A stretch of 64,000 nucleotides of DNA from Anaerolineales bacterium (GTDB lineage: Bacteria > Chloroflexota > Anaerolineae > Anaerolineales > UBA4823): positions 1 through 64,000 of the forward strand of contig JAFGJM010000036.1 of the NCBI GenBank assembly GCA_016929095.1, in the 5' to 3' direction. The position numbers and the translations under genes are program-made. Positions 1-64,000 of this stretch are shown here, one piece after another. Every line of letters begins with the position of its first letter. Position 1 is the first letter of the stretch. The notes under the pieces are model-generated. The model worked only from the letters and a program-made list of their open reading frames with translations. It was not told where the DNA came from and did no database searches.

Positions 1-168
1 GAGATGGCAATCTTCGGTTATTTTCCCGGGATGACAGATCCGGATACAATTAATTCCACTTGTATGACCATTGTGTTTTCATCAGCCCTTTTGAATATCA
101 TAGCGTTTATTGCCGGGTTTGGTCATGAACTCTTGAGGATGGAGCAAAAATCAACATTCCAATCCTGA
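1..168 (+). CDS. C-terminal end of a membrane protein (partial)
   Basis: An open frame enters from the left edge in frame 1 and closes with TGA at 166-168, giving 55 residues. It contains one convincing hydrophobic segment at about residues 22-44 (CMTIVFSSALLNIIAFIAG) followed by a short charged tail with GHELLRMEQK. This looks like the last transmembrane helix and cytoplasmic tail of an integral membrane protein. No family can be named from this fragment. It is followed by a MITE-like repeat rather than by a closely spaced gene. The frame could in principle be fortuitous, but the hydrophobic then charged pattern supports real coding. Confidence 0.5.
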   Translation, partial: EMAIFGYFPGMTDPDTINSTCMTIVFSSALLNIIAFIAGFGHELLRMEQKSTFQS

Positions 169-195
169 TGATATTAAGAAATTTTGTCCCATGCC

Positions 196-328
196 GGGGT
201 TGTCCAAAAAGTCAATGTTGTCATGGTGCACTAAGTGTATTTCACGAAGCGAAGCGAAACTTCTCACATTGTTAAAGAAAAGACCCTTCGCTTCGCTCAG
301 GGTGACAGGCTACTTTTGGGACAACCCC
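196..328 (+). repeat. 133-bp MITE-like repeat, copy 1
   Basis: Begins GGGGTTGTCCAAAAAG and ends CTTTTGGGACAACCCC, which are 16-bp terminal inverted repeats with one difference. The interior holds two near-complementary GAAGCGAAGCG / CGCTTCGCTTC tracts, so the whole element can fold. A second copy lies inverted at 30606-30738 with exactly the same length; hand alignment gives about 12 mismatches and no gaps. No coding capacity. No convincing target-site duplication is visible at this copy (left flank CC, right flank AC). It lies 73 bp upstream of the gene at 402. Confidence 0.8.
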
Positions 329-401
329 ACGTAAGAATCGAAACGTATTAATTCATTAAATAAAACCTATAAAAAAAATTCCCAAAAGGAGAAATCAAAT
401 C

Positions 402-809
402 ATGTTCAAAATTATAATTGGGATATTCTGTGTCTTGCATGGCATCGTTCATTTACTTTACTTCGGGCAAAGCGCCAGGTATTTTGAACTCAAACCGGGG
501 TTAGTCTGGCCCGATGGTTCGTGGATTTTTTCACGCTTTCTCAGCCCGGGAACAGCCAGAAATATGGCAAGCGCTTTATTGATCCTGGCTGCCATTGGTT
601 TCATCGTCAGTGGAATCGGCCTTTTCGCCAAACAGGGATGGTGGCGTACTGCGGTGATCGCATCCAGTGTATTATCTTCAGTGATCTACGTACTGTTCTG
701 GGATGGAAAAATGCAGGCGCTGCACGACAGGGGATTCGTGGGCGTCCTCATTAACCTGGCATTATTAGCGCTGGTGATATTATGGAAAAACTCCAGGATT
801 CTCAATTGA
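402..809 (+). CDS. Small four-helix membrane protein of unknown function
   Basis: 135 residues starting at ATG 402, preceded by a good Shine-Dalgarno sequence (AAAAGGAG, about 10 bases upstream). Four hydrophobic segments are visible: about 2-22, 52-73, 80-97 and 110-128, with a short charged C terminus (WKNSRILN). The first loop holds a GQSARYFELKPG stretch. I do not recognise a named family. It stands alone: upstream is a repeat element and downstream is a 13-bp perfect palindrome and then a small peptide gene. Confidence is high that it is a gene, low on function. Confidence 0.75.
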   Translation: MFKIIIGIFCVLHGIVHLLYFGQSARYFELKPGLVWPDGSWIFSRFLSPGTARNMASALLILAAIGFIVSGIGLFAKQGWWRTAVIASSVLSSVIYVLFWDGKMQALHDRGFVGVLINLALLALVILWKNSRILN

Positions 810-865
810 CATAAGGGTATCTGTTAGGGCGAATTTTTAAATGGGAATTTTTTATTCGTTTTTTA

Positions 866-901
866 GACATCATTTACCTTTTCATTATGGTAAATGATGT
901 C
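866..901. other. Perfect 13-bp inverted repeat
   Basis: GACATCATTTACC and its exact reverse complement are separated by 10 bases. It sits 57 bp after the membrane-protein gene and about 125 bp before the small peptide gene. No T-run follows the stem on either strand (the T-rich tract lies before it), so it is a poor intrinsic terminator. It may be an operator or an RNA-processing hairpin. Confidence 0.5.
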
Positions 902-1027
902 CATTCGTGCGACATTTAATGTGAATAATTCTAAGACTTGATATTTGGCAACAGAGAGTATCCCAAACAATCGGCAGGTTGATCGTCTATCGATAAACGG
1001 GTTATATTGGTCAGGAGAAAACGTAAA

Positions 1028-1162
1028 ATGAATGAGCAAAACGGAAATATTGATCGCAAACCATACAATCCGCCTGAAATCCTTGAAGAATTAGACCTTG
1101 AAACCAGCGCCGGTTCACCCCTGGGAGCAGAGGAATTTGAAGGGCTGCCATTTATTCCTTAA
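1028..1162 (+). CDS. 44-residue peptide gene resembling a RiPP (lasso-like) precursor
   Basis: ATG at 1028 is preceded by AGGAG at 1013-1017; the frame closes with TAA at 1160-1162. The peptide starts with a polar N terminus, then a YxxPxIL motif (PYNPPEIL, about residues 12-19), an acidic helix (EELDLET), then AGSPLG, and ends EEFEGLPFIP. Known lasso-peptide leaders carry YxxPxL plus a Thr two residues before the core. Here a cut after LETS would leave an Ala1 core with Glu at positions 8 and 9, both permitted ring positions. That is inference: no cyclase, protease or RRE gene is seen nearby. The next gene (1199) encodes a small membrane protein and may belong with it. Low chance of being spurious given the SD and motif layout. 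Confidence 0.6.
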   Translation: MNEQNGNIDRKPYNPPEILEELDLETSAGSPLGAEEFEGLPFIP

Positions 1163-1198
1163 TGATATTAATCTGGTTGAAACGAGGATCGATATCCC

Positions 1199-1456
1199 AT
1201 GAATATATTACAAAAATTCTCCCCAATTTCATTTTTTCGGTATTTATTTGCGACTCTAATTGTTCTTGCGGTGATGCTTCAAGCAACAGCCTCGGCCCAG
1301 GCAGGCGATAAAGCCTCCCCGGCAACCACATTCCATCCATTGATGTCTCATTCACCCGATCAACAAATCAACCTGATCATATCAGCCCTGGCGGTTGGAT
1401 TGATATTCATGACAATCTATGCATTAAAACGGCTGAACAGGAAAACCAACGATTGA
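1199..1456 (+). CDS. Small secreted or membrane-anchored protein, unknown
   Basis: 85 residues from ATG 1199; GAGG lies about 12 bases upstream. The N terminus has basic residues then a hydrophobic core (FRYLFATLIVLAVMLQATASAQA), which reads as a signal peptide with an AxA cleavage site near residue 35. A short polar region follows (about 36-55), then a second hydrophobic segment (about 56-76) and a basic tail ending KRLNRKTND. The gene starts 36 bp after the small peptide gene at 1028, so the two may be co-transcribed. It could be a transport or immunity partner for that peptide, but nothing in the sequence proves it. No family recognised. Confidence 0.65.
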   Translation: MNILQKFSPISFFRYLFATLIVLAVMLQATASAQAGDKASPATTFHPLMSHSPDQQINLIISALAVGLIFMTIYALKRLNRKTND

Positions 1457-1530
1457 GCTCCCTGCGTTTTCCCTGGATTAAATGATAGAACGCTAAACCA
1501 TCTGGGCTGATTTTCACGATATTAGAGACA

Positions 1531-1558
1531 GGGCTGTCTTGATACACCAAGGCAGCCC
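1531..1558. terminator. Hairpin between convergent genes
   Basis: GGGCTGTCTTG and CAAGGCAGCCC form an 11-bp stem with one G-T wobble and a 6-base loop. It lies between the plus-strand gene ending at 1456 and mgtE ending at 1604 on the minus strand. T-run support is weak on both sides, so it is a probable but not ideal bidirectional terminator. Confidence 0.5.
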
Positions 1559-1603
1559 CGTGATATTTAAAACTAATTTAAAAATATAATTCACTCCCGT
1601 CAA

Positions 1604-2953
1604 TCAAATCCCTAATACCGCCTTGGCAATGGTAAAGTAGATAAATAATCCCGTCGCGTCTACCAGTGTACTCATCACCGGACCGGATACAACCGTCGGG
1701 TCGATCTTCAACCGCTGGGCAAGCGTTGGTAAAACCGCGCCCATCAGATTCGCCCAAATGACGATCAATAGGATCGAGGACGATACGGTGATCGATAGTC
1801 CGGGGGAGCTGCCCCATGTCACAGCCCGAATGTACGCCACAACAGCCATCGCCATGCCCAGTAACAAACCCACCTGTGTCTCATGCCATATGGCTTTCAA
1901 GGCATCCCAAACATGCATTTCACCCACCGCCAGGGCGCGGATGATGGTGCTGGTGGTTTGCGACCCGGCATTTCCCCCTGTGCCGATGAGCAATGGAATA
2001 AAAACGGAAAGCGCAACGACTGTTTGGAGTTCATTTTGGAAAAAACGCATGACAGTACCGGTGAGACTTGCCGTCACAAATAATAATAATAACCAGCTAA
2101 TGCGTTTCTTGAATATCGAAGTCGCTTTTGTAAGCAAGTAAGGTTCGTCAAGGGGCTGTGCGCCACCGAACTTTTGGATATCTTCGGTGGCTTCTTCGAC
2201 CACGACATCCACCACATCGTCGATGGTAATAATGCCCAGCAAGACATTATTCTCGTCCAGCACCGGCAAAGCCAACAAATCATATCGCAGCATCAATTCA
2301 GCGACCTCTTCCTGATCCACGCCTGCCTTTACCGATATGACGTCGGTATCCATAATATTCATGATCAGCGAAGTCGGTTCAGCAATAATCAGTTGTCGGG
2401 GGCTGATTACACCCCGTAAAACACTGTTTGCGTCTACCACGAACAGATAATATATCTGGTCTTTTTCGGGTTGCCAGGCGCGTACAGCTTGCAGGGCTTC
2501 ATTCACCGTCATACGCCGGCGCAATGCCAAAAACTCCGAGGTCATCAAACCGCCAGCGCTTTCGTCTGGGTGGATAAGTAACGGGCGCACCTCTTCCGGG
2601 TTTTCGAGTTGAGCCAGGATAGACTGTGCTTTTTGGGGTTGGATATCGCCCAGCAGGTCGGCCGCCTCATCCGGTTCCATTTCATTGATGATGCGCACGG
2701 CTGTTTCTTCCGGAATACCGGCAACCAGTCTGGCTGCATCTTCATCCTCAATATATTCGAGGATATCAGCCGACATGTCGGATTCTAAATTGGGAAGTAA
2801 TGAGACCTGATCTTCATTATCCAGATCTTCGAATACTTCTGCCTGGTCAACGGGTTTTAGGGTTTGTAGGATCTGGATGGCTTGGGTCAGATTATCTTTT
2901 TCAAGCGCATCTTGTACCTGGGATAAAATGATATGGGTGTTGGGGTAAGTCAT
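1604..2953 (-). CDS. mgtE: Magnesium transporter MgtE
   Basis: 449 residues, the usual MgtE length. Order of parts: an acidic N domain of MgtE_N helical repeats (about 25-130, with repeated EDEDAARL / EMEPDEAADLL motifs), two CBS domains (about 135-255, including GIITIDDVVDVV), a connecting helix, and five transmembrane helices (about 285-449) with the family-typical GGNAGSQTTSTIIRAL stretch. MgtE is an inner-membrane Mg2+ channel whose cytosolic domains sense Mg2+ and gate the pore. The start ATG at 2953 follows GGAGGCG closely. No M-box-like leader was recognised upstream. It appears monocistronic. Confidence 0.95.
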   Translation of the reverse strand: MTYPNTHIILSQVQDALEKDNLTQAIQILQTLKPVDQAEVFEDLDNEDQVSLLPNLESDMSADILEYIEDEDAARLVAGIPEETAVRIINEMEPDEAADLLGDIQPQKAQSILAQLENPEEVRPLLIHPDESAGGLMTSEFLALRRRMTVNEALQAVRAWQPEKDQIYYLFVVDANSVLRGVISPRQLIIAEPTSLIMNIMDTDVISVKAGVDQEEVAELMLRYDLLALPVLDENNVLLGIITIDDVVDVVVEEATEDIQKFGGAQPLDEPYLLTKATSIFKKRISWLLLLFVTASLTGTVMRFFQNELQTVVALSVFIPLLIGTGGNAGSQTTSTIIRALAVGEMHVWDALKAIWHETQVGLLLGMAMAVVAYIRAVTWGSSPGLSITVSSSILLIVIWANLMGAVLPTLAQRLKIDPTVVSGPVMSTLVDATGLFIYFTIAKAVLGI

Positions 2954-3328
2954 TTTGCGCCTCCAGAGTTGAGATTAGCCCTGGAGACGCATTATATCGC
3001 GCCAAATACCAGGACTATGTAGGCCTTGGTCTACTCGAACTATGATCATCAGGCGAATCGGGATCGCTTTCCGATTCGCTGGTTAGAATAAAAGAAAATA
3101 ATTGTTTCATAGTTTTGATATTATACCCCCTTACACGAGAAAACGTATTTCTAAAATTATCCCCGGAACAATTCACCCCATAATCATCGATTCCGTTCAA
3201 TCGGGATGACAGGCTGAAGAAGACTTGTATATTTTTATATTAGAAAATTACCTGCCTGCTTTCCTGCCCTCTTTTTATAATTTTTTCGGGTCTGATCCTT
3301 CATAAGGCTTTCTGATGTATCTCATTTT
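2954..3328. other. Intergenic spacer with a 9-bp hairpin
   Basis: 375 bases without a convincing gene. It holds an inverted repeat at 3053-3079 (GCGAATCGG / CCGATTCGC, 9-base loop) without a T-run, and a TATAAT-like hexamer on the minus strand about 40 bases ahead of mgtE (in GCGATATAATGCG). The rest is AT-rich with no recognisable riboswitch. Confidence 0.5.
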
Positions 3329-3928
3329 TTAAAATTTTGTTCTGGGTTTCTTTGGCCAGAATGCCCCGGTTTTTTTACAATATTCGGCATAAGCCTCACC
3401 ATAGCGTAAAAGTAAATCCTGTTCTTCGGAATAGCACATCATGATAAAAATTGGAAAATATATCAAGGAAAAAAGGGTGAGAAAAGGCGAGTTCAGAATT
3501 AATCCCATCACCGCGAACAAGAATACCTCACCCACTGCCTGAGGATGGCGTATTTTTGTATAGATGCCGCCATACATGGTGTGTTCCTTTTTCGGACGCA
3601 GCGTTTCTTCTCCGGCATGACGCGAGCCAATCACCATCAAAGTTATCGCCGGAATGCCAATAATCAATCCTATGATCATCGAGATCCACCACGACCAGGG
3701 AAATCTTTCAGGCAAAGGAGTCGGTAACGGAAAAAAGATGTATAAAATGTAATTCGCCATGATGACAAATTCGAAAAATCCTCCAATCAATCGCAAGTAA
3801 AAACAGCGTTGATAAGCTTGAGTTCCAATCACCATCTCCTGACCAGCCGGGCTGACACTGCGTGCATAGAAATATAATAATAAAATCGAAGAAATCAACA
3901 AAATCGCGAAATTGATCCAGGCAACCAT
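3329..3928 (-). CDS. Isoprenylcysteine carboxyl methyltransferase (ICMT/PEMT)-family membrane protein
   Basis: About 199 residues from ATG 3928, which follows AGGAGTG by 7 bases; a GTG one codon earlier is a weaker alternative. There are hydrophobic segments at about 2-20, 42-65, 78-102 and 140-175. The signature KIRHPQAVGEVFLFAVMG lies near residues 128-145 and a SEEQDLLLRYGEAYAEYCKK block lies near the C terminus. Both match the SAM-binding C-terminal half of ICMT/phospholipid methyltransferase-like enzymes (RHP...G and EE...Y..Y). The substrate is unknown; bacterial members often modify lipids or thiols. It is the last gene of the TetR-led operon (TetR, Cys-rich protein, frameshifted protein, this gene). 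Confidence 0.75.
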   Translation of the reverse strand: MVAWINFAILLISSILLLYFYARSVSPAGQEMVIGTQAYQRCFYLRLIGGFFEFVIMANYILYIFFPLPTPLPERFPWSWWISMIIGLIIGIPAITLMVIGSRHAGEETLRPKKEHTMYGGIYTKIRHPQAVGEVFLFAVMGLILNSPFLTLFSLIYFPIFIMMCYSEEQDLLLRYGEAYAEYCKKTGAFWPKKPRTKF

Positions 3929-3938
3929 CACAACACTC

Positions 3939-4365
3939 CTATAAATTTTCTATTGGAATAAGAGGCGTTTTATCCAAACGTCCGATTAACAACGCCACTA
4001 CAATAAATAAGCACCCCAGCATATCGACGCCTCCCAAGGGTAGAAAGAACACCGCCAAGACAACCGTTGCAGAAGAGATAAACAAACCCAACCAAAACCC
4101 CCACATCCGATTCCTGAATACACCCAAAGCAGCGATAATACGACCGGCAGCAAAAAAATGCAAACAAAGGAAATAACGAAAGTGGATTGTCAGCCAGCAG
4201 TTTTTCAATTTCTTGAAAAACAAAGGGTGGATAGAGCTCGGGAATCCAACCTGCCTCTAATGGAAACACATACAGGCTATCTCCAATTTCGATCGCCCCA
4301 TAAACAAGCATGGCTAAACCGGCTGCCAACAACCACCCATTTTTCTTAACCAACGGATCGATCAT
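3939..4365 (-). pseudogene. Frameshifted small membrane protein (single-base indel in a T7 run)
   Basis: A strong start (GAGGAGGTGATCT then ATG at 4365) opens a frame that reads MIDPLVKKNGWLLAAG and onward through PLFAFF. It then turns into Cys/Tyr-rich nonsense. The next frame continues a sensible hydrophobic protein from about 4150 (AAGRIIAALGVF ... LIPIENL) to a stop at 3939. Removing one T from the minus-strand run at 4152-4158 joins the two into one protein of about 141 residues with four membrane segments. The cause may be a homopolymer sequencing error, a real mutation, or slippage at the run. It lies 11 bp after the Cys-rich membrane gene and 10 bp before the ICMT-like gene. No family recognised. 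Confidence 0.75.
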
Positions 4366-4376
4366 AGATCACCTCC

Positions 4377-4979
4377 TCACTCAACGGGAAAACCCGCTTT
4401 TTCCCAGGCTTCACGCACGGTCGGATTTCGCTGCAAATAAAGGGAAACCAGCGATTTTGGGACGCCATTCATGGGACAAGAAAAATTAATACAGTGTGAA
4501 CATATGTTGCGATATAACAAATACCCCCAACTGACACTCGATACAATAGCGATAGACGCCAACAGGAACTGCTTACCCAGTAATAATAATGCGATGGGAT
4601 AAATGATGAATGCCAATGCTCCGAGAGCAAATTGCGCTTTTTCCGACCGGTTCATTGGTTCGGGGTGATATTTCCATATTTTAGTGACGCCATAATTGGC
4701 GTGACAATGTAATACGCGGGAAGGTTCTGCCCAATATGGGCAGTGGCTGCACAATACTCTGGCTTCCCACCTGAAGAAGAAGAATATTGCATAAGTCAGC
4801 CAACCCAACAAAAACCACCCGAAACCCGCAACAATGACACCAGCGATAGTGGTGACAAAATACGGTAAAGCCAATATCAAAAAGTGAAGCGTATCAGCAG
4901 GATCGCAACGGCACAGTAATTTTTTATAGGCTGCACAATCTTTGCAAGTTGGTTCCAATTGAACACTACAAGGAAGCAT
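4377..4979 (-). CDS. Cysteine-rich integral membrane protein, unknown
   Basis: About 200 residues. Three Cys clusters are visible: CxxC..CxC near the N terminus (TCKDCAAY..LLCRCDP), CSHCPYW in the middle with a following HCHANYG, and CSHCINFSCPMN near the C terminus. Hydrophobic pairs separate them (about 35-75 and 120-160). The spacing suggests metal or Fe-S ligation, or redox-active cysteines, at the membrane face. Start choice: ATG 4979 is preceded by GGTGGT, while an upstream in-frame ATG at 4997 would add six residues. Either way the start overlaps the end of the TetR gene, so the two are translationally coupled. Function unknown. Confidence 0.7.
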   Translation of the reverse strand: MLPCSVQLEPTCKDCAAYKKLLCRCDPADTLHFLILALPYFVTTIAGVIVAGFGWFLLGWLTYAIFFFFRWEARVLCSHCPYWAEPSRVLHCHANYGVTKIWKYHPEPMNRSEKAQFALGALAFIIYPIALLLLGKQFLLASIAIVSSVSWGYLLYRNICSHCINFSCPMNGVPKSLVSLYLQRNPTVREAWEKAGFPVE

Positions 4980-5610
4980 TTTCACCACCATTTTCAAAAA
5001 TCTCGAAATCTTCAGAGATTATGATAGAGTCGAATAAAAGCTTAACGCCGCTGCGCAGTTGATCTTCAAGCGATAAAATATCTGGTGCATAAGCCCACAA
5101 TAACAAAGTCCCTTCAAGCTGAGCCCCCAACGCAATGGCTGCCTGGTGTGCATCGACATCCCGCAATTCTCCGTTATCTATCCCGTATTGAATGATCGGT
5201 TCGACGATGCTAATGAAAGTATGCAGATATCTCTGCATTACAACACGGACGGTCTTGTTACGAAAAGCCAGCGCGTAAAATTCGTAGATGATCGGTGCAA
5301 AAATAAGCATCTTTTGCAATTCGGCTATATAAGCTTCCAGGAATTTGTGTAAACCCTGACGCGCCGAAATATTTTCATTCTTTAATGCTTCCATTTTGGC
5401 AAATTCGCCCGCAAAGATATGGTCAAGTATGGAAATGATCAATTCCTCTTTGCTTTTGTAATACCAATACAACGTCCCTTTGCTCAAGCCGGATTCTTCC
5501 ACAATATCATCCATGCGCGCGCCATGGAAACCCTGCCGGGTAAAGACATTTATCGCCGCTTGAATTATCTGATTTTTTCGAACTTCGCTGACATCAGGTT
5601 TGGGCGCCAT
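4966..5610 (-). CDS. TetR-family transcriptional repressor
   Basis: 214 residues. The N-terminal helix-turn-helix is typical of TetR (about 10-58: IIQAAINVFTRQGFHGARMDDI, then ESGLSKGTLYWYYKSKEEL). The remainder is an all-helical ligand and dimerisation domain. ATG 5610 follows GGAGA. A 26-bp imperfect palindrome with a GACCGGTC core lies just upstream at 5621-5646, so autoregulation is very likely. The gene leads an operon of membrane proteins ending in an ICMT-like methyltransferase, which are the probable targets. The ligand is unknown; TetR proteins with such neighbours usually sense small hydrophobic molecules. Confidence 0.9.
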   Translation of the reverse strand: MAPKPDVSEVRKNQIIQAAINVFTRQGFHGARMDDIVEESGLSKGTLYWYYKSKEELIISILDHIFAGEFAKMEALKNENISARQGLHKFLEAYIAELQKMLIFAPIIYEFYALAFRNKTVRVVMQRYLHTFISIVEPIIQYGIDNGELRDVDAHQAAIALGAQLEGTLLLWAYAPDILSLEDQLRSGVKLLFDSIIISEDFEIFENGGENASL

Positions 5611-5620
5611 ACAATCTCCA

Positions 5621-5646
5621 TAATAAACTGACCGGTCGGTCTATTA
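5621..5646. promoter_or_regulatory. TetR operator palindrome
   Basis: A 26-bp inverted repeat centred on GACC|GGTC, with only two mismatched pairs out of thirteen and AT-rich outer arms. The ACCGGTCGGT-type core is typical of TetR-family operators. It sits 11 bases upstream of the TetR start codon, immediately before its ribosome binding site, so binding would block the operon's own transcription. Confidence 0.75.
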
Positions 5647-5729
5647 TCATTATACCCCCGTTTTTTACTTTTTTCAATCTCTATAAATAAAAACCTCCCG
5701 CAGGTTATTGAATCTGCGGGAGGCAACAA

Positions 5730-8639
5730 TTATCTGCCCAAAACATCCTTCAAAAACTGTCCCGTATAGCTGGTTTTTACCCGGCATACCTGCTCGGGGG
5801 TGCCTTCGGAGACAATCTCTCCTCCCCGGTCACCCCCCTCCGGTCCCAGGTCGATCAGATAATCGGCGATCTTGATAATATCCAGATTATGCTCGATGAT
5901 AACCACGCTATTACCGGCATCCACCAAACACTGCAGCACTTCGATCAGTTTATGCACATCCGCGGCATGCAAACCCACCGAGGGTTCATCCAGCACATAC
6001 ATGGTGCGCCCGGTAGATCGCTTGGAAAGCTCACGCGCCAGCTTCACTCGCTGCGCTTCCCCGCCCGAAAGGGTTGGCGCCGGCTGTCCGATTCGAATAT
6101 AACCCAGGCCTACTTCTTGTAAAGTTTTCAGTTTATTGACCATGCTCTGAAACGCGCTGAAGACCTCCAGTGCTTGATCCACAGTCATATCCAATACATC
6201 GGCAATATTGTAATCTTTGAATCGTACCTGTAACGTCTCTCTGTTGAAGCGCGCCCCATGACACACATCGCAAGGCACATAAACATCTGGCAAGAATTGC
6301 ATCTCTATGCGTAACTGCCCTTGCCCCTGGCAGGCTTCGCAGCGTCCCCCGTGTACATTGAACGAAAATCTTCCCGGCTTGTAGCCGCGGATTTTGCTTT
6401 CGGGTAAGTCGGCAAAAAGGGTGCGCATCTGATCGAACAGGCTGGTGTAGGTACCCGGATTTGAACGTGGTGTGCGTCCAATGGGCGACTGATCGATATT
6501 GATGATTTTATCGATATGCTCCAATCCTTCGATACGCTCGTGTTCGCCAGGCATTGTACGAGAATGATAGATTTGTCGCGCCAGTGCTTTATACAGGATT
6601 TCTACCATCAATGTGGATTTTCCCGAGCCTGAAACTCCGGTGATACATACTAATTTACCTAACGGGATACTCACATCAATATTCTTCAGGTTATTTTCCC
6701 GCGCCCCGATCACGGTTAAGGTGTTTCCATTGCCATTGCGCCGCTTCTTCGGAACAGGAACCTGCAACCGGCGTGATAAATATGCGCCGGTTAAAGATTC
6801 AGGATTGTTGATAATATCCTCTACCTGCCCTTCGCCTACCAAATAACCGCCTTTCTCCCCGGCGCCTGGCCCCAGGTCCAGCACCCAATCCGCGGTGCGA
6901 ATGGTTTCTTCATCGTGTTCTACAACCAACACTGTATTTCCCAGGTCACGTAATTCCTTTAAAGTATTTAGCAGCCGGGTATTATCACGCGGATGCAAGC
7001 CAATGGACGGTTCATCCAGTACATACAACACACCCATCAAATGTGAGCCAATCTGCGTTGCCAGGCGGATGCGCTGCGCCTCTCCGCCCGAAAGCGACCC
7101 GGCAGTGCGCTCCAGGGTTAAATAATCCAATCCGACATTGACTAAAAAACCCAGCCGCGCCAGAATTTCTTTAAAGATGCGGTCTGCAATCGCTTGCTGG
7201 CGTGGGTTGAGAGGGGTATTCTCTCCAGCCAAATGTTCGGCCCATGCCATAATCCGTAATACCGGCCAGCGTGTGATCTCAATGACATTCACATCATCTA
7301 CAGTAACCGCCAATGCTTCTTTGCGCAGCCGCGCTCCATGACAACTGGGGCAAATCCGTTCACTCATAAATTCCGAGATTCGTTCACGAATGTACTCGGA
7401 ATTCGTTTCGCCATATCGGCGCTGTAAATTGCCGATCACCCCTTCGAAAGCATGCTTGAAAGTGGATGTGCGCCCTTCGGCGCTCCGGTAGTGAATGGTC
7501 ACTTCCCGTCCTTGTGTACCGTAAAGAATCACATCCAGTTTTTCTTGGGGGATATCGCGCACCGGTATATTTAAATCCACATGGAATTCACGCGCCGCCC
7601 CTTCCAGTGCCTGCCAATAATAACCGCCCTCCTCGCGTGGACCGTTCCATTCCTGAGCAGCAATAGCGCCTTCATTGATGGCTAAATCCTTATCCGGGAT
7701 CAATAATTCCGGATCGATCTCCAGTTTACCGCCCAATCCCTGGCATTCAGGGCAGGCACCATGAGGCGTATTGAATGAAAATGTTCGTGGTTCGATCTCC
7801 GGCAGGCTGATACCATGTTCGGGGCATGCCAGGTGTTCCGAGAAATGGATATCATACGATTTATTCTCTGCATTTACCTGTGTATCAAAAAGCGCAGGGG
7901 TCACGTTTACTGTCAGGTAACCATCGCCAAATTTTAAAGCGGTTTCGATTGAATCGGTCAATCGGGTGCGAGAAGTGTTGGCTTCATCATCATTTTCGGG
8001 TTTATGGATCACCAGCCGGTCTACTACTGCTTCGACAACGTGGATTTTGTAACGATCCATTTGAATTTCTTCATCCAGCTCATGCACAATCCCATCCACC
8101 CGGGCGCGTACGAAGCCGGATTTCCGAATTTCATCTAAAATGGATTGATGCGTGCCTTTGCGACCGCGCACCAGTGGCGAGAGAATTAACAGGCGAGACC
8201 CTTCCGGCAGGACCTCGACGGCATCTACAATTTCCTGCGCCGATTGGCGCACGACTTCCCGCCCGCATTCCGGGCAATGGGGAATGCCAATCCGGGCAAA
8301 AAGCAAACGCAGATAATCATATATTTCGGTGACCGTACCCACGGTAGAACGCGGGTTATGCGATACGCCTTTTTGGTCAATGGATACCGCTGGTGATAAG
8401 CCATCGATTGTATCCACATCCGGTTTTTCCATCTGACCTAAAAATTGGCGGGCATACGCGGATAACGATTCGACATAACGGCGCTGTCCTTCCGCAAAGA
8501 TCGTATCAAATGCCAGCGACGATTTTCCCGAGCCGGATAATCCTGTAATCACCACCAATTTATCGCGGGGAATTTCTACGGTAATATTTTTTAAGTTGTG
8601 CACACGAGCGCCAACGACACGAATTACATTAGATGTCAT
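5730..8639 (-). CDS. uvrA: Excinuclease ABC subunit UvrA
   Basis: 969 residues from ATG 8639. An in-frame TTG at 8708 is rejected because it lies in the -10 box. Both ABC halves are present: Walker A GLSGSGKSS near residue 34 and GVSGSGKST in the second half, each with LSGGEAQR signatures and ABC D-loops (VLDEPSIGLHPRD, VLDEPSVGLHAAD). Zinc-binding CxxC pairs are visible (CPECGRE, CPECQGLG, CPSCHGARL, CEACQGQG with CDVCHGARF). UvrA dimers recognise bulky DNA lesions and load UvrB in nucleotide excision repair. It has its own promoter with a dyad just after the start site. No other uvr genes are in the window. Confidence 0.98.
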   Translation of the reverse strand: MTSNVIRVVGARVHNLKNITVEIPRDKLVVITGLSGSGKSSLAFDTIFAEGQRRYVESLSAYARQFLGQMEKPDVDTIDGLSPAVSIDQKGVSHNPRSTVGTVTEIYDYLRLLFARIGIPHCPECGREVVRQSAQEIVDAVEVLPEGSRLLILSPLVRGRKGTHQSILDEIRKSGFVRARVDGIVHELDEEIQMDRYKIHVVEAVVDRLVIHKPENDDEANTSRTRLTDSIETALKFGDGYLTVNVTPALFDTQVNAENKSYDIHFSEHLACPEHGISLPEIEPRTFSFNTPHGACPECQGLGGKLEIDPELLIPDKDLAINEGAIAAQEWNGPREEGGYYWQALEGAAREFHVDLNIPVRDIPQEKLDVILYGTQGREVTIHYRSAEGRTSTFKHAFEGVIGNLQRRYGETNSEYIRERISEFMSERICPSCHGARLRKEALAVTVDDVNVIEITRWPVLRIMAWAEHLAGENTPLNPRQQAIADRIFKEILARLGFLVNVGLDYLTLERTAGSLSGGEAQRIRLATQIGSHLMGVLYVLDEPSIGLHPRDNTRLLNTLKELRDLGNTVLVVEHDEETIRTADWVLDLGPGAGEKGGYLVGEGQVEDIINNPESLTGAYLSRRLQVPVPKKRRNGNGNTLTVIGARENNLKNIDVSIPLGKLVCITGVSGSGKSTLMVEILYKALARQIYHSRTMPGEHERIEGLEHIDKIINIDQSPIGRTPRSNPGTYTSLFDQMRTLFADLPESKIRGYKPGRFSFNVHGGRCEACQGQGQLRIEMQFLPDVYVPCDVCHGARFNRETLQVRFKDYNIADVLDMTVDQALEVFSAFQSMVNKLKTLQEVGLGYIRIGQPAPTLSGGEAQRVKLARELSKRSTGRTMYVLDEPSVGLHAADVHKLIEVLQCLVDAGNSVVIIEHNLDIIKIADYLIDLGPEGGDRGGEIVSEGTPEQVCRVKTSYTGQFLKDVLGR

Positions 8640-8672
8640 ATATGTTTCCGGAAAATGGTTAGGTTTTTTTAA

Positions 8673-8716
8673 CGATGGATAGTATTTATATCCATCGACA
8701 AATCGCAATTATAGCA
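8673..8716 (-). promoter_or_regulatory. uvrA promoter with downstream dyad (candidate operator)
   Basis: On the minus strand, TGCTATAAT at 8716-8708 is a perfect -10 with an extended TGn element. Transcription should start near 8701. Starting about 4 bases later is CGATGGATA-N7-TATCCATCG (8697-8673), a perfect 9-bp inverted repeat. A site between the start point and the gene is well placed for a repressor, possibly a damage-response one, but it matches no LexA box I know. Confidence 0.6.
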
Positions 8717-8735
8717 CATTTGTTTTATTATTTGA

Positions 8736-8778
8736 TAAAAAAAAAGGAATTGCAGGCGCGAAAAACCGCAATTCCTTT
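8736..8778 (-). terminator. Intrinsic terminator after the gene at 8816-9190
   Basis: On the minus strand AAAGGAATTGC pairs with GCAATTCCTTT around a 14-base loop and is followed by a run of nine or more T. It separates the small-protein gene from the uvrA promoter. Confidence 0.85.
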
Positions 8779-8815
8779 ATAAAAAAAATAACCTTATCGA
8801 TGAAAAGCCGGAATA

Positions 8816-9190
8816 TCAGGCATCCATAAACTTATCGATGAGTCTTTCAGCCTCCGAAACAGTGAATACCTCTTGAGCTTCATATCCAATGGAGCGGGAA
8901 ATTCTTTGAAAGACTTGTGCCGCAGTGGGATTATTGGGATTGATAATCCGTACCTCGATAGCCATTTCCGAGTTCAAATAGAGCTGCATGGTGTTCAGGA
9001 ATATCAGGCGCACATCGGCGGTGGCTGGTTCCAGTTCACGGATATCTGTTATCAATGTAAATCCGGGAACTAGAGTATTTACAGCCTTGGTAATCTTGTT
9101 ATACCCCTGAATAGCTTCTGGCTGCTCAATGGTGCCTTTAATGGCCACAAACAATCGATTTTCAAATCCGTTTACCCGTATGTCATACAT
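8816..9190 (-). CDS. Small soluble protein, STAS-like paralog 1
   Basis: 124 residues from ATG 9190, with AAAGGAAAC just upstream and an extended -10 promoter at 9226-9234. It has no signal peptide or membrane segment. The pattern of alternating strands and helices (FENRLFVAIKGTIEQPEA, GFTLITDIRELEP, VRIINPNNP, EAERLIDKFM) resembles SpoIIAA/STAS-like small regulators; this is an inference. It is about 52 percent identical by hand count (64 of 124 positions) to the neighbouring protein at 9365-9739, so the pair arose by tandem duplication. No partner kinase or phosphatase is seen nearby. Confidence 0.75.
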   Translation of the reverse strand: MYDIRVNGFENRLFVAIKGTIEQPEAIQGYNKITKAVNTLVPGFTLITDIRELEPATADVRLIFLNTMQLYLNSEMAIEVRIINPNNPTAAQVFQRISRSIGYEAQEVFTVSEAERLIDKFMDA

Positions 9191-9225
9191 AGTTTCCTTT
9201 GCATTTCAATAATAATTGTATTTTC

Positions 9226-9234
9226 ATTATATCA
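9226..9234 (-). promoter_or_regulatory. Extended -10 promoter for the gene at 8816-9190
   Basis: On the minus strand TGATATAAT (TGn plus consensus TATAAT) lies about 36 bases before the start codon. No good -35 hexamer is visible, as is usual for extended -10 promoters. Confidence 0.5.
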
Positions 9235-9364
9235 TTCAATAACCGTTATACTGTTATCAATTAGTATAGGAAACTAATTTTTATAGAATTAATTACTTTT
9301 CTACTATCCCAACCAATAAATATATTTATTATACCGATAAAATAATCCCCAACCAGATGATTAA

Positions 9365-9739
9365 TTATGCCGAGACAAGCTGATCGATAAATTTTTCTGC
9401 CTCATTAATAGTGGATACCTCCTGAGCAGTGTATCCTGCAGCACGAGATGTGCGTTGAAATCGATTGGCGGTCACCATATTCTGAGGATTAACAACCCGC
9501 ATTTCAAACCCCAGCCTGGCATTTTTCATGACCTGCATGGCGCCTAACAAAACCTGGCGTACATTTTCAGCAGGTAGTACCAGCTCTCGAATATCCGTGA
9601 TGACGGTGAACCCCGACATCAAAACCTTAACCGCTTTATCGATTTTTTCCGCCGCCTGGGTCGCTTCAGCCAGCTCAAGCTTTCCTTTAATAATTATTGA
9701 TAAATGGTTCTCAAAGTTGTTTGACCGTATGTCGTACAT
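9365..9739 (-). CDS. Small soluble protein, STAS-like paralog 2
   Basis: 124 residues from ATG 9739, chosen because AGGAGGGC lies 3-8 bases upstream; the frame could extend 19 codons further but that adds an unrelated tail. It keeps the paralog's motifs: MYDIR..FEN at the start, GFTVITDIREL in the middle, RVVNPQN, FQRTSRAAGY and EAEKFID at the end. Divergence is concentrated in the central helix (about 55-75). Two separately expressed copies, each with its own strong ribosome site, suggest distinct partners. Function unknown. Confidence 0.75.
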   Translation of the reverse strand: MYDIRSNNFENHLSIIIKGKLELAEATQAAEKIDKAVKVLMSGFTVITDIRELVLPAENVRQVLLGAMQVMKNARLGFEMRVVNPQNMVTANRFQRTSRAAGYTAQEVSTINEAEKFIDQLVSA

Positions 9740-9901
9740 ATGCCCTCCTGTGATGTGCGCTGGTGATGTGTATTGATTATTTATTTTAGCACGCACTCAT
9801 CTCAGGGCAGTTAACAATTCTTTTAGGTAGATGATTATTATTCCCGGAAAAAGATGATCCTGGCTCTATTACCCGGTAATATTGAAAGAATTGCGACTTA
9901 T

Positions 9902-10222
9902 TTATTGGATTAGAACCTGGAAAACGGTCAATACAACCATACCCACGATAACGGTAAGCACTATATTTTTTGTGCGCCAGGCGGTGATAATCGCCAGCAA
10001 ACCGGCAATCAACCTTCCATTCATGAAAGAAATCGCCAGGTCTCCATTTTTTAGAAATAAATCCGGGAAAATGATAGCGGAGAATACCGCAGGGGGCACC
10101 AGGTTTAACCCTTTTTTCACTTGCTCGGAAATCTGAACTTTTTCCAATAGCAGAATAAACATAAGCCGGATGATGTAGGTTATCACGCCGGCAATGATCA
10201 TCGTAAACCACAATGCCGTCAT
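9902..10222 (-). CDS. azlD: Branched-chain amino-acid export subunit AzlD
   Basis: 106 residues with three or four hydrophobic segments (about 4-24, 40-55, 62-82, 86-104) and the AzlD-type LNLVPPAVFSAIIFPDL stretch. The start ATG overlaps the stop of azlC by 4 bases (ATGA), the usual coupling of this pair. AzlCD forms a membrane exporter for branched-chain amino acids and analogues. It is followed by about 160 bp with no gene before the STAS-like genes. Confidence 0.88.
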   Translation of the reverse strand: MTALWFTMIIAGVITYIIRLMFILLLEKVQISEQVKKGLNLVPPAVFSAIIFPDLFLKNGDLAISFMNGRLIAGLLAIITAWRTKNIVLTVIVGMVVLTVFQVLIQ

Positions 10223-10929
10223 TTTCGATCACTCCATAATCCCGCCAGGATGCCAGTCAAAGCACCGCATAATAACCCCAACTTTAATGGCCAGGCAGCC
10301 CCGATAACTGCAACTGTTCCTCCCACCAGCGCCGCGACCAGTTCACCCTTGCCTTTTAATGTTGGCATCACCAGAGCAATAAAGGTCAGGGTTAATGTGA
10401 AATCCAGGGATAATGAATCCGGAATAACTGCGCCCAGTAATATCCCGACGGCAGTGCTGATCTGCCAGGTACTCCAGAGCGCCAATCCTGCACCCAGGAA
10501 GTACCAGTGCTGCTTCCCGGTTTCAAGGGTTACTTTTCCTCCGCTGCCATCTTCAACCTGACGGTAATGAACGATCGCCACCGCATAGGCTTCGTCGGTT
10601 AATAAATACGAAAGCAGCCACTTCCAGGAAGATGAAAGATGCTTGACATAGGGGGCAATTGAGGCGCTATACAGCCCATGCCTTAAATTCACAATCAGCA
10701 CGGTAACCAATATGACAAAGATCGGGGTTGCCTCACCCCATAACTGAGCCATGATGAACTGCGATGAACCGGCAAACACCACGGCAGACATGGCTTGCGC
10801 CGCGCCGGGCGGCATTCCAGCGCTGCGCGCCAGTGCACCGTATATCATGCCAAAAGGAATCACTCCTACTAATATCGGTAACTCCGCCTGGATGCCACCA
10901 AGAAATTCATTACGAGGCGTGGTATTCAT
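10219..10929 (-). CDS. azlC: Branched-chain amino-acid export subunit AzlC
   Basis: 236 residues. AzlC hallmarks are clear: PILVGVIPFGMIYGALARSAG, VFAGSSQFIMAQLW, NLRHGLYSASIAPYVKHL and SYLLTDEAYAVAI. Six or more membrane segments are visible. The start ATG 10929 has no Shine-Dalgarno sequence; a minus-strand TATAAT at 10948-10943 would give a leader of about 7 bases, so it may be read from a near-leaderless transcript as well as from the amino-acid ABC operon just upstream (24-bp gap). It works with AzlD as an amino-acid exporter. Confidence 0.92.
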   Translation of the reverse strand: MNTTPRNEFLGGIQAELPILVGVIPFGMIYGALARSAGMPPGAAQAMSAVVFAGSSQFIMAQLWGEATPIFVILVTVLIVNLRHGLYSASIAPYVKHLSSSWKWLLSYLLTDEAYAVAIVHYRQVEDGSGGKVTLETGKQHWYFLGAGLALWSTWQISTAVGILLGAVIPDSLSLDFTLTLTFIALVMPTLKGKGELVAALVGGTVAVIGAAWPLKLGLLCGALTGILAGLWSDRK

Positions 10930-10953
10930 AATTAAGTCAGCAATTATAATGGA

Positions 10954-11727
10954 TTAATCGCTTTGGTCCGTATGCAAAAACGTTCTTAAAAACACACGTG
11001 TTCGATCGTCGCTTGGATGATTAAAAATCTTCTCAGGCTCCCCTTGTTCGACGATTTCACCATGATCCACGTAGATAATTCGATCAGCCACATCATTCGC
11101 AAAGCTCATCTCATGGGTTACGATCATCATGGTTGTGCCTTCGTAGGCAAGTTGTTTCATTACATCCAGCACCTCGCCGATCAATTCCGGATCGAGCGCC
11201 GAAGTAGGCTCGTCGAACAGCATCACCTGCGGTTCCATGGCAAGCGAGCGAGCGATGGCAATACGTTGCTTTTGCCCACCGGAAAGCCGGATCGGAAAAA
11301 CATCCCGTTTTTCAAACAACCCTACTTTGGATAAGTATTTTTCACCCATGGCGATGGCCTCGTCTTGGGACATTTTTTTTACTGTGACCAATCCCTCAAT
11401 AACATTCCCTAAGGCAGTCATGTGTGGAAATAAATTAAATTCCTGAAACACCATCCCCATTTTCAAGCGTATGGCAAGGATTTTTTTAGGATCGAGTTTT
11501 ACGCCCGGGGCGGTCGTTATCGAATCTCCAGCCACACTGATTGTCCCGGCGGTTGGTTCTTCCAAGAAATTTAGACAACGCAGTAAGGTGCTCTTTCCCG
11601 AACCGCTGCGCCCAATAAGGACCATCACCTCTTTAGGTGATACGGAAAACGACACGCCTTTTAAAACGTGTAACTTTCCAAACCATTTATGTAAATTCTC
11701 TACGTGGATAATCGCATTATCGTTCAT
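10954..11727 (-). CDS. Polar amino-acid ABC transporter ATPase
   Basis: About 257 residues from ATG 11727 (longer in-frame starts exist but sit inside the permease gene). Walker A is GRSGSGKST, the Q-loop reads [17 protein letters not shown], the signature LSGGQKQR and Walker [15 protein letters not shown], then the H-loop THEM. This is the GlnQ/HisP subfamily, which drives uptake of glutamine, histidine, arginine and related polar amino acids. It overlaps the permease gene end by 11 bases and shows little SD, so translational coupling is likely. Confidence 0.93.
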
Positions 11728-12583
11728 AAGCATGTGCCAATCGTTTCTCAAGCCGTTCTTCTATCCAGGAAGACACGATAGTCAATATCCAATAAAGCGC
11801 CGCTGCCAGGATGAACATTTCCATAAATTTCGAATCCTTGCGCCCAAACCTATTCGCCCGGTAGGTGATCTCCCATACCCCCATCACGGAGACCAATGCC
11901 GAATCCTTCTGCATGGCGATGAATTGGTTGCCGATATCCGGGATAATTATGCGGATAGCTTGCGGTAAAATTACCCGCCGCATGGTTTGCCACTCGGTTA
12001 ATCCCAGGGAAATCGCTGCTTCTCGCTGCCCGTGACTGATGGATTGAATACCAGCCCGGAAGATTTCGGTCATATACGCGCCATAGTTCAAACTCAACGC
12101 CAGGATGCCGGATTGGATTGCCGTCAGGGTGAGCGTTTTCCCTAAATGGGCAAAGCCCAGGCTTTGCAATTGCGTTCCAATTTGAGGCAATCCCAGATAA
12201 ATGATGTATATTTGAATTAACAACGGCGTGCCGCGCACCAAAGATACATAGAAGCCTGCCAATCCCTGGGCAATCGAATTATGCGATAGTCTGCCAAGTG
12301 CTCCCAACAACGCCAGGATGGTGGCAATAGCAATCGAAGCCACCGATAAACCAAGTGTGGTTAATACCCCCTGCATTACAAACCCATAATGTTCACCGAC
12401 ATACCCGGGGTCAAAGCGTAGCTGAAGCAAGCCGATCGAAAGGATCAGCACCAGGGCAATCCATACACTGGCAATTTTTGCGGTATGGATCAGACGGACT
12501 TTATTTTTGTGCGCCTGAAGGGCTTCTCCCATGCTGGGGTCTATATCGGGTTCATCAGACGGAAATTGTGTCTCAACTGACAT
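11717..12583 (-). CDS. Polar amino-acid ABC transporter permease
   Basis: 288 residues from ATG 12583 with AAGAGGTC upstream. After a soluble N-terminal stretch of about 35 residues, five or six helices follow, with the HisM/GlnP family EAA-type loop ([39 protein letters not shown]). The [15 protein letters not shown] stretch is also typical of polar amino-acid permeases. It sits between the binding protein and the ATPase of the same transporter. Confidence 0.93.
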
Positions 12584-12610
12584 TATTGACCTCTTGAATG
12601 ATTAAATTTT

Positions 12611-12647
12611 AGTGTAAAGGGAGCTGCCAGGCAGTTCCCTTTACACT
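12611..12647. other. 18-bp intercistronic hairpin after the binding-protein gene
   Basis: AGTGTAAAGGGAGCTGCC pairs with GGCAGTTCCCTTTACACT (one mismatch) around a single base. It lies between the substrate-binding protein gene and the permease gene. There is no proper T-run on the minus strand, so it is better read as an mRNA-stabilising or processing hairpin that favours excess binding protein. Confidence 0.65.
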
Positions 12648-12719
12648 ATTTATTGTTCATTGAGTTAATAATTGTGATGTTGGGTTTATGTGCCAACCGG
12701 GATTACATACGCTTTGAGA

Positions 12720-13655
12720 TCAAGGATACTGGTCGAGAGAGTCAATATCATAGGCGCCTGCAGCCGTTGTCAGATCCAAACCATAATACTTTTGCGATAG
12801 CTCTAACAAAACGCCTTCTGCATGCAGCTCTTTTAATACTTCCGTTACCTTCTTCACCAGGGGTACCGGGTCAGGTGTATGAGTTTTATCAATGGCTACA
12901 GCAAGATATTCAAAATAGATCGCTTCACCCAACTGCTTAAGCGGTAAACCATCATCGATCGCGCCCTGACCGGTCGGTAAGGCGGTCATTACCGCATCCA
13001 GACGCAGCCCATCGCCTAACGCCAGGTCTTGGATAGCATTGATATCCGTCTCATAACCCATAAATTGCGGATTATCGACTACCTGAACAATTTTCTCCCC
13101 GGGGATGCTTAATGTGCCCGCCAGATATGCATCGTAAGTGCACCCCGTGCAAGCGCCGATCTTCTTCCCGGCAAGATCGCCTGGCTGTGTAAACGTCGTA
13201 TTATCGGCAGAAACAAAGAATGCGGCGGGGGTCGTGTAATAAGGCTGCGTGAAATAGAGTTTCTCCATACGCTCTGGAGTAATCGTCATTGATCCAACGC
13301 TGATATCCCATCGATTTGCCCAGCTCCCCCCCGTGATCATCGTCCATTCCGGTGTTACAAAACAAGCTTCCACCCCCAATTTCTCGGCGATGGCAATACC
13401 CACATCAATATCGAAACCGGATAATTCTGAGGGGGTGTGTTGGTCAGATGCACACTTGGTATCTGAGGCGCGTGCGGCATTTTCCACCAATTCCGATTGC
13501 GGTGGATATGCCGGGTCGGTCGAAATCACGAGTGTTCCCCTGGCTAAAATTTCTTCTAATTTATCTGCAGCGGGTTTTGGTGTAGCTTGTGCGCAAGCCG
13601 TCGAAAACAGACTTATCATCACTAATACAGTAAGAATAGCTATAGTTTTTTTCAT
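12720..13655 (-). CDS. Amino-acid ABC transporter substrate-binding lipoprotein
   Basis: 311 residues from ATG 13655 with GGAGGAGG upstream. A lipoprotein signal peptide ends at a lipobox (SLFSTAC, Cys about 21), followed by a short linker. The mature part is a SBP_bac_3 fold: GTLVISTDPAYPPQSE, ELSGFDIDVGIAIAEKLGV, WTMITG, RMEKLYFTQPYYTTPAAFF, then the second lobe with KKIGACTGCTYDAYL. Two cysteines in GACTGCTYD are unusual and may be linked. First gene of the transporter operon, anchored outside the membrane to capture the amino acid. Confidence 0.92.
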   Translation of the reverse strand: MKKTIAILTVLVMISLFSTACAQATPKPAADKLEEILARGTLVISTDPAYPPQSELVENAARASDTKCASDQHTPSELSGFDIDVGIAIAEKLGVEACFVTPEWTMITGGSWANRWDISVGSMTITPERMEKLYFTQPYYTTPAAFFVSADNTTFTQPGDLAGKKIGACTGCTYDAYLAGTLSIPGEKIVQVVDNPQFMGYETDINAIQDLALGDGLRLDAVMTALPTGQGAIDDGLPLKQLGEAIYFEYLAVAIDKTHTPDPVPLVKKVTEVLKELHAEGVLLELSQKYYGLDLTTAAGAYDIDSLDQYP

Positions 13656-13994
13656 TACAATTCTCCTCCTCCAAATTGAAAGCTATGCTAAAAAAATAAA
13701 CTACGGTGGTATGACAATGAAATATGTTGTATCACCTCCTCAACTGTATTAACATCATTCTGTTATTGTTGCCACTCCCTCGTGGATACATAACACCCAT
13801 CACAAAATCAATTATAGAACATCACTTCCATTCGGGCAAGAACTTCGGTCGATATTATATTTATATACATACCCTGCCCGGTCCATTTCCTCTCTTTACA
13901 TGTTCGAGAGGAAATGGATGATAGGTTACCGGATATATAGAACCAATAGTAAAATAATTTTTAACCGCACCGTGCACAAAACCAAAACAGCGCT
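13656..13994. other. Intergenic spacer with a 13-bp perfect hairpin
   Basis: 339 bases with no gene seen. At 13882-13918 TCCATTTCCTCTC and its exact complement flank an 11-base loop; no T-run follows. A GAGGAGGTGAT tract occurs on the minus strand near 13731-13741 but has no start codon in range. The spacer must hold the promoter of the amino-acid transporter operon, though no clear hexamers were picked out. Confidence 0.5.
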
Positions 13995-15170
13995 TTATTT
14001 GAATACCACATCTTCTTTTACCTTTAAACCGCGCCGGTTAAGTTCATCGACAAAAGGACTGGCAGGCACCATTTTTTCAACCCCGCCTGCGCCGCGCGGT
14101 GTTTGCCCGCGCGCCATCATCTCCGCCACAATCGCCGCGCTCCAACCCGTACCGCGCTCCATGGCGGTGAATTTGGTCTCTTCGTCATAATAATCGATCA
14201 TCTCCACCAATGCTTCGGCGTCTTTACCGTCTTTTTTCCCATAAGCCTTAACCCGCACGATCACCAGATCTTTATCATCAGGCACAACGACCTTAGGTTC
14301 AAACAATACATGGAATACATCCCGCGGGATCACTTCCACACCACCGATTTTGATAGGCTCTAAACCCCAAAGACCTAAATCATAGAAAGCTTTCAACTGC
14401 TGATAATGTCCCGGGTAGCGCAGGGTCAGGTTTTGCAGGGTGCGGATTTTCCCTTCATATGTCCAGGGCATGGTATCCGTCCCGCCGCCGGCGACAAAGG
14501 CTTCCAGTTGACCGATTGGAGGCGGAAAATCTACCGTTTCCATCTCGGTCATCGGCGCCACCTCGGTCACTTTCCAATTGCGCAGGAAAATTCCAGGCTC
14601 GGCATATTCATTGGTCAATCCGGCAACATGAAAGGTGAGTAAATAGTTGAAGGGCGGCTTAGGATTCTGCGGCAAGCCGCCATCCCACATCAATACATCC
14701 ACCGCTTCGTCCAACAACTCTATGGCATAAACACTGAGCGAAGTTCCCATACCTGGCACCTGCCCACAATTGGGAATAATGCTTACCCCTTTTGCTTTAG
14801 CTTCATCATTGAACTGATGCTGTTTGCGAGCAATATCTGTATTGCCGCCCAAATCGCAATAATGAACGCCGGCTTCAATGGCTAGTCGCGTGATTTCATA
14901 ATTAAAATAATATGGCACAGCCGATAAACAGGCATGGGTACCGCTCAGGATTTTCGCAATCGCATCCAGATTTCTGACATCCACCTCCAGCGGTTCAGCG
15001 ACCGTTTTTCCCATTAATTTATTCACCCGGTCAGCGGCTTGATGCGCCGCCTGGATATCATAATCTGCGAGTTTTACTTTTTCGGCGCCGCCCCAACGCG
15101 CCATATCATATGCAGCAGCGGTGCCTTGCCGACCTGCACCTAATACAACATACTGTAATTTTTCACTCAT
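13995..15170 (-). CDS. Saccharopine dehydrogenase-family oxidoreductase
   Basis: 391 residues from ATG 15170 with TAGGAGCC upstream. The N terminus is a Rossmann fold (YVVLGAGRQGTAAAYDMARWG, GxGxxG) followed by LADYDIQAAHQAADRVN and the family's CLSAVPYYFNYEITRLAIEAGVHYCDLGGN. A C-terminal substrate domain follows. It is closest in outline to lysine 6-dehydrogenase and related saccharopine-dehydrogenase-like enzymes that oxidise amino acids with NAD(P). Its neighbours (amino-acid ABC transporter, DMT exporter, MttB/peptidase operon) fit amino-acid catabolism. The exact substrate cannot be read from sequence. Confidence 0.8.
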   Translation of the reverse strand: MSEKLQYVVLGAGRQGTAAAYDMARWGGAEKVKLADYDIQAAHQAADRVNKLMGKTVAEPLEVDVRNLDAIAKILSGTHACLSAVPYYFNYEITRLAIEAGVHYCDLGGNTDIARKQHQFNDEAKAKGVSIIPNCGQVPGMGTSLSVYAIELLDEAVDVLMWDGGLPQNPKPPFNYLLTFHVAGLTNEYAEPGIFLRNWKVTEVAPMTEMETVDFPPPIGQLEAFVAGGGTDTMPWTYEGKIRTLQNLTLRYPGHYQQLKAFYDLGLWGLEPIKIGGVEVIPRDVFHVLFEPKVVVPDDKDLVIVRVKAYGKKDGKDAEALVEMIDYYDEETKFTAMERGTGWSAAIVAEMMARGQTPRGAGGVEKMVPASPFVDELNRRGLKVKEDVVFK

Positions 15171-15201
15171 GTTTTCTGGCTCCTATTCGATAGAATTTCT
15201 C

Positions 15202-15235
15202 ACGGACATTTCCCCATTGGCAGGGAGATGCCCGT
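15202..15235. other. Imperfect 13-bp hairpin between two genes
   Basis: ACGGACATTTCCC pairs with GGGAGATGCCCGT with two G-T wobbles and an 8-base loop, in the 85-bp gap between the DMT transporter and saccharopine dehydrogenase-like genes. No T-run on the minus strand. Confidence 0.4.
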
Positions 15236-15255
15236 TAAATAAAATGGATGTTGTT

Positions 15256-16170
15256 TTAAACAGCAACTCGTGTATTTTTGATGATCAAGTCTATCTGCGC
15301 TAACATCATTCCGGCTAACATTAATACACAACCCAATATCTGCACAGGTAAAAGATATTCGCCTAATAATATCCAGCCGAAGATGGCGCTAAACACAGAT
15401 TCCATACACAAGATAATCGCAGCGTCTGCTGCCGGCGCCACCTCTTGACCGAGTGCCTGCAATGTAAAACCCAACCCCACTGAGAAAATGCCGTTATAGA
15501 GAATGGCATGCCATACCCCAAGAATTTCAACCATCCCCCCCCTGTCAGGTGGACCCCACCCAACCCATAAATTCAATAGACCACATATAAAAAACTGCAC
15601 CACACCTAAAAAAAATACATCGGCGTATTTAACCAGCCATCCAATCACCAGGACATGCAACCCCCAAAATAAAGCGCTGAATAAAACCAGGGCATCGCCA
15701 TTATTCAACCGGATGCTGCCGCCGGTGCTGAGCAAAAAAAGACCGATTGTAGCAACGGCTGCCGCCAGCCATATGCTGCGCCGGGGAGAACGTTTAAATA
15801 CGATCGATAAAATTATTGGGATGATCACCACATATAAACCGGTAATAAAGCCCGCATTTGCCGCGGTCGTATAGCGCACGCCCATAGACTGTAATGATGC
15901 TGCCCCGAATAAAACCACACCTGCCACAACCGAACCCCACACGGCTGTTTTTTTCATTGGTTGTATTCGCTTCCAGCGTAACAAAACCAGGGGTAAAAGG
16001 ACTAATCCCGCCAGTAAGAAACGTAATCCATTAAAAAAATTCGGATTGAGGTGAGTTACCCCCACTCTTTGCGCAGAAAATCCAATCCCCCAAAACAAGG
16101 AAGCCAGTAGAAGGATGAGATCTGCCCGAACACGGCTGCGAGAATTCACGGTGAGACTGGAATGCGCCAT
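15256..16170 (-). CDS. EamA/DMT-family transporter
   Basis: 304 residues with ten hydrophobic helices arranged as two EamA repeats (about 15-145 and 155-295). Typical segments are LILLLASLFWGIGFSAQRVG, NGLRFLLAGLVLLPLVLL, GFITGLYVVIIPIILS in repeat one, and ALFWGLHVLVIGWLVKYAD, APAADAAIILCMESVFSAIFGWILLGE in repeat two. DMT proteins of this group export amino acids, metabolites or drugs. ATG 16170 has a weak ribosome site. It precedes the dehydrogenase gene by 85 bp on the same strand and may be co-transcribed. Confidence 0.88.
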   Translation of the reverse strand: MAHSSLTVNSRSRVRADLILLLASLFWGIGFSAQRVGVTHLNPNFFNGLRFLLAGLVLLPLVLLRWKRIQPMKKTAVWGSVVAGVVLFGAASLQSMGVRYTTAANAGFITGLYVVIIPIILSIVFKRSPRRSIWLAAAVATIGLFLLSTGGSIRLNNGDALVLFSALFWGLHVLVIGWLVKYADVFFLGVVQFFICGLLNLWVGWGPPDRGGMVEILGVWHAILYNGIFSVGLGFTLQALGQEVAPAADAAIILCMESVFSAIFGWILLGEYLLPVQILGCVLMLAGMMLAQIDLIIKNTRVAV

Positions 16171-16274
16171 TATCTTTGATTGTCTACATTATAAAAACTG
16201 GATTCTGAACAGGGAATTTCCCAATGTTCGGTTGCCATTTTAACATAAACTACGATAAAATGGAGCTTACCTAT

Positions 16275-16299
16275 CCTGGTATACTAATATACAACCAGG
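16275..16299. promoter_or_regulatory. Dyad upstream of the MttB operon
   Basis: CCTGGT-N13-ACCAGG brackets an AT-rich centre that contains TATACT, a possible -10. It lies 117 bp upstream of the first MttB-family gene and 105 bp upstream of the divergent DMT gene. It may be an operator shared by the divergent units; no -35 is evident. Confidence 0.35.
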
Positions 16300-16415
16300 T
16301 TATCCTATCACCTAGATCCCATTCTTTCGAAGGCGGGAATGAGGCGCAGGGAAGGATAAATCCCATAATTTAACGAAAAACTACCAAATCTCACATTATA
16401 GAAAGCGAACAACCC

Positions 16416-17873
16416 ATGCAACCCAAAATCGAACTCCTTTCTAGCGGCATTCTTGACCGTATCCTGGACGAAGCTTATGCTTTACTGATGAAACCAGGCA
16501 TTAAAGTTCAATCCGAAGAAGCCAGAAAACTATTGGCAAATGCAGGGGCAACAATCGATGAAGCCAACGAAATTGCCCATATTCCCGAACATGTCGCCCG
16601 GAAGGCACTAGAAACAGTTCCTCACGAATTTTACCTTCACAACCGTTTTGGCGAACCCGTTGTTCGTTATGGCGGTGATGCAGTACATTTTGACCCCGGT
16701 TCGTCCGGCGTACACGTGATGGACCCGGACACCTTTGAACATCGCCCCTCGTATGCACCCGACCTGGTCAAAGTAATCAAACTCACCGAAATGCTCCCTG
16801 TATTCGCCGCTCAATCTACCGCCATCGTATGCAATGAAATACCTAAAGATATTGGTGACCTTTACCGGTTATTCCTGGTACTGACCTATTCGAACAAACC
16901 CATGATCACCGGCGCTTTTTCGATTCGCACGCTGCAGATCATGTTCGATATGCTGACCATTTTTGCCGGAAGCCGTGAAGCCCTGGCAGAAAAGCCGCAG
17001 GCTGTTTTCGATGTTTGCCCTTCGCCACCCCTCATTTGGAGTAATTTTGGTTCGCAAAACCTGATCGAACTGGCTCGAGCTGGCGTTCCGGCGCAAATCG
17101 TCTCCATGCCGCTGGCTGGCGCAGCCGCCCCGGTTACCCTGTTGGGAGCGGTGGTGCAGCATGCTGCCGAATGCATCAGCGGGATGACCATCCATCAACT
17201 GGCGAAACCCGGTTCACCAATCGTTTGGGGTGGCGCACCCGCAATTTTCGATATGCGCCAGGGTACCACACCCATGGGCGCCGTTGAAACTGCCATGATC
17301 GATATTTCTTATGCACAGGTTGGAAAATCCCTGGGCTTTCCTACTCATACCTACCTTGGCGCCAGCGATGCAAAAATTGTCGATGCCCAGGCTGGCATGG
17401 AAAGCGGCATGACGGCCTTGATTGGCGCCCTGGGCGGCATCAACATGATCTCAGGCCCCGGAATGCTGGACTTCCTGGCTTGTATGAGCCCGGAAAAATT
17501 AGTTGTGGATGCCGAAGCGATCGGCATGGTCTTCCGTCTCCTGGATGGGATGCACGTGCTGACCGACACTCTGGCTATCGACATGTTTGAAGGCATTCAA
17601 TTTAAAGGCGATTTTCTCAAACAAAAGGTCACCAAACAATTATTCTCTAAAGAGCAATTCTTGCCTTCCCCGGTCATCGATCGCGGTTCTATTCGCGCCT
17701 GGCAAGCCAGCGGCAGCAATGACACATTTACACGTGCAAAGACCCGCACCAAAGAATTATTGGCAGCCTACCAGCAGCCAGCCATGTCTGCCGAGCAGGA
17801 AAAAGCCTTGCTGGACATGGTTTCCAGGCTGGCGCGTGAAGCCGGAATCGAGAATCTGCCTGGGAAGGATTAG
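16416..17873 (+). CDS. Trimethylamine methyltransferase (MttB)-family protein 1
   Basis: 485 residues from ATG 16416. The sequence is read through without an internal TAG, so this is a non-pyrrolysine member of the MttB superfamily. Family marks: an N-terminal helical part (ILDEAYALLMKPGIKVQSEEARKLLANAGA), HFDPGSSGVHVMD, PMAGAAAP-type barrel strand (SMPLAGAAAPVTLLGAVVQHAAE), and the FPTHTYLGASDAKIVDAQAGMESGMTALIGALGGINMISGPGMLD block. Non-Pyl members such as MtgB demethylate quaternary amines like glycine betaine and pass the methyl to a corrinoid protein. No corrinoid protein is in the window. First gene of a four-gene operon. Confidence 0.85.
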   Translation: MQPKIELLSSGILDRILDEAYALLMKPGIKVQSEEARKLLANAGATIDEANEIAHIPEHVARKALETVPHEFYLHNRFGEPVVRYGGDAVHFDPGSSGVHVMDPDTFEHRPSYAPDLVKVIKLTEMLPVFAAQSTAIVCNEIPKDIGDLYRLFLVLTYSNKPMITGAFSIRTLQIMFDMLTIFAGSREALAEKPQAVFDVCPSPPLIWSNFGSQNLIELARAGVPAQIVSMPLAGAAAPVTLLGAVVQHAAECISGMTIHQLAKPGSPIVWGGAPAIFDMRQGTTPMGAVETAMIDISYAQVGKSLGFPTHTYLGASDAKIVDAQAGMESGMTALIGALGGINMISGPGMLDFLACMSPEKLVVDAEAIGMVFRLLDGMHVLTDTLAIDMFEGIQFKGDFLKQKVTKQLFSKEQFLPSPVIDRGSIRAWQASGSNDTFTRAKTRTKELLAAYQQPAMSAEQEKALLDMVSRLAREAGIENLPGKD

Positions 17874-17876
17874 ACC

Positions 17877-19682
17877 TTGCTTGACCTGGTAAAGCTTCTG
17901 AAAATTCCCGGTATCGATCCTGATAACAACTTCGATGTTTCACCGGATGGGAAAACTGTGGTCTTTTCATGGAACATCTCCGGTCAATGGGAGCTATATA
18001 CCCTTTCCCTGGAGGATCTTTCTTCACCAAAATGCATCACCCATGGTGCAGGCGCCAAGTTTTCCCCATGTTGGTCTCCGGATGGATCGAATCTGGCCTA
18101 TGTGCTCGATATTGATGGAGGGGAGAATTATGATATCTTCGTATGCAATCTCCCCACCGGTAAACACACCAATCTGACCCCCAATACCGAATATGCCATC
18201 CAGCCCCATCTTAGCTGGTCGCCGGATGGCTCGCAATTGGTTTTTGCTGCCGATGTTTCAGGAAAATTTAATATTTACCGATTAACTCTGTCAGATGGTG
18301 TGGTATTTCCCTTGAGTGACCTGCCCTATCCGGTAGATAAAGCGATATGGTCACCCGATGGCAATACCATTGCCGCGCTTACTTACGCCTCCGGTCAAGA
18401 TTTCTTTACATACCTGGTGTCAGTTGAAAACGGTGCGTTTTCTCCCATTGCCATCAATAAAGAACCTATATGCGCTTTGGATATCGCCTGGTCGCCAACC
18501 GGCGACCGCCTGGCATTTGCCTCCGATGTAAGTAATAACTTTCAAATTGGAATTTTTCATAATAGCACCGGAGATATCACCTGGATCACTGACAATGATA
18601 AAGAAAACGACCATCCCGCCTGGTCACTGGATGACCGCCAAATGGTGTATATTTCACAGGATGGGCCCGACACCGAATTGATCATTCAGCAGTTGGACCA
18701 TCAAAAAGCAAAAAAAAGCTATAAAATTGATCAGGGCATCCATTACTTTCCTGCCTTCATTTCTGGTGGAAAGGAAATTGTCCTGGGTTTTGATAACCCC
18801 AGCCACCCAACCGACCTGTGGCGGCTTTCGCTGGAAAGCGGGACTTTTCGGCAATTAACCAATTCCCTGCCGTCAGAATTTGAAAACACGACCTTTTCCA
18901 CACCCCGGCATGTGCATTACACCAGCCAGGATGGAAAACGCGTGCCTGCCCTGCTTTATCAACCAGATAAGGGTACCCAGCCTTGCCCGGCTGTGGTTTA
19001 TATCCACGGCGGGCCAAACTGGCTGGCGCAATTCACCTGGGACCCGCTGATACAACACATGGTCAGCCGAGGCTGGGTTGTACTGGCGCCCAATTATCGC
19101 GGTTCAATCGGGTATGGAAAACCCTGGCAAACAGCCAATCGCTTCGACCTGGGCGGAAGAGATACGGGGGATATCGCCGCTGCCGTGGATTATTTAATGT
19201 CAAATCACATCGCCCAGGCTGACCGGATCGCCGTCACCGGGCGCAGCTACGGCGGTTATCTGACCATGACCAGCCTGACCCATTATCCCGGTTTGTGGGT
19301 GGGCGGTTCAGCCGTGGTGCCTTTCATGAATTGGTTCACCGGTCATGAAAATTCTCGTCAGGATTTGCAGCATTGGGACCTGGAAAATTTCGGGGATCCA
19401 GTGAAAGACAAAGCCCTATATTATGAACGCTCACCATTTTTCTTCCTGGATAGGGTCAAATCTCCGGTACAATTCATTTGCGGCGCACACGATCCACGCT
19501 GCCCTGCCAGCGAATCAATCCAGGCGCATGACGCCCTGCTCGCCATGGGGAAGCCTTGCGATCTTGTTCTCTATCCCGACGAAGGACATGTATTTCTAAA
19601 AATTGATAATGTTGTGGATGCCAAGCGGCGCCAGGTAGATTTTCTGGCAGGCTTGCTGGACAACAGAGGAAAATCACAATGA
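17877..19682 (+). CDS. S9-family prolyl oligopeptidase-like peptidase
   Basis: 601 residues from TTG 17877, preceded by GGAAGGA; no ATG fits better. The first 330 residues form a TolB-like beta-propeller with repeated WSPDG motifs (CWSPDGSNLAYV, SWSPDGSQLVFA, IWSPDGNTIAAL, AWSPTGDRLAFA). The C-terminal alpha/beta hydrolase domain starts near residue 345 and carries YIHGGPN and the catalytic triad Ser457 (GRSYGG), Asp539 (GAHDPRCP) and His571 (DEGHV). No signal peptide, so it acts in the cytoplasm on short peptides. It lies 3 bp after MttB 1 and overlaps MttB 2 by 4 bp, so it is firmly in the operon. Confidence 0.93.
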   Translation: MLDLVKLLKIPGIDPDNNFDVSPDGKTVVFSWNISGQWELYTLSLEDLSSPKCITHGAGAKFSPCWSPDGSNLAYVLDIDGGENYDIFVCNLPTGKHTNLTPNTEYAIQPHLSWSPDGSQLVFAADVSGKFNIYRLTLSDGVVFPLSDLPYPVDKAIWSPDGNTIAALTYASGQDFFTYLVSVENGAFSPIAINKEPICALDIAWSPTGDRLAFASDVSNNFQIGIFHNSTGDITWITDNDKENDHPAWSLDDRQMVYISQDGPDTELIIQQLDHQKAKKSYKIDQGIHYFPAFISGGKEIVLGFDNPSHPTDLWRLSLESGTFRQLTNSLPSEFENTTFSTPRHVHYTSQDGKRVPALLYQPDKGTQPCPAVVYIHGGPNWLAQFTWDPLIQHMVSRGWVVLAPNYRGSIGYGKPWQTANRFDLGGRDTGDIAAAVDYLMSNHIAQADRIAVTGRSYGGYLTMTSLTHYPGLWVGGSAVVPFMNWFTGHENSRQDLQHWDLENFGDPVKDKALYYERSPFFFLDRVKSPVQFICGAHDPRCPASESIQAHDALLAMGKPCDLVLYPDEGHVFLKIDNVVDAKRRQVDFLAGLLDNRGKSQ

Positions 19683-21106
19683 CCAATCCATTCACGATTC
19701 AACCGGCACTCACTGTACTGTCGGCGGAACAAATCCAGACCATTCACCAGGATTCCTTAAAAATCCTGTTCGACACCGGTATTCGGGTGGATTCTCCGCA
19801 AATCGTAGAGCGCTTTCGACAAAAAACCGGAGACAAAATGATCGATGGCAACCGTGTCCGCATCCCTCCCGAATTAGTGGAATGGGTAATCAAGAGTGCG
19901 CCTTCCGTCATCGATATTTTCGACCGTACAGGCAAGCATATCTTTTCTTTAGGGAATGACCGCATTCGCTTTGGTATCGGTGTCACTACATTGTTTTACC
20001 AAGACCCCGTCACGGATGATGTCACCCCCTTCGCCCGCCGTCACATGCAAGAGTTGGTCAGACTTGGCCATGCATTACCCAATTTCGATGTCATATCCAC
20101 CGTGGGCATTGTCCAGGATGTGGATGCAGACCTGACAGACCTCTACGGCACCCTGGAAATGGCTGCCAACACGACCAAACCCCTGGTGCTTTTAGTATCG
20201 AAAGAAGAGCGCTACCCGGATGTATTAAATATGCTGGAACATTTAGCGGGCGATCTGGCTTCCAAACCCTGGGTCATCTCGTATTTCAACCCGGTGACGC
20301 CCCTGGTCATGAATAAAGGCACCATCGATAAAATGGAGGATGCCATCCGCCGCGGGCTGCCAGTGATTTTTTCCAATTACAGCATGGCGGGGGCTTCCAC
20401 CCCCATTACGGCAGGGGGCACTTTAGTATTGATGATGGCAGAACTCCTGGCAGGATTAACCATCAGCCAGTTGATCAAAGAAGGTGCGCCGATCATTTTA
20501 GGGATGTTGCCGGCGTTTTTCGACATGAAGACCATGATGAATTTCTACGATCCGCTCAGCCTGATGTTAAACCTCTCCTGCGCTGAGATGATGGCGCACT
20601 ATCACCTGCCGCACTGCGGCACATCCGGCAGCGGCACCGGCTGGGGACCCGACTTGCTGGCAGCCGAAACCTATTGGATGAATCACCTCACCGCCTGCAT
20701 GAGCAAGGTGGGATTGTGCCCCTTTGTGGGCGACACATTAGGCTCAAAAGCGATTTCAGCGGTCAATCTGGTTTACGTTCACGAGATCATCTCCCAGGCG
20801 CTGCGCTTCGCGGATGGTTTTTCCATTGCAGAAGAACAGATTGGCCTGGACGATATCCAGAAAGCCGGTCCTGGCGGTAGTTTCTTGTCTGCAAAATTAA
20901 CGATGAAGAATTATCGCACTGCCTATTATACGAGTCCCTTTTTCCCGCGTTGGAGCATGGAAAAATGGCAGGCTCAAAACCGGCCGCCTGCGGTTGAACT
21001 GCTACGAAAATACACTGTCGAGCTGTTGTCACAGCTCTCAACCCCAGCCGATCATGATGACTTTATGGCGCGAGGGGAATCATTCATCAGGAGTACCAAT
21101 GCTTGA
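19679..21106 (+). CDS. Trimethylamine methyltransferase (MttB)-family protein 2
   Basis: 475 residues from ATG 19679, with GAGGAAAA upstream, overlapping the peptidase stop. It shares the MttB layout with protein 1 but is clearly divergent: LFDTGIRVDSPQIVERFRQKTG near the start, RIRFGIGVTTLFYQDP, YSMAGASTPITAGGTLVLMMAELLAGLTISQLI in the barrel, and HCGTSGSGTGWGPDLLAAETYWMNHLTACMSKV near residue 320. No in-frame TAG. Two different MttB paralogs in one operon suggest two methylated substrates or one enzyme and one accessory form. The gene overlaps the start of the M20 hydrolase by 8 bp. Confidence 0.85.
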   Translation: MTNPFTIQPALTVLSAEQIQTIHQDSLKILFDTGIRVDSPQIVERFRQKTGDKMIDGNRVRIPPELVEWVIKSAPSVIDIFDRTGKHIFSLGNDRIRFGIGVTTLFYQDPVTDDVTPFARRHMQELVRLGHALPNFDVISTVGIVQDVDADLTDLYGTLEMAANTTKPLVLLVSKEERYPDVLNMLEHLAGDLASKPWVISYFNPVTPLVMNKGTIDKMEDAIRRGLPVIFSNYSMAGASTPITAGGTLVLMMAELLAGLTISQLIKEGAPIILGMLPAFFDMKTMMNFYDPLSLMLNLSCAEMMAHYHLPHCGTSGSGTGWGPDLLAAETYWMNHLTACMSKVGLCPFVGDTLGSKAISAVNLVYVHEIISQALRFADGFSIAEEQIGLDDIQKAGPGGSFLSAKLTMKNYRTAYYTSPFFPRWSMEKWQAQNRPPAVELLRKYTVELLSQLSTPADHDDFMARGESFIRSTNA

Positions 21107-22280
21107 ACAAGCCCGTCAAATCGAAGAACAACTGGTTGCCTGGCGCAGGGAAATCCATCAGGATCCCGAGCTGGGTTTTCAGGAACATCATACCGCCGCA
21201 AAAATAAGCGATGTTTTATCATCCCTGGGATACCGGGTACGCACCGGCGTAGGAAAAACCGGCGTGGTTGGCGAAATCGGCGAAGGTTCACCCATTATTG
21301 GCGTCCGGGCAGATATGGACGCCCTGCCTCTTCAGGAAGCCAACCCGGTACCTTATGTTTCCCGTAACCCGGGCGTTATGCATGCCTGCGGGCACGATGC
21401 GCATGTCGCCATCGCCTTGGGGACAGCCACCCTGCTTGCCAAACAAAACCTGCCCGGTAGTGTGCGGTTTTTGTTTCAGCCCTCCGAAGAAGTAGGTGAT
21501 GAAGAAGGCATCAGCGGCGCGCCGCGCATGATCGATGATGGCGCGATGGAGGGTGTGGATTCCATAATCGCTTTACACATGGATTCAGAGCTGGCCACAG
21601 GGGCGATTACCAATGACGCCGGAATGGTTTCTGCCGGCGTGGATACGTTCTATGCCACCATATTAGGTAAAGGCGGGCACGGCGCGTCCCCCGAAGAAAC
21701 CGTCGACCCGATTTACCTCTCCGGGTTGATCGTGCTGGCGATTAATGGCATCGTCTCCCGCAAAATCTGCCCTATCGACCCTGCTGTTGTAAGTCTGGGA
21801 TCTATCAAGGGCGGGGAAACCAGCAATGTCATCCCCGACCGTGTAGAATTGATAGGTACCATCCGTTTTATTTCGCCCGAAGTGCAGGAGAAAATTCACC
21901 AGGAATTGCACCAGGCGCTGGCAATTTCCCGCAGCTTTGGCGGGGATTATGAATTGAAACTTGAAATCGGTTACCCGCCAATGTATAACGAGGAACAAGT
22001 TGTGGAATTGATCGACAAAGTTGCCGATGACATTTTAGGCAAGGGTCACAACATCCCGCAAAGGCTGAATATGGGCGCCGAAGATTTCGGTTTCTTCTTG
22101 AAACATGCCCCTGGCGCCATGTTCATGCTCGGCTGCAAGATCGAGGGTGACATGCGGGTGGCGCACAGCCCCACCTTTGATATCGATGAACGCAGCTTAC
22201 CTTATGGCGTGGCCATGCTCGGCGAAACAGTACTGCGCCTGATGCGCCAGCCCATTGTTCAATGCCAGGCAGAATCATAA
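21099..22280 (+). CDS. M20-family amidohydrolase (N-acyl amino-acid/hippurate hydrolase type)
   Basis: 393 residues from ATG 21099, chosen for AGGAG at 21089-21093 and its position inside the MttB 2 stop; a longer frame is not needed. Metal ligands and family motifs are visible: RADMDALPLQE (about 70-80), MHACGHDAHVA (Cys97, His99), FQPSEEVGDEEG (Glu130/131), GGHGASPEETVDPI in the lid domain and MGAEDFGFF near residue 325. These enzymes cleave N-acyl or N-aminoacyl amides from amino acids in the cytoplasm. Last gene of the plus-strand operon; its 3' end overlaps the convergent DAO gene by 22 bp. Confidence 0.92.
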   Translation: MLEQARQIEEQLVAWRREIHQDPELGFQEHHTAAKISDVLSSLGYRVRTGVGKTGVVGEIGEGSPIIGVRADMDALPLQEANPVPYVSRNPGVMHACGHDAHVAIALGTATLLAKQNLPGSVRFLFQPSEEVGDEEGISGAPRMIDDGAMEGVDSIIALHMDSELATGAITNDAGMVSAGVDTFYATILGKGGHGASPEETVDPIYLSGLIVLAINGIVSRKICPIDPAVVSLGSIKGGETSNVIPDRVELIGTIRFISPEVQEKIHQELHQALAISRSFGGDYELKLEIGYPPMYNEEQVVELIDKVADDILGKGHNIPQRLNMGAEDFGFFLKHAPGAMFMLGCKIEGDMRVAHSPTFDIDERSLPYGVAMLGETVLRLMRQPIVQCQAES

Positions 22281-23428
22281 GATTGTTCGCCCGTTAGCAG
22301 CTTCCCTTCGCCAAAGCGTTTATAGTCGAAGGGAGTAATATCCAGCGTGCTTGCCGCCCCGTCCACGATCAATTCCGCCATACAGGCGCCGATTGCCGGG
22401 GCGGTTTTGAATCCGGTGCCGCTGAAGCCGCATTGCAGATAGAACCCCTCTGGTCCTGCTTTTCCGAGGATGGCGCGCTCGTCGGGGGTAATGCCGTCAT
22501 AACCGCCATGGTCGCTATGCAGCGTTCCCTGATCCAAGCCAGGGATACGCCGGCAAATACGGTCGATGGCGCGTTCGGTAAAACCCCGCCGCGCCCGCTC
22601 GATATAACCTTCGGGAGATTCACCCAGGGGATTATTGTCTTCCAGTCCCACCAATGTCAAACCGCCGGTTTCAGGACGAAAATACATGCTCAGGATATCA
22701 TCGATTACAGTGGGATGCATCATTGAAAGGGATGTGGGGCGACGGATGAACATGGTGTCGTGTTCCCAGGTATTCACCGGCAACTCCAAACCCACCATCC
22801 GACCCACATCCGCCGCCCAGGCGCCAGCGGCATTAACCACCACTGGTGCATTAAAGGCGCCTTTGGAGGTTTTCACGCCTGTGACTTTGCCTGACTGAGT
22901 AACTACCGCGGTCACCAAACAATCCTGGTGAAGAACGGCGTCCCGACGACGGGCAGCATCCATAAAGGATTGTGTGGTAGCGCTGGGATCGGCATAGCCG
23001 GATTCGGGTTCATAAGCGGCTATTTCGATATCATCCACGACCATCATAGGCGCTAACCGACGTACATCATCACCCGTGACGATCAGGCTGGGAATACCAA
23101 TCCGCTGGTGCATAGCGACATTGGCTTTCATTTGTTCATAATACCTGGAAGAGATAAATTGCAAGAAACCCGTGCGGGTGAACCCGCTCTCACCGCCGAC
23201 TCGCTCACGCCAATCACGAAAATATTGAAAAGATACCCACGCCAGGCGTGAGTCTAATTCCAGATCGTAGTGCATTCGGACTAATCCGCTGGAGCGGCCG
23301 GTCGCTTCAGCCGCCAAGAAACGCCTCTCAAGCACCATGGGTTTTACCCCCTTTTCCGCAAGATGAAATGCCAGACTGGCGCCCTGCACTCCCCCGCCGA
23401 TAATAATGACATCTGCCGTCTCATTCAT
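22259..23428 (-). CDS. FAD-dependent DAO-family amino-acid/sarcosine oxidase-like protein
   Basis: 389 residues from ATG 23428 with GGAGAATG upstream. The FAD dinucleotide motif VIIIGGGVQGASLAFHLAEKG opens the protein (about 6-27), followed by ATGRSSGLVRMHYD where flavin attachment or substrate contacts often occur. The C terminus carries the DAO-type GFYLQCGFSGTGFKTAPAIGACMAELI. This matches sarcosine/dimethylglycine or glycine oxidase-like enzymes, which remove N-methyl or amino groups. Facing the MttB operon, it would fit stepwise demethylation of N-methylated amino acids; that link is inferred. No ferredoxin or SoxA/D/G partner is seen. Confidence 0.85.
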   Translation of the reverse strand: MNETADVIIIGGGVQGASLAFHLAEKGVKPMVLERRFLAAEATGRSSGLVRMHYDLELDSRLAWVSFQYFRDWRERVGGESGFTRTGFLQFISSRYYEQMKANVAMHQRIGIPSLIVTGDDVRRLAPMMVVDDIEIAAYEPESGYADPSATTQSFMDAARRRDAVLHQDCLVTAVVTQSGKVTGVKTSKGAFNAPVVVNAAGAWAADVGRMVGLELPVNTWEHDTMFIRRPTSLSMMHPTVIDDILSMYFRPETGGLTLVGLEDNNPLGESPEGYIERARRGFTERAIDRICRRIPGLDQGTLHSDHGGYDGITPDERAILGKAGPEGFYLQCGFSGTGFKTAPAIGACMAELIVDGAASTLDITPFDYKRFGEGKLLTGEQSYDSAWH

Positions 23429-23641
23429 GATTCATTCTCCATGTATAATGTCTTATACCCCAAGAGCACTATTTTATCCTGAATATGATATTTAATGGTC
23501 GATCCATCGTGAATATACACAAATTTGGCAATGTCCACCCTTCAGGCACAATTTCGTAGAGAACATGATTTCCGCTATAAATATCGCAATCTTTGTTTTT
23601 TCTGTATAATCAATCGCGTTTATGTGGAACAGGCAAGCGGA

Positions 23642-24463
23642 TTATGGGATATTTACACACAGCTTGGCTTGTTCCAAAACTTGCCTGGTTAAATCCAAAG
23701 CCAACTCGACCGTAGAACGAATCGTATCCGGCACCAGATTTTGAAACACCTGTAAACGCGCCTGGTATTGAGAGAAACGTTCCAAGGTGAGATACCCCAG
23801 TTCAATGCGCTGTTCACGCGACAGTTCCGAATCGTCCCGCAAATATTCTAAGGTGGCTTTTGCTTCCACCTGATAGTCGCCCAATGAATATTTAGCTTCC
23901 CAATATTCTTGCCGCTGAATAAAAACTTCGGCTTCCTCTAATCTGTACTGAGCGTATTTTATATTCAAGGTCGCATCGTTATAACCACTGGGTGAAATCG
24001 CCAGGCGGGTAATTTCCACCGTATTTTTAAGCGGATATAAAATATCTCCGGGCAAGGCACTGCTGGAAGCAACCACCATAGCCCCGCCAATTACAAACAG
24101 CAGTAATACAAAAATCAATCCGATCACAACAGATCGCCATAAGACATTTTTTTGAGAACTATCCTTTGAAGATCCTTGAGTTTTGGCTAATGCTGCCAAT
24201 CTGGCTTTCGCGCGGCGTTTGTTGGGACGGGGATGATCATCTATGAGATCATTCATGTGGGATATGGCAAGTTCGCGGAACTCATCCGGCGCTTCCAGGG
24301 TACGAGCTGACTGCAAACGTATGACCAGCAACAGGAGCGGCTCCAACTCTTCCTTTTGAGTCGGGTAATGAGCCAGACAATCATCAATAGAATAATTCCC
24401 CTCGCGGATTGCCCTCAAGCAGCGCTCTAATATTGTCTCGATTGATAACGTTACGGTTGTCAT
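23642..24463 (-). CDS. DUF5667-type membrane protein, probable anti-sigma partner
   Basis: About 273 residues from ATG 24463; a TTG nine codons earlier is a weaker start. The N-terminal cytoplasmic part holds an IEDCLAHYP-type motif (SIDDCLAHYPTQKEELEPLLLLV), seen in anti-sigma-like proteins of Chloroflexota. A single membrane helix follows (about 115-140). The outer part contains GDILYPLKNTVEITRLAISPSGYNDATLNIKYAQYRLEEAE, the DUF5667 signature. It lies 62 bp after the ECF sigma gene on the same strand, so it probably holds the sigma factor until an envelope signal arrives. Confidence 0.8.
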   Translation of the reverse strand: MTTVTLSIETILERCLRAIREGNYSIDDCLAHYPTQKEELEPLLLLVIRLQSARTLEAPDEFRELAISHMNDLIDDHPRPNKRRAKARLAALAKTQGSSKDSSQKNVLWRSVVIGLIFVLLLFVIGGAMVVASSSALPGDILYPLKNTVEITRLAISPSGYNDATLNIKYAQYRLEEAEVFIQRQEYWEAKYSLGDYQVEAKATLEYLRDDSELSREQRIELGYLTLERFSQYQARLQVFQNLVPDTIRSTVELALDLTRQVLEQAKLCVNIP

Positions 24464-24525
24464 TCCAAAGAATTCCTGTTTTCCGGTCAAAGCCGATTAG
24501 ATAAAAATCGATCCGGAGGCACCAC

Positions 24526-25077
24526 TTAATTTAACAATTGGTTCAATGCTGTCAAAGCGCGAGATTGAAGTATCCGGCAGGCGCTCTGGCTTCTTGCCAT
24601 TAACTGTGAAACTTCGCCATGGTTCAATCCCTCGATAAACCGTAAAACGATCACCTGTTGCTGATCATGAGGAAGCTGTGATATAGCTCTCGCCAGTGTT
24701 TCTGTATCCTGAGTTTTTATGATTTGCTTTAATATACTGACCTGATCACGCGCCTGGTTTATTGAAGAAGCTTGGTCTGTGATCTGGTTTTTCTGCTTCT
24801 CCCGATGATAATTACCAACAATCAGGTGAGCAATACGATACAACCAACTGCTAAAGGGGTGCCCACGATCCTGGTAAGCGGGTAATGCATCCCAGGCGTT
24901 GAGGAAAACCTGTTCTGTAAGATCTTGGGCGTCTTTAATATGTGCAATTCGAAAATAGATATATCGATAAATCGCGTTTAGATAAATCTGATACAGGCTG
25001 TTAAAGGCATCACGATCCCCAGCCTTCGCTCGCCTGATCAGGATTGTTTCGGGTTGTTCACCTTTTTTTGAGTGCAA
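24526..25077 (-). CDS. ECF-type RNA polymerase sigma factor
   Basis: 183 residues. Region 2 reads DAFNSLYQIYLNAIYRYIYFRI..IKDAQDLTEQVFLNAWDAL (about 20-65) and region 4 ISQLPHDQQQVIVLRFIEGLNHGEVSQLMARSQSACRILQSRALTALNQLL (about 130-182), with no region 3. That is the two-domain ECF layout. The start is TTG 25077 with GGGAGAAAAA just upstream. It directs RNA polymerase to a small regulon, normally including its own operon. The DUF5667 protein downstream is the likely anti-sigma partner. Confidence 0.92.
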   Translation of the reverse strand: MHSKKGEQPETILIRRAKAGDRDAFNSLYQIYLNAIYRYIYFRIAHIKDAQDLTEQVFLNAWDALPAYQDRGHPFSSWLYRIAHLIVGNYHREKQKNQITDQASSINQARDQVSILKQIIKTQDTETLARAISQLPHDQQQVIVLRFIEGLNHGEVSQLMARSQSACRILQSRALTALNQLLN

Positions 25078-25371
25078 TTTTTCTCCCGTGTATCTGATGG
25101 ATAAAAATTAGAAAAAGAAATCGAAAACTTAATAAACCCGAATTTAATGGGTTCATGGGTTTATTCTCAACGCAGGTGTACCGTCCCATAGAGATTTTGA
25201 TAGAGAACAGATTGTTTACAATTTCTAACAATATTATATATATAAATAAGGAACATACCAAGAGAACATCAATTAATAATCAATACATCATACACTGCAA
25301 CCCATCTCCGCTTCATTATATAGAACCTGTTTCCGCATGTGGTTAAGAGTCCGTTATCCTTTGAGGGAGGC

Positions 25372-25400
25372 TATAATTGTACGAGAGTTATGTTCGTACA
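25372..25400 (+). promoter_or_regulatory. dnaE2 promoter -10 and dyad across the start codon
   Basis: TATAAT at 25372-25377 is followed at once by TGTACGA-N9-TCGTACA (25378-25400), a perfect 7-bp dyad spanning the expected start point and the ATG at 25390. No good -35 is visible. The predicted leader is about 6 bases with no SD. A repressor bound here would block both initiation and translation start. The upstream 25078-25371 stretch is AT-rich and holds no gene. Confidence 0.5.
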
Positions 25401-28400
25401 CCTGCACACCTATTCTTATTATTCTTTCTTACGCGGCTTGCCATCTCCAAAAGAGCTGGCGCAAACGGCTGCCCAATGGGAGATGCCGGCTTTGGCGCTA
25501 ACCGATTATGCGGGCTTGACCGGCGCCATTGAATTCTACGACGCCTGCGCGGAAGTCGGTGTGCAGCCTATACTGGGACTGGAATTACCAATTCAACCAC
25601 CCACTGCCCTGGTGAACGGACAGATATCAGACCTCCAACCAGCTTCTGTTTCAAGCGGCTTATTAACCCTGTTAGCCATGGATATGGATGGCTGGGGTAA
25701 TTTATGCCGTTTGAGCAGTGAGCTCATGACCTTTCCGCAAAATATACAGGCAATGTCGCTGCCTTTTGAAAGGTTGGCGGATGATACCCGCGGATTAATA
25801 TGCCTGAGCGGCGGAAGCCGGGGCTTACTCAACCAATGGATGACAACGCGTCAAAATCGCAGGGTGCGTGTATTTCTCCAGCGCCTCAGTGAGGTCTTCC
25901 CCGACCGGTTGTATATCGAAATGCAGCGTTTGACTCAAGAAAGCCCTCAATTCGCTTTAAATCTGGCAGACCTGGCAGGTCAATTCCACTTGCCGATAGT
26001 CGCTTCGCATCCGGTTCATTATTTGCGTCATGAAGATGCCGCTTTACAGAAACTTGTGACCGCCATCCGATTGAACCGGAAGCTGGGTGAGATTCCATCC
26101 GATGAAACAGCTCCTGTGGGGGCGTATTTTATTTCCCCGGCTGAAATGGTGCAGCGCTTCGCCGACCTGCCTCAAGCCCTCGAAGCCAGCCAGGAAATCG
26201 CCACCCGCTGCCAGTTAAAATTACCCCTCGGACAACCGCATTACCCACAAATCCAATTACCCCATCATATTTCTCCGGAAGAGACACTGCGAAAGAAAGC
26301 TTTCAGTGGGGCACAACAACGATATGGCGCGCTAAATCAGGAAATTACCACGCGCCTGGAACATGAATTGGACGTGATCATCAAAAGGGATTACGCCTCA
26401 CTTTTCCTGATCATGGAAGAAATCATTGCCTTTGCGCGCCAATCGGATGTGCCGGTGGCTTCGCGGGGATCGGCTTCATCGTCGCTGGTGGCGCATTGCC
26501 TGCGCATCACCACACCCGACCCGCTGCGCCTGAACCTGTATTTCGAGCGATTTCTCAACCCGGCGCGCACCACCGCACCCGATATCGACACCGACCTGTG
26601 TTCCCACCGCCGTTCAATCGTTATCCGCCATGTTTATGAAAAATATGGTGATGAACGCGTCGCCATGGTTGGCACGATCAACCGCTTTCGTTCACGTTCG
26701 GGGTTAAGAGAAGCCGCCAAAGCCCATGGCTTAACGCCGGCGCAGATCACCACCCTGGTCAATGCCTTGCCGCGCCGATGGTGGGGTGGTCCCGGGTCAC
26801 CCTTACAGCCAAACGTTTCACCATTTGCCGAATTAATGGAACATTATCCTGCACCGCTTTATCAAAAAATCTTTGCCCAGGCATCTGCCCTCAGAGAAAA
26901 ACCCCATCATTTGTCGGTGCATGCCGGCGGGGTAGTGATCTCACCCAACAAGATGACCGAGCTGGCGCCTACCCAGCTTTCCAATAACGGCATCGTCATC
27001 ACCCAGTTCGACCTGGATTCTATCCAACGCCTGGGTTTGGTCAAAATCGATCTGCTCGGGATCCGTGGATTAAGTGTTCTGGGTGATGTGGCAGATGGTT
27101 TACGCAAGCAACGCCCGTCACCCCAGCCTACCCGTCTGGGATTGCTGGATGCCATCCCCAATGACGATCCCGCTACTGCCCAAACCATTTGCACCGGGCA
27201 TACCATCGGCTGCTTCCAAATCGAAAGCCCCGGAATGCGCGCCACACTCCGGGAAATCCAGGCGCAATCCGTGGATGATGTCCTGGCGGCTTTGGCTTTG
27301 TACCGGCCAGGGCCATTGACCGGCGGTTTGAAAGATGCTTTTGTGCGCCGCCACCTGGGTACCGAAGCGGTGGTGCACATCCATCCCTCCTTAAGCAAAT
27401 TGTTGGATGACACTTATGGCGTAATTTTATACCAGGAACAGGTGCTGCGCATTGCCCATGAGTTGGCGGGGTTGAGCCTGGCTGAAGCCGACTTGTTACG
27501 ACGGGCAATGAGTCATTTCGATCCCGGAAAACAAATGCAAACCCTGAAAGAAAAATTTGTGAACGGGGCATTGACACACAGCGGGATACCCGGTGATACA
27601 GCGGAACGCGTGTGGGAAATGATGGCAGCTTTTGCCGGTTATGGCTTCCCCAAAGCACACGCCGCATCTTATGCGCAAATATCCTGGCGTTCTGCCTGGT
27701 GTAAGACCCACCATCCAGGCGAATTCATGGCAGCCGTCCTGGCAAATTGGGGGGGATATTACAGCCAGAGGGTTTATTTAATGGAAGCCCGAAGGTTGGG
27801 ACTGGACTTGCGCCCTCCCCATATCAATTACTCCCTCAGAGAATTCAGCCTGCACTATTTGAATGGAAAGCCCACCCTCTTCATGGGGTTGGATCAAGTC
27901 AAAGAATTAACACGGCGCACGATCAAACGCATCCTGGCTGAACGTCCATTTTATTCGTTGGATGACTATTTAACCCGGTGTGACCCGCGCCCGTGTGAAG
28001 CGCACAACCTGATCGAAGTGGGGGCGCTGCAAGGCTTTGGCAAAATCCCGGATTTGCTATACAGGTTAAAAAACACCAAAATCCAACCAGGTCAAATGCC
28101 GCTGTTTAATTTATTGGATGAACAACTCTCAAAGACCGATCATCAAGATTGGTCTCCAATGGAAAAAGCCGCCCGCCAGGAAGCTTTACTGGGAGTGAGT
28201 GTTGAAGTGCACCCTCTTGAGCTGGTATCCGGGCAATTAATACAATTGGACGTGGTCACCAGTGTCGATGCTGCCGGAAAATCGGGGAAGCGGTTACATG
28301 TGGCCGGTGTACGTCAATCCTGGCGGCGCGCCTTCACCAGCCGCGGCGACCCGATTTATTTCATGGCGTTGGAAGATCTGGAAGGCGTGGTCAACGTGAT

Positions 28401-28539
28401 CATACACAAAGCAATTTATGATCGCTATCGTGCGGTATTGACCGACAAAGGCCCTTACGCTGTCGAGGGCATTGTTGAGATCGAACCCAATGCCGAAGAA
28501 GCCTCATTAAGGGCGGAAAAAATTTGGAGATTGGGATAA
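25390..28539 (+). CDS. dnaE2: DNA polymerase III alpha-type, error-prone DnaE2/ImuC class
   Basis: 1049 residues from ATG 25390, where the PHP domain begins (FVHLHTYSYYSFLRG). Length and the compact C terminus fit DnaE2/ImuC better than replicative DnaE (about 1160 or more). The palm carries SRGSASSSLVAHCLRIT and the catalytic PDIDTDL (normally PDIDxDF), followed by YGDERVAMVGTINRFRSRSGLREAAKA. The fingers region GFPKAHAASYAQISWRSAWCKTHHPGEFMAAVL is complete, and an OB fold closes the protein (VAGVRQSWRRAFTSRGDPIYFMALEDLEG). It acts in translesion synthesis. The usual partners imuA and imuB are absent here. A dyad overlaps its start. Confidence 0.88.
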   Translation: MFVHLHTYSYYSFLRGLPSPKELAQTAAQWEMPALALTDYAGLTGAIEFYDACAEVGVQPILGLELPIQPPTALVNGQISDLQPASVSSGLLTLLAMDMDGWGNLCRLSSELMTFPQNIQAMSLPFERLADDTRGLICLSGGSRGLLNQWMTTRQNRRVRVFLQRLSEVFPDRLYIEMQRLTQESPQFALNLADLAGQFHLPIVASHPVHYLRHEDAALQKLVTAIRLNRKLGEIPSDETAPVGAYFISPAEMVQRFADLPQALEASQEIATRCQLKLPLGQPHYPQIQLPHHISPEETLRKKAFSGAQQRYGALNQEITTRLEHELDVIIKRDYASLFLIMEEIIAFARQSDVPVASRGSASSSLVAHCLRITTPDPLRLNLYFERFLNPARTTAPDIDTDLCSHRRSIVIRHVYEKYGDERVAMVGTINRFRSRSGLREAAKAHGLTPAQITTLVNALPRRWWGGPGSPLQPNVSPFAELMEHYPAPLYQKIFAQASALREKPHHLSVHAGGVVISPNKMTELAPTQLSNNGIVITQFDLDSIQRLGLVKIDLLGIRGLSVLGDVADGLRKQRPSPQPTRLGLLDAIPNDDPATAQTICTGHTIGCFQIESPGMRATLREIQAQSVDDVLAALALYRPGPLTGGLKDAFVRRHLGTEAVVHIHPSLSKLLDDTYGVILYQEQVLRIAHELAGLSLAEADLLRRAMSHFDPGKQMQTLKEKFVNGALTHSGIPGDTAERVWEMMAAFAGYGFPKAHAASYAQISWRSAWCKTHHPGEFMAAVLANWGGYYSQRVYLMEARRLGLDLRPPHINYSLREFSLHYLNGKPTLFMGLDQVKELTRRTIKRILAERPFYSLDDYLTRCDPRPCEAHNLIEVGALQGFGKIPDLLYRLKNTKIQPGQMPLFNLLDEQLSKTDHQDWSPMEKAARQEALLGVSVEVHPLELVSGQLIQLDVVTSVDAAGKSGKRLHVAGVRQSWRRAFTSRGDPIYFMALEDLEGVVNVIIHKAIYDRYRAVLTDKGPYAVEGIVEIEPNAEEASLRAEKIWRLG

Positions 28540-28601
28540 ACTAGCTGCAGGCTATAAGCTTTAAGTTTTTTATTTACAGCCTGTTGCTAATAGCTAATGC
28601 C

Positions 28602-29396
28602 TTACAATCCATCTTTCTCTTTAATCGGCTGCGATATCCAGTACAGCAGGATAAACACCAGCACCACCGCCAGAATAAGCAATGCCGCCACCGGTTGAGC
28701 CGCTTTCAAGCCAAACCCTTCGAAGCGTTCAAAAATCAATACCGGAGCCGTTTTGGGATGATAGGCAAGGATCACCACAGCCCCAAATTCGCTGATACCG
28801 CGCGCCCACATCATCACCGCCCCGGATAACACACCCCGCCAGGCCAGCGGCAAAGTGACATGCCAGAATGCCTGCCAGGGGGTTGCGCCATCCGAATAAG
28901 CCACCAATTCCAATTCTTTATCCACCATGGCAAACGCCTCTCGGCTGGCATTGATAAGAAAAGACAGGCTTACAAAAAGCATGGCAACCACAATGCCCCC
29001 CAGGTTATCGGTGAAAGCCACGCCAAGCGGGTAGAGGAACCTGCCAATCAATCCCTGCCGTCCAAACACCAACAGCAATGCAATTCCGGCTGCGGTGTGC
29101 GGGATAACCACCGGCAGGTTGATGATCATTTCAACCAGCGGTTTCCCATGAAAATTGCGGCGCGCCAGCAGATAAGCCAAAGGCACCCCTCCACAAAGCG
29201 CCAGTCCAGTGGCGATAGCGGCAGCCTCAAAAGTTAATCCGATGGCGTTAAGAGCTTGAGGATCACCAAGCGCCAGGGTGAATTGGCTGGGTGAAGCGCC
29301 CAGCAAAGCACTCGCCAGCGGTAAAATAACCACCAGCAAGATCAATCCTCCCAACACGGCAAAAACAGCTTCCAGGAAATTGATTTTGCGAGTCAT
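28602..29396 (-). CDS. wtpB: Molybdate/tungstate-type ABC transporter permease
   Basis: 264 residues with six hydrophobic helices and the CysTW-family loop EMIINLPVVIPHTAAGIALLLVFG and AYSDGATPWQAFWHVTLPLAWRGVLSGAVMMWARGISEFGAVVILAYHPKTAPVLIFERFE, which is characteristic of molybdate/tungstate (WtpB/ModB) permeases. No clear SD; it starts 12 bp after the binding protein gene and is presumably coupled. No cognate ATPase gene (WtpC/ModC) is found in the window, so an ATPase must be supplied elsewhere. Confidence 0.88.
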   Translation of the reverse strand: MTRKINFLEAVFAVLGGLILLVVILPLASALLGASPSQFTLALGDPQALNAIGLTFEAAAIATGLALCGGVPLAYLLARRNFHGKPLVEMIINLPVVIPHTAAGIALLLVFGRQGLIGRFLYPLGVAFTDNLGGIVVAMLFVSLSFLINASREAFAMVDKELELVAYSDGATPWQAFWHVTLPLAWRGVLSGAVMMWARGISEFGAVVILAYHPKTAPVLIFERFEGFGLKAAQPVAALLILAVVLVFILLYWISQPIKEKDGL

Positions 29397-29408
29397 AGAA
29401 ATAGTATA

Positions 29409-30551
29409 TTACGGTTTTGGCTCACACAATACCTGAAGTTCGCCGGGAATATTGTTATAGTTATCCCCAATAGGTGGGTCGAATACCGGGTGGAAATCTT
29501 CTTGCATCAGAGTTCTCCCCTCCTCGCTCAGCAAGAATGAGATGAATAAAGCTGCTTCCTCAGGATGAGGCGCTGAGGATGGGATAGTAACCGCATATCC
29601 GATATATTCCCCTCGAAAGACCGGCTCAATCGAGGCAAAACGTCGGAAATCCAGTTCGACCACCACACGCTGGTATGCGGCTTTATTCTCTTCATTACCC
29701 AGGTTCAACGCGTCGGGTAAACTCACCATTTCTAAACCATGCTGCCGAGTGACACTCTCATATTCAAATGCATAATCCAGATCGCCCGATTCCAGTAATG
29801 CCAATAATTGAATACTGGCGCCTCTCACCAGCAGCCCGGTTTCCGGTTTACCTTCGAATATTTCCGGGACGGTTATGGTGGTCTGATCATCATCTTGAAA
29901 GATGGTCACAGGGGTGGCAAAACGCCCATTGAACATGTTGGTATAGATTTTTGGTTGTTGATAGTGATCATTTGCCAGAGCAAATGCCATCAACGTGCGG
30001 TATCCTGAAGGGTCGAAGCGCGGGTCCGACATGCCCACCCGTACATCCCGCCGGGAAAGCACTTCGTACCAGTTGTCGCCATTGATCTCATCGGCATATT
30101 TGCTGGTCGACGTATAAGCCACTGCCAGTTTATTTGTAGCAAATGAAATATACCAATCGGCATAAGGCTCACCAGTCTCAAGATTGATGACCTCGTACAT
30201 CAACATTGGGATCAGGGATGCGTCTGCGGTAGCGACAACATCAATACTTTCATGAAGTTCGCTGACATGGCGGATAACCTGAATACTGCCATGATATTCA
30301 GCCTGCACATCGATGTTTGGGTAGCGGGTTTCAAAGGCTGTTTCGAGGTGATTGAATGGAATGATCAAGCTGCCTGCCCCGAACACTACCAGAGGAATTT
30401 TGGATTCCTGTGCGGGAATTACCTCGGTGTTCGGAAATATCTCGGTTGTCACAGGCGTTGGGGTGGCCGTGATCCCCCCACAGGCTGTGGTGAATATCAC
30501 AAAAAGCAATAAAACAGATCCGGTTCTATGGATACGCTTAATCATATTCAT
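29409..30551 (-). CDS. wtpA: Tungstate/molybdate-binding lipoprotein (WtpA-like)
   Basis: 380 residues. The lipoprotein signal ends at VIFTTAC (Cys about 24), then a Thr/Pro-rich spacer. The mature domain begins IPLVVFGAGSLIIPFNHLETAFETRYPNIDVQAEYHGSIQVIRHVSEL, a WtpA-type oxyanion site (GAGSL and HGSIQVIRHV), continues with DVVATADASLIPML and YADEINGDNWYEVLSRRDVRVGMSDPRFDPSGYRT, and ends VLCEPKP. It captures WO4 or MoO4 outside the cell for the WtpB permease downstream. A TATAAT on the minus strand at 30597-30592 is a probable -10, and the inverted 133-bp repeat abuts this promoter. Confidence 0.88.
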   Translation of the reverse strand: MNMIKRIHRTGSVLLLFVIFTTACGGITATPTPVTTEIFPNTEVIPAQESKIPLVVFGAGSLIIPFNHLETAFETRYPNIDVQAEYHGSIQVIRHVSELHESIDVVATADASLIPMLMYEVINLETGEPYADWYISFATNKLAVAYTSTSKYADEINGDNWYEVLSRRDVRVGMSDPRFDPSGYRTLMAFALANDHYQQPKIYTNMFNGRFATPVTIFQDDDQTTITVPEIFEGKPETGLLVRGASIQLLALLESGDLDYAFEYESVTRQHGLEMVSLPDALNLGNEENKAAYQRVVVELDFRRFASIEPVFRGEYIGYAVTIPSSAPHPEEAALFISFLLSEEGRTLMQEDFHPVFDPPIGDNYNNIPGELQVLCEPKP

Positions 30552-30605
30552 GGGACATCTACCAGGGATAATTGTAAGACTGATTTAATAAATTATATTC
30601 CCCAT

Positions 30606-30738
30606 GGGGTTGTCCCAAAAGAAGCCTGTCACCCTGAGCGAAGCGAAGGGTCTATCCTTAAATAATTTGATATGTTTCGCTTCGCTTCGTGAAACACACT
30701 TCGTGCAACATGACAAAATTGACTTTTTGGACAACCCC
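30606..30738 (-). repeat. 133-bp MITE-like repeat, copy 2 (inverted)
   Basis: Reverse complement of the element at 196-328, same length, about 12 mismatches by hand and no gaps. It starts GGGGTTGTCCCAAAAG and ends CTTTTTGGACAACCCC and is flanked by AT on both sides, a possible 2-bp duplication. It occupies the gap between the molybdopterin-oxidoreductase-like gene and the wtpA promoter, where its end would cover the -35 region. Confidence 0.8.
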
Positions 30739-30794
30739 ATCCAATTTGCCTGGTTGAGTCACAATGAAAAATCGGTGCCAGGCAAGTGTAAAGA

Positions 30795-32246
30795 TTACTG
30801 AACTTCAATCTTGACGATACCTTTGACCCACACACTGCTGGGTAAATCGGGCATGACCAGACTAAAGAGACCCTCTTCATCGGTAAATGCCAGCAAACAA
30901 TCCGGGCTTGCCAGCACCTCAGCTAAAAAGACTTCGGAGGAGTAACCATCTGAGGCGGTCAGGACTAATTTTTCGGCATCTGCACTTACTTTTGCCATAT
31001 CTAGCAACGTACTCAAACGAACGCCATCGTAATCGGTGGGACCCTTCTTGGGGTGTTCGGCAGTGATTTGCACTACTTCCAATACCCGCAGATCGGCTTC
31101 AGAGAAAGCCAATGCATTCTCAACCAACCCGGTCAAAGTGAATTGCGCCTCACCTGTTGCCGCTTCTTCGGCAGCGGGTTCTTCAGTCGCTACGACTTCT
31201 TCGGTAACGGCAGCCTCTTCAGCAGGCAGCGGCTCGATATGTACAATGATTTTCTCTATGGCGCCCACCATGTCTCCCTTTTCCAAATCGGGACCCACCA
31301 ATCTTAAGGGGAAATATTTATCGGGTAATGGGTTTCCGTTAACGGTCATTGCCACGATGAGATCATCATTGCGATTGATGCGGTCGGCATCGAATGACAC
31401 GGTGTACCCATCGCTGGCTACCAGATCTACCGTATAGCCGATTTTTACCAGTTCGTCATTGAACGCAGGTCCTTCATGCGTAATATCGTCATCCACCCTG
31501 CCTACCAGCAGCCACAAAGGTATACCAATCCATTCCTGTGCTTTCTCATCCGTCCAGGACGTGCCATGACAGTTGGGAGATGCGCCGGATTCAAAAGTTG
31601 CCCGATCCATCAACTCATTGACCGCACCCTCCAATTGCAAGGACCAATCTTCACCCAGGTTTTTAATTTCCAATGTGGCAACCCATTTAACAGACCAGTG
31701 CCCATCGGTAACCTGCTTGTTCTCATCACTCACGATGACCACCCGCAAATTGCCATCCTTTTCGACATCCAGGGGTTGTCCATCCACTTCATATGCCAAC
31801 ATGGCGGTTAACGGAACAGGATTTTTTAATTCATCGCCGGTGCCCGGGTCATAGGAAATAAAAGCCCCATTCATGGTTTGTTCATATGAAAAAGTGATGC
31901 CATACCCATCTTCGGCGACCACATTGATGCCCATCGATTCATCGAAATTGTCAATGGTAGCGGCAAGGTCTTTCAACGCCACTCCGGTGAACTGGGTGGG
32001 TAAAGTGATCTCCCCGGTGCTGCTTTTAATGCCAGCCTGACCGGTTGTCGCAGGGAGAGCTTTTAAGTCATCCATGGTAAACGAAGTTGTGGCGCCGTCC
32101 TCAGTGATGATTTCCAACACCGGTTCCGCAGATGTTGGCATTTCAGTTACCATCTCCTCGGTGGCTACAACTTCAGTTGGGGCAGCCTGACAGGCGGTTA
32201 TTGCCATTATTCCGATTATCAATAAAAAAACGATGCGTTTTAACAT
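30795..32246 (-). CDS. Lipoprotein with molybdopterin-oxidoreductase-like domains
   Basis: 483 residues from ATG 32246 (AGGAGC upstream). The signal peptide ends in a lipobox (GIMAITAC, Cys about 19) with a Thr/Glu-rich spacer. Three related modules follow: about 40-175 (ITTDDLKALP-type start, FTGVALKDLAATID, YGITFSYEQTMNG), about 180-330 (NCHGTSWTDEKAQEWIGIPLWLLVGRVDD..DLVASDGYTVSFDADRI) and about 370-483 (DGVRLSTLLDMAKVSADAEKLVLTASDGYSSEVFLAEVL). These resemble the sulfite-oxidase-type Oxidored_molyb fold. Beside Mo/W uptake genes it may be a cofactor-binding or scaffold protein; catalysis is not shown. One Cys (NCHGT) in module two may matter. Confidence 0.7.
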   Translation of the reverse strand: MLKRIVFLLIIGIMAITACQAAPTEVVATEEMVTEMPTSAEPVLEIITEDGATTSFTMDDLKALPATTGQAGIKSSTGEITLPTQFTGVALKDLAATIDNFDESMGINVVAEDGYGITFSYEQTMNGAFISYDPGTGDELKNPVPLTAMLAYEVDGQPLDVEKDGNLRVVIVSDENKQVTDGHWSVKWVATLEIKNLGEDWSLQLEGAVNELMDRATFESGASPNCHGTSWTDEKAQEWIGIPLWLLVGRVDDDITHEGPAFNDELVKIGYTVDLVASDGYTVSFDADRINRNDDLIVAMTVNGNPLPDKYFPLRLVGPDLEKGDMVGAIEKIIVHIEPLPAEEAAVTEEVVATEEPAAEEAATGEAQFTLTGLVENALAFSEADLRVLEVVQITAEHPKKGPTDYDGVRLSTLLDMAKVSADAEKLVLTASDGYSSEVFLAEVLASPDCLLAFTDEEGLFSLVMPDLPSSVWVKGIVKIEVQ

Positions 32247-32478
32247 AATGAAAGCTCCTGAGATGTATATTTGTAACCGTACATTATTACAGCCCGTAGT
32301 GTACTCACACTGTTATTTAATGTCAAGGAACAAGATTTACCCTTTGAATACCGACGGGGATTTCTTTGCGCATTACGTCATTGTTGAGTTGAAAAATATA
32401 CTATTTAATGAATTATTACAATATCCTTGCTCGATGTTTTCTCTTTCGTTTGCAAGGGTATTCTTTCACCTCACTTCG

Positions 32479-32508
32479 TTATTATTAATGATTCACCTAT
32501 GCTAAAAT
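32479..32508 (+). promoter_or_regulatory. Possible promoter for the GntR-PBP regulator
   Basis: TTATTA, an 18-base spacer and TAAAAT at 32503-32508 preceded by TGC, an extended -10 pattern. It would start transcription about 18 bases before the ATG at 32533. The 286-bp divergent spacer also holds weak dyads (AGTGT-N4-ACACT near 32298-32311). Evidence is moderate only. Confidence 0.4.
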
Positions 32509-32532
32509 GGAGTAGATCCTGGATATAAACAT

Positions 32533-33627
32533 ATGGAAGAGAAATACCTTTATCGCCAAATTGCCGAACACCTTCACCAACAGATCCTATCCGGTGAGAT
32601 AAAACCGGGAGACCGCTTACCCTCCGTCAGGGAAATGACGCGACACTGGAATTGTACGATCGGGACAATCCAGCGTGCTTACCAGGAACTGGTTGCCCAA
32701 GGGTTGGTCACCAGCCGGGCGGGGCAGGGAACGCGTGTGGTCGGTCAAATTCCGGATCAAGGGAATACGCCTCTGCGCCGTTTAAATATCCTGCACAGAG
32801 CAGAGGCATTCCTCCTGGAAGTACTCAATGCGGGTTACACGCAGGCGGAGATTGAAGAGGCTGTTCGGCTGGCGCTTGATCGCTGGCGCGCAGTCTCCAA
32901 GCGCCCCTCTGCACCCACGCCAAATATTGTACGTTTCATCGGCAGCCACGATCTGGCAGTTACCTGGCTGGCTTCCCATTTCCCGGAAATAGCATCAGGT
33001 TATTCGTTTCAGCCACAATTTACCGGAAGTATGGGGGGGTTGATCGCCCTGGTGGAAGGAAATGCAGATCTGGCGGGGTGCCATCTGTGGGATGAAGAAA
33101 GCCATACCTATAATATCCCCTTTATACAAAAGCTGTTGCCCGGAAAACAAATGGCTTTGCTGCATTTAGCAGAACGGCAGTTGGGTCTGATATTATCCCC
33201 GGGGAACCCTCTACGGATATCCGGATTAAAAGACATATGCGGCGACGGGGTGCGCTTCATAAATCGTCAATCCGGTTCGGGAACACGCGTCTGGTTGGAT
33301 TCTATGTTGCGGCAACATGGCATACAGACAGAGAAAATTTGTGGTTATGATATTGAAATGAATACCCATTCCGAAATTGCCAAAACGATCGCCGAAGGTA
33401 ATGCGGATGTTGGCTTAGGATTGGAAGCCTCTGCACATACATATGGATTGGATTTCACTCCCCTTACCTGTGAGAAATACGACCTGGTTTGCCATGCCAA
33501 TTCATTGAACAACCCTGCCATCCAAAAACTGGCGAAATGGCTATCCACATCAGAATCCAGGCAGGTATTTAGTAATCTGGCAGGATATGTAACTACTGAT
33601 ACCGGTAAGGTGACCATCATCGACTGA
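32533..33627 (+). CDS. GntR-type HTH regulator fused to a PBP-like (molybdate/tungstate-sensing?) domain
   Basis: 364 residues. Residues about 1-72 are a GntR winged helix (YRQIAEHLHQQILSGEIKPGDRLPSVREM, then GTIQRAYQELVAQGLVTSRAGQGTRVV). A linker helix follows and residues about 130-355 form a periplasmic-binding-protein-like domain: VRFIGSHDLAVTWLASHF, GSMGGLIALVEGNADLAGCHLWD, QSGSGTRVWLDSML and AEGNADVGLGLEASAHTYGLDFTPL. No signal peptide, so it is a cytoplasmic sensor. Such domains occur in MoeA-linked and ModE-like regulators. Divergent from the Mo/W genes, it is a good candidate for their Mo/W-responsive regulator; ligand and targets are inferred. Confidence 0.85.
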   Translation: MEEKYLYRQIAEHLHQQILSGEIKPGDRLPSVREMTRHWNCTIGTIQRAYQELVAQGLVTSRAGQGTRVVGQIPDQGNTPLRRLNILHRAEAFLLEVLNAGYTQAEIEEAVRLALDRWRAVSKRPSAPTPNIVRFIGSHDLAVTWLASHFPEIASGYSFQPQFTGSMGGLIALVEGNADLAGCHLWDEESHTYNIPFIQKLLPGKQMALLHLAERQLGLILSPGNPLRISGLKDICGDGVRFINRQSGSGTRVWLDSMLRQHGIQTEKICGYDIEMNTHSEIAKTIAEGNADVGLGLEASAHTYGLDFTPLTCEKYDLVCHANSLNNPAIQKLAKWLSTSESRQVFSNLAGYVTTDTGKVTIID

Positions 33628-33629
33628 AT

Positions 33630-35459
33630 TTACCCCATTCTATTTTCTTTATTCATTCTTTCGAGATATTCAGGCACATCGATCATAGGGGGGCGATCCA
33701 GTTCGGCTATTTCTTCGACATCCAAGAATAACCGCCCCGCGTCATAGCGGATTAATTTCATCGAGCGGTTAAGTTCTTCCAAAACACTTCTCCCGTAACG
33801 TTTCTCTAATTTTCGAAATACCGCTTGAATGATTGCAAACGACATTTTACTCAAAGCACTCAGATCCTGGTTTTTGTGAATGCGTTCTTTCAAATCCACC
33901 TGGGCAATCGAGCTTAAACCGAACATATCAAACATATCAATCAACAAACCGATTTCCACCCCATAACCGGAAAAGAATGGCAATTTCTCTAACGCCGTCC
34001 GCCGTCCACCATATTCACCCGACAATGGTTGGATTACGCCCGATAACTCCGGGTAAAAAAGGTTCAATAAAGGGCGGGCAGTGAGTTCGGTCACCCGACC
34101 GCCGCCGCCAACCTGGATCTTATTGCCAACCTTCAAGGGGCGGCGATAAAAACCCTTGACAAATTGCACGTCCTGCCTGGCTAATAACGGTCCAATAAGA
34201 CCGAAAACAAAGCGCGGATGAATATTAACAATATCGGTGTCGATCCAAAGGATAAGATCGCTTTGGAGTAAATACAGGCTTTTCCATAACGCCTCACCCT
34301 TTCCCGGTCGAGGCGAGAGCTTTGGTAATGTTAGTTGATGAATATATACCGGTATTTCCAAAGACCGGGCAATGTCGCGCGTACGGTCTTGAGAGTCCGA
34401 ATCGATCAGTATCAACTCATCCAATAACGGTTTCTCATCCATCAATGATTTTTTGATGGTTTGTATCACATTGCCAACCGTCTCCTCCTCATCCAGCGCA
34501 GGCATTGCCAGACCAATGCTAAGATTATTCTTTTTCTTTAATTTAAGAAGATAATCCAGGTCAGCAAATTCATCCGCATGGTATGTGTTTTCGGCAAACC
34601 ACTTATCGACCAAAACTGAAATCGCGGTATGCCCTGCCATTTCACTTTCAATCGGATGGGACATGGGACGTTTGGTTTTTACAGCAATCACCCCCACCTG
34701 ACACTGGTTCATGATCATCTCAGCAACCGGACCGAGAGATATCGGTGTGCCCTCAGGGCGGGCAGTAGTACCCATGATGACCATGTCAAATTTATTGGCG
34801 TGGTCAACAATCGTTTCCACCGGATTATCAGTAGCCTTTTTCCTTTGCCTGACTTCAGGGATGCTTTTTAAAATGCGATCGATGCCATAATAGGCGTCAT
34901 CACTGGCGGTACTCCCTTTTGCAGGGGCAATATGAAGCGCAGTGATCTTAGATTGGCAGTTACGGTTGATGGATAAAGAGATACGCAGGGCTAACTCGGC
35001 ATATACACCGCCGCGCATAGGTAACAGAATTTGCTCCGGGCAACTGGGAATAACTCCCCCCACGATAGCCATATCGCAAATGGAATCAATGAAAGCATCA
35101 GGTGAACTGTGAAGTATGGCTTTATATTGATTCGGCCATTCCAACACCATCAGGTCCGGTTTTTCTTCTTCAACAATTCTTTTCAAGTCTTGCCAGGGGT
35201 TGTGTGTCACATGGACGATGTCCAGAATTTTTACGCCTTCAAGGTTTTTGAGTTCTTTTAATTTGCTGCGCACCTTTCTGGCTTGATTTGTCCGTGTGGT
35301 AAGCGTCTCGTTCTCAGGCACTACGACAATCCCTGCCAATAATACCGTGGCGTCACCAGCGATATCCATCGCCGTGGATATGGCTGGCAGGTAGGGATAG
35401 CCATTCAAAATAGGTACCAATATTTTTCTAAATAAACTCAGGTTGTATCTTTTTTTCAT
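33630..35459 (-). CDS. gpgS: Glucosyl-3-phosphoglycerate synthase fused to tandem universal-stress-protein domains
   Basis: 609 residues. The first 265 residues read as two universal stress protein domains: ILVPILNGYPYLPAI at the start and, near 235-255, VIMGTTARPEGTPISLGPVAEMIM, a USP-type nucleotide-binding loop (degenerate in the first copy). From about 310 a GT81 glycosyltransferase begins: IGLAMPALDEEETVGNVI, DELILIDSDSQDRT, SPRPGKGEALWKSLY, the metal-binding LWIDTDIVN, then QPLSGEYGGRRTALEKLPFFSGYGVEIGLLIDM. GpgS transfers glucose to 3-phosphoglycerate, the first step to glucosylglycerate. Normal GpgS proteins are about 330 residues and lack the USP part. Last gene of the osmolyte operon; it converges on the GntR gene with a 2-bp gap. 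Confidence 0.88.
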   Translation of the reverse strand: MKKRYNLSLFRKILVPILNGYPYLPAISTAMDIAGDATVLLAGIVVVPENETLTTRTNQARKVRSKLKELKNLEGVKILDIVHVTHNPWQDLKRIVEEEKPDLMVLEWPNQYKAILHSSPDAFIDSICDMAIVGGVIPSCPEQILLPMRGGVYAELALRISLSINRNCQSKITALHIAPAKGSTASDDAYYGIDRILKSIPEVRQRKKATDNPVETIVDHANKFDMVIMGTTARPEGTPISLGPVAEMIMNQCQVGVIAVKTKRPMSHPIESEMAGHTAISVLVDKWFAENTYHADEFADLDYLLKLKKKNNLSIGLAMPALDEEETVGNVIQTIKKSLMDEKPLLDELILIDSDSQDRTRDIARSLEIPVYIHQLTLPKLSPRPGKGEALWKSLYLLQSDLILWIDTDIVNIHPRFVFGLIGPLLARQDVQFVKGFYRRPLKVGNKIQVGGGGRVTELTARPLLNLFYPELSGVIQPLSGEYGGRRTALEKLPFFSGYGVEIGLLIDMFDMFGLSSIAQVDLKERIHKNQDLSALSKMSFAIIQAVFRKLEKRYGRSVLEELNRSMKLIRYDAGRLFLDVEEIAELDRPPMIDVPEYLERMNKENRMG

Positions 35460-35470
35460 CGTCCAAAAAA

Positions 35471-36691
35471 TTAAATCATAAATAATGGGGCAATTTTCGT
35501 CTTATAGATATTATCCCATGTATACCGCGTCCGTACGGAGACGCGTAAATTAAATTGAAGATCATTACTCAATTGGTCATAAATCATATCTGCGACCTGA
35601 TTGGGTTCACTACTGACAGAAAAATACTTCACCATTGTACCCCCCAATTCGCGCAAGGGAGGAATATCGGAACAGAAGATGGGAATTCCGCTCAATCCAG
35701 CTTCCAATACTGGAATGCCAAAACCTTCTTCCATACTGGGGAATAACAAAGCATCTGCCAGGCGATAAAAATCCGCAATAACAGCATCCTCCAGGTAACT
35801 CTCGGAGAGTTCCGCCAGGAAATGAGCCGCGCCAACCAGATGGAGATCTTCCCGCAAGGCTAATAACCGCGAGAAATAATCCAGGTTAGCCGGGTTGTGC
35901 GGACCCAGAGGCCCGGTGACCACCAAGACCGCCTGGGGAAATTTTTGTTTCAGGAAATATAACGTTCGCAGCGCCATCTCGATATTTTTGCGTGTGGTAA
36001 TCCTCACCGGCAATAAAAGCAAAGGATGCGCCGCCATCAAATTGAGCTGCTCAATGAAAGCTGCCGTCTTGTCTTCCAATTTGAGAAATTGTTTGATATT
36101 TAAACCGTTGGGAATTACATGGATTTGATCAGGTGGAATTCCATATAGATTGGCTAACTCGCCCTGGCGCAACGTCGATACAACGACTTGAATTGCGGTT
36201 TGCCAATGAGTTTTCAGTAAATCCCAGGGAAACCCAGGGTACAACTCACTCTGATATCTAGGAGTACACCATGCCAGATCATGATGCCACAAAATCATGC
36301 GCGGCGCGCCCGGCTTTTCAGAAAACGCTTTCAAAGCCAGGGTTAGAGGAAGATTTTTATTCATGGAGGCAATATTGTGTGCAATCACCCAATCCAATCC
36401 CATCAAATTTTCATTAAGAGTCCGGGAAATTTTATCCACCAGGCAAGAAAATTCATCCGGAATTGACCCGCCATCCAAAATTCTTTTAACTGACAAAATG
36501 TCCGGATGGCGTGAATCCATGAGCGGGGTCGTTTTCATTGTGATATGTGGGTCTCCTTGCTCCCCTCGTCCCGCCAATATCATGACCCGGTGACCATCCT
36601 GCGCCAACAGGCGTGCATGGTGCGCTAAAACACTTTCTACACCGCCCACTACAGGAGGGGCGGAATAATGAAGTATGGCTATCTTGGACAT
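35471..36691 (-). CDS. GT4-family glycosyltransferase (osmolyte cluster)
   Basis: 406 residues. N domain opens IAILHYSAPPVVGGVESVLAHHARLL, with the GGVE loop typical of GT4 acceptor sites. The C domain has LLLPVRITTRKNIEMALRTLYFLK and the donor-binding LFPSMEEGFGIPVLEAGLSGIPIFCSD with the E(x7)E motif. Cytoplasmic retaining transferase, donor GDP-mannose or a UDP/ADP-glucose. Between the GH63-like hydrolase and GpgS it may extend glucosylglycerate, for example to mannosylglucosylglycerate; this is inferred from position. Spacing is 21 bp and 11 bp to its neighbours. Confidence 0.8.
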   Translation of the reverse strand: MSKIAILHYSAPPVVGGVESVLAHHARLLAQDGHRVMILAGRGEQGDPHITMKTTPLMDSRHPDILSVKRILDGGSIPDEFSCLVDKISRTLNENLMGLDWVIAHNIASMNKNLPLTLALKAFSEKPGAPRMILWHHDLAWCTPRYQSELYPGFPWDLLKTHWQTAIQVVVSTLRQGELANLYGIPPDQIHVIPNGLNIKQFLKLEDKTAAFIEQLNLMAAHPLLLLPVRITTRKNIEMALRTLYFLKQKFPQAVLVVTGPLGPHNPANLDYFSRLLALREDLHLVGAAHFLAELSESYLEDAVIADFYRLADALLFPSMEEGFGIPVLEAGLSGIPIFCSDIPPLRELGGTMVKYFSVSSEPNQVADMIYDQLSNDLQFNLRVSVRTRYTWDNIYKTKIAPLFMI

Positions 36692-36712
36692 AATTTTCTT
36701 TTCATCACCAGT

Positions 36713-38500
36713 TTACTCATCCCGAGCATCGTCTGCGCCCTCAAGAGAGGCTTGAATCGCCAGATCGATATATACCGCAGAAGACCAACCAAACACCGAA
36801 GCCGCTTTTGGAGGATTATCGCCTGTTTCCGGATGATAATATTCGTATATATCATTCTGTCCTGAAATCAATTCTAAAGTCAAGCGGCGCAATTGGTGCG
36901 CTATATTGGTAAATCCTGAATTTTTTAATCCCTCGATCAACAAGTAATTTACATTGACCCAGGTAGGTCCGCGCCACATTTGAGTCGGATTGTATTTGGG
37001 ATCATCCAGCGCCACCGTGGGTACCGGGAAGCGGGGCCAAAATTGGAGAGGGTCCGTTAAATGGGAGACCAGCCTTTGTGAAATACGTTCAGGCAATTGC
37101 CCGGTAAGCAAAGGAAACAGATTGAACGGAGTTCTCACCTTCACCGGTTTTCCATCTTTCAATGCCCAGAATATTCCGGCTTCTTCATCCCACATCAACC
37201 TCAGCATACGCTGCGCCATCGCCTTAGAACGTTTCGTCCAATATTTGGCAGCCAGCTTATCCCCAATTTCATTGGCAATTTTCGCAAGATAACTCTGTTG
37301 TAAACAAAGGTATGTGTTAAGGTCGGGCGATTCAACCGGAACGCCCTCGTCCCATAATGGGCTGTCATCCAGCCCGGAAGAAAACGGATGTAAATATTCA
37401 CACAAGCCATTTTTATTTAAATCGTTCTTGTTAAACCACCATTCATTCCAACGCACTATCGGTTCAAAAATTTCATCCAGAAATTCTCTATCGCCATCGT
37501 GCTCGAATAATTTCCAAGCTGCCCAGGCAATCAGAGGGGGTTTGGTCACATCGGCGTCTACCGGAAATGTTAGATGGGTGACCGTACCCTCATCGTGAAC
37601 GGCATCGGGTATCATTCCGTCTTCCCGTTGGTGATCTAATAAAATGCGCAGTTGATCCTGCGCCAGGCGAGTGTTCACATACCGGTATGCAATGGCGTGA
37701 AAAAACGCATCCCATTGCCAAACACCGACATAATGGACTTTGGAAGGCGTCATGGCTTCACGGGTCGTATAAAAACGGGTTGAGATCAACCCGGCTCCCA
37801 TCACCCACCAGGCAAAATAGTATTGCGCACGATATTGCGGGCTTACTGCCGGGGCGGCAGCAAACCATTCATGCCACTTTTTGGCCGCGATCTCGATCAT
37901 CGTTTGCGGCGCGGGAACATACCGGTTGAATCCCAGGCGGGGGGTGATGTTCAGCACCAGGGCTGAATCATCGTCTGCCTCCATATTAATGCTGATGCGG
38001 TGGCCTCTGTTTGTGTCGGGTTCAACACAATGGAATAAAATCTTTGCATTGGTCGTGTAGGCAAAATTACGGCGGATATCGCCGGTAAGCTGTAACACAC
38101 CGCCCCGCCGATCGGGCGTGGCTTTATCCAGATTTGCGGTAAATGTCACCCCGCATTTCCCTTTCGGTAATGTAACCATGATCGTTTCCGTATCCAAAAA
38201 TATCATGGTAAACATCCCCTGGATGGTATGGAATACCAGGCAATGGGGATAAGTCGTGATTTCAAAAGGAATGGGTGAGCCATCCGCATCGATAAATTGA
38301 AAATTATCCACAATGGGAGGTCTTTGCCGGTAAGCGGCAAGCTGGCCTTCCCGTTTAAACCAGCGCTCCGCCAGCCTTATGGATAAATGCTGGTTGGCAA
38401 GGAATACTAATAATCGTGAGCCCCGGTCGCTGAAAGGGATCCTTTTTAAGTCAAGTCGATTCTTCAATATTGATAAGTAAGGAGAAGCCAAATAATCCAT
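36713..38500 (-). CDS. GH63-like glycoside hydrolase, candidate glucosylglycerate hydrolase
   Basis: 595 residues. An N-terminal beta-rich domain (about 1-220) precedes an alpha/alpha-barrel: WQWDAFFHAIAYR, LLDHQREDGMIPDAVHDEG, YLHPFSSGLDDSPLWDEG and PTQMWRGPTWVNVNYLLIEGLK. These are landmarks of GH63/GH37-type hydrolases, with an acid in the WDAFF region and a base in the C-terminal part. In known bacteria this family includes glucosylglycerate and mannosylglycerate hydrolases that recycle the osmolyte. No signal peptide, so it acts on the internal pool. It starts directly after the GT4 stop (no gap). Confidence 0.8.
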   Translation of the reverse strand: MDYLASPYLSILKNRLDLKRIPFSDRGSRLLVFLANQHLSIRLAERWFKREGQLAAYRQRPPIVDNFQFIDADGSPIPFEITTYPHCLVFHTIQGMFTMIFLDTETIMVTLPKGKCGVTFTANLDKATPDRRGGVLQLTGDIRRNFAYTTNAKILFHCVEPDTNRGHRISINMEADDDSALVLNITPRLGFNRYVPAPQTMIEIAAKKWHEWFAAAPAVSPQYRAQYYFAWWVMGAGLISTRFYTTREAMTPSKVHYVGVWQWDAFFHAIAYRYVNTRLAQDQLRILLDHQREDGMIPDAVHDEGTVTHLTFPVDADVTKPPLIAWAAWKLFEHDGDREFLDEIFEPIVRWNEWWFNKNDLNKNGLCEYLHPFSSGLDDSPLWDEGVPVESPDLNTYLCLQQSYLAKIANEIGDKLAAKYWTKRSKAMAQRMLRLMWDEEAGIFWALKDGKPVKVRTPFNLFPLLTGQLPERISQRLVSHLTDPLQFWPRFPVPTVALDDPKYNPTQMWRGPTWVNVNYLLIEGLKNSGFTNIAHQLRRLTLELISGQNDIYEYYHPETGDNPPKAASVFGWSSAVYIDLAIQASLEGADDARDE

Positions 38501-39781
38501 TTACAATTCACCAAAGCACTCTGTGAGTAGTGTTTGTAACTCTCTTTCTAGAACAGAATAGGAATAAAAACGCCGCCCGATTTCATAATTTTTCACCGCC
38601 ATTTGTTCCATAAGGTTTTGGTCGCTGAGTACCTTACGGGTTTTTTCGATGGTTTGCGTGGTGATATAACCATCGAAAGCCACAACCTGGAAGCCTTTAG
38701 GTCTGAGATCAATATCGAAAATCGAGTAGCTGTTCACCACAATGGGGCGCGAATAATATATCGCTTCCAGGAATGCATTGCCAAATCCCTCGATATCGGA
38801 GGGATAAGTCACCATATCTGCGTGGGGATAAAGATCCCACAATGTATACACTTTTAGCCCATTTTCCAGTGTTCCACGCTGTTCACGGATGATATCGGAT
38901 ACAAAATTTACCGGTACAGAAAGCATCTCAGCATAATTACGCAGGTGCTTCTCGTAATCATAGCCTTCATCTCCCGAAGCATGGGAAATGACCAGCCGGG
39001 CAGGGATATCCAACCGGCTGACAATTTCAATGGCGTGCTCGATGCCTTTTCGGGGTACCACTCGCGTAGGCTGAAGCAGTAATTTTTCATGCGGTAAAAC
39101 ACCCAGCGACTGGCGGATGTCTTGAGTGTAGTTATCCTGTTTCTGAGGCGGCTGATCAAAATTCATGACATTAGGGATCAATGTGCTGGAAATACCTGTG
39201 CGTAAAGCGAGTTGATTGGCTGCCGAAGAGTTGATCACCACATGATGCACCGGGGGTAGGTGGGGTGGGAAAGACATATTGAGATAATCCCACACGCAAT
39301 TAACCAGAAAGCGTTTTCTTTCCCAAAAGAAATCATGATGGTGAGCAATCGTAGGCATCCGGGTTTCGATGATCACCTCAGTCAGGGCTAATCCTAAAGG
39401 GATATTTAAAGGAATTGCCAGAGCATTTTCAACAACCAATAAACTGATGTCGAATCTTCGAATGAATTCATATAATTTTTCTTTTAAATAATCCTTAACC
39501 AAATGGATCTTGCGTGTGATCTCTGGTGCGCGGATGTGATTATCAAAACACGCCACATAAATTTGATCAATCTCCGGATGCTTGAATAATGCTTCGGGGA
39601 CAATGAAATTTCGATCGTCCGGGCGGTCGGAAGCGCCGGCAAAATAGAAACAGGTATGTCCTAACCGTGATAAAACGGTCGCCCATTTTTCAGTTTCCAA
39701 GGAAACGCCATCGGTGCCGCAAAAACGCGTCGATATAATCCCAATGCGTTGGAATTCCTGACGATTTGACATATTTGCCAT
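38501..39781 (-). CDS. GT4-family glycosyltransferase, candidate mannosylglucosylglycerate synthase-type
   Basis: 426 residues from ATG 39781 with AAAGGTG upstream. N domain: IGIISTRFCGTDGVSLETEKWATVLSRLGH (GTDGVS acceptor loop). C domain: LLQPTRVVPRKGIEHAIEIVSRL and the donor site MVTYPSDIEGFGNAFLEAIYYSRPIVVNSYSIFDIDLRPKGF with the E(x7)E motif. This architecture resembles glycosyltransferases found beside glucosylglycerate enzymes. Its substrate cannot be fixed by sequence alone; a mannosyl transfer to glucosylglycerate is the working idea. Two GT4 genes in one cluster argue for a product larger than plain glucosylglycerate. Confidence 0.78.
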   Translation of the reverse strand: MANMSNRQEFQRIGIISTRFCGTDGVSLETEKWATVLSRLGHTCFYFAGASDRPDDRNFIVPEALFKHPEIDQIYVACFDNHIRAPEITRKIHLVKDYLKEKLYEFIRRFDISLLVVENALAIPLNIPLGLALTEVIIETRMPTIAHHHDFFWERKRFLVNCVWDYLNMSFPPHLPPVHHVVINSSAANQLALRTGISSTLIPNVMNFDQPPQKQDNYTQDIRQSLGVLPHEKLLLQPTRVVPRKGIEHAIEIVSRLDIPARLVISHASGDEGYDYEKHLRNYAEMLSVPVNFVSDIIREQRGTLENGLKVYTLWDLYPHADMVTYPSDIEGFGNAFLEAIYYSRPIVVNSYSIFDIDLRPKGFQVVAFDGYITTQTIEKTRKVLSDQNLMEQMAVKNYEIGRRFYSYSVLERELQTLLTECFGEL

Positions 39782-39910
39782 GTTTTCACCTTTAATGATT
39801 CTTGAGTCGTTATGAGGAATAATGATCAGTCATTCACTTGAATTTCAATGCCCATTTAAAGTGCCGGTACGATTTTATCCTTTTCGTTATTTTATGGTTA
39901 ATATCTCCTT

Positions 39911-39936
39911 CCCCATTTTTGTTCTCGAAAATGGGG
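39911..39936. other. Intercistronic 9-bp hairpin in the osmolyte operon
   Basis: CCCCATTTT and AAAATGGGG flank an 8-base loop in the 208-bp spacer between the phosphorylase and GT4 genes, within a longer pyrimidine/purine arm pair (CTCCTTCCCC ... GGGGGAATCAGGGAG). No T-run on the minus strand. Confidence 0.5.
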
Positions 39937-39989
39937 GAATCAGGGAGAGGCCTGGTTTCCAAATTCCATGTTGTTAAATTTATCGAGTT

Positions 39990-41738
39990 TTACGCTTCAA
40001 GGAGAAGCCACCGGGTTTGATAAGGTTTTAAAGTTAAGGCAGCTTTCTTATTCAAAACCACAACTTGCCGACTGATGATCTCTTTGATTCCCATAAAAGG
40101 CCTATGATAATGGGGGGAAACATCAATCGCGATTGGCTGGGGAGAATCCGATACATTGTGCAAACACAAAATACTCCGCTTTCCTTCTTCCAAAAACCTA
40201 TGCACAGCAAATACCGCTGGATTTCCTGATATGATGCCTTGTCCGCCATAAGGGTTGAATTCGGGGTATGCGGCGCGAGCTTTAAGGATTGAAGCCATAC
40301 GAGAATATACCTGAAACCGCCTCGAGCTTTCGAGTGATAATTCTTCTTCTAATTTACCCCGTTCCAATTTTTGACGATTGATGGTGCGTTTGATGCCGGT
40401 TAACTGCACCCCTTCTTTCCATCCACGTGAGCCAAAAAGGCTGTGGAAATAGATGCCCGGGACACCACACAGCGCACATAAAATCGCATGTGCCGTTACA
40501 AATTTCTCTACTTGATATTGTTGGGATACATTTGGCTGAGCGCCGTTAAGCGCATCAAAATAATTCACATTTAATTCATATGGGCTGTGGTTGCCATCCG
40601 GTTCCTGTTTATATGAAACTTCGCCTCCGGCTTTCAGGACATTTTTGATTATTGAATCGATCTCATCAGGAGATAAAATACCCCGCGCCGGATTCAGCCC
40701 AATGCCATCATGAGAAGCCAGGAAATTGAAAAAAGTACCCCCAGGCAAATCGGATGTGAGCTGCTCAGCCCAGGCAGACAATGTGTCCGCATTTCCGGTC
40801 AACATTGTGTGCAGTACTAAGGGCGGGAGGGCAAAATTATAAACCAGATGTGCTTCGCTGATACCGTCACCAAAATATGAAATGTTATCGCGGTGAGGGA
40901 CATTTGTCTCGGTGATAATCTTCACGTATGGGGCAACCTCATCCAACATCAAGCGCATGATCTGAATGATATGATGGGTCTGGGGCAAATGAATGCAAGT
41001 GGTACCTATTTCTTTCCAAATAAATGCTATGGCATCCAGGCGAATATAGCGGGCGCCTTTTTCGACATAAAAAAGCAAAACATCTAAAACATCCAGCAGC
41101 ACCTCGGGATTATGATAATTCAGATCCACCTGATCAGTGCTGAATGTCGTCCAAATGCTTCGTTTCCCATTGGCGGCATCAAACTCGGTGAGCAGGGGCA
41201 AAGCTCGCGGTCTTACAACCCGCGATAGGTCTATATGTTTTTCGACCTCAATAAAATAATCACGGTATTTTGGCTGACCTTGGAGGAATTGTTTGAACCA
41301 TTCACTTTGAATTGAGATGTGATTAACCACCGCATCGAACATGAGATGAAAATCTTGCGCCAGGCGGTCAATATCGTTCCAGGTTCCCAAAGCGGGATCG
41401 ACCTGATAATAATCGATCACCGAAAAACCATCATCAGATGAATAGGGGAAAAACGGCAAAATGTGAATCCCATCGATGACGCCTTGAAGATAACGAGTAC
41501 AAAATTCCGCCAAAGACTGTAAAGGCATTCGCCCGGCTTCTTTCACCTGATCCCCATAAGTGATCAGAAGTGCATTGCGTTCGGTGAGCTCTCCCGCAAT
41601 ATTTAGGTCAATGGGATGAAGTTTTTTATAATGATGGATTTTATCTTGCAGGCGTGTGTAGACGTCGCCGCCTGTTTCGTAACCGTATAGGTCTATGAGA
41701 AGGTATTTTAATTTTGCTACACCCTGGTCAACTGGCAT
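39990..41738 (-). CDS. GH13_18 sucrose-phosphorylase-like enzyme, probable glucosylglycerate phosphorylase
   Basis: 582 residues. GH13 landmarks: IHILPFFPYSSDDGFSVIDYYQVDPALGTWNDI, MFDAVVNHIS, nucleophile region ARYIRLDAIAFIWKEIG, acid/base ITETNVPHRDN and FLASHDGIGL. This is the GH13_18 group of sucrose phosphorylases, which also holds glucosylglycerate phosphorylases that cleave glucosylglycerate with phosphate to glucose-1-phosphate. The gpgS neighbourhood favours that activity over sucrose. No Shine-Dalgarno sequence is visible before ATG 41738. First gene of the cluster, just downstream of two tRNA-Ser genes. Confidence 0.82.
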   Translation of the reverse strand: MPVDQGVAKLKYLLIDLYGYETGGDVYTRLQDKIHHYKKLHPIDLNIAGELTERNALLITYGDQVKEAGRMPLQSLAEFCTRYLQGVIDGIHILPFFPYSSDDGFSVIDYYQVDPALGTWNDIDRLAQDFHLMFDAVVNHISIQSEWFKQFLQGQPKYRDYFIEVEKHIDLSRVVRPRALPLLTEFDAANGKRSIWTTFSTDQVDLNYHNPEVLLDVLDVLLFYVEKGARYIRLDAIAFIWKEIGTTCIHLPQTHHIIQIMRLMLDEVAPYVKIITETNVPHRDNISYFGDGISEAHLVYNFALPPLVLHTMLTGNADTLSAWAEQLTSDLPGGTFFNFLASHDGIGLNPARGILSPDEIDSIIKNVLKAGGEVSYKQEPDGNHSPYELNVNYFDALNGAQPNVSQQYQVEKFVTAHAILCALCGVPGIYFHSLFGSRGWKEGVQLTGIKRTINRQKLERGKLEEELSLESSRRFQVYSRMASILKARAAYPEFNPYGGQGIISGNPAVFAVHRFLEEGKRSILCLHNVSDSPQPIAIDVSPHYHRPFMGIKEIISRQVVVLNKKAALTLKPYQTRWLLLEA

Positions 41739-41817
41739 CGTTATAAATAAACAATAATTTTATTACCCTTCTTTTCCACCGGATATTTTGTGTGGTGTAA
41801 AAACCAAACCGATTGAG

Positions 41818-41908
41818 CGGGGAGGACAGGATTCGAACCTGCGGTCGAGGTTATAGCCCCGACAACCGCTTAGCAGGCGGCCCCAATCGACCACTCTGGC
41901 ACCTCCCC
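41818..41908 (-). tRNA. tRNA-Ser (anticodon GCU)
   Basis: 91-nt class II tRNA. Acceptor GGGGAGG / CCTCCCC, discriminator G as expected for serine, anticodon loop with GCT, long variable arm, and TTCGAAT T-loop. CCA is not encoded. Confidence 0.95.
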
Positions 41909-41912
41909 ATGG

Positions 41913-41998
41913 CGGAGTGAGAGGGATTCGAACCCCCGGTGGGCATAACCCACAACTGATTTCAAGTCAGTCGCCTTAGTCCGCTCGGCCATCACTCC
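41913..41998 (-). tRNA. tRNA-Ser (anticodon UGA)
   Basis: 86-nt class II tRNA. Acceptor GGAGTGA / TCACTCC with discriminator G, anticodon stem-loop CTGACTTGAAATCAG giving TGA, long variable arm, TTCGAAT T-loop. It lies 4 bases upstream of the GCU tRNA, so the two are co-transcribed. Confidence 0.95.
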
Positions 41999-42397
41999 AT
42001 TTATTTCATTATAATCAATCGCAGGGGCATTTTATCATATACAATCCGGAGTTGCAACTTTATCTCCTATCGAGTGTTACAATAATATATACGATCATCG
42101 ACATCGTGGAAAGAAGGTGTTCACGAATACATCCCCGGAATGCCGGATATTATATAATAAATTTCCAATGGCACTATCCCGGTTGTGAAAGCGCCTATCT
42201 TAATAAAAATCTAGCCACCCGACAGTTTGCGTATTGTCATTGCGAAGGAGTGAAACGACTGAAGCAATCTTCTTAATGAACGTCTATTATTACAGATTCT
42301 AGATTGCTTCAGGGCAAAGAACGCCCTTCGCAATGACAGAAAATTAAAAGTGCAGGGTAGCTAAATAAAAATCAATCATTCTAATTGAGGAATAACT
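41999..42397. other. Intergenic spacer holding a palindromic repeat
   Basis: 399 bases upstream of the acyltransferase gene. The first 235 are AT-rich with no convincing gene or promoter; the rest holds the 104-bp repeat listed separately and a TGAGGAAT ribosome site for the GTG start at 42398. Confidence 0.5.
42235..42338 (+). repeat. 104-bp palindromic repeat (TGTCATTGCGAAGG family)
   Basis: Perfect 14-bp terminal inverted repeat TGTCATTGCGAAGG / CCTTCGCAATGACA, with a second nested perfect 12-bp pair CTGAAGCAATCT / AGATTGCTTCAG inside. Sequences of this TGTCATTGCGA type recur widely in bacterial intergenic regions. Only one copy is seen here; unrelated to the 133-bp element. Confidence 0.8.
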
Positions 42398-43306
42398 GTG
42401 GCCATTGATCCTCAAAGAATTATCAACAGCAGTTACAGCATCAATCTCGCCTCCTGGTTGGGGCATATCGTTCCTCCTAAATCAGGGTATCGGCTATCCA
42501 TCTGGATCGCCGATTTCATCTCCTCGCATCAGGACTGGAAATTGGTGCAAGCCACACGCGCCAACCAATGGGTGGTGCATGGAGAACCCACGAATAAAAA
42601 ACTGCTGGATAATGCCGTTCAAGGTGTTTTCCGTAATACTGCCTGTTCAATATACGACCTTTACCACAACAGTCAAAACATTGAAGCGCTCCGTCAACGC
42701 ATAGATTTTAATTCAGACGTAGAAAAATTCCTCAAACGCCCGGCATATGCCGAAAGAGGATTGATCGTTGTGGGCGTGCATATGAGTAACTTCGATTTTG
42801 TTCTCCAGGCAGTGTGCCGGGAAGGTCTGGAAGCCCTGGTTCTTACCCTGCCCAAACTGGCTGGGGGGCATAAGGAACAATTTCTCATGCGGCAAAAATC
42901 CGGAATGCGCCTGCTTCCTGCCAGTATCAGCGCACTCCGCCAGGCTATAGATCATTTACGCGCCGGCGGTTTGGTCGTCACTGGCATCGATCGACCCGAT
43001 ACCGCCTCGGATTATTATCCGACCTTTTTTGGCAAACCGGCTGCTCTGCCGGTACACCATATCTACCTGGCAAAAAAAGCCAACGTCCCGGTCGTTGTTG
43101 GTACAACCATCCTTCAGAATGATAAAAGGTATCACCTCTATTTTTCAGAGCCGATAGAGATGCTCCCAGATACCGACCGGCGCAAAGAAACCATCCATAA
43201 TGCCGAGAGGGTATTGCAGGTTGCCGAATCGTTCATTCGGATGGCGCCTCAACAATGGTCGATGACCTTGCCAGTCTGGCCTGCTATTCTTAATCAAGTG
43301 CCATGA
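42398..43306 (+). CDS. Lysophospholipid acyltransferase, PIM-acyltransferase/HtrB-like
   Basis: 302 residues from GTG 42398 with TGAGGAAT upstream. The acyltransferase motif HX4D is His128-MSNF-Asp133 (VVGVHMSNFDF), followed by a conserved glycine block (GGLVVTGIDRPDTASDYYPTFFGKPAALPVHHIYLAKKANVPVVVG) and a C-terminal IRMAPQQWSM motif as in LpxL/HtrB and the mycobacterial PatA. In an organism lacking signs of lipid A, the PatA-like role (acylating a phosphatidylinositol mannoside) is the better guess. The CDP-alcohol phosphatidyltransferase begins 22 bp downstream. Confidence 0.8.
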   Translation: MAIDPQRIINSSYSINLASWLGHIVPPKSGYRLSIWIADFISSHQDWKLVQATRANQWVVHGEPTNKKLLDNAVQGVFRNTACSIYDLYHNSQNIEALRQRIDFNSDVEKFLKRPAYAERGLIVVGVHMSNFDFVLQAVCREGLEALVLTLPKLAGGHKEQFLMRQKSGMRLLPASISALRQAIDHLRAGGLVVTGIDRPDTASDYYPTFFGKPAALPVHHIYLAKKANVPVVVGTTILQNDKRYHLYFSEPIEMLPDTDRRKETIHNAERVLQVAESFIRMAPQQWSMTLPVWPAILNQVP

Positions 43307-43328
43307 AAAACGTTCTGCAAAAAATATC

Positions 43329-44012
43329 ATGAATGATATAAAAAAACACCATCGAGTTAATGATATATTGTTGGGTCCGCTGGAAAGACCCGCCCTGCAA
43401 TGGTTGTCCAAACATATGCCCGGGTGGGTCACACCAGATATATTGACGGGTATCGGTGTGTTGGGCGCTCTCTTGATTTTTGTGGCGTACGGATTGAGTA
43501 ACCTGTCGCCCGCTTATTTTTGGTTAGCATCACTTGGTTTTGTGATCAATTGGTTTGGCGACAGCCTGGACGGCACCCTGGCTCGATACCGCCATATTGA
43601 AAGGCCTAAGTATGGATTTTTTATCGATCATACGATCGATGGAGTCTCCATGGTGTTGGTATTTTGCGGACTAGGGATCTCGCCATACGTTAGCTTCGAT
43701 ATGGCTTGTCTTTTATTGAGCGCCTACCTGCTGTTATGCACGCTTGCATACATCCGCACCAGCGTGGCAGGAGAATTCAAAATTTCATATGGGAAATTGG
43801 GACCCACGGAATTCCGCGCCATTGGAATACTCCTGAATATTTATATGTTTTTTGCGGGAAATCAAATGCTTGAACTCGGGCTTAGCTCAACATATCACCT
43901 GACCATCAGCGTCTACGATATCATTGTCATGGTGGTGATTATGATATTGTTCGGCTTTTTTGCCTACACGGCAATAAAGCAGGCAATTGAATTGAAAAAC
44001 ATGGGAGAATAG
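43329..44012 (+). CDS. CDP-alcohol phosphatidyltransferase family protein
   Basis: 227 residues with six helices. The catalytic signature is complete: Asp78-SL-Asp81-Gly82-TL-Ala85-Arg86, then Gly96-FFI-Asp100-HTI-Asp104, matching D(x)2DG(x)2AR(x)9G(x)3D(x)3D. It joins a CDP-diacylglycerol donor to an alcohol head group at the membrane. The alcohol is not determined by sequence; next to a PIM-type acyltransferase, an inositol-type substrate is plausible. No SD is seen before ATG 43329. Confidence 0.88.
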   Translation: MNDIKKHHRVNDILLGPLERPALQWLSKHMPGWVTPDILTGIGVLGALLIFVAYGLSNLSPAYFWLASLGFVINWFGDSLDGTLARYRHIERPKYGFFIDHTIDGVSMVLVFCGLGISPYVSFDMACLLLSAYLLLCTLAYIRTSVAGEFKISYGKLGPTEFRAIGILLNIYMFFAGNQMLELGLSSTYHLTISVYDIIVMVVIMILFGFFAYTAIKQAIELKNMGE

Positions 44013-44074
44013 CCTGACCAAGGTATAATGCACGAAAATAATCTGCACAATTTTCAATAATAAAAATCTCTCAT

Positions 44075-45595
44075 ATGTCCCACCTCGCTCGCTCTACTCT
44101 CATTATTGCCTTCTTTTTCGGCGTCGAAAAGGTTTTGGGGTTCATCCGGCAGGTATTGACCGCCCGCACTTTTGGATTATCCGCTGAGCTGGATGCTTTC
44201 AATGCCGCCAACAATATCCCCGATATGATCTTTGCCCTGATTTCGGGCGGGGCGCTGGCTATCGCTTTTATTCCGGTGTTATCTGAATATTTACAAAAGG
44301 GCGGAAGACCGGCTGCCTGGGATTTATTCTCACGCATCGCCAACCTGGTTTTCCTGACTACGGCCGTCCTATCGGTTATCGTTGCCCTCCTGGCGCACCG
44401 GATGGTGCAATGGGGTTTTGGCATTGCCCCGGGTTTCGACGCTGCCCAACAATCCCTGGTCGCCGATTTAATGCGCCTGAACCTGATTGCCACCTTGCTC
44501 TTCTCATTGAGCGGGTTGATTATTGCCAGTCTGCAAGCCAACCAGCATTTCTTGCTGCCAGCTATTGCCCCCAGTATGTATGACCTGGGCGCTTTGTTTG
44601 GTGTGGTTATCCTGGCGCCGCAATCCGGTTATCAAATAGGTCCGATTACATTGCCCTCCTATGGAATGGGCGTGTATGGATTGGTGTATGGCATTATCCT
44701 GGGATCGGCGATGTTCCTCGCCATCCAAATCCCCGGCATGATCCGCTACCAATTCCGCTGGACGCCCGCCATCGACTTGCATCATTCCGGTGTGCAGCAG
44801 GTACTCAGGTTACTGGCGCCGCGTATATTGACCGTTTTATGTATTCAGGTGGTTTTTCTGGCGCAGGATAACATCGCCTCCCGCCTGGCGGAAGGTACGA
44901 TATCATCGCTGGTCTATGGCTGGTTATTCATGCAGGTGCCGGAGACTCTGATCGGCACCGCTTTAGGGACGGCGTTATTACCCACGATTTCTGAACAAAT
45001 CACACGCCAGGAATGGAGCGCTTTCCGTCAATCTCTTAACTCGGCAATCCGTGTCATCCTGGCATTGACGCTGCCCATTGCAGCCATGATGGCGATAGTC
45101 ATCCGTCCGGTGGTACAAATTTTAGGATTCGATGCTGCGGGTACCGAAATTGTCGTATGGACCACCCGTGCTTTTTTGCTCGGATTAATGGGACACGCCT
45201 TGATGGAAGTGGCGGCGCGGGCTTTTTATGCGCAACAAAACGCCCGTACACCGCTGTTGGCTGCTGCACTGACCACCACTATGTTCATCATCCTGGCTGC
45301 GCTGTTAGGTCCCTGGCTGGGTGCACCCGGCTTTGGCCTGGCTAACGCGGCGGCTTATACAGCTCAGGCGCTGGGTTTGCTCTATCTCGTTCAACGGCGT
45401 TTTCCGGGGATATATTCCCTTAAATCCACCTTGTTGCGGGTTGTCCTGGGAACTGCGCTGGCTGCACTGGTTTGTTATGCGATCATGCAATTGCCATATA
45501 AAGGACTTTACCTAACTATCCTATCACTTGCGATAGGTTGCGGGCTGGTTTTACCATTTATCTGGAAGGAAATAAAGCTCCTGGTAAAATTATAA
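44075..45595 (+). CDS. murJ: Lipid II flippase MurJ
   Basis: 506 residues with about 14 helices. MVF-family landmarks: LGFIRQVLTARTFGLSAELDAFNAANNIPDMIFALISGGALAIAFIPVLSEY in the first 75 residues, and GTALGTALLPTISEQITRQEW near residue 310. It moves the peptidoglycan precursor lipid II across the membrane. A TATAAT lies at 44023-44028 and would give a 45-base leader, suggesting a separate promoter from the lipid genes upstream. Confidence 0.92.
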   Translation: MSHLARSTLIIAFFFGVEKVLGFIRQVLTARTFGLSAELDAFNAANNIPDMIFALISGGALAIAFIPVLSEYLQKGGRPAAWDLFSRIANLVFLTTAVLSVIVALLAHRMVQWGFGIAPGFDAAQQSLVADLMRLNLIATLLFSLSGLIIASLQANQHFLLPAIAPSMYDLGALFGVVILAPQSGYQIGPITLPSYGMGVYGLVYGIILGSAMFLAIQIPGMIRYQFRWTPAIDLHHSGVQQVLRLLAPRILTVLCIQVVFLAQDNIASRLAEGTISSLVYGWLFMQVPETLIGTALGTALLPTISEQITRQEWSAFRQSLNSAIRVILALTLPIAAMMAIVIRPVVQILGFDAAGTEIVVWTTRAFLLGLMGHALMEVAARAFYAQQNARTPLLAAALTTTMFIILAALLGPWLGAPGFGLANAAAYTAQALGLLYLVQRRFPGIYSLKSTLLRVVLGTALAALVCYAIMQLPYKGLYLTILSLAIGCGLVLPFIWKEIKLLVKL

Positions 45596-45818
45596 GCATT
45601 CTTAAACCAATCCCTGTTTTGGGAAACAATATTTTGTCGAAACCTGGCAGGAGCCCCCGCTTTGCCCACCCCCTCCTCACCTCCCCCAAAAATCTGCGAT
45701 TTTTTGTGAAGGCGGGCGGGGGTCGGAAAGCAGGAAATCTATTTTCGGTAATAAATATGCAGGCGTTCTTCAACCCGGCATATCACTCGACAAGAGTTGT
45801 CGAGACTAACATTACATT
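45596..45818. other. GC-rich spacer with hairpins
   Basis: After murJ comes a CCCCC/GGGGG-rich block (45650-45725) with a central AAAAATC-TGC-GATTTTT hairpin (45688-45704), which may terminate murJ transcription. A separate perfect dyad lies at 45786-45804. Confidence 0.45.
45786..45804. promoter_or_regulatory. Perfect 8-bp dyad upstream of the subtilase
   Basis: CTCGACAA-GAG-TTGTCGAG, a perfect palindrome ending 14 bases before ATG 45819. TAACAT just after it could be a -10 giving a leaderless start. A candidate operator for the secreted protease. Confidence 0.4.
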
Positions 45819-47717
45819 ATGCAAAAATTTCTTCATTCCCACAAGATTCCCCTGTCGGTTTTGCTGTTGATAGCCATCATCAGCCTTTTCACCTGGAATG
45901 CGGCTGCGCAATCACACATCGAAAAAACCGCTCTCTGGCAGAATAAAATCGATCCCCAGGTATTAACAGCCGCCGCTTCCGGCGAAACAGACTTCCTCAT
46001 CGTTTTGGAAGAGCAGGCTGATCTGAGTGGCGCCCAGGCATTAACCACCAGGCAGGAAAAAGGCGAGTATGTTTTCCAACAATTGACCGCGACAGCCTCC
46101 CGGTCGCAAACCTCACTGATAAAATCGCTGAAACAACAGAATGCCAGATACCGCTCATTTTGGGTGGTCAATATGGTGTGGGTGCGGGGTGACCGTACCA
46201 CATTACAAAGCGCAGCCAGCCGCTCGGAAGTGGCCCATATTTACCCTGATCCTTATATACAAAATGACCTGGAAGAAATCGGGAATTCAGCGCCTGCCGC
46301 TTCACCGGCGGGTATCGAATGGAATATCTCCCTCGTGAATGCCCCGCAGGTGTGGGCTGCCGGTTATACCGGGCAGAATGTGGTGATTGGCGGTCAGGAT
46401 ACCGGCTACCAGTGGGACCATCCCGCGATTAAAAACCAGTACCGCGGCTGGAACGGCGCTACTGCCGATCACAACTACAACTGGCACGATGCCATTCATG
46501 AACATATATCAGGTGAAAACGTATGCGGTCTCGATTCAGTTGTCCCCTGCGACGACAACAGCCACGGCACGCATACCATGGGCACCATGGTCGGGGATGA
46601 CGGCGGCAGCAACCAGATCGGTGTGGCGCCTGGCGCACAGTGGATCGGCTGCCGCAACATGGAAGAAGGGGTGGGGAGACCATCCACATATATCGAATGT
46701 TTCGAATGGTTCATCGCCCCTTACCCGATTGGCGGAGACCCAATCGAAGATGCCGACTCCTCTAAAGCACCAGACGTGATCAATAATTCCTGGTCTTGCC
46801 CGCCGAAAGAAGGCTGCTCCTGGGACACGCTGCAAACCGTGGTCAATAACACCCGCGCCGCGGGGATCATGGTGGTGGGTTCTGCCGGTAACAACGGATT
46901 AGAAGGTTGCAGCAGCATATATAATCCCATTGCTATCTACGACAGCACCTTCTCCATCGGCGCCACCGATTCCAGCGATGACATTGCCGGTTTCAGCAGC
47001 CGGGGACCTTCGGCTTACACGGGTTTGCTCAAACCGGATGTTAGCGCCCCGGGTGATAATGTTCGCTCCAGTGTACCCGGGAACAGTTACACCACCAAGG
47101 ACGGTACCAGCATGGCTGCCCCGCATGTGGCTGGGATGGTCGCCTTATTAATATCTGCCAATCCCGGTCTGGCTGGCCAGGTGGATACACTTGAAGGAAT
47201 CATCACCCAATCGGCTGTTCCCCGCACCACCACGCAGGAATGCGGGGGGGTACCCGGCAGCAGCATTCCTAACAACACCTATGGCTGGGGGCGGATTGAC
47301 GCCTATGCCGCTCTACAACACCATAATTTTTACGTCAACAAAACAGTTTCAAACACAACTATACAACCCGGTGATTTATTAACATATACGCTTTCCATTG
47401 CTCATTCTCCAAGCACTTTTTCCACTACTGGCGTTGTTATCACCGACGTGATCCCCGAACACGCAAACTTTATTTCAGCCTCTACTCCCTACTCATTATC
47501 TAATGGGGAAATCCGTTGGGAAATCGCCAGCCTGGGGGCAAATGAAAGCCGCCAATTCCAGCTCCTCGTTCAGCCGCCGATCACCTATACCGGGTATATC
47601 ATAAACTCCGATTATGGGGTAAAAAGCGATGATTCCCCTACCCCCATCCTGGGTGAACCCGTCATCGTATTATCGGGAAAATATAAGTTTTATCTCCCGC
47701 TGATTTTCCAGCCATAA
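45819..47717 (+). CDS. Secreted subtilisin-type (S8) serine protease
   Basis: 632 residues. Signal peptide of about 31 residues (PLSVLLLIAIISLFTWNAAAQ). An inhibitor I9-like propeptide follows (about 35-155). The catalytic triad is Asp194 (GGQDTG), His249 (NSHGTHTMG) and Ser431 (GTSMAAPHVAGM), with the oxyanion Asn in GSAGNNG. A DUF11-type adhesion-like domain follows (about 505-615: NTTIQPGDLLTYTLSI, VVITDVIPEHANFISAS). The protein ends KFYLPLIFQP, a tail type often seen on secreted Anaerolineae proteins that may be a sorting signal. No SD before ATG. Confidence 0.93.
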   Translation: MQKFLHSHKIPLSVLLLIAIISLFTWNAAAQSHIEKTALWQNKIDPQVLTAAASGETDFLIVLEEQADLSGAQALTTRQEKGEYVFQQLTATASRSQTSLIKSLKQQNARYRSFWVVNMVWVRGDRTTLQSAASRSEVAHIYPDPYIQNDLEEIGNSAPAASPAGIEWNISLVNAPQVWAAGYTGQNVVIGGQDTGYQWDHPAIKNQYRGWNGATADHNYNWHDAIHEHISGENVCGLDSVVPCDDNSHGTHTMGTMVGDDGGSNQIGVAPGAQWIGCRNMEEGVGRPSTYIECFEWFIAPYPIGGDPIEDADSSKAPDVINNSWSCPPKEGCSWDTLQTVVNNTRAAGIMVVGSAGNNGLEGCSSIYNPIAIYDSTFSIGATDSSDDIAGFSSRGPSAYTGLLKPDVSAPGDNVRSSVPGNSYTTKDGTSMAAPHVAGMVALLISANPGLAGQVDTLEGIITQSAVPRTTTQECGGVPGSSIPNNTYGWGRIDAYAALQHHNFYVNKTVSNTTIQPGDLLTYTLSIAHSPSTFSTTGVVITDVIPEHANFISASTPYSLSNGEIRWEIASLGANESRQFQLLVQPPITYTGYIINSDYGVKSDDSPTPILGEPVIVLSGKYKFYLPLIFQP

Positions 47718-47732
47718 TTTTTTTACTACGAT

Positions 47733-48623
47733 ATGAAACATCTGGGTATCCTCTCCGGTATTGCTGCCGCCGCCATTTGGGGGGGGATGTACGTGGTCAG
47801 CAAAGTAGTGCTGGAAGTCATCCCGCCGTTTGCTTTATTGAGCCTGCGTTTGATCCTGGGGACGCTTACGTTGTGGATAATCGTGATTTATAAAGGCGGT
47901 ATCGGTTTCAACCGCAGGCAAATGCTGCAGGTGTTAGGCGTAGGCTGGGTTGGGTATGGCATCTCACTCGGCTTTCAATTCGTGGGTACCAAACTTTCCA
48001 CCGCCTCCAACGGTTCTCTGGTGACTTCCTCTACCCCGGCTTTTGTCATCATTTTTGCGGCGTTAATCCTGCGGGAGAAGATTACCCGCCGCCAATTGCT
48101 CGCTTTAGGGATTGCCACGCTGGGGGTCTTGGCAGTGATCGACCCGCGCTCGGCGCAAATTTCACCCAACCTGTTCCTGGGAAACTTGTCTTTGGTGGCA
48201 GCCGCCATCACCTGGGCGCTCTATTCGGTACTGATCCGCAAAGTAACCCGCGATCTGGATACTTTGCGCGTCAGCCTGGTAGCTTTTTGGGGCGGCATGG
48301 TCATCACCCTGCCGGCTGCCAGCCTGGAAATCGCCCAAAGCGGAGTAGGTGAGATCACACCCGGTATCATTTGGGGCATATTGTATCTAGGGATCATCTC
48401 CACCGCTTTGGCGATGTATCTATGGAATACCGCCTTTGCCACCCTGGAAGCCGGCGTGGCTTCACTCACGTTTTTTGCTCAACCGGTGGTCGGCGCCGGA
48501 TTAGGCGCTTTATTATTAGGGGAGAAACTGACCCCGTTGTTTATACTGGGCGGCGTATTGATCGGTGTGGGGTTATGGCTGGCCGCTGGTGAAAAGTCAA
48601 CGCCTACCAAAACATCATCATAA
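47733..48623 (+). CDS. EamA/DMT-family transporter
   Basis: 296 residues with ten helices in two EamA repeats (about 5-140 and 150-285): SGIAAAAIWGGMYVVSKVVLEVIPPFALLSLRL, LGFQFVGTKLSTASNGSLVTSSTPAFVIIFAALILREKI, then LGNLSLVAAAITWALYSVLIRKV and ASLTFFAQPVVGAGLGALLLGEKLTP. Likely a metabolite or amino-acid exporter. It starts 15 bp after the protease gene and probably shares its transcript. A strong terminator follows. Not closely similar to the DMT protein at 15256-16170. Confidence 0.9.
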   Translation: MKHLGILSGIAAAAIWGGMYVVSKVVLEVIPPFALLSLRLILGTLTLWIIVIYKGGIGFNRRQMLQVLGVGWVGYGISLGFQFVGTKLSTASNGSLVTSSTPAFVIIFAALILREKITRRQLLALGIATLGVLAVIDPRSAQISPNLFLGNLSLVAAAITWALYSVLIRKVTRDLDTLRVSLVAFWGGMVITLPAASLEIAQSGVGEITPGIIWGILYLGIISTALAMYLWNTAFATLEAGVASLTFFAQPVVGAGLGALLLGEKLTPLFILGGVLIGVGLWLAAGEKSTPTKTSS

Positions 48624-48627
48624 ATGT

Positions 48628-48674
48628 AAAACCCCTCCCCCGCACGCGGGGAAGGGGATAATGATAAGGGTTTT
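48628..48674. terminator. Bidirectional terminator
   Basis: CCCCTCCCCCGC pairs with GCGGGGAAGGGG, flanked by AAAACCC and GGGTTTT that lengthen the stem and provide T-runs on both strands. It separates the convergent DMT gene and the nucleoside ABC ATPase gene. Confidence 0.8.
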
Positions 48675-48685
48675 ATTTATATGCT

Positions 48686-50200
48686 CTACGCCTGAGCCTG
48701 CGCCCCTGCCATCTTCAAGCCTAATTCAGATTTGGTGGTCTTTTGAGTATCCACGATATCCACGATCTTACCCTGGTACATCACCGCAATCCGGTCTGCT
48801 AACGACATGATCTCGTCCAGCTCGGCGGAAACCAATAATACCGCCACACCTTTACCGCGCATGTTCACGATCTGGCGGTGGATGTATTCGATCGAGCCGA
48901 CATCCAACCCGCGGGTGGGCTGATTGGCTATCAACAATTGGACCGGTCGGCTCAACTCCCGCGCCACGATCACCTTTTGCTGGTTGCCACCGGAAAGGTT
49001 CGATGTAGGCACAAATGGGCTGGGTGTGCGGATATCAAAATCCTTCACCAGTTTACGGGCATTTTCGTCGATGGCTTTATTCTGCATCACGAAATTCACC
49101 CCAAATGGGGGTAGATAATAATTACACAACACCAGGTTATCGGCAACCGGGTATGCCAAAACCAATCCGTGCCGCTGGCGGTCTTCAGGGATATGGCTCA
49201 ACCCGTTTTCGATGATCGGGCGTGGCGGGTTGTTGGTCATATCTTTCCCTTGTAAAACCACCTTCCCACCAGTGGATTGCCTTAACCCGGTGAGCGCCTC
49301 CACCAATTCAGTTTGCCCGTTTCCCTGGACACCGGCAATTCCCAGGATTTCTCCGGCGCGCACAGAAAACGTTACACCACGGACAGCTTCTAACCCACGT
49401 AAGTCGTTCACTTTTAGGTCAATCACCTGCAGCACATCTTCCTTTGGCTGGGCAGGCTCTTTTTCGACATTCAAGATCACCTCCCGCCCTACCATCATGG
49501 CTGCCAGATGCGACTCATCCGTCTCGGAGGGTATTGCTGTGCCAACCACTTTACCGGCGCGCATCACCGTGATCCGGTCGGCAATCTTAAGCACCTCTTT
49601 CAATTTATGGGTTATGAAAATGATCGATACACCCTGGGAGGTTAATTCGCGCATGATGCGGAACAGATCTTCCACTTCCTGCGGTGTAAGTACGGCGGTC
49701 GGTTCATCCAGTATCAATATTTCCGCTTTACGGTAAAGCGTTTTAACAATCTCTACCCTTTGTTGTACCCCTACGGGGATATCTTCCACGAAGCTTTCCG
49801 GGTCAATTTCCAGACCATATTTTTGGGAAAGTTCACCCACCTTTGCAGAAACACCGTTGCGATCTAGCACCGCATTCTTCAATTTCTCTTCCCCCAGCAT
49901 AATGTTTTCAGTGACGGTGAATACAGGGATCAGCATAAAATGTTGGTGAACCATGCCAATCCCGATGGCGATGGCATCTTTGGGCGAGTTGAGAGAAACC
50001 TCCTTACCATCCCGGTATAATTCACCACTGTCGGGCTTGTATAAACCATAAAGGATATTCATTAAAGTGGTTTTACCGGCGCCGTTTTCCCCTAAAAGGG
50101 CATGGATTTCACCCTTTTTCAAATCAAAATCAACATGGTCGTTTGCCAAAACACCAGGAAATTGTTTGGTAATGCCTTTTAATTCAAGAATTGTAGTCAT
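48686..50200 (-). CDS. BMP-type nucleoside ABC transporter ATPase (tandem domains)
   Basis: 504 residues from ATG 50200 with AGGAGAAT upstream. Two ABC domains: the first with GENGAGKTTLMNILYGLYKPDSGE, VHQHFMLIPVFTV and LILDEPTAVLTPQEVE; the second with GVQGNGQTELVEALTGL and NLSGGNQQKVIVARELSRPVQLLIANQPTRGLD. As in RbsA/NupO-type ATPases the two halves are not identical, and the second Walker A is degenerate (GNGQTEL). It powers uptake of nucleosides with the two permeases upstream and the BMP lipoprotein. Confidence 0.93.
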   Translation of the reverse strand: MTTILELKGITKQFPGVLANDHVDFDLKKGEIHALLGENGAGKTTLMNILYGLYKPDSGELYRDGKEVSLNSPKDAIAIGIGMVHQHFMLIPVFTVTENIMLGEEKLKNAVLDRNGVSAKVGELSQKYGLEIDPESFVEDIPVGVQQRVEIVKTLYRKAEILILDEPTAVLTPQEVEDLFRIMRELTSQGVSIIFITHKLKEVLKIADRITVMRAGKVVGTAIPSETDESHLAAMMVGREVILNVEKEPAQPKEDVLQVIDLKVNDLRGLEAVRGVTFSVRAGEILGIAGVQGNGQTELVEALTGLRQSTGGKVVLQGKDMTNNPPRPIIENGLSHIPEDRQRHGLVLAYPVADNLVLCNYYLPPFGVNFVMQNKAIDENARKLVKDFDIRTPSPFVPTSNLSGGNQQKVIVARELSRPVQLLIANQPTRGLDVGSIEYIHRQIVNMRGKGVAVLLVSAELDEIMSLADRIAVMYQGKIVDIVDTQKTTKSELGLKMAGAQAQA

Positions 50201-50217
50201 TGGTTATTCTCCTGGCG

Positions 50218-51288
50218 CTATTTCTCATAGGGGATGCCATCAGCGGCGGGCGCCCTGGTTTTCCCGATGATGCCAGTCATGATCAGCATCGTCAGGATAT
50301 AAGGAACCATACCCACCACTGCTGAACTCTGAAAAAACGCCCATTGAGGGGGGATCAACTCCCGGAAAAACTGAAGGTTTATTTGTAAGGCAGAGGCTGC
50401 GCCAAATACCAGGGCGGCTGCCCAGGAGCCAAAAGGCGACCAGTTTCCGAAGATCATGGCTGCCAGCGCAATGAAACCACGTCCATTGGTCATCAGAGGC
50501 TCAAAAGAGGGAACCGACTCAAGTGTAAAATAAGCGCCTGCCAACCCTGCGATCAAACCGCCGATAATTACATTTAAGTAACGCATCCGGTAAACATTGA
50601 TGCCCACTGTATCAGCCGCCCGCGGGTGTTCGCCAACCGCCCTGGTGCGCAGCCCCCAGCGGGTATAGAAAAGCACATAGTGGGTAATGATCACCAAAAG
50701 GATGGCTGCGATGGTAATTGGCTGCTGTTCAAATACGGTGCCCACAACCGGTATATCCCCCAAAAGAGGAATATGGAGACGGGGTAATACTCCCGGAGCA
50801 TGCGGTACTTGCCCGCCAAAAATGCTCCCCTTTTCGAAAAATAGCTGCCGGTTCAAGAATCCGCTGATGCCTACTGCCAGCAAGTTGATGACCGTACCGC
50901 CAATGATTTGGTCGACCTTGAATGTCACCGAAAGGACGGCATGCAGCAATCCTAATAAACCGCCGGTAATGACGGCGATAATGACGCCAATGATAAGGCT
51001 GGGAAAGGCTCCCATTTTCAAGATGGTGTTCATATAGATCGCCCCAAACCAGCCAAAGAAAGCCGAAGCCAGCATCATTCCTTCGATGCCAATATTCACC
51101 ACGCCCGCTCGTTCGCAAAAGACGCCGGTTAATGCGCCGAGCGTTAATGGTGTGGCAACCGCGATCGTAGTGGCGATCATGCTGACGATGATCACCCCAG
51201 GCGATACTTCGGACTTTCCCACAACCACCACCACTCCAATCAGCACAATAATGATCAAAGCGATAAAAGTATATCGTCGAATTTCCAT
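50218..51288 (-). CDS. BMP-type nucleoside ABC transporter permease 2
   Basis: 356 residues from ATG 51288 with AGGAGC upstream. About nine helices, BPD_transp_2 family: TPLTLGALTGVFCERAGVVNIGIEGMMLASAFFGWFGAIY and RAVGEHPRAADTVGINVYRMRYLNVIIGGLIAGLAGAYF near the coupling loop. It pairs with permease 1 (51298-52440) to form the channel. Spacing of 9 bp to permease 1 and 17 bp to the ATPase shows one operon. Confidence 0.93.
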   Translation of the reverse strand: MEIRRYTFIALIIIVLIGVVVVVGKSEVSPGVIIVSMIATTIAVATPLTLGALTGVFCERAGVVNIGIEGMMLASAFFGWFGAIYMNTILKMGAFPSLIIGVIIAVITGGLLGLLHAVLSVTFKVDQIIGGTVINLLAVGISGFLNRQLFFEKGSIFGGQVPHAPGVLPRLHIPLLGDIPVVGTVFEQQPITIAAILLVIITHYVLFYTRWGLRTRAVGEHPRAADTVGINVYRMRYLNVIIGGLIAGLAGAYFTLESVPSFEPLMTNGRGFIALAAMIFGNWSPFGSWAAALVFGAASALQINLQFFRELIPPQWAFFQSSAVVGMVPYILTMLIMTGIIGKTRAPAADGIPYEK

Positions 51289-51297
51289 GGTTTGCTC

Positions 51298-52440
51298 CTA
51301 TTTCCCCCAACCGCGGGTAAGTACCACTTGTTCTCTAGGCGCCCGGATGCGGTAGATGAAGCGGACAATAGCATCAGCTGCTACGAATAGCAAAATCAAT
51401 GCTTGAATAACAGAGATCACATCCACCGGAATCTGGGTGAGAAATTGCATCCGTGTAGCGCCATTACGCATGGCGCCGAACAAAATAGCGCCAACCACCG
51501 CTCCGAAAGGATGACTTTTACCCAGCAAAGCAATGGCAATGGCATCAAAACCATACCCCTGGGAAAATCCAAGTTCGTGACGATAGTTTAATGCCGTGAC
51601 CTCAATAGCGCCTGCCAGACCTGCCAGCATACCCGAAAGCGTCATCGTTAAAACAATTGTTCGTGAAACGTTGATCCCGGCATATTTACCAGCGTCGGGA
51701 TTCGAACCGGCGGTGCGGATTTCAAATCCCAAAGTCGTTTTCCATAATAACCACCAAACAAGAAAAGCTACCACCAATGCTAAAATGAAACCCCAGTGGA
51801 AGCGGTATTTACTAAAGATCACCGGGATTTGCGCCCCTTCTGAAATCAAAGGTGTTCGAGCGATTACATTCAAAGGATCAGGATCCTTCATGGGACCGTT
51901 GAGCAGGTAGCTCACCAAGTTCAAAGCAATATAATTCATCATGATCGTGTTTATCACTTCGTGAGCTCCGGTTTTTGCTTTTAACCAGCCAGGAATAGCC
52001 CCCCAAATTGCACCCGCCAACATACCCGCCCCAACCGTCAGAGGCAGATGTATGGCGCCAGGAATAGTCGTACCTAATAATTCCGGCAACCGATATCCAA
52101 CCCAGGCAGAGGCAACAGCGCCCAGCGCCAATTGCCCTTCTGCGCCGATATTGAATAATCCGCCTTTGAAGGCCAGCGCCACGGCTAGTCCCGCAAAGAT
52201 ATAAGGCGTCGCCCAAACCGTCGTCTCACTGAGGGCGCGCAGCGTACCGAATGCGCCTTCAAACAGACCTGCGTATGCCGCAAACGGATCGCCTTTGGCG
52301 CCGGCAATCACCAAACCGCCCACGATCATCGCGGTAATAACCGCCAATAATGGAACAAGCAAGGCATTGCCGACTTGTTTTACAATTCGAATAAATGCGT
52401 TGGGTTTTTCTTCTTTTACTTGTGGTTCAGATTTATCCAT
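51298..52440 (-). CDS. BMP-type nucleoside ABC transporter permease 1
   Basis: 380 residues from ATG 52440 with GGAGTG upstream. BPD_transp_2 family with about ten helices: YIFAGLAVALAFKGGLFNIGAEGQLALGAVASAWVGY, EVINTIMMNYIALNLVSYLLNG and RTAGSNPDAGKYAGINVSRTIVLTMTLSGMLAGLAGAIEV. This is the YufP-type partner that carries an extended first loop. It forms a heterodimeric permease with the product of the next gene. Confidence 0.93.
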   Translation of the reverse strand: MDKSEPQVKEEKPNAFIRIVKQVGNALLVPLLAVITAMIVGGLVIAGAKGDPFAAYAGLFEGAFGTLRALSETTVWATPYIFAGLAVALAFKGGLFNIGAEGQLALGAVASAWVGYRLPELLGTTIPGAIHLPLTVGAGMLAGAIWGAIPGWLKAKTGAHEVINTIMMNYIALNLVSYLLNGPMKDPDPLNVIARTPLISEGAQIPVIFSKYRFHWGFILALVVAFLVWWLLWKTTLGFEIRTAGSNPDAGKYAGINVSRTIVLTMTLSGMLAGLAGAIEVTALNYRHELGFSQGYGFDAIAIALLGKSHPFGAVVGAILFGAMRNGATRMQFLTQIPVDVISVIQALILLFVAADAIVRFIYRIRAPREQVVLTRGWGK

Positions 52441-52488
52441 AAAACCACTCCATCGATATAAGTTTTCGCTCCTCTGCTCCGAATTTTA

Positions 52489-52520
52489 GCAGAGTGCAGA
52501 GGTTTCCCTCTGCACTCTGC
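52489..52520. other. Perfect 14-bp hairpin after the binding-protein terminator
   Basis: GCAGAGTGCAGAGG and its exact complement with a TTTC loop, between the BMP lipoprotein gene and permease 1. No T-run on the minus strand, so probably an RNA-processing or stability element; it stands next to a T-run terminator at 52538-52570. Confidence 0.65.
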
Positions 52521-52537
52521 ATTGTAATATTATTTGA

Positions 52538-52570
52538 TAAAAAACGAAAAGGGTAAATTACCCTTTCCGT
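52538..52570 (-). terminator. Partial terminator between BMP gene and permease genes
   Basis: On the minus strand ACG-AAAGGG and CCCTTT-CGT arms flank a 7-base loop and are followed by TTTTTT. It lies 21 bp after the BMP stop and would lower expression of the permeases relative to the binding protein. Confidence 0.7.
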
Positions 52571-52590
52571 AAAAACTTAGGAATATTATT

Positions 52591-53631
52591 TTATCCACCT
52601 GGTTTCACAGGGGCAACGCCAGTTTCGAGTGAACCGTCAGCTAAAGCTTTATCGATTTCTTCCATCTTCGCTTTCACGTCAGCCGGCACCTGGCTTTCCA
52701 CATCATGGTAAGGAGCATAACCTGCCAATCCAAGGTAATCACCGCCGGGGAAGCTGCCCTCTTTTGCCATTTTGATCAATTCAAGGGTGCCGGGGGTGAG
52801 CATCTTCATAGCGCTGGATAGAAGTACTTTCTGTGCTTCCGGAACAGTGAAGTATTGGTCGGAGTCAACGCCGATGGCGAAAACGCCTTTCTCGGCCGCG
52901 CCCGCCAACGCACCGTTACCGGTCTTGCCGCCAGCGCCAAAGACCACATCCACACCCTTATCGATCATGGAAATTGCTGTGGTTTTACCCCATTCGGGAT
53001 CGGTGAAGGTTTTATCGAAACCTACATCACTGTGGTAAACCACATTGACTTCTACAGCCGGGTCGATATAAGCAGCGCCTGCCCGGTAGCCTTCACCAAA
53101 GCGCCAAACTGCCGGAACAGCATCCGTACCGCAGACTGCGCCAATTTTGCCGGTCTCGGACATTTGAGCAGCCAGAGCGCCAACCAGGAAACCCGCTTTG
53201 TCTTCAGGAAACACCAAGCCAGCCAGGTTGGGGATGACTTCGCTTTGTGATTGATCGACGCCGATGAATTTAATATCCGGATATGCTTTTGCCGCGGCAA
53301 TTGTTGCTTCACCCAGGGCAAAACCAACAGTTACGATCACATCATATTTTTCATCCGCGAATGTAGCAATATTCTTATCATAGTCCTTAGAGTCGGTGGT
53401 CTCGATATATTGAACGACCGCACCCAGCTCTGATTCTGCCTGCTTCACGCCTTCCCAAGTGGATTGGTTGAACGACTTGTCATCGATCTTGCCTACATCG
53501 GTGACCAACCCCACACAGAATGTTTCTGCTTTGGAACAATCGGTTTTTTCTTCGGCTGCGGGGGCACAAGCTGATAGCAACATTGTAGCAAGCATAAGAA
53601 CTGCGACTATCACATATAATTTTTTATACAT
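52591..53631 (-). CDS. BMP-family substrate-binding lipoprotein (nucleoside)
   Basis: About 346 residues from ATG 53631, chosen for GGAGGAGAA upstream rather than the longer frame. Lipobox LLSACAP (Cys about 22). BMP/Med family marks: FCVGLVTDVGKIDDKSFNQSTWEGVKQAESELG, VTVGFALGEATIAAAKAYPDIKFIGVD, LVFPEDKAGFLVGALAAQMSETGKIGAVCG and DVVFGAGGKTGNGALAGAAEKGVFAIGVDSDQ. It binds nucleosides (typically purine) for the ABC transporter downstream. Cytidine deaminase at 56352 supports a nucleoside-salvage setting. Confidence 0.93.
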   Translation of the reverse strand: MYKKLYVIVAVLMLATMLLSACAPAAEEKTDCSKAETFCVGLVTDVGKIDDKSFNQSTWEGVKQAESELGAVVQYIETTDSKDYDKNIATFADEKYDVIVTVGFALGEATIAAAKAYPDIKFIGVDQSQSEVIPNLAGLVFPEDKAGFLVGALAAQMSETGKIGAVCGTDAVPAVWRFGEGYRAGAAYIDPAVEVNVVYHSDVGFDKTFTDPEWGKTTAISMIDKGVDVVFGAGGKTGNGALAGAAEKGVFAIGVDSDQYFTVPEAQKVLLSSAMKMLTPGTLELIKMAKEGSFPGGDYLGLAGYAPYHDVESQVPADVKAKMEEIDKALADGSLETGVAPVKPGG

Positions 53632-53906
53632 GGATTTCTCCTCCAAAAGAAATAAGTTTGATGTTTGGAACTAAATCACACTGAGCAATATAAGGTTTTT
53701 ATACGTCCAGATAAGCCATCCTCCTTTTTTATATTCGTGTGTGTTTTTAGGTTTAATCACTCTTCCGAAAACATTCAAACCACCGAATAAAATACTCTTT
53801 TACCTTCCTCCCGAGCGATTAACTGCTTTTGTATCCTTGTTAGTTTAGCATGAAGATGGGCAAAGTGCAATATTAAATTTCTCAAAATTACCTGAATACA
53901 ATTTTA

Positions 53907-54983
53907 TCACCGCCATTCGCCGGTTGTAGGGTCAACCCCGGTATCAATAAAATCATCCTTTAAGTCTGATATAACAATATCTATATATTGCAATTTTCCC
54001 GGGCTAATTACATTCTCATTAACATTAGTAATACCAAGAGGAAATTCGATGGATAATCCACCATCACCTGAAAGAAATTCTTGCCAATGAGTATCGATAA
54101 TCTGAACAACATCGCCCGCACCAATCGACGCGGTCCACTTATCTTTGATATCCTCGCCCGGTTTGCTTTGACTGATAATGCGAAAACCAGCCTGCGCCAG
54201 ATAATTCCCCAACTGAAGGTCATCCAGATCCGGGGTAATATAAATCGTTTTGGCTTGCCAGATATTAAAATACTCGATTGCTGCATCCCAGTCCATTTCA
54301 CTGGCTGGTACCGGTAATTCATAAAAAAGAGGATAATTCGACGCGGGATAAGGCGGGTGGACCGGTTGGCAAAATCCACAAAAATAAGTCACACCATTCG
54401 AGAAACCTCGCCGGGCAGCTTTTCCCACGGCGGTTTCCGCAGGGTATATAACCCCTACTCTAAAATCATCCGTGGTGACTGCTGCCACAACTCCCGCTAA
54501 AAATCCCGCCTTATCGGGGCGGCTGCTTGATGAAGCTATCAGGTTAATATTCCCGCTGGCCTGCAAACCAGCCACGCCTATCGCGACAAATTGCGTTTGC
54601 TTAGCCGCGGCAGCCAATATGCTTACACCGGGATCGGGAGGTAACACAAAAACGACCTTGATATCTTGGGTAAAAAAATCATCTGGAGATAAAGTTTGCA
54701 CCACCTCAAATCGAAATCCGGCTTGTGCAGCCCGATCTTCGAGCAATATTTGCAGATCTTCGATAAGCGCAGCATCGGCGCCGGATGGCGCCAATAGAAC
54801 CACCCATGGTGGTTGAGGCGTTTCAGAAGGAGCAATAGTTGAAGTGGCAGTAGGCGGTAAAACGATTTCGGTAGAAGTTGCTGTGGCCGTTTGTGTTATT
54901 GGGTCACAACCCGTTAACAAAAGAAAAACGAAAATGCAAAATATATTAATCAACCACGGATATTTTCTTTGGGTACGCCGCAT
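53907..54983 (-). CDS. Second BMP-like lipoprotein (divergent)
   Basis: 358 residues from ATG 54983 with GAGGAAC upstream. Lipobox FLLLTGCDP (Cys about 26), then a Thr/Pro-rich linker. The fold follows BMP proteins: PDKAGFLAGVVAAVTTDDFRVGVIYPAETAVGKAARRGFSNGVTYFCGFC, and a second lobe ending DFIDTGVDPTTGEWR. It lacks the DKSFNQ nucleoside motif of the first BMP protein, and has an unusual FCGFC pair. It sits 275 bp ahead of the BMP operon on the same strand. It may be a helper with a different ligand, or a decayed copy; the frame is fully open. Confidence 0.75.
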   Translation of the reverse strand: MRRTQRKYPWLINIFCIFVFLLLTGCDPITQTATATSTEIVLPPTATSTIAPSETPQPPWVVLLAPSGADAALIEDLQILLEDRAAQAGFRFEVVQTLSPDDFFTQDIKVVFVLPPDPGVSILAAAAKQTQFVAIGVAGLQASGNINLIASSSSRPDKAGFLAGVVAAVTTDDFRVGVIYPAETAVGKAARRGFSNGVTYFCGFCQPVHPPYPASNYPLFYELPVPASEMDWDAAIEYFNIWQAKTIYITPDLDDLQLGNYLAQAGFRIISQSKPGEDIKDKWTASIGAGDVVQIIDTHWQEFLSGDGGLSIEFPLGITNVNENVISPGKLQYIDIVISDLKDDFIDTGVDPTTGEWR

Positions 54984-55100
54984 AGTTCCTCAACGAAAAG
55001 TAAATATAACCTAATTTTACTATGACACAGTCAAATTGAATTTTCTTGTATAATATGATTATATTCATGGTATTTTTTCAGGGTCATAATTATAAAAAAA

Positions 55101-55106
55101 TATAAT
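55101..55106 (+). promoter_or_regulatory. -10 element for the DUF389-type gene
   Basis: TATAAT ten bases before ATG 55117. It predicts a transcript start about four bases ahead of the ATG, with no Shine-Dalgarno sequence, so a leaderless mRNA is likely. No clear -35. Confidence 0.45.
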
Positions 55107-55116
55107 CATCCAAATT

Positions 55117-56298
55117 ATGCCAATCCACCAAAGTGAAACCTTTCCCGAAGACCCGGATTTGCTGCCGCCAGCCAGAAGAAGAAGGGCGCGCCGTATTTTA
55201 GCGCCTTTAGATGTCGATGAACGCAGCCTGTTCCTGGATCAAATCGCCCGGCGGGCTTCGCCTTCTTTCGATTTTTTCCTGTTTTCGGCTACAGCCGGAT
55301 TAGTGATGGGCATTGGTCTTCTTTTTGATACACCGGCGTTGTTGATATTGGGAGCCATATTTGCGCCGGTTATGGCGCCCATCACCGGTATAGCATTGGG
55401 TACAGTCGTCGGCTCGGCGCGCCATTTTCTGCGCAGCCTGGCAGGATTTTTAATTGGCAGCCTGCTGGTCTTTTCGGGAGGTCTGGTTACCGGATTGGTT
55501 GGGGGAATGTTGATTTCATCGGGTGTTCTGTTAAAACTATCCCAGGCGCATTATTACGCACAAATTTCTTGGAGTGGCTTTTTAGTTCTTGCAATTGGCG
55601 CCGGTTTGACCATGGCTGCCATGTCGAGCAATGAGCGTAATGCGGCTGCTCCAAGTGTGGCATTGGCTTATGAGCTTTATTTGCCGCTGGCTGTCGCGGG
55701 ATTTGGGTTTGCCAGCCGGCAGCCTCACCTTTGGCCAGATGGTCTGGTTGTCTTCGCCGTCCATCTGGCATCCGGCGTCTTGATCAGTATCATCGTGTTG
55801 GCTTTTTTGGGTTTTCGACCATTAACCTTGTTCGGATATACTTTGAGCGGGACGATTATTTTAGCGGGGATCATATTACTAATCGGGGTAAGCGGTGCTG
55901 GTGCAGTCATAGGAGGTAAAATCGGTTTACCCACTCCGATTCCTTCTGCAACACTCACCCTGACACCATCGCTGTCCCCTACGTTAACTCCCATTCCCCC
56001 CAGTAAAACTCCCACACCTACTCTCACCCGAACCTATACTCCAACACCTACCCGAACGTTTACACCGACATCAACTCCGGTTATCCAGATTGTGGCAGCC
56101 CCCGATACCGAAGGTATTCTGTTACGAGCAGAACCGGGAGGTGCCATCATTAAAAGTTATCTAAATGGTATCCCAATGGAAATTTTACCGGATGACTTTT
56201 TACTTGACGGCGTGCTTTGGCAGCATGTGATCGCCCCCGATGGTATAGAAGGGTGGATTCTGCAATCTTTGTTGGCAACCCCCACCATTACCCCATAA
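55117..56298 (+). CDS. DUF389-type membrane protein with PT-rich linker and SH3-like tail
   Basis: 393 residues. A basic N-terminal region (PARRRRARRIL), then about seven helices across 48-270 with the DUF389 pattern (LVMGIGLLFDTPALLILGAIFAPVMAPITGIALGTVVGS). A Thr/Pro-rich linker follows (about 275-325, repeated TPTPT), then a 60-residue SH3-like domain (GILLRAEPGGAIIKSYLNG, VLWQHVIAPDGIEGWILQSLL). The linker and SH3-like tail are probably outside the cell and could contact peptidoglycan. DUF389 proteins are otherwise of unknown function; the added extracellular part is unusual. No SD. Confidence 0.8.
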   Translation: MPIHQSETFPEDPDLLPPARRRRARRILAPLDVDERSLFLDQIARRASPSFDFFLFSATAGLVMGIGLLFDTPALLILGAIFAPVMAPITGIALGTVVGSARHFLRSLAGFLIGSLLVFSGGLVTGLVGGMLISSGVLLKLSQAHYYAQISWSGFLVLAIGAGLTMAAMSSNERNAAAPSVALAYELYLPLAVAGFGFASRQPHLWPDGLVVFAVHLASGVLISIIVLAFLGFRPLTLFGYTLSGTIILAGIILLIGVSGAGAVIGGKIGLPTPIPSATLTLTPSLSPTLTPIPPSKTPTPTLTRTYTPTPTRTFTPTSTPVIQIVAAPDTEGILLRAEPGGAIIKSYLNGIPMEILPDDFLLDGVLWQHVIAPDGIEGWILQSLLATPTITP

Positions 56299-56351
56299 TA
56301 TTCAATCAAACCATATGGAACTCTAACCTTGCGCCCCCTCGCTAAACGGCA

Positions 56352-56756
56352 TTATTTCGGTAGATCCTGCGGGCGGAAGGCGCCGGGAAGCAGCTCGCCA
56401 ATTGTTGCTTCATGGAGAATTCTACCTTCACGATTGGCAATGATGACCCATGTCTCTAAGCCAAATTCCGCCAAAACCTGACGGCATGACCCGCACGGCA
56501 TACCGCCATTCACCGTGGCTACCGCGATGGCAAGGAATTCTCTTTCTCCTTCCGAAACCGCTTTAAAAACAGCTACACGTTCCGCACAAATCGTGACCGG
56601 AAAAGCCGCATTTTCCACATTGACCCCGTCATAAATGCGACCGGAGGCGGCTAACAAGGCTGCACCTACCTGATACTGTGAATAGGGAGCATAAGCATGG
56701 GAACGAGCTTCTACCGCAATCTGAATTAATTTCTTTTTTTCCTCGTCCGTTATCAT
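56352..56756 (-). CDS. cdd: Cytidine deaminase
   Basis: 134 residues, the usual length of the tetrameric form. Zinc ligands Cys57, Cys88 and Cys91 with the catalytic Glu59 are all present (TICAERVA; PCGSCRQV). It deaminates cytidine and deoxycytidine to uridine, salvaging pyrimidines; the nucleoside ABC transporter lies nearby. Start ATG 56756 lies 5 bp after the glmU stop, on the same strand, so it is probably co-transcribed with glmU. Confidence 0.95.
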   Translation of the reverse strand: MITDEEKKKLIQIAVEARSHAYAPYSQYQVGAALLAASGRIYDGVNVENAAFPVTICAERVAVFKAVSEGEREFLAIAVATVNGGMPCGSCRQVLAEFGLETWVIIANREGRILHEATIGELLPGAFRPQDLPK

Positions 56757-56761
56757 CAGGT

Positions 56762-58114
56762 TTATCCACGTTTCTCTAATTTTCGAATAACATGCGCCGG
56801 CACGCCCACTGCCAAACTGTCTTCCGGAATATCTTTTGTCACCACCGCGCCTGCGCCGGTGCGTCCTCCATGGCCAATTTTCACCGGGGCAACCAGCATA
56901 GTGTCGCTGCCTAAGAAAACATTGTCCCCAATTTCGGTATGATTCTTTTTCTCACCATCGTAATTACAGGTAATGGTGCCTGCGCCCACGTTAACTTTGG
57001 CTCCCAGTGTGGCATCCCCCAGGTAAGAAAAATGTCCCATTTTACTACCAGGTCCAAGGTATGAATTCTTCACTTCTCCAAAATTCCCCATATGCACCCC
57101 CTGGGCTAAATGAGCCCCGCTGCGCAAATGAGCATATGGTCCAATATCAACATCGTCTTCGAGGATAGCTTTTTCGACAACCGATGCAAATATTTTACAT
57201 CGGTCGCCTAAATGCGCCTCGCGGATCACCGCATTGGGACCCAGGCAGCAATTCTCACCCACAACGGTTTTTCCCTGGATAATTGTATTCGGGTAGATGA
57301 TGGTATCCATGCCTAGGGTTACATCGGCTTCGATATAGGTGGTTTGAGGATCGACCAATGTCACCCCCGCCGTCATCCATTGCCGATTAATGCGCTGCCG
57401 TAGAATGGCTTCTGCCTCTGCCAGATGAACACGGGTGTTAATTCCAATAGCCTGTGAGTTATCAGAAAGTTTTAACGCCCTAACGGTCAATCCATCCTGT
57501 ATAGCGATCCCTACTAAATCGGTCAGATAATACTCTCCCTTGGGTGAAAGTGGAATACGCTTCAGGTTTTCGCTAAGCCATTGTGCAGCAAAACAATACA
57601 CGCTGGTGTTGTATTCCTGAATGTGTAATTGCTCCGGAGTTGCCTGAGCTTCTTCGATAACAGCCAACACTTTTCCCTGGTCCTTTCGCAGTACTCTACC
57701 AAATCCTCGTGATTCTGTCCCGCCCACAGATACTAAAGTAATCGGTCCTGAATTCTGCATTTGCATTTCTACCAGGCTTTTTAGTGTGTCCAATAGAAAT
57801 AAAGGCATATCGGCTGCTATGACCAGCGCCAAATCTTCTTTTCGTTTAAGTAAAGGAGCAGCTTGTAGCACAGCGTGACCGGTGCCAAGGGGTGGATTTT
57901 GCTCTACGAAATTCACCCGATCGCCAAGCAATTTTTTTACCTGCTCAGCGCCATGCCCCACCACGACTATCGGTTTCTCACCGGTAATTTGTAAAGCGTT
58001 TTCGACAGCATACAAAATTAAAGGTTTTCCCACCAGAGGATGTAATACCTTGGGTAATTTCGAATGCATCCGCGTTCCTTGCCCGGCAGCTAATATGATC
58101 GCCCTTATTTTCAT
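56762..58114 (-). CDS. glmU: Bifunctional GlmU (UDP-GlcNAc synthesis)
   Basis: 450 residues from ATG 58114, preceded by AAGGT. N-terminal pyrophosphorylase domain: LAAGQGTRMHSKLPKVLHPLVGKPL. C-terminal left-handed beta-helix acetyltransferase: repeated hexapeptides from about 255 on (VTLGMDTIIYPNTIIQG) to AVVTKDIPEDSLAVGVPAHVIRKLEKRG. It makes UDP-N-acetylglucosamine for peptidoglycan. A tRNA-Gln gene lies 150 bp upstream on the same strand. Confidence 0.96.
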   Translation of the reverse strand: MKIRAIILAAGQGTRMHSKLPKVLHPLVGKPLILYAVENALQITGEKPIVVVGHGAEQVKKLLGDRVNFVEQNPPLGTGHAVLQAAPLLKRKEDLALVIAADMPLFLLDTLKSLVEMQMQNSGPITLVSVGGTESRGFGRVLRKDQGKVLAVIEEAQATPEQLHIQEYNTSVYCFAAQWLSENLKRIPLSPKGEYYLTDLVGIAIQDGLTVRALKLSDNSQAIGINTRVHLAEAEAILRQRINRQWMTAGVTLVDPQTTYIEADVTLGMDTIIYPNTIIQGKTVVGENCCLGPNAVIREAHLGDRCKIFASVVEKAILEDDVDIGPYAHLRSGAHLAQGVHMGNFGEVKNSYLGPGSKMGHFSYLGDATLGAKVNVGAGTITCNYDGEKKNHTEIGDNVFLGSDTMLVAPVKIGHGGRTGAGAVVTKDIPEDSLAVGVPAHVIRKLEKRG

Positions 58115-58264
58115 CGCCTATACCTTATGATTAAAAAAAATCGAGCATTACACCGGTGATTATGTGGTGTAAAGCTCTTGGTAAAAAATAAACCAGGAGT
58201 TCCTCGCTCGAGGAAACTCTTTGGATATTTGATGAATCCAATACACATCCATTCATGAAAAAGG

Positions 58265-58335
58265 CTGGGGCGCTCGGATTCGAACCAAGATAAACGGATT
58301 CAAAGTCCGCTGTGCTACCATTGCACCACGCCCCA
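58265..58335 (-). tRNA. tRNA-Gln (anticodon UUG)
   Basis: 71-nt tRNA. Acceptor TGGGGCG / CGCCCCA with discriminator G, anticodon loop CTTTGAA giving TTG, T-arm CTTGG-TTCGAAT-CCGAG. CCA is not encoded. Confidence 0.95.
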
Positions 58336-58418
58336 ATAAAAAAAACCAAGCATCAAAGTGCGGTGTATTTTATCATAGTCAATGCCGTAAACGCAATAGC
58401 CTTTGCCGGTTGATTTTG

Positions 58419-59561
58419 TTATTTCTCTTCTTCCGGCGTTAACCCCATACGGCGGGCTTCGTCATAAGAAAAAGCGTCTGTAAATGCTTCATCAGCAGGT
58501 GTCATATCATTGACTAAATTATTCCAAAAATCATCCACCTGGCGTGGGTTTAATTCATCGGCAGATTGCCCGCTGAAAATATCATCGAACTCAGACTCGG
58601 CGTCTGATTCTGATTTAAATGCCGGTGTGGTTTCCGCCGCAGGTAAAGGCGCGGATTCAACAGCAGGTTCTTGTGCTGGCTTAGGTTTGGATGGCGCCGG
58701 TGGAGGCGGGGTAGGCGCTTCCGCGGGTAATTCAGGCACCTCGGTAGGCTGTTGACCCCCGACAATCAATTTCTTTAATTCCGCTACCACAACCGGCAAT
58801 TGCTGCAGCGTCAACCCTAATAAACCCGGATTGCTTGGCGCTTCGGTAAGTACCACCAGGGCAAAATGCGCGCCAACGTGGGCAATGAATACATTGTATT
58901 TTCCCCCGCCAAAATAAGATAAATCTTCGGGATATCGACTTTCAATGATATTTGATACCCGTTCACTCAAATTTAACGATACCATCACGAAAGGAATTAA
59001 CGAAGGGAGAATGCTGCTATCGGGCAATTCGCCGCTCTGAATAAACACCTGCCCCATGCGGCTTAATAAAATCATCGATTTTGCTTCGATGCGTAATCTG
59101 ATTTTTTCCAGCCAATCCAGCAAACCAGTAGTCGGTTTATCGATTGATACAGGCGCTTGTGGAGTACCTTCTCCCAGGGCTGGCGCTTCAGAAAAGCCCA
59201 AATAATGGGAGACCGTTTCCAAGAATTCCGGCATCGGCACCGGCTTGAAAAAATAGGCATTCACCCCCGATTGAACTACCGATTGGCGTATCTCCTGGTC
59301 TACCACACCGGTTATGATGATGACTTTTATGTGTGGATTTCTCTGTCGCACCTTGCGAAATAATTCCAACCCGCTAATGCCTGCCAAACGGACATCGGCG
59401 ATCATCAAATCGAAATCCTGACGACTCGCTAATAGTAACCCCTCTTCCCCTGATGGCACATCCATAATGACCATATCTTTGTTTAACGACTCCAAACCGG
59501 ATCGAAGCATCCGGCGGACATCATTATGGTCCTCCACCAAGAGGATTCGCTGCTCACTCAT
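58419..59561 (-). CDS. Response regulator receiver fused to a roadblock/LC7-like domain
   Basis: About 380 residues from ATG 59561. The receiver domain (1-120) has acid pocket residues (LLVEDHND), the phospho-acceptor Asp56 (IADVRLAG), Thr84 and Lys106 (FFKPVPM). A middle domain (about 155-270) with SMILLSRMGQVFIQSGELP, YNVFIAHVGAHFALVVLTEA reads as roadblock/LC7-like, a fold that binds small GTPases. A Pro/Ala-rich linker and an acidic C terminus follow. No HTH. No SD; an extended TGATAAAAT box lies so close that the mRNA should start at or near the ATG. A link to gliding or polarity GTPases is possible, but none is nearby. Confidence 0.8.
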   Translation of the reverse strand: MSEQRILLVEDHNDVRRMLRSGLESLNKDMVIMDVPSGEEGLLLASRQDFDLMIADVRLAGISGLELFRKVRQRNPHIKVIIITGVVDQEIRQSVVQSGVNAYFFKPVPMPEFLETVSHYLGFSEAPALGEGTPQAPVSIDKPTTGLLDWLEKIRLRIEAKSMILLSRMGQVFIQSGELPDSSILPSLIPFVMVSLNLSERVSNIIESRYPEDLSYFGGGKYNVFIAHVGAHFALVVLTEAPSNPGLLGLTLQQLPVVVAELKKLIVGGQQPTEVPELPAEAPTPPPPAPSKPKPAQEPAVESAPLPAAETTPAFKSESDAESEFDDIFSGQSADELNPRQVDDFWNNLVNDMTPADEAFTDAFSYDEARRMGLTPEEEK

Positions 59562-59847
59562 ACGCAAAAATTTTATCACATGGCGGATAATTTGAAATTA
59601 ATAATATGCTAAGAGGTACATTACTTAAATGAAAGCAGCAGCTATTTATGAATCCTTCAATCTTCAGGATAATTCTCAGCAACATTTTGTGATACGTTCA
59701 ATTTTATGACTTGAAAATCACTTATTAGAGGGAAAATATAAACATGAAAACGCTTCCTGGAATGTGTTTGACCAAAACCCTTGGATCATCTAAAGCGAGA
59801 ATGAATTGTTAATATCAATGGAAACGATCAAATGCCAGGCCCGATGA

Positions 59848-60864
59848 TCATTGATATAACCAGCATGAGACCATATGGCCTGCTTCGGGTTCGAAGTTGG
59901 GAGGCGCTTTTACATCACATAAATCCGCTATGAATTTATGACATCGGGGATGAAAACGACATCCCTTGGGTGGATTCAATGGGCTGGGTACATCGCCAGG
60001 CAATAATATCCGCTCTCGTTTGAGGTTTGGATCGGGAATAGGAATGGCAGACATTAAAGCTTGCGTGTAAGGATGCAAAGGATTGCGGAATAATTCCATC
60101 CGATCGGTAAACTCGACCATCATACCCAGGTACATCACAACCACCCGGTCTGAGATGTGTTCAACCACACTCAAATTGTGTGCAATGAATAAATACGTGA
60201 GACCAAATTCGTTTTGCAGTTCTTTTAAGATATTTAAAACCTGAGATTGAATGGATACATCCAATGCCGAGACAGGTTCATCGGCGACAATGAATTTTGG
60301 ACGCAGCGCTAAAGCACGGGCAATACCAATTCGCTGCCGCTGCCCGCCAGAGAATTCATGAGGGTAGCGCCGGGCATGGTAATCTTCCAGGCCCACCTTT
60401 CGTAACATTTCAATCGTGGTTTCAAAGCGCTCTTTTGGCGTTCCGATTTTATGGATTCTCAAACCCTCTGCAATCGATTCACCAATAGGCATTCGCGGAT
60501 CGAGTGATGAATACGGATCCTGGAAAATGATTTGCATATTTCGGCGCATTTCTTTTAACTCACGCCCGCGTAATTTGAATAATTCCACGCCATTGAAAGT
60601 CACGTCGCCCGATGTGGGTTCGATCAATCGTAAAATCGTTCTTCCCACGGTTGTTTTTCCACAACCCGATTCACCCACTAACCCTACAGTTTCCCCTTCG
60701 CGTACGGTAAAACTCACGTTTTCCACAGCCTGAACCCAGGCAACCACCCTTTGTAATAATCCGCCGCGCACCGGAAAATATTTCACTAAATTATTTACCT
60801 GTAATAGATCCCATTTACCATTGTCCTGGCTGGTCTTTTTTTCATCCATGTATTGTTCTTTCAT
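59848..60864 (-). CDS. oppF: Oligopeptide ABC transporter ATPase, OppF type
   Basis: 338 residues from ATG 60864, preceded by GAGGTAAATGC. Walker [16 protein letters not shown], signature [16 protein letters not shown], Walker [19 protein letters not shown], then the OppF/DppF C-terminal Cys-rich [22 protein letters not shown] that may bind an Fe-S cluster. It is the second ATPase of the peptide transporter and the last gene in this operon. Peptide uptake fits the nearby S9 and M20 peptidases. Confidence 0.93.
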
Positions 60865-60932
60865 GCATTTACCTCATTCTATCCGGTTTTGTTGAAGATT
60901 TCGTCAAAGTACTCAACAATTTTCGGCGGATT

Positions 60933-61964
60933 TCAGGCGTTTACTGCCCATGGTCCCTTGTGCCCTTTTTCGGGATAATCTTGATACATCCAACATCGTA
61001 CGGAATGGTTCTCGGAAGCAGGCAAAAGATCCGGTTCTATCTCATTGCAAATCGATAGCATGTTCTCTACCCGGGTGCGGCAGCGAGGGGCAAAACGGCA
61101 ACCTGGTGGTAAATTGATCAAATTAGGCACCGAGCCAGGGATCACATCCAATTCTTCTTTAACAACCCCTAAAACCGGGATAGAAGCAATCAATCCTTTT
61201 GTATAAGGATGTAATGGTTCTTCAAATATGCGATGCACATCGGTTTCTTCCACTACTCTACCCGCATACATCACCGCTACGCGGTCCGCCATCTCAGCAA
61301 TCACGCCCAGGTCGTGGGTAATTAATATGACTGCGGTATTCATGCGGGTGCGTAGGTCGCGCATTAAGTCTAATATTTGAGCCTGAATGGTGACGTCCAG
61401 GGCAGTTGTCGGTTCATCGGCAATCAATAATTGGGGGTTCAAAGCCAGAGCCATGGCAATCATTACCCTCTGCGCCTGCCCACCTGACACTTCATGAGGA
61501 AATGCATGCGCTTTCTTCTCGGCATCTGGTATACCAACCAGGTGCAACAATTCCACAGCTTTATCCCATGATTCCTCTTTAGTCATTCCCTGGTGTATCT
61601 GCAAAACCTCTCCTACTTGTTCGCCAATTTTAAACACCGGGTTTAGACTTGATTGAGGTTGTTGGAAAATCATCGACATGCGGTTGCCGCGCATGTGGAC
61701 CATTTCGTCTTCAGGAATTTCGAGTAAATGCTTGCCTTCGAATAATATTTCCCCTTCAACAATTTTTCCGGGAATGCCAACCAGGCGCATGATCGAAAAA
61801 GAAGTCACGCTTTTCCCGCAACCAGATTCACCCACAAGGCCTAGCACCTCGCCGGGATTGACATAGAAATCGACGCCGTCAACTGCTTTTACGACCCCAT
61901 CTTCTGTAAAGAAATACGTTTTCAGATTTTTCACTTCCAGCAAGGGTTGGACTTGTTGATCCAT
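60933..61964 (-). CDS. oppD: Oligopeptide ABC transporter ATPase, OppD type
   Basis: 343 residues from ATG 61964, chosen because GAGGTG precedes it; a GTG five codons earlier lies within that SD. Walker [16 protein letters not shown], signature [17 protein letters not shown], Walker [19 protein letters not shown], and the C-terminal [23 protein letters not shown]. Pairs with OppF to drive peptide or possibly sugar-oligomer uptake. Confidence 0.93.
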
Positions 61965-61983
61965 AACGAAGCACCTCACTCAC

Positions 61984-62988
61984 TTATAATTTCAAACGCG
62001 GGTCCAGAGCATCACGCAATCCGTCCCCGATAAAGTTAATCGTCAAAGTACACAAAAAGATCGGCGTTCCCGAGACCAAAGGCAGCCATGGATGCTGGAA
62101 CATGTAGCTCTGGGTAGCAGAAAGCATGTTCCCCCAGGTGGGTGTTGGGTCTTGTATTCCAAATCCCAGGAAACTAAGGGAAGCTTCGTAAATGATAAAA
62201 CCTGCTAAGCCCAGGCTGGCTGACACGATCATAGGCGCCAGAGCATTGGGAACCAGATGGGTAATAATAATGCGAGCGCTCGATGCACCCATCGCCTTGG
62301 AAGCTTCCACAAAAGGCTGTTCCTTTAAGGAAAGGACAACACCGCGCATTAAACGCGAATCAGCCATCCATCCCAGTCCAGCCAGCACCACTATCAATAG
62401 AAAGACTTGTACCGAATCGCGCGGCTGAATTAATAGCAGCTTTGCCAGGAAATTTTTAATTAACTCCGGAACCGGAATAGCATCTTGATTTTGGATAATC
62501 AAGGAAGAGATAATTAATAACAAAGGCAGCGCTGGGATAGTCAGTAAAAATTCAACGGCGCGCATCACGATGATATCGATGACACCACCAGTATACCCGG
62601 AAACCGAACCAATGATGATGCCAATACAAGACACTATCAATTGGGCGCTTAACGCAACCGTAAGAGAAATCCGGGCGGCGTAAATAATGCGCGCCCAATA
62701 ATCCCGCCCTAAGGCATCGGTGCCCAAAAGATGAAGGCGTCCATCTTCACTTCGCGATCCGGGAGATAAGAAGTCACTCCCCACTTCAAGTTCAGTTGGA
62801 CTGAAAGACGATAAGAGTGGCGCACATATAGCGATCAATATAACCACTCCTAATACTATCATGGACCCTACAGCTAACTTATGGCGGAAGAAACGCCTCG
62901 TCACAACCTTAAATTGGCTGACTTCTTCTGGCATGGCCTCCGCCGCAGCAACATCGAGTCCCATATCTTTAAATTTAGCGATTGACAT
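61984..62988 (-). CDS. oppC: Oligopeptide ABC transporter permease, OppC type
   Basis: 334 residues from ATG 62988, preceded by GGAGTGA. A cytoplasmic N-terminal stretch (about 1-35) precedes six helices. The OppC-type LGTDALGRDYWARIIYAARISLTVA stretch (about 93-117) and the EAA loop VEASKAMGASSARIIITHLVPNALAP are clear, as is FLGFGIQDPTPTWGNML. It forms the channel with the OppB subunit upstream. Confidence 0.93.
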   Translation of the reverse strand: MSIAKFKDMGLDVAAAEAMPEEVSQFKVVTRRFFRHKLAVGSMIVLGVVILIAICAPLLSSFSPTELEVGSDFLSPGSRSEDGRLHLLGTDALGRDYWARIIYAARISLTVALSAQLIVSCIGIIIGSVSGYTGGVIDIIVMRAVEFLLTIPALPLLLIISSLIIQNQDAIPVPELIKNFLAKLLLIQPRDSVQVFLLIVVLAGLGWMADSRLMRGVVLSLKEQPFVEASKAMGASSARIIITHLVPNALAPMIVSASLGLAGFIIYEASLSFLGFGIQDPTPTWGNMLSATQSYMFQHPWLPLVSGTPIFLCTLTINFIGDGLRDALDPRLKL

Positions 62989-63104
62989 ACGATATCACTC
63001 CATAAATATCATTTTCGAGTTCCGTCGTTATGTAAAAAACAAGGTCGAAAAATCATTTTGCACGGATAAGCCCGACGGATACTTCTCGTAAAATTGAGTG
63101 TTTT

Positions 63105-64000
63105 TTAACTTAACCGGATACGCGGGTCTGCCCAGGTATAAAGTACATCGGATAGTAATGTGGCAATCACTGTCAGCAAAGCCGTGATCAAGATCAAAGC
63201 CATGGCCACCGGATAGTCCGTTCGGCTTAAGGCATCAAAATATAATCGACCCATTCCAGGCCAGTTGAATACTGTTTCGGTAATAATCGCTCCGGCGAAT
63301 AAACCTGGTAGGGTAAAAACTACCAGCGTAATAAATGGGATAAGAGCATTTCGTAAGGCATGTTTGGCGATGACAACTTTTTCCACCAAACCTTTGGCAC
63401 GAGCTGTCCGTACATAATCCTGACGAAGGACTTCCAACATGCTGGTGCGAATGAAACGGCTCCAACCTGCGATTGTCACCATCGCCAGAACGCTAACCGG
63501 CATAATCAAATGAAGCACTTTATCTAACAAGGAACCCGGGTCAACATTGCCGATCAATGGAATTACATACGGCTTAATAGCCTCTGCGTTTCCGGGCGGC
63601 AGATAAGGTAAGCCCCAATTTTTACATAAAATGCCAAAAAATAAAATCATTAATAGACCAAAGAAAAATGTAGGCATTGAGGTGCCAAAAAATGCAAAAG
63701 ATGTAACGACATAGTCGAATTTTGAATATTGCTTTACGGCGGCATAAACACCTATAGGAACGCCAATTAAAATCGAACATAAATAAGCCAATGACATTAA
63801 TTGGAGGGTGCGCGGTAATCGAGACGTAATTAGCATAGTTACGGGACGATCTCGCAGCATTTGCCAGGACACACCCAGGTCGCCGCGAATGATACCTTTA
63901 CTGGTTTTGCGACCAACAAGGTCAGCCATGGTCACATATTGACCTTCCTTACAGCCAATCGTGCGAGTAACATATGTCCCCGATTCATTCAAAAATGATT
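63105..64000 (-). CDS. oppB: Oligopeptide ABC transporter permease, OppB type (partial)
   Basis: At least 295 residues; the frame is open to the right edge, so the N terminus is missing. Present are the OppB-type RGDLGVSWQMLRDRPVTMLITSRLPRTLQLMSLAYLCSILIGVPIGVYAA, a long loop (PYLPPGNAEAIKPYVIPLIGN), and the EAA loop VLRQDYVRTARAKGLVEKVVIAKHALRNALIPFITL, ending at AITETVFNWPGMGRLYFDALSRTDYPVAMALILI. The soluble binding protein gene is likely beyond the window, upstream of this gene. Confidence 0.92.
   Translation of the reverse strand, partial: SFLNESGTYVTRTIGCKEGQYVTMADLVGRKTSKGIIRGDLGVSWQMLRDRPVTMLITSRLPRTLQLMSLAYLCSILIGVPIGVYAAVKQYSKFDYVVTSFAFFGTSMPTFFFGLLMILFFGILCKNWGLPYLPPGNAEAIKPYVIPLIGNVDPGSLLDKVLHLIMPVSVLAMVTIAGWSRFIRTSMLEVLRQDYVRTARAKGLVEKVVIAKHALRNALIPFITLVVFTLPGLFAGAIITETVFNWPGMGRLYFDALSRTDYPVAMALILITALLTVIATLLSDVLYTWADPRIRLS

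Follow-up and report, generated by a model that had tools for sequence, protein, structure and literature searches.

Locus and domain architecture

The window, a stretch of 64,000 nucleotides from an Anaerolineales bacterium (GenBank assembly GCA_016929095.1, contig JAFGJM010000036.1, positions 1 to 64,000), carries a gene for a 609-aa protein made of two universal stress protein (Usp) domains followed by a GpgS domain with its catalytic residues intact (Table 1). In Pfam, PF00582 (Usp) matches two stretches of the protein (E 1.3e-12, best at residues 143-261; 48.9 bits vs a cut-off of 24), followed by a GT2 domain, and 40 of 41 diverse members also match PF00582. The Usp assignment from the single sequence is weak in the PDB; a profile of 41 diverse relatives (A2) matches Rv2623 (1.8e-16), AF1760, TTHA0895, MJ0577 and TeaD (7e-10). 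Modelled alone with AlphaFold2, the tandem forms two complete Usp folds (pLDDT 91.4, pTM 0.90), and Foldseek places it with UspE/PA1789, Rv2623, TTHA0350 and AF1760, as well as with the cytosolic regions of KCC/NKCC cation-chloride cotransporters and their prokaryotic relative 3g40. PA1789 and UspE are likewise tandem Usps, but they stand alone and are 12-16% identical to the fused tandem. The reading of the N-terminal extension of about 265 residues as two Usp domains in the original prediction is thus borne out. A GT-A domain is seen in the full-length model (pLDDT 85.5, pTM 0.67), in which the domains are placed too loosely for a Usp-GT interface to be claimed.

Table 1. Features of the Usp-GpgS gene and its cluster, in window coordinates
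Feature	Position	Strand	Details
Whole Usp-Usp-GpgS gene	33630..35459	(-)	609 aa, ATG start, no internal stop; ORF listing, Pfam, NCBIfam, AlphaFold2
Usp domain 1, residues ~8-137	35049..35438	(-)	Degenerate, invariant R64; AlphaFold2 secondary structure, conservation
Usp domain 2, residues ~142-262	34674..35036	(-)	PF00582 143-261, profile vs PDB Usp, AlphaFold2
Arg149, RGG(P) loop after strand 1 of Usp2	35013..35015	(-)	Arg in 110/111 fused proteins
Remnant nucleotide loop of Usp2, residues 230-244	34728..34772	(-)	G-x2-A-x9-G-P; first Gly invariant, Ser/Thr lost
Linker Usp2-GT, residues 263-281	34617..34673	(-)	Low confidence in model; no conserved internal Met
GpgS (GT-A) domain, residues 282-595	33675..34616	(-)	NF010496 356 bits; Foldseek 3o3p/3f1y, 7pho, 5jsx
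DxD metal/nucleotide-sugar motif, D407-T408-D409	34233..34241	(-)	D407, D409 in 111/111
His528, conserved active-site histidine position	33876..33878	(-)	111/111; aligned with GpgS/MpgS
GT4 glycosyltransferase (GT4a), directly upstream	35471..36691	(-)	Adjoins in 75/80 related loci
MGH1/GgH-like GH63 hydrolase (glucosyl/mannosylglycerate hydrolase-like)	36713..38500	(-)	PF22422 E 5.9e-78
GT4 related to mannosylglucosylglycerate synthase (MggS)	38501..39781	(-)	241 bits, under 640 cut-off; 57/80 loci
GH13_18 phosphorylase-like (sucrose/glucosylglycerate phosphorylase group)	39990..41738	(-)	54/80 loci

The gene closes a cluster that runs from the GH13_18 phosphorylase-like gene through the MggS-like GT4, the GH63 hydrolase and GT4a. 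Neighbour counts are over 80 related loci, several of them on contigs that end early; the GH63-like hydrolase, with PDB relatives 2z07/4wva and 5ohc, occurs in 12 of these. GT4a also lies beside the fusion in most distant loci, and was not recognised there in L164, L168 and L170. GH13_18 includes strict glucosylglycerate phosphorylases (PMC11009771), and in two distant Chloroflexota a glycerate kinase lies directly downstream of Usp-GpgS (L164:6769-7941, reverse strand; L168:8978-10204, forward strand). The cluster genes and these glycerate kinases together fit glucosylglycerate or mannosylglucosylglycerate metabolism, in agreement with the osmolyte context first proposed for the gene. For the dephosphorylation step, a search of the organism's own genome for a HAD-type MPG phosphatase (TIGR02463) returned only a 22-bit match, which was rejected.

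A forward-strand gene at 32533-33627, close to ABC-transporter genes, converges with the Usp-GpgS gene. It joins a GntR DNA-binding domain to a PBP-like domain (PF12727) akin to the C-terminal part of a molybdopterin biosynthesis protein, and its product is possibly a molybdate/tungstate one-component regulator.

Catalytic domain and distribution of the fusion

Residues 284-595 match the NCBIfam GpgS equivalog NF010496 well above its cut-off of 262 bits, and phmmer against the PDB recovers M. hassiacum GpgS, R. xylanophilus MpgS and M. tuberculosis GpgS. Foldseek leads from the GT part to GpgS/MpgS crystal structures, the fold being equally close to Rubrobacter MpgS. The DxD motif aligns with those of M. 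hassiacum GpgS and R. xylanophilus MpgS, and D407, D409, R455, T457, E458 and H528, which make up the DxD, the GRVTEL acceptor loop and the histidine, are invariant in all 111 fused proteins. With known GpgS enzymes (NF010496; M. tuberculosis 5jsx, M. hassiacum 7pe4) the domain shares the GT-A fold, DxD, GGGRVTEL acceptor loop, active-site His and ~41% identity, whereas those enzymes are stand-alone proteins of ~325 aa without Usp domains. Score and catalytic residues thus uphold the GpgS identity originally given to the domain; its putative reaction is glucose transfer from UDP/GDP-glucose to 3-phosphoglycerate, with UDP-glucose, GDP-glucose or GDP-mannose as the candidate donor.

A mannosyl-3-phosphoglycerate or dual-donor synthase, with mannosyl- or mixed glycosylglycerate as the controlled product, would agree with the best Foldseek matches, both to R. 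xylanophilus MpgS (3o3p, 3f1y; TMt 0.89), a stand-alone GDP-mannose user that has the FYPEL/QPL block in common with the fusion, and with a mannosylglycerate hydrolase relative and an MggS-like GT4 as neighbours. We consider it unlikely, given that the curated GpgS cut-off is exceeded by about 94 bits, that identity is 40-43% to GpgS vs 36% to Rubrobacter MpgS, in which the consensus is partly lost on alignment (N at the H528 position), and that the GH13_18 neighbour and the glycerate kinases of L164 and L168 fit glucosylglycerate.

Genome G288 encodes, beside an intact Usp-GpgS, a second Usp-Usp-GT paralogue (L200:1337-3247, forward strand) with DPS instead of DxD and with GGGRVTEL and the active-site His lost; it looks catalytically dead and is possibly a regulatory pseudo-enzyme.

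A GTDB contig scan yielded 142 relatives, and the 80 kept for analysis all have the same Usp-Usp-GpgS architecture; nearly all come from MAGs of Anaerolineae or other Chloroflexota, together with the cultured Flexilinea flocculi and Thermanaerothrix daxensis. Among 301 Chloroflexota genomes, drawn evenly, GpgS was found in 87, and pairing the GpgS and Usp match lists by position placed a Usp tandem in frame with GpgS in 87/87 (about 40-60% identity range; the matches of G115 and G167 are in pieces). The 80/80 contigs and 87/87 genomes rule out chance or mis-assembly as the source of the fusion. An apparent stand-alone Chloroflexota GpgS (G217:C993, 309 aa) was discarded, its N-terminus being cut at a contig end and its sequence grouping with fused forms. 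GpgS of another phylum and the crystallised enzymes stand alone at about 325-390 aa; three of the former (L121-L123; 336, 329 and 359 aa) score as well against NF010496 as the fused proteins and bear out the expected norm of about 330 residues. Such a length is a usual trait of GpgS, not a defining one, and the fusion departs from it. Fusions outside Chloroflexota (L045 Deltaproteobacteria, L052 Acidobacteria, L124) were rejected as an independent origin; at 57-80% identity to Anaerolineae proteins, they point to mis-binned contigs or recent transfer. The fused GT domains are set apart by a branch of the GT tree (85/87), which is compatible with a single fusion event, though not strong proof of one.

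The Usp tandem: residual pocket and kinship

The Usp part is much looser than the GT part (2.3-2.5 vs 3.6 bits per column), and within it R64 of Usp1 (111/111) and G230 (111/111) and G243 (108/111) of Usp2, the latter two corresponding to the first and last glycines of the ATP loop, are fixed or nearly so. The "recognisable nucleotide loop" of the original prediction holds for the spacing and the ribose-contacting glycine, both preserved in Usp2, but not for the canonical motif G-2x-G-9x-G-(S/T), present in 0/111 Usp2 and 2/111 Usp1 domains. In the Usp2 loop, Ala or Ser mostly stands in for the middle glycine and Pro for the Ser/Thr, and the Asp of VPxDGS, a ligand-contacting column in ATP-binding Usps (Table 1 of PMC3673472), is replaced by Arg149 in 110/111. 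A canonical ATP-binding Usp of the UspFG type is thereby rejected on sequence grounds, ATP sensing in the classic mode is unlikely, and the tandem is probably not an ATP sensor; we assign the protein to GpgS by score and residues and to Usp by fold, outside the canonical ATP-binding Usps.

With a noncanonical motif in all 111 Usp2 domains and nearly all loop residues substituted in some, a conserved ligand is uncertain. Loop degeneration is still compatible with a ligand: ATP is bound by TTHA0350, whose site is degenerate, whereas the structure of PA1789, which shares the G-x2-A-x9-G pattern of the fusion, contains no nucleotide (PMC3673472). The Usp of KdpD, a c-di-AMP receptor with an osmotic role, resembles the fusion in lacking the ATP motif and keeping the first loop glycine, which alone serves the ribose of c-di-AMP (PMC8214093), but it is a single Usp within a histidine kinase. 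Usps of this type are recognised by SxS-x20-FTAxY or (A/G/C)xSxSx2N(Y/F), and a scan for the first of these motifs found no SxS-x20-FTAxY-like match in the 111 fused proteins; a KdpD-like c-di-AMP Usp was rejected by that motif. A diadenylate cyclase is encoded in the same genome, so c-di-AMP may be bound by another mode.

The fixed arginines may just as well have a structural role or mediate dimerisation, and the main rival to a control function is a structural or assembly module with no regulatory ligand, which would di- or tetramerise GpgS or dock GT4a (in genus g81, trehalose-6-phosphate synthase) and help to channel the phosphorylated or glycerate intermediate. Crystals show tandem Usps as dimers of tandems (PMC3673472), the ATP motif has been lost, the nucleotide-free PA1789 is a top fold match, and GT4a is the immediate neighbour in most loci, near and distant. 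Docking of GT4a is nevertheless not a universal role, as the three loci in which it was not recognised indicate, and the fixed Gly230, together with the Arg that is fixed where the ligand was once contacted, suggests a retained pocket, for which ATP-bound TTHA0350 offers a precedent (PMC3673472). We regard such an assembly role as possible rather than probable.

Among relatives, the tandem has its closest match outside GpgS in the C-terminal tail of an amino-acid permease (L134; AA_permease_2 plus two Usp), found by the A2 profile at E 6e-49 over residues 6-264 and so across both Usp domains. With a permease tandem as query, most matches are GpgS fusions or permeases, and a few are stand-alone tandems. 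Judged by these matches and by the Usp tree, the GpgS tandem belongs to the permease-type tandem Usp lineage (L134, L176, L203) and is homologous to it domain for domain; the permease-type tandems differ in sitting on a membrane transporter, in having Ala/His at the Arg149 position in 4/5, and in a loop nearer G-x12-G-[NSTD]. Permeases with a Usp tandem are also known in archaea (PMC3673472). The Usp tree was rooted on two canonical tandem Usps, which leaves the direction between permease and GpgS contexts unsettled.

Stand-alone tandem genes exist besides the fused ones. In four genomes of genus g81 (L204, L205, L206, L211), a genus with no GpgS match in the scan of 301 Chloroflexota genomes, such a gene runs up to or into the start of a gene for GT20 trehalose-6-phosphate synthase (OtsA), to which it is translationally coupled; in L205 the stop codon of the Usp gene and the ATG of OtsA overlap. 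These tandems nest inside the GpgS-type Usps (98/94, 100/98, 99/95), and Arg149 is kept in 4/4. Elsewhere, stand-alone GpgS-lineage tandems lie near ABC-transporter genes in two genomes that also have a fused GpgS (L207 in G111, L208 in G071), and in L209 and L210 a stand-alone permease-type tandem overlaps the frame of a GT4 glycosyltransferase.

A passive relic of one ancient gene fusion, retained solely for the folding of a GpgS that has come to depend on its new N-terminus, would account for the lower conservation of the Usp columns, and one origin suffices for the one-sided GT tree. We think this very improbable: some 265 residues with a complete fold, no frameshift and invariant residues persist in 87/87 genomes, the module has separated and been paired anew with a different osmolyte synthase, and GpgS elsewhere folds without it.

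Candidate control of osmolyte synthesis

To our knowledge, how the rate of glucosylglycerate synthesis is controlled in bacteria is largely unknown, and the direct molecular roles of Usp domains have rarely been pinned down. The phylum-wide fusion suggests on-enzyme control of osmolyte production, and we give about even chances to the reading that GpgS activity is controlled by the attached tandem in response to a small anionic ligand. This reading draws on the retention of the fusion in every GpgS-bearing Chloroflexota genome, the invariance of the GT catalytic residues, the fixation of G230, R149 and R64 amid loose Usp columns, the homology to permease tails and fold likeness to cotransporter cytosolic domains, the pairing of an Arg149-bearing tandem with GT20 trehalose-6-phosphate synthase in g81, and the precedent of the osmotic Usps TeaD and KdpD. 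TeaD of Halomonas (3hgm) acts on ectoine uptake and ties the Usp fold to a compatible-solute function, as is proposed for the fusion. Unlike the fusion, it is a separate single-domain protein that acts on a transporter and binds ATP, being counted among the ATP-binding Usps (PMC3673472). In KdpD, Usp domains regulate osmotic functions (PMC8214093).

Under the control reading, the tandem would form a two-lobed clamp on the GT domain, and the remnant pocket with Arg149 would bind a small anionic ligand, such as an AMP-type nucleotide or another phosphorylated signal, and probably not ATP through its triphosphate. The ligand-bound tandem may then tune the rate at which 3-phosphoglycerate is diverted into a (glucosyl)glycerate osmolyte under stress.

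No paper joining Usp and GpgS was found among open-licence PMC papers, consistent with the original statement that no example had been described. Usp architectures surveyed in 2013 include fusions to kinases, TrkA, KdpD, exchangers, CLC and permeases, with no glycosyltransferase among them (PMC3673472), and the word "glycosyltransferase" is absent from a 2025 review of archaeal Usps. A Usp tandem covalently joined to one assayable enzyme throughout a phylum is a clean and directly testable system. That this Usp lineage has been paired anew with trehalose-6-phosphate synthase suggests a control module common to Chloroflexota osmolyte synthases: tentatively, a transferable, Arg149-marked Usp tandem may govern compatible-solute glycosyltransferases in this phylum, fused to GpgS or, as a separate gene, translationally coupled to trehalose-6-phosphate synthase, and would do so allosterically through a ligand other than ATP.
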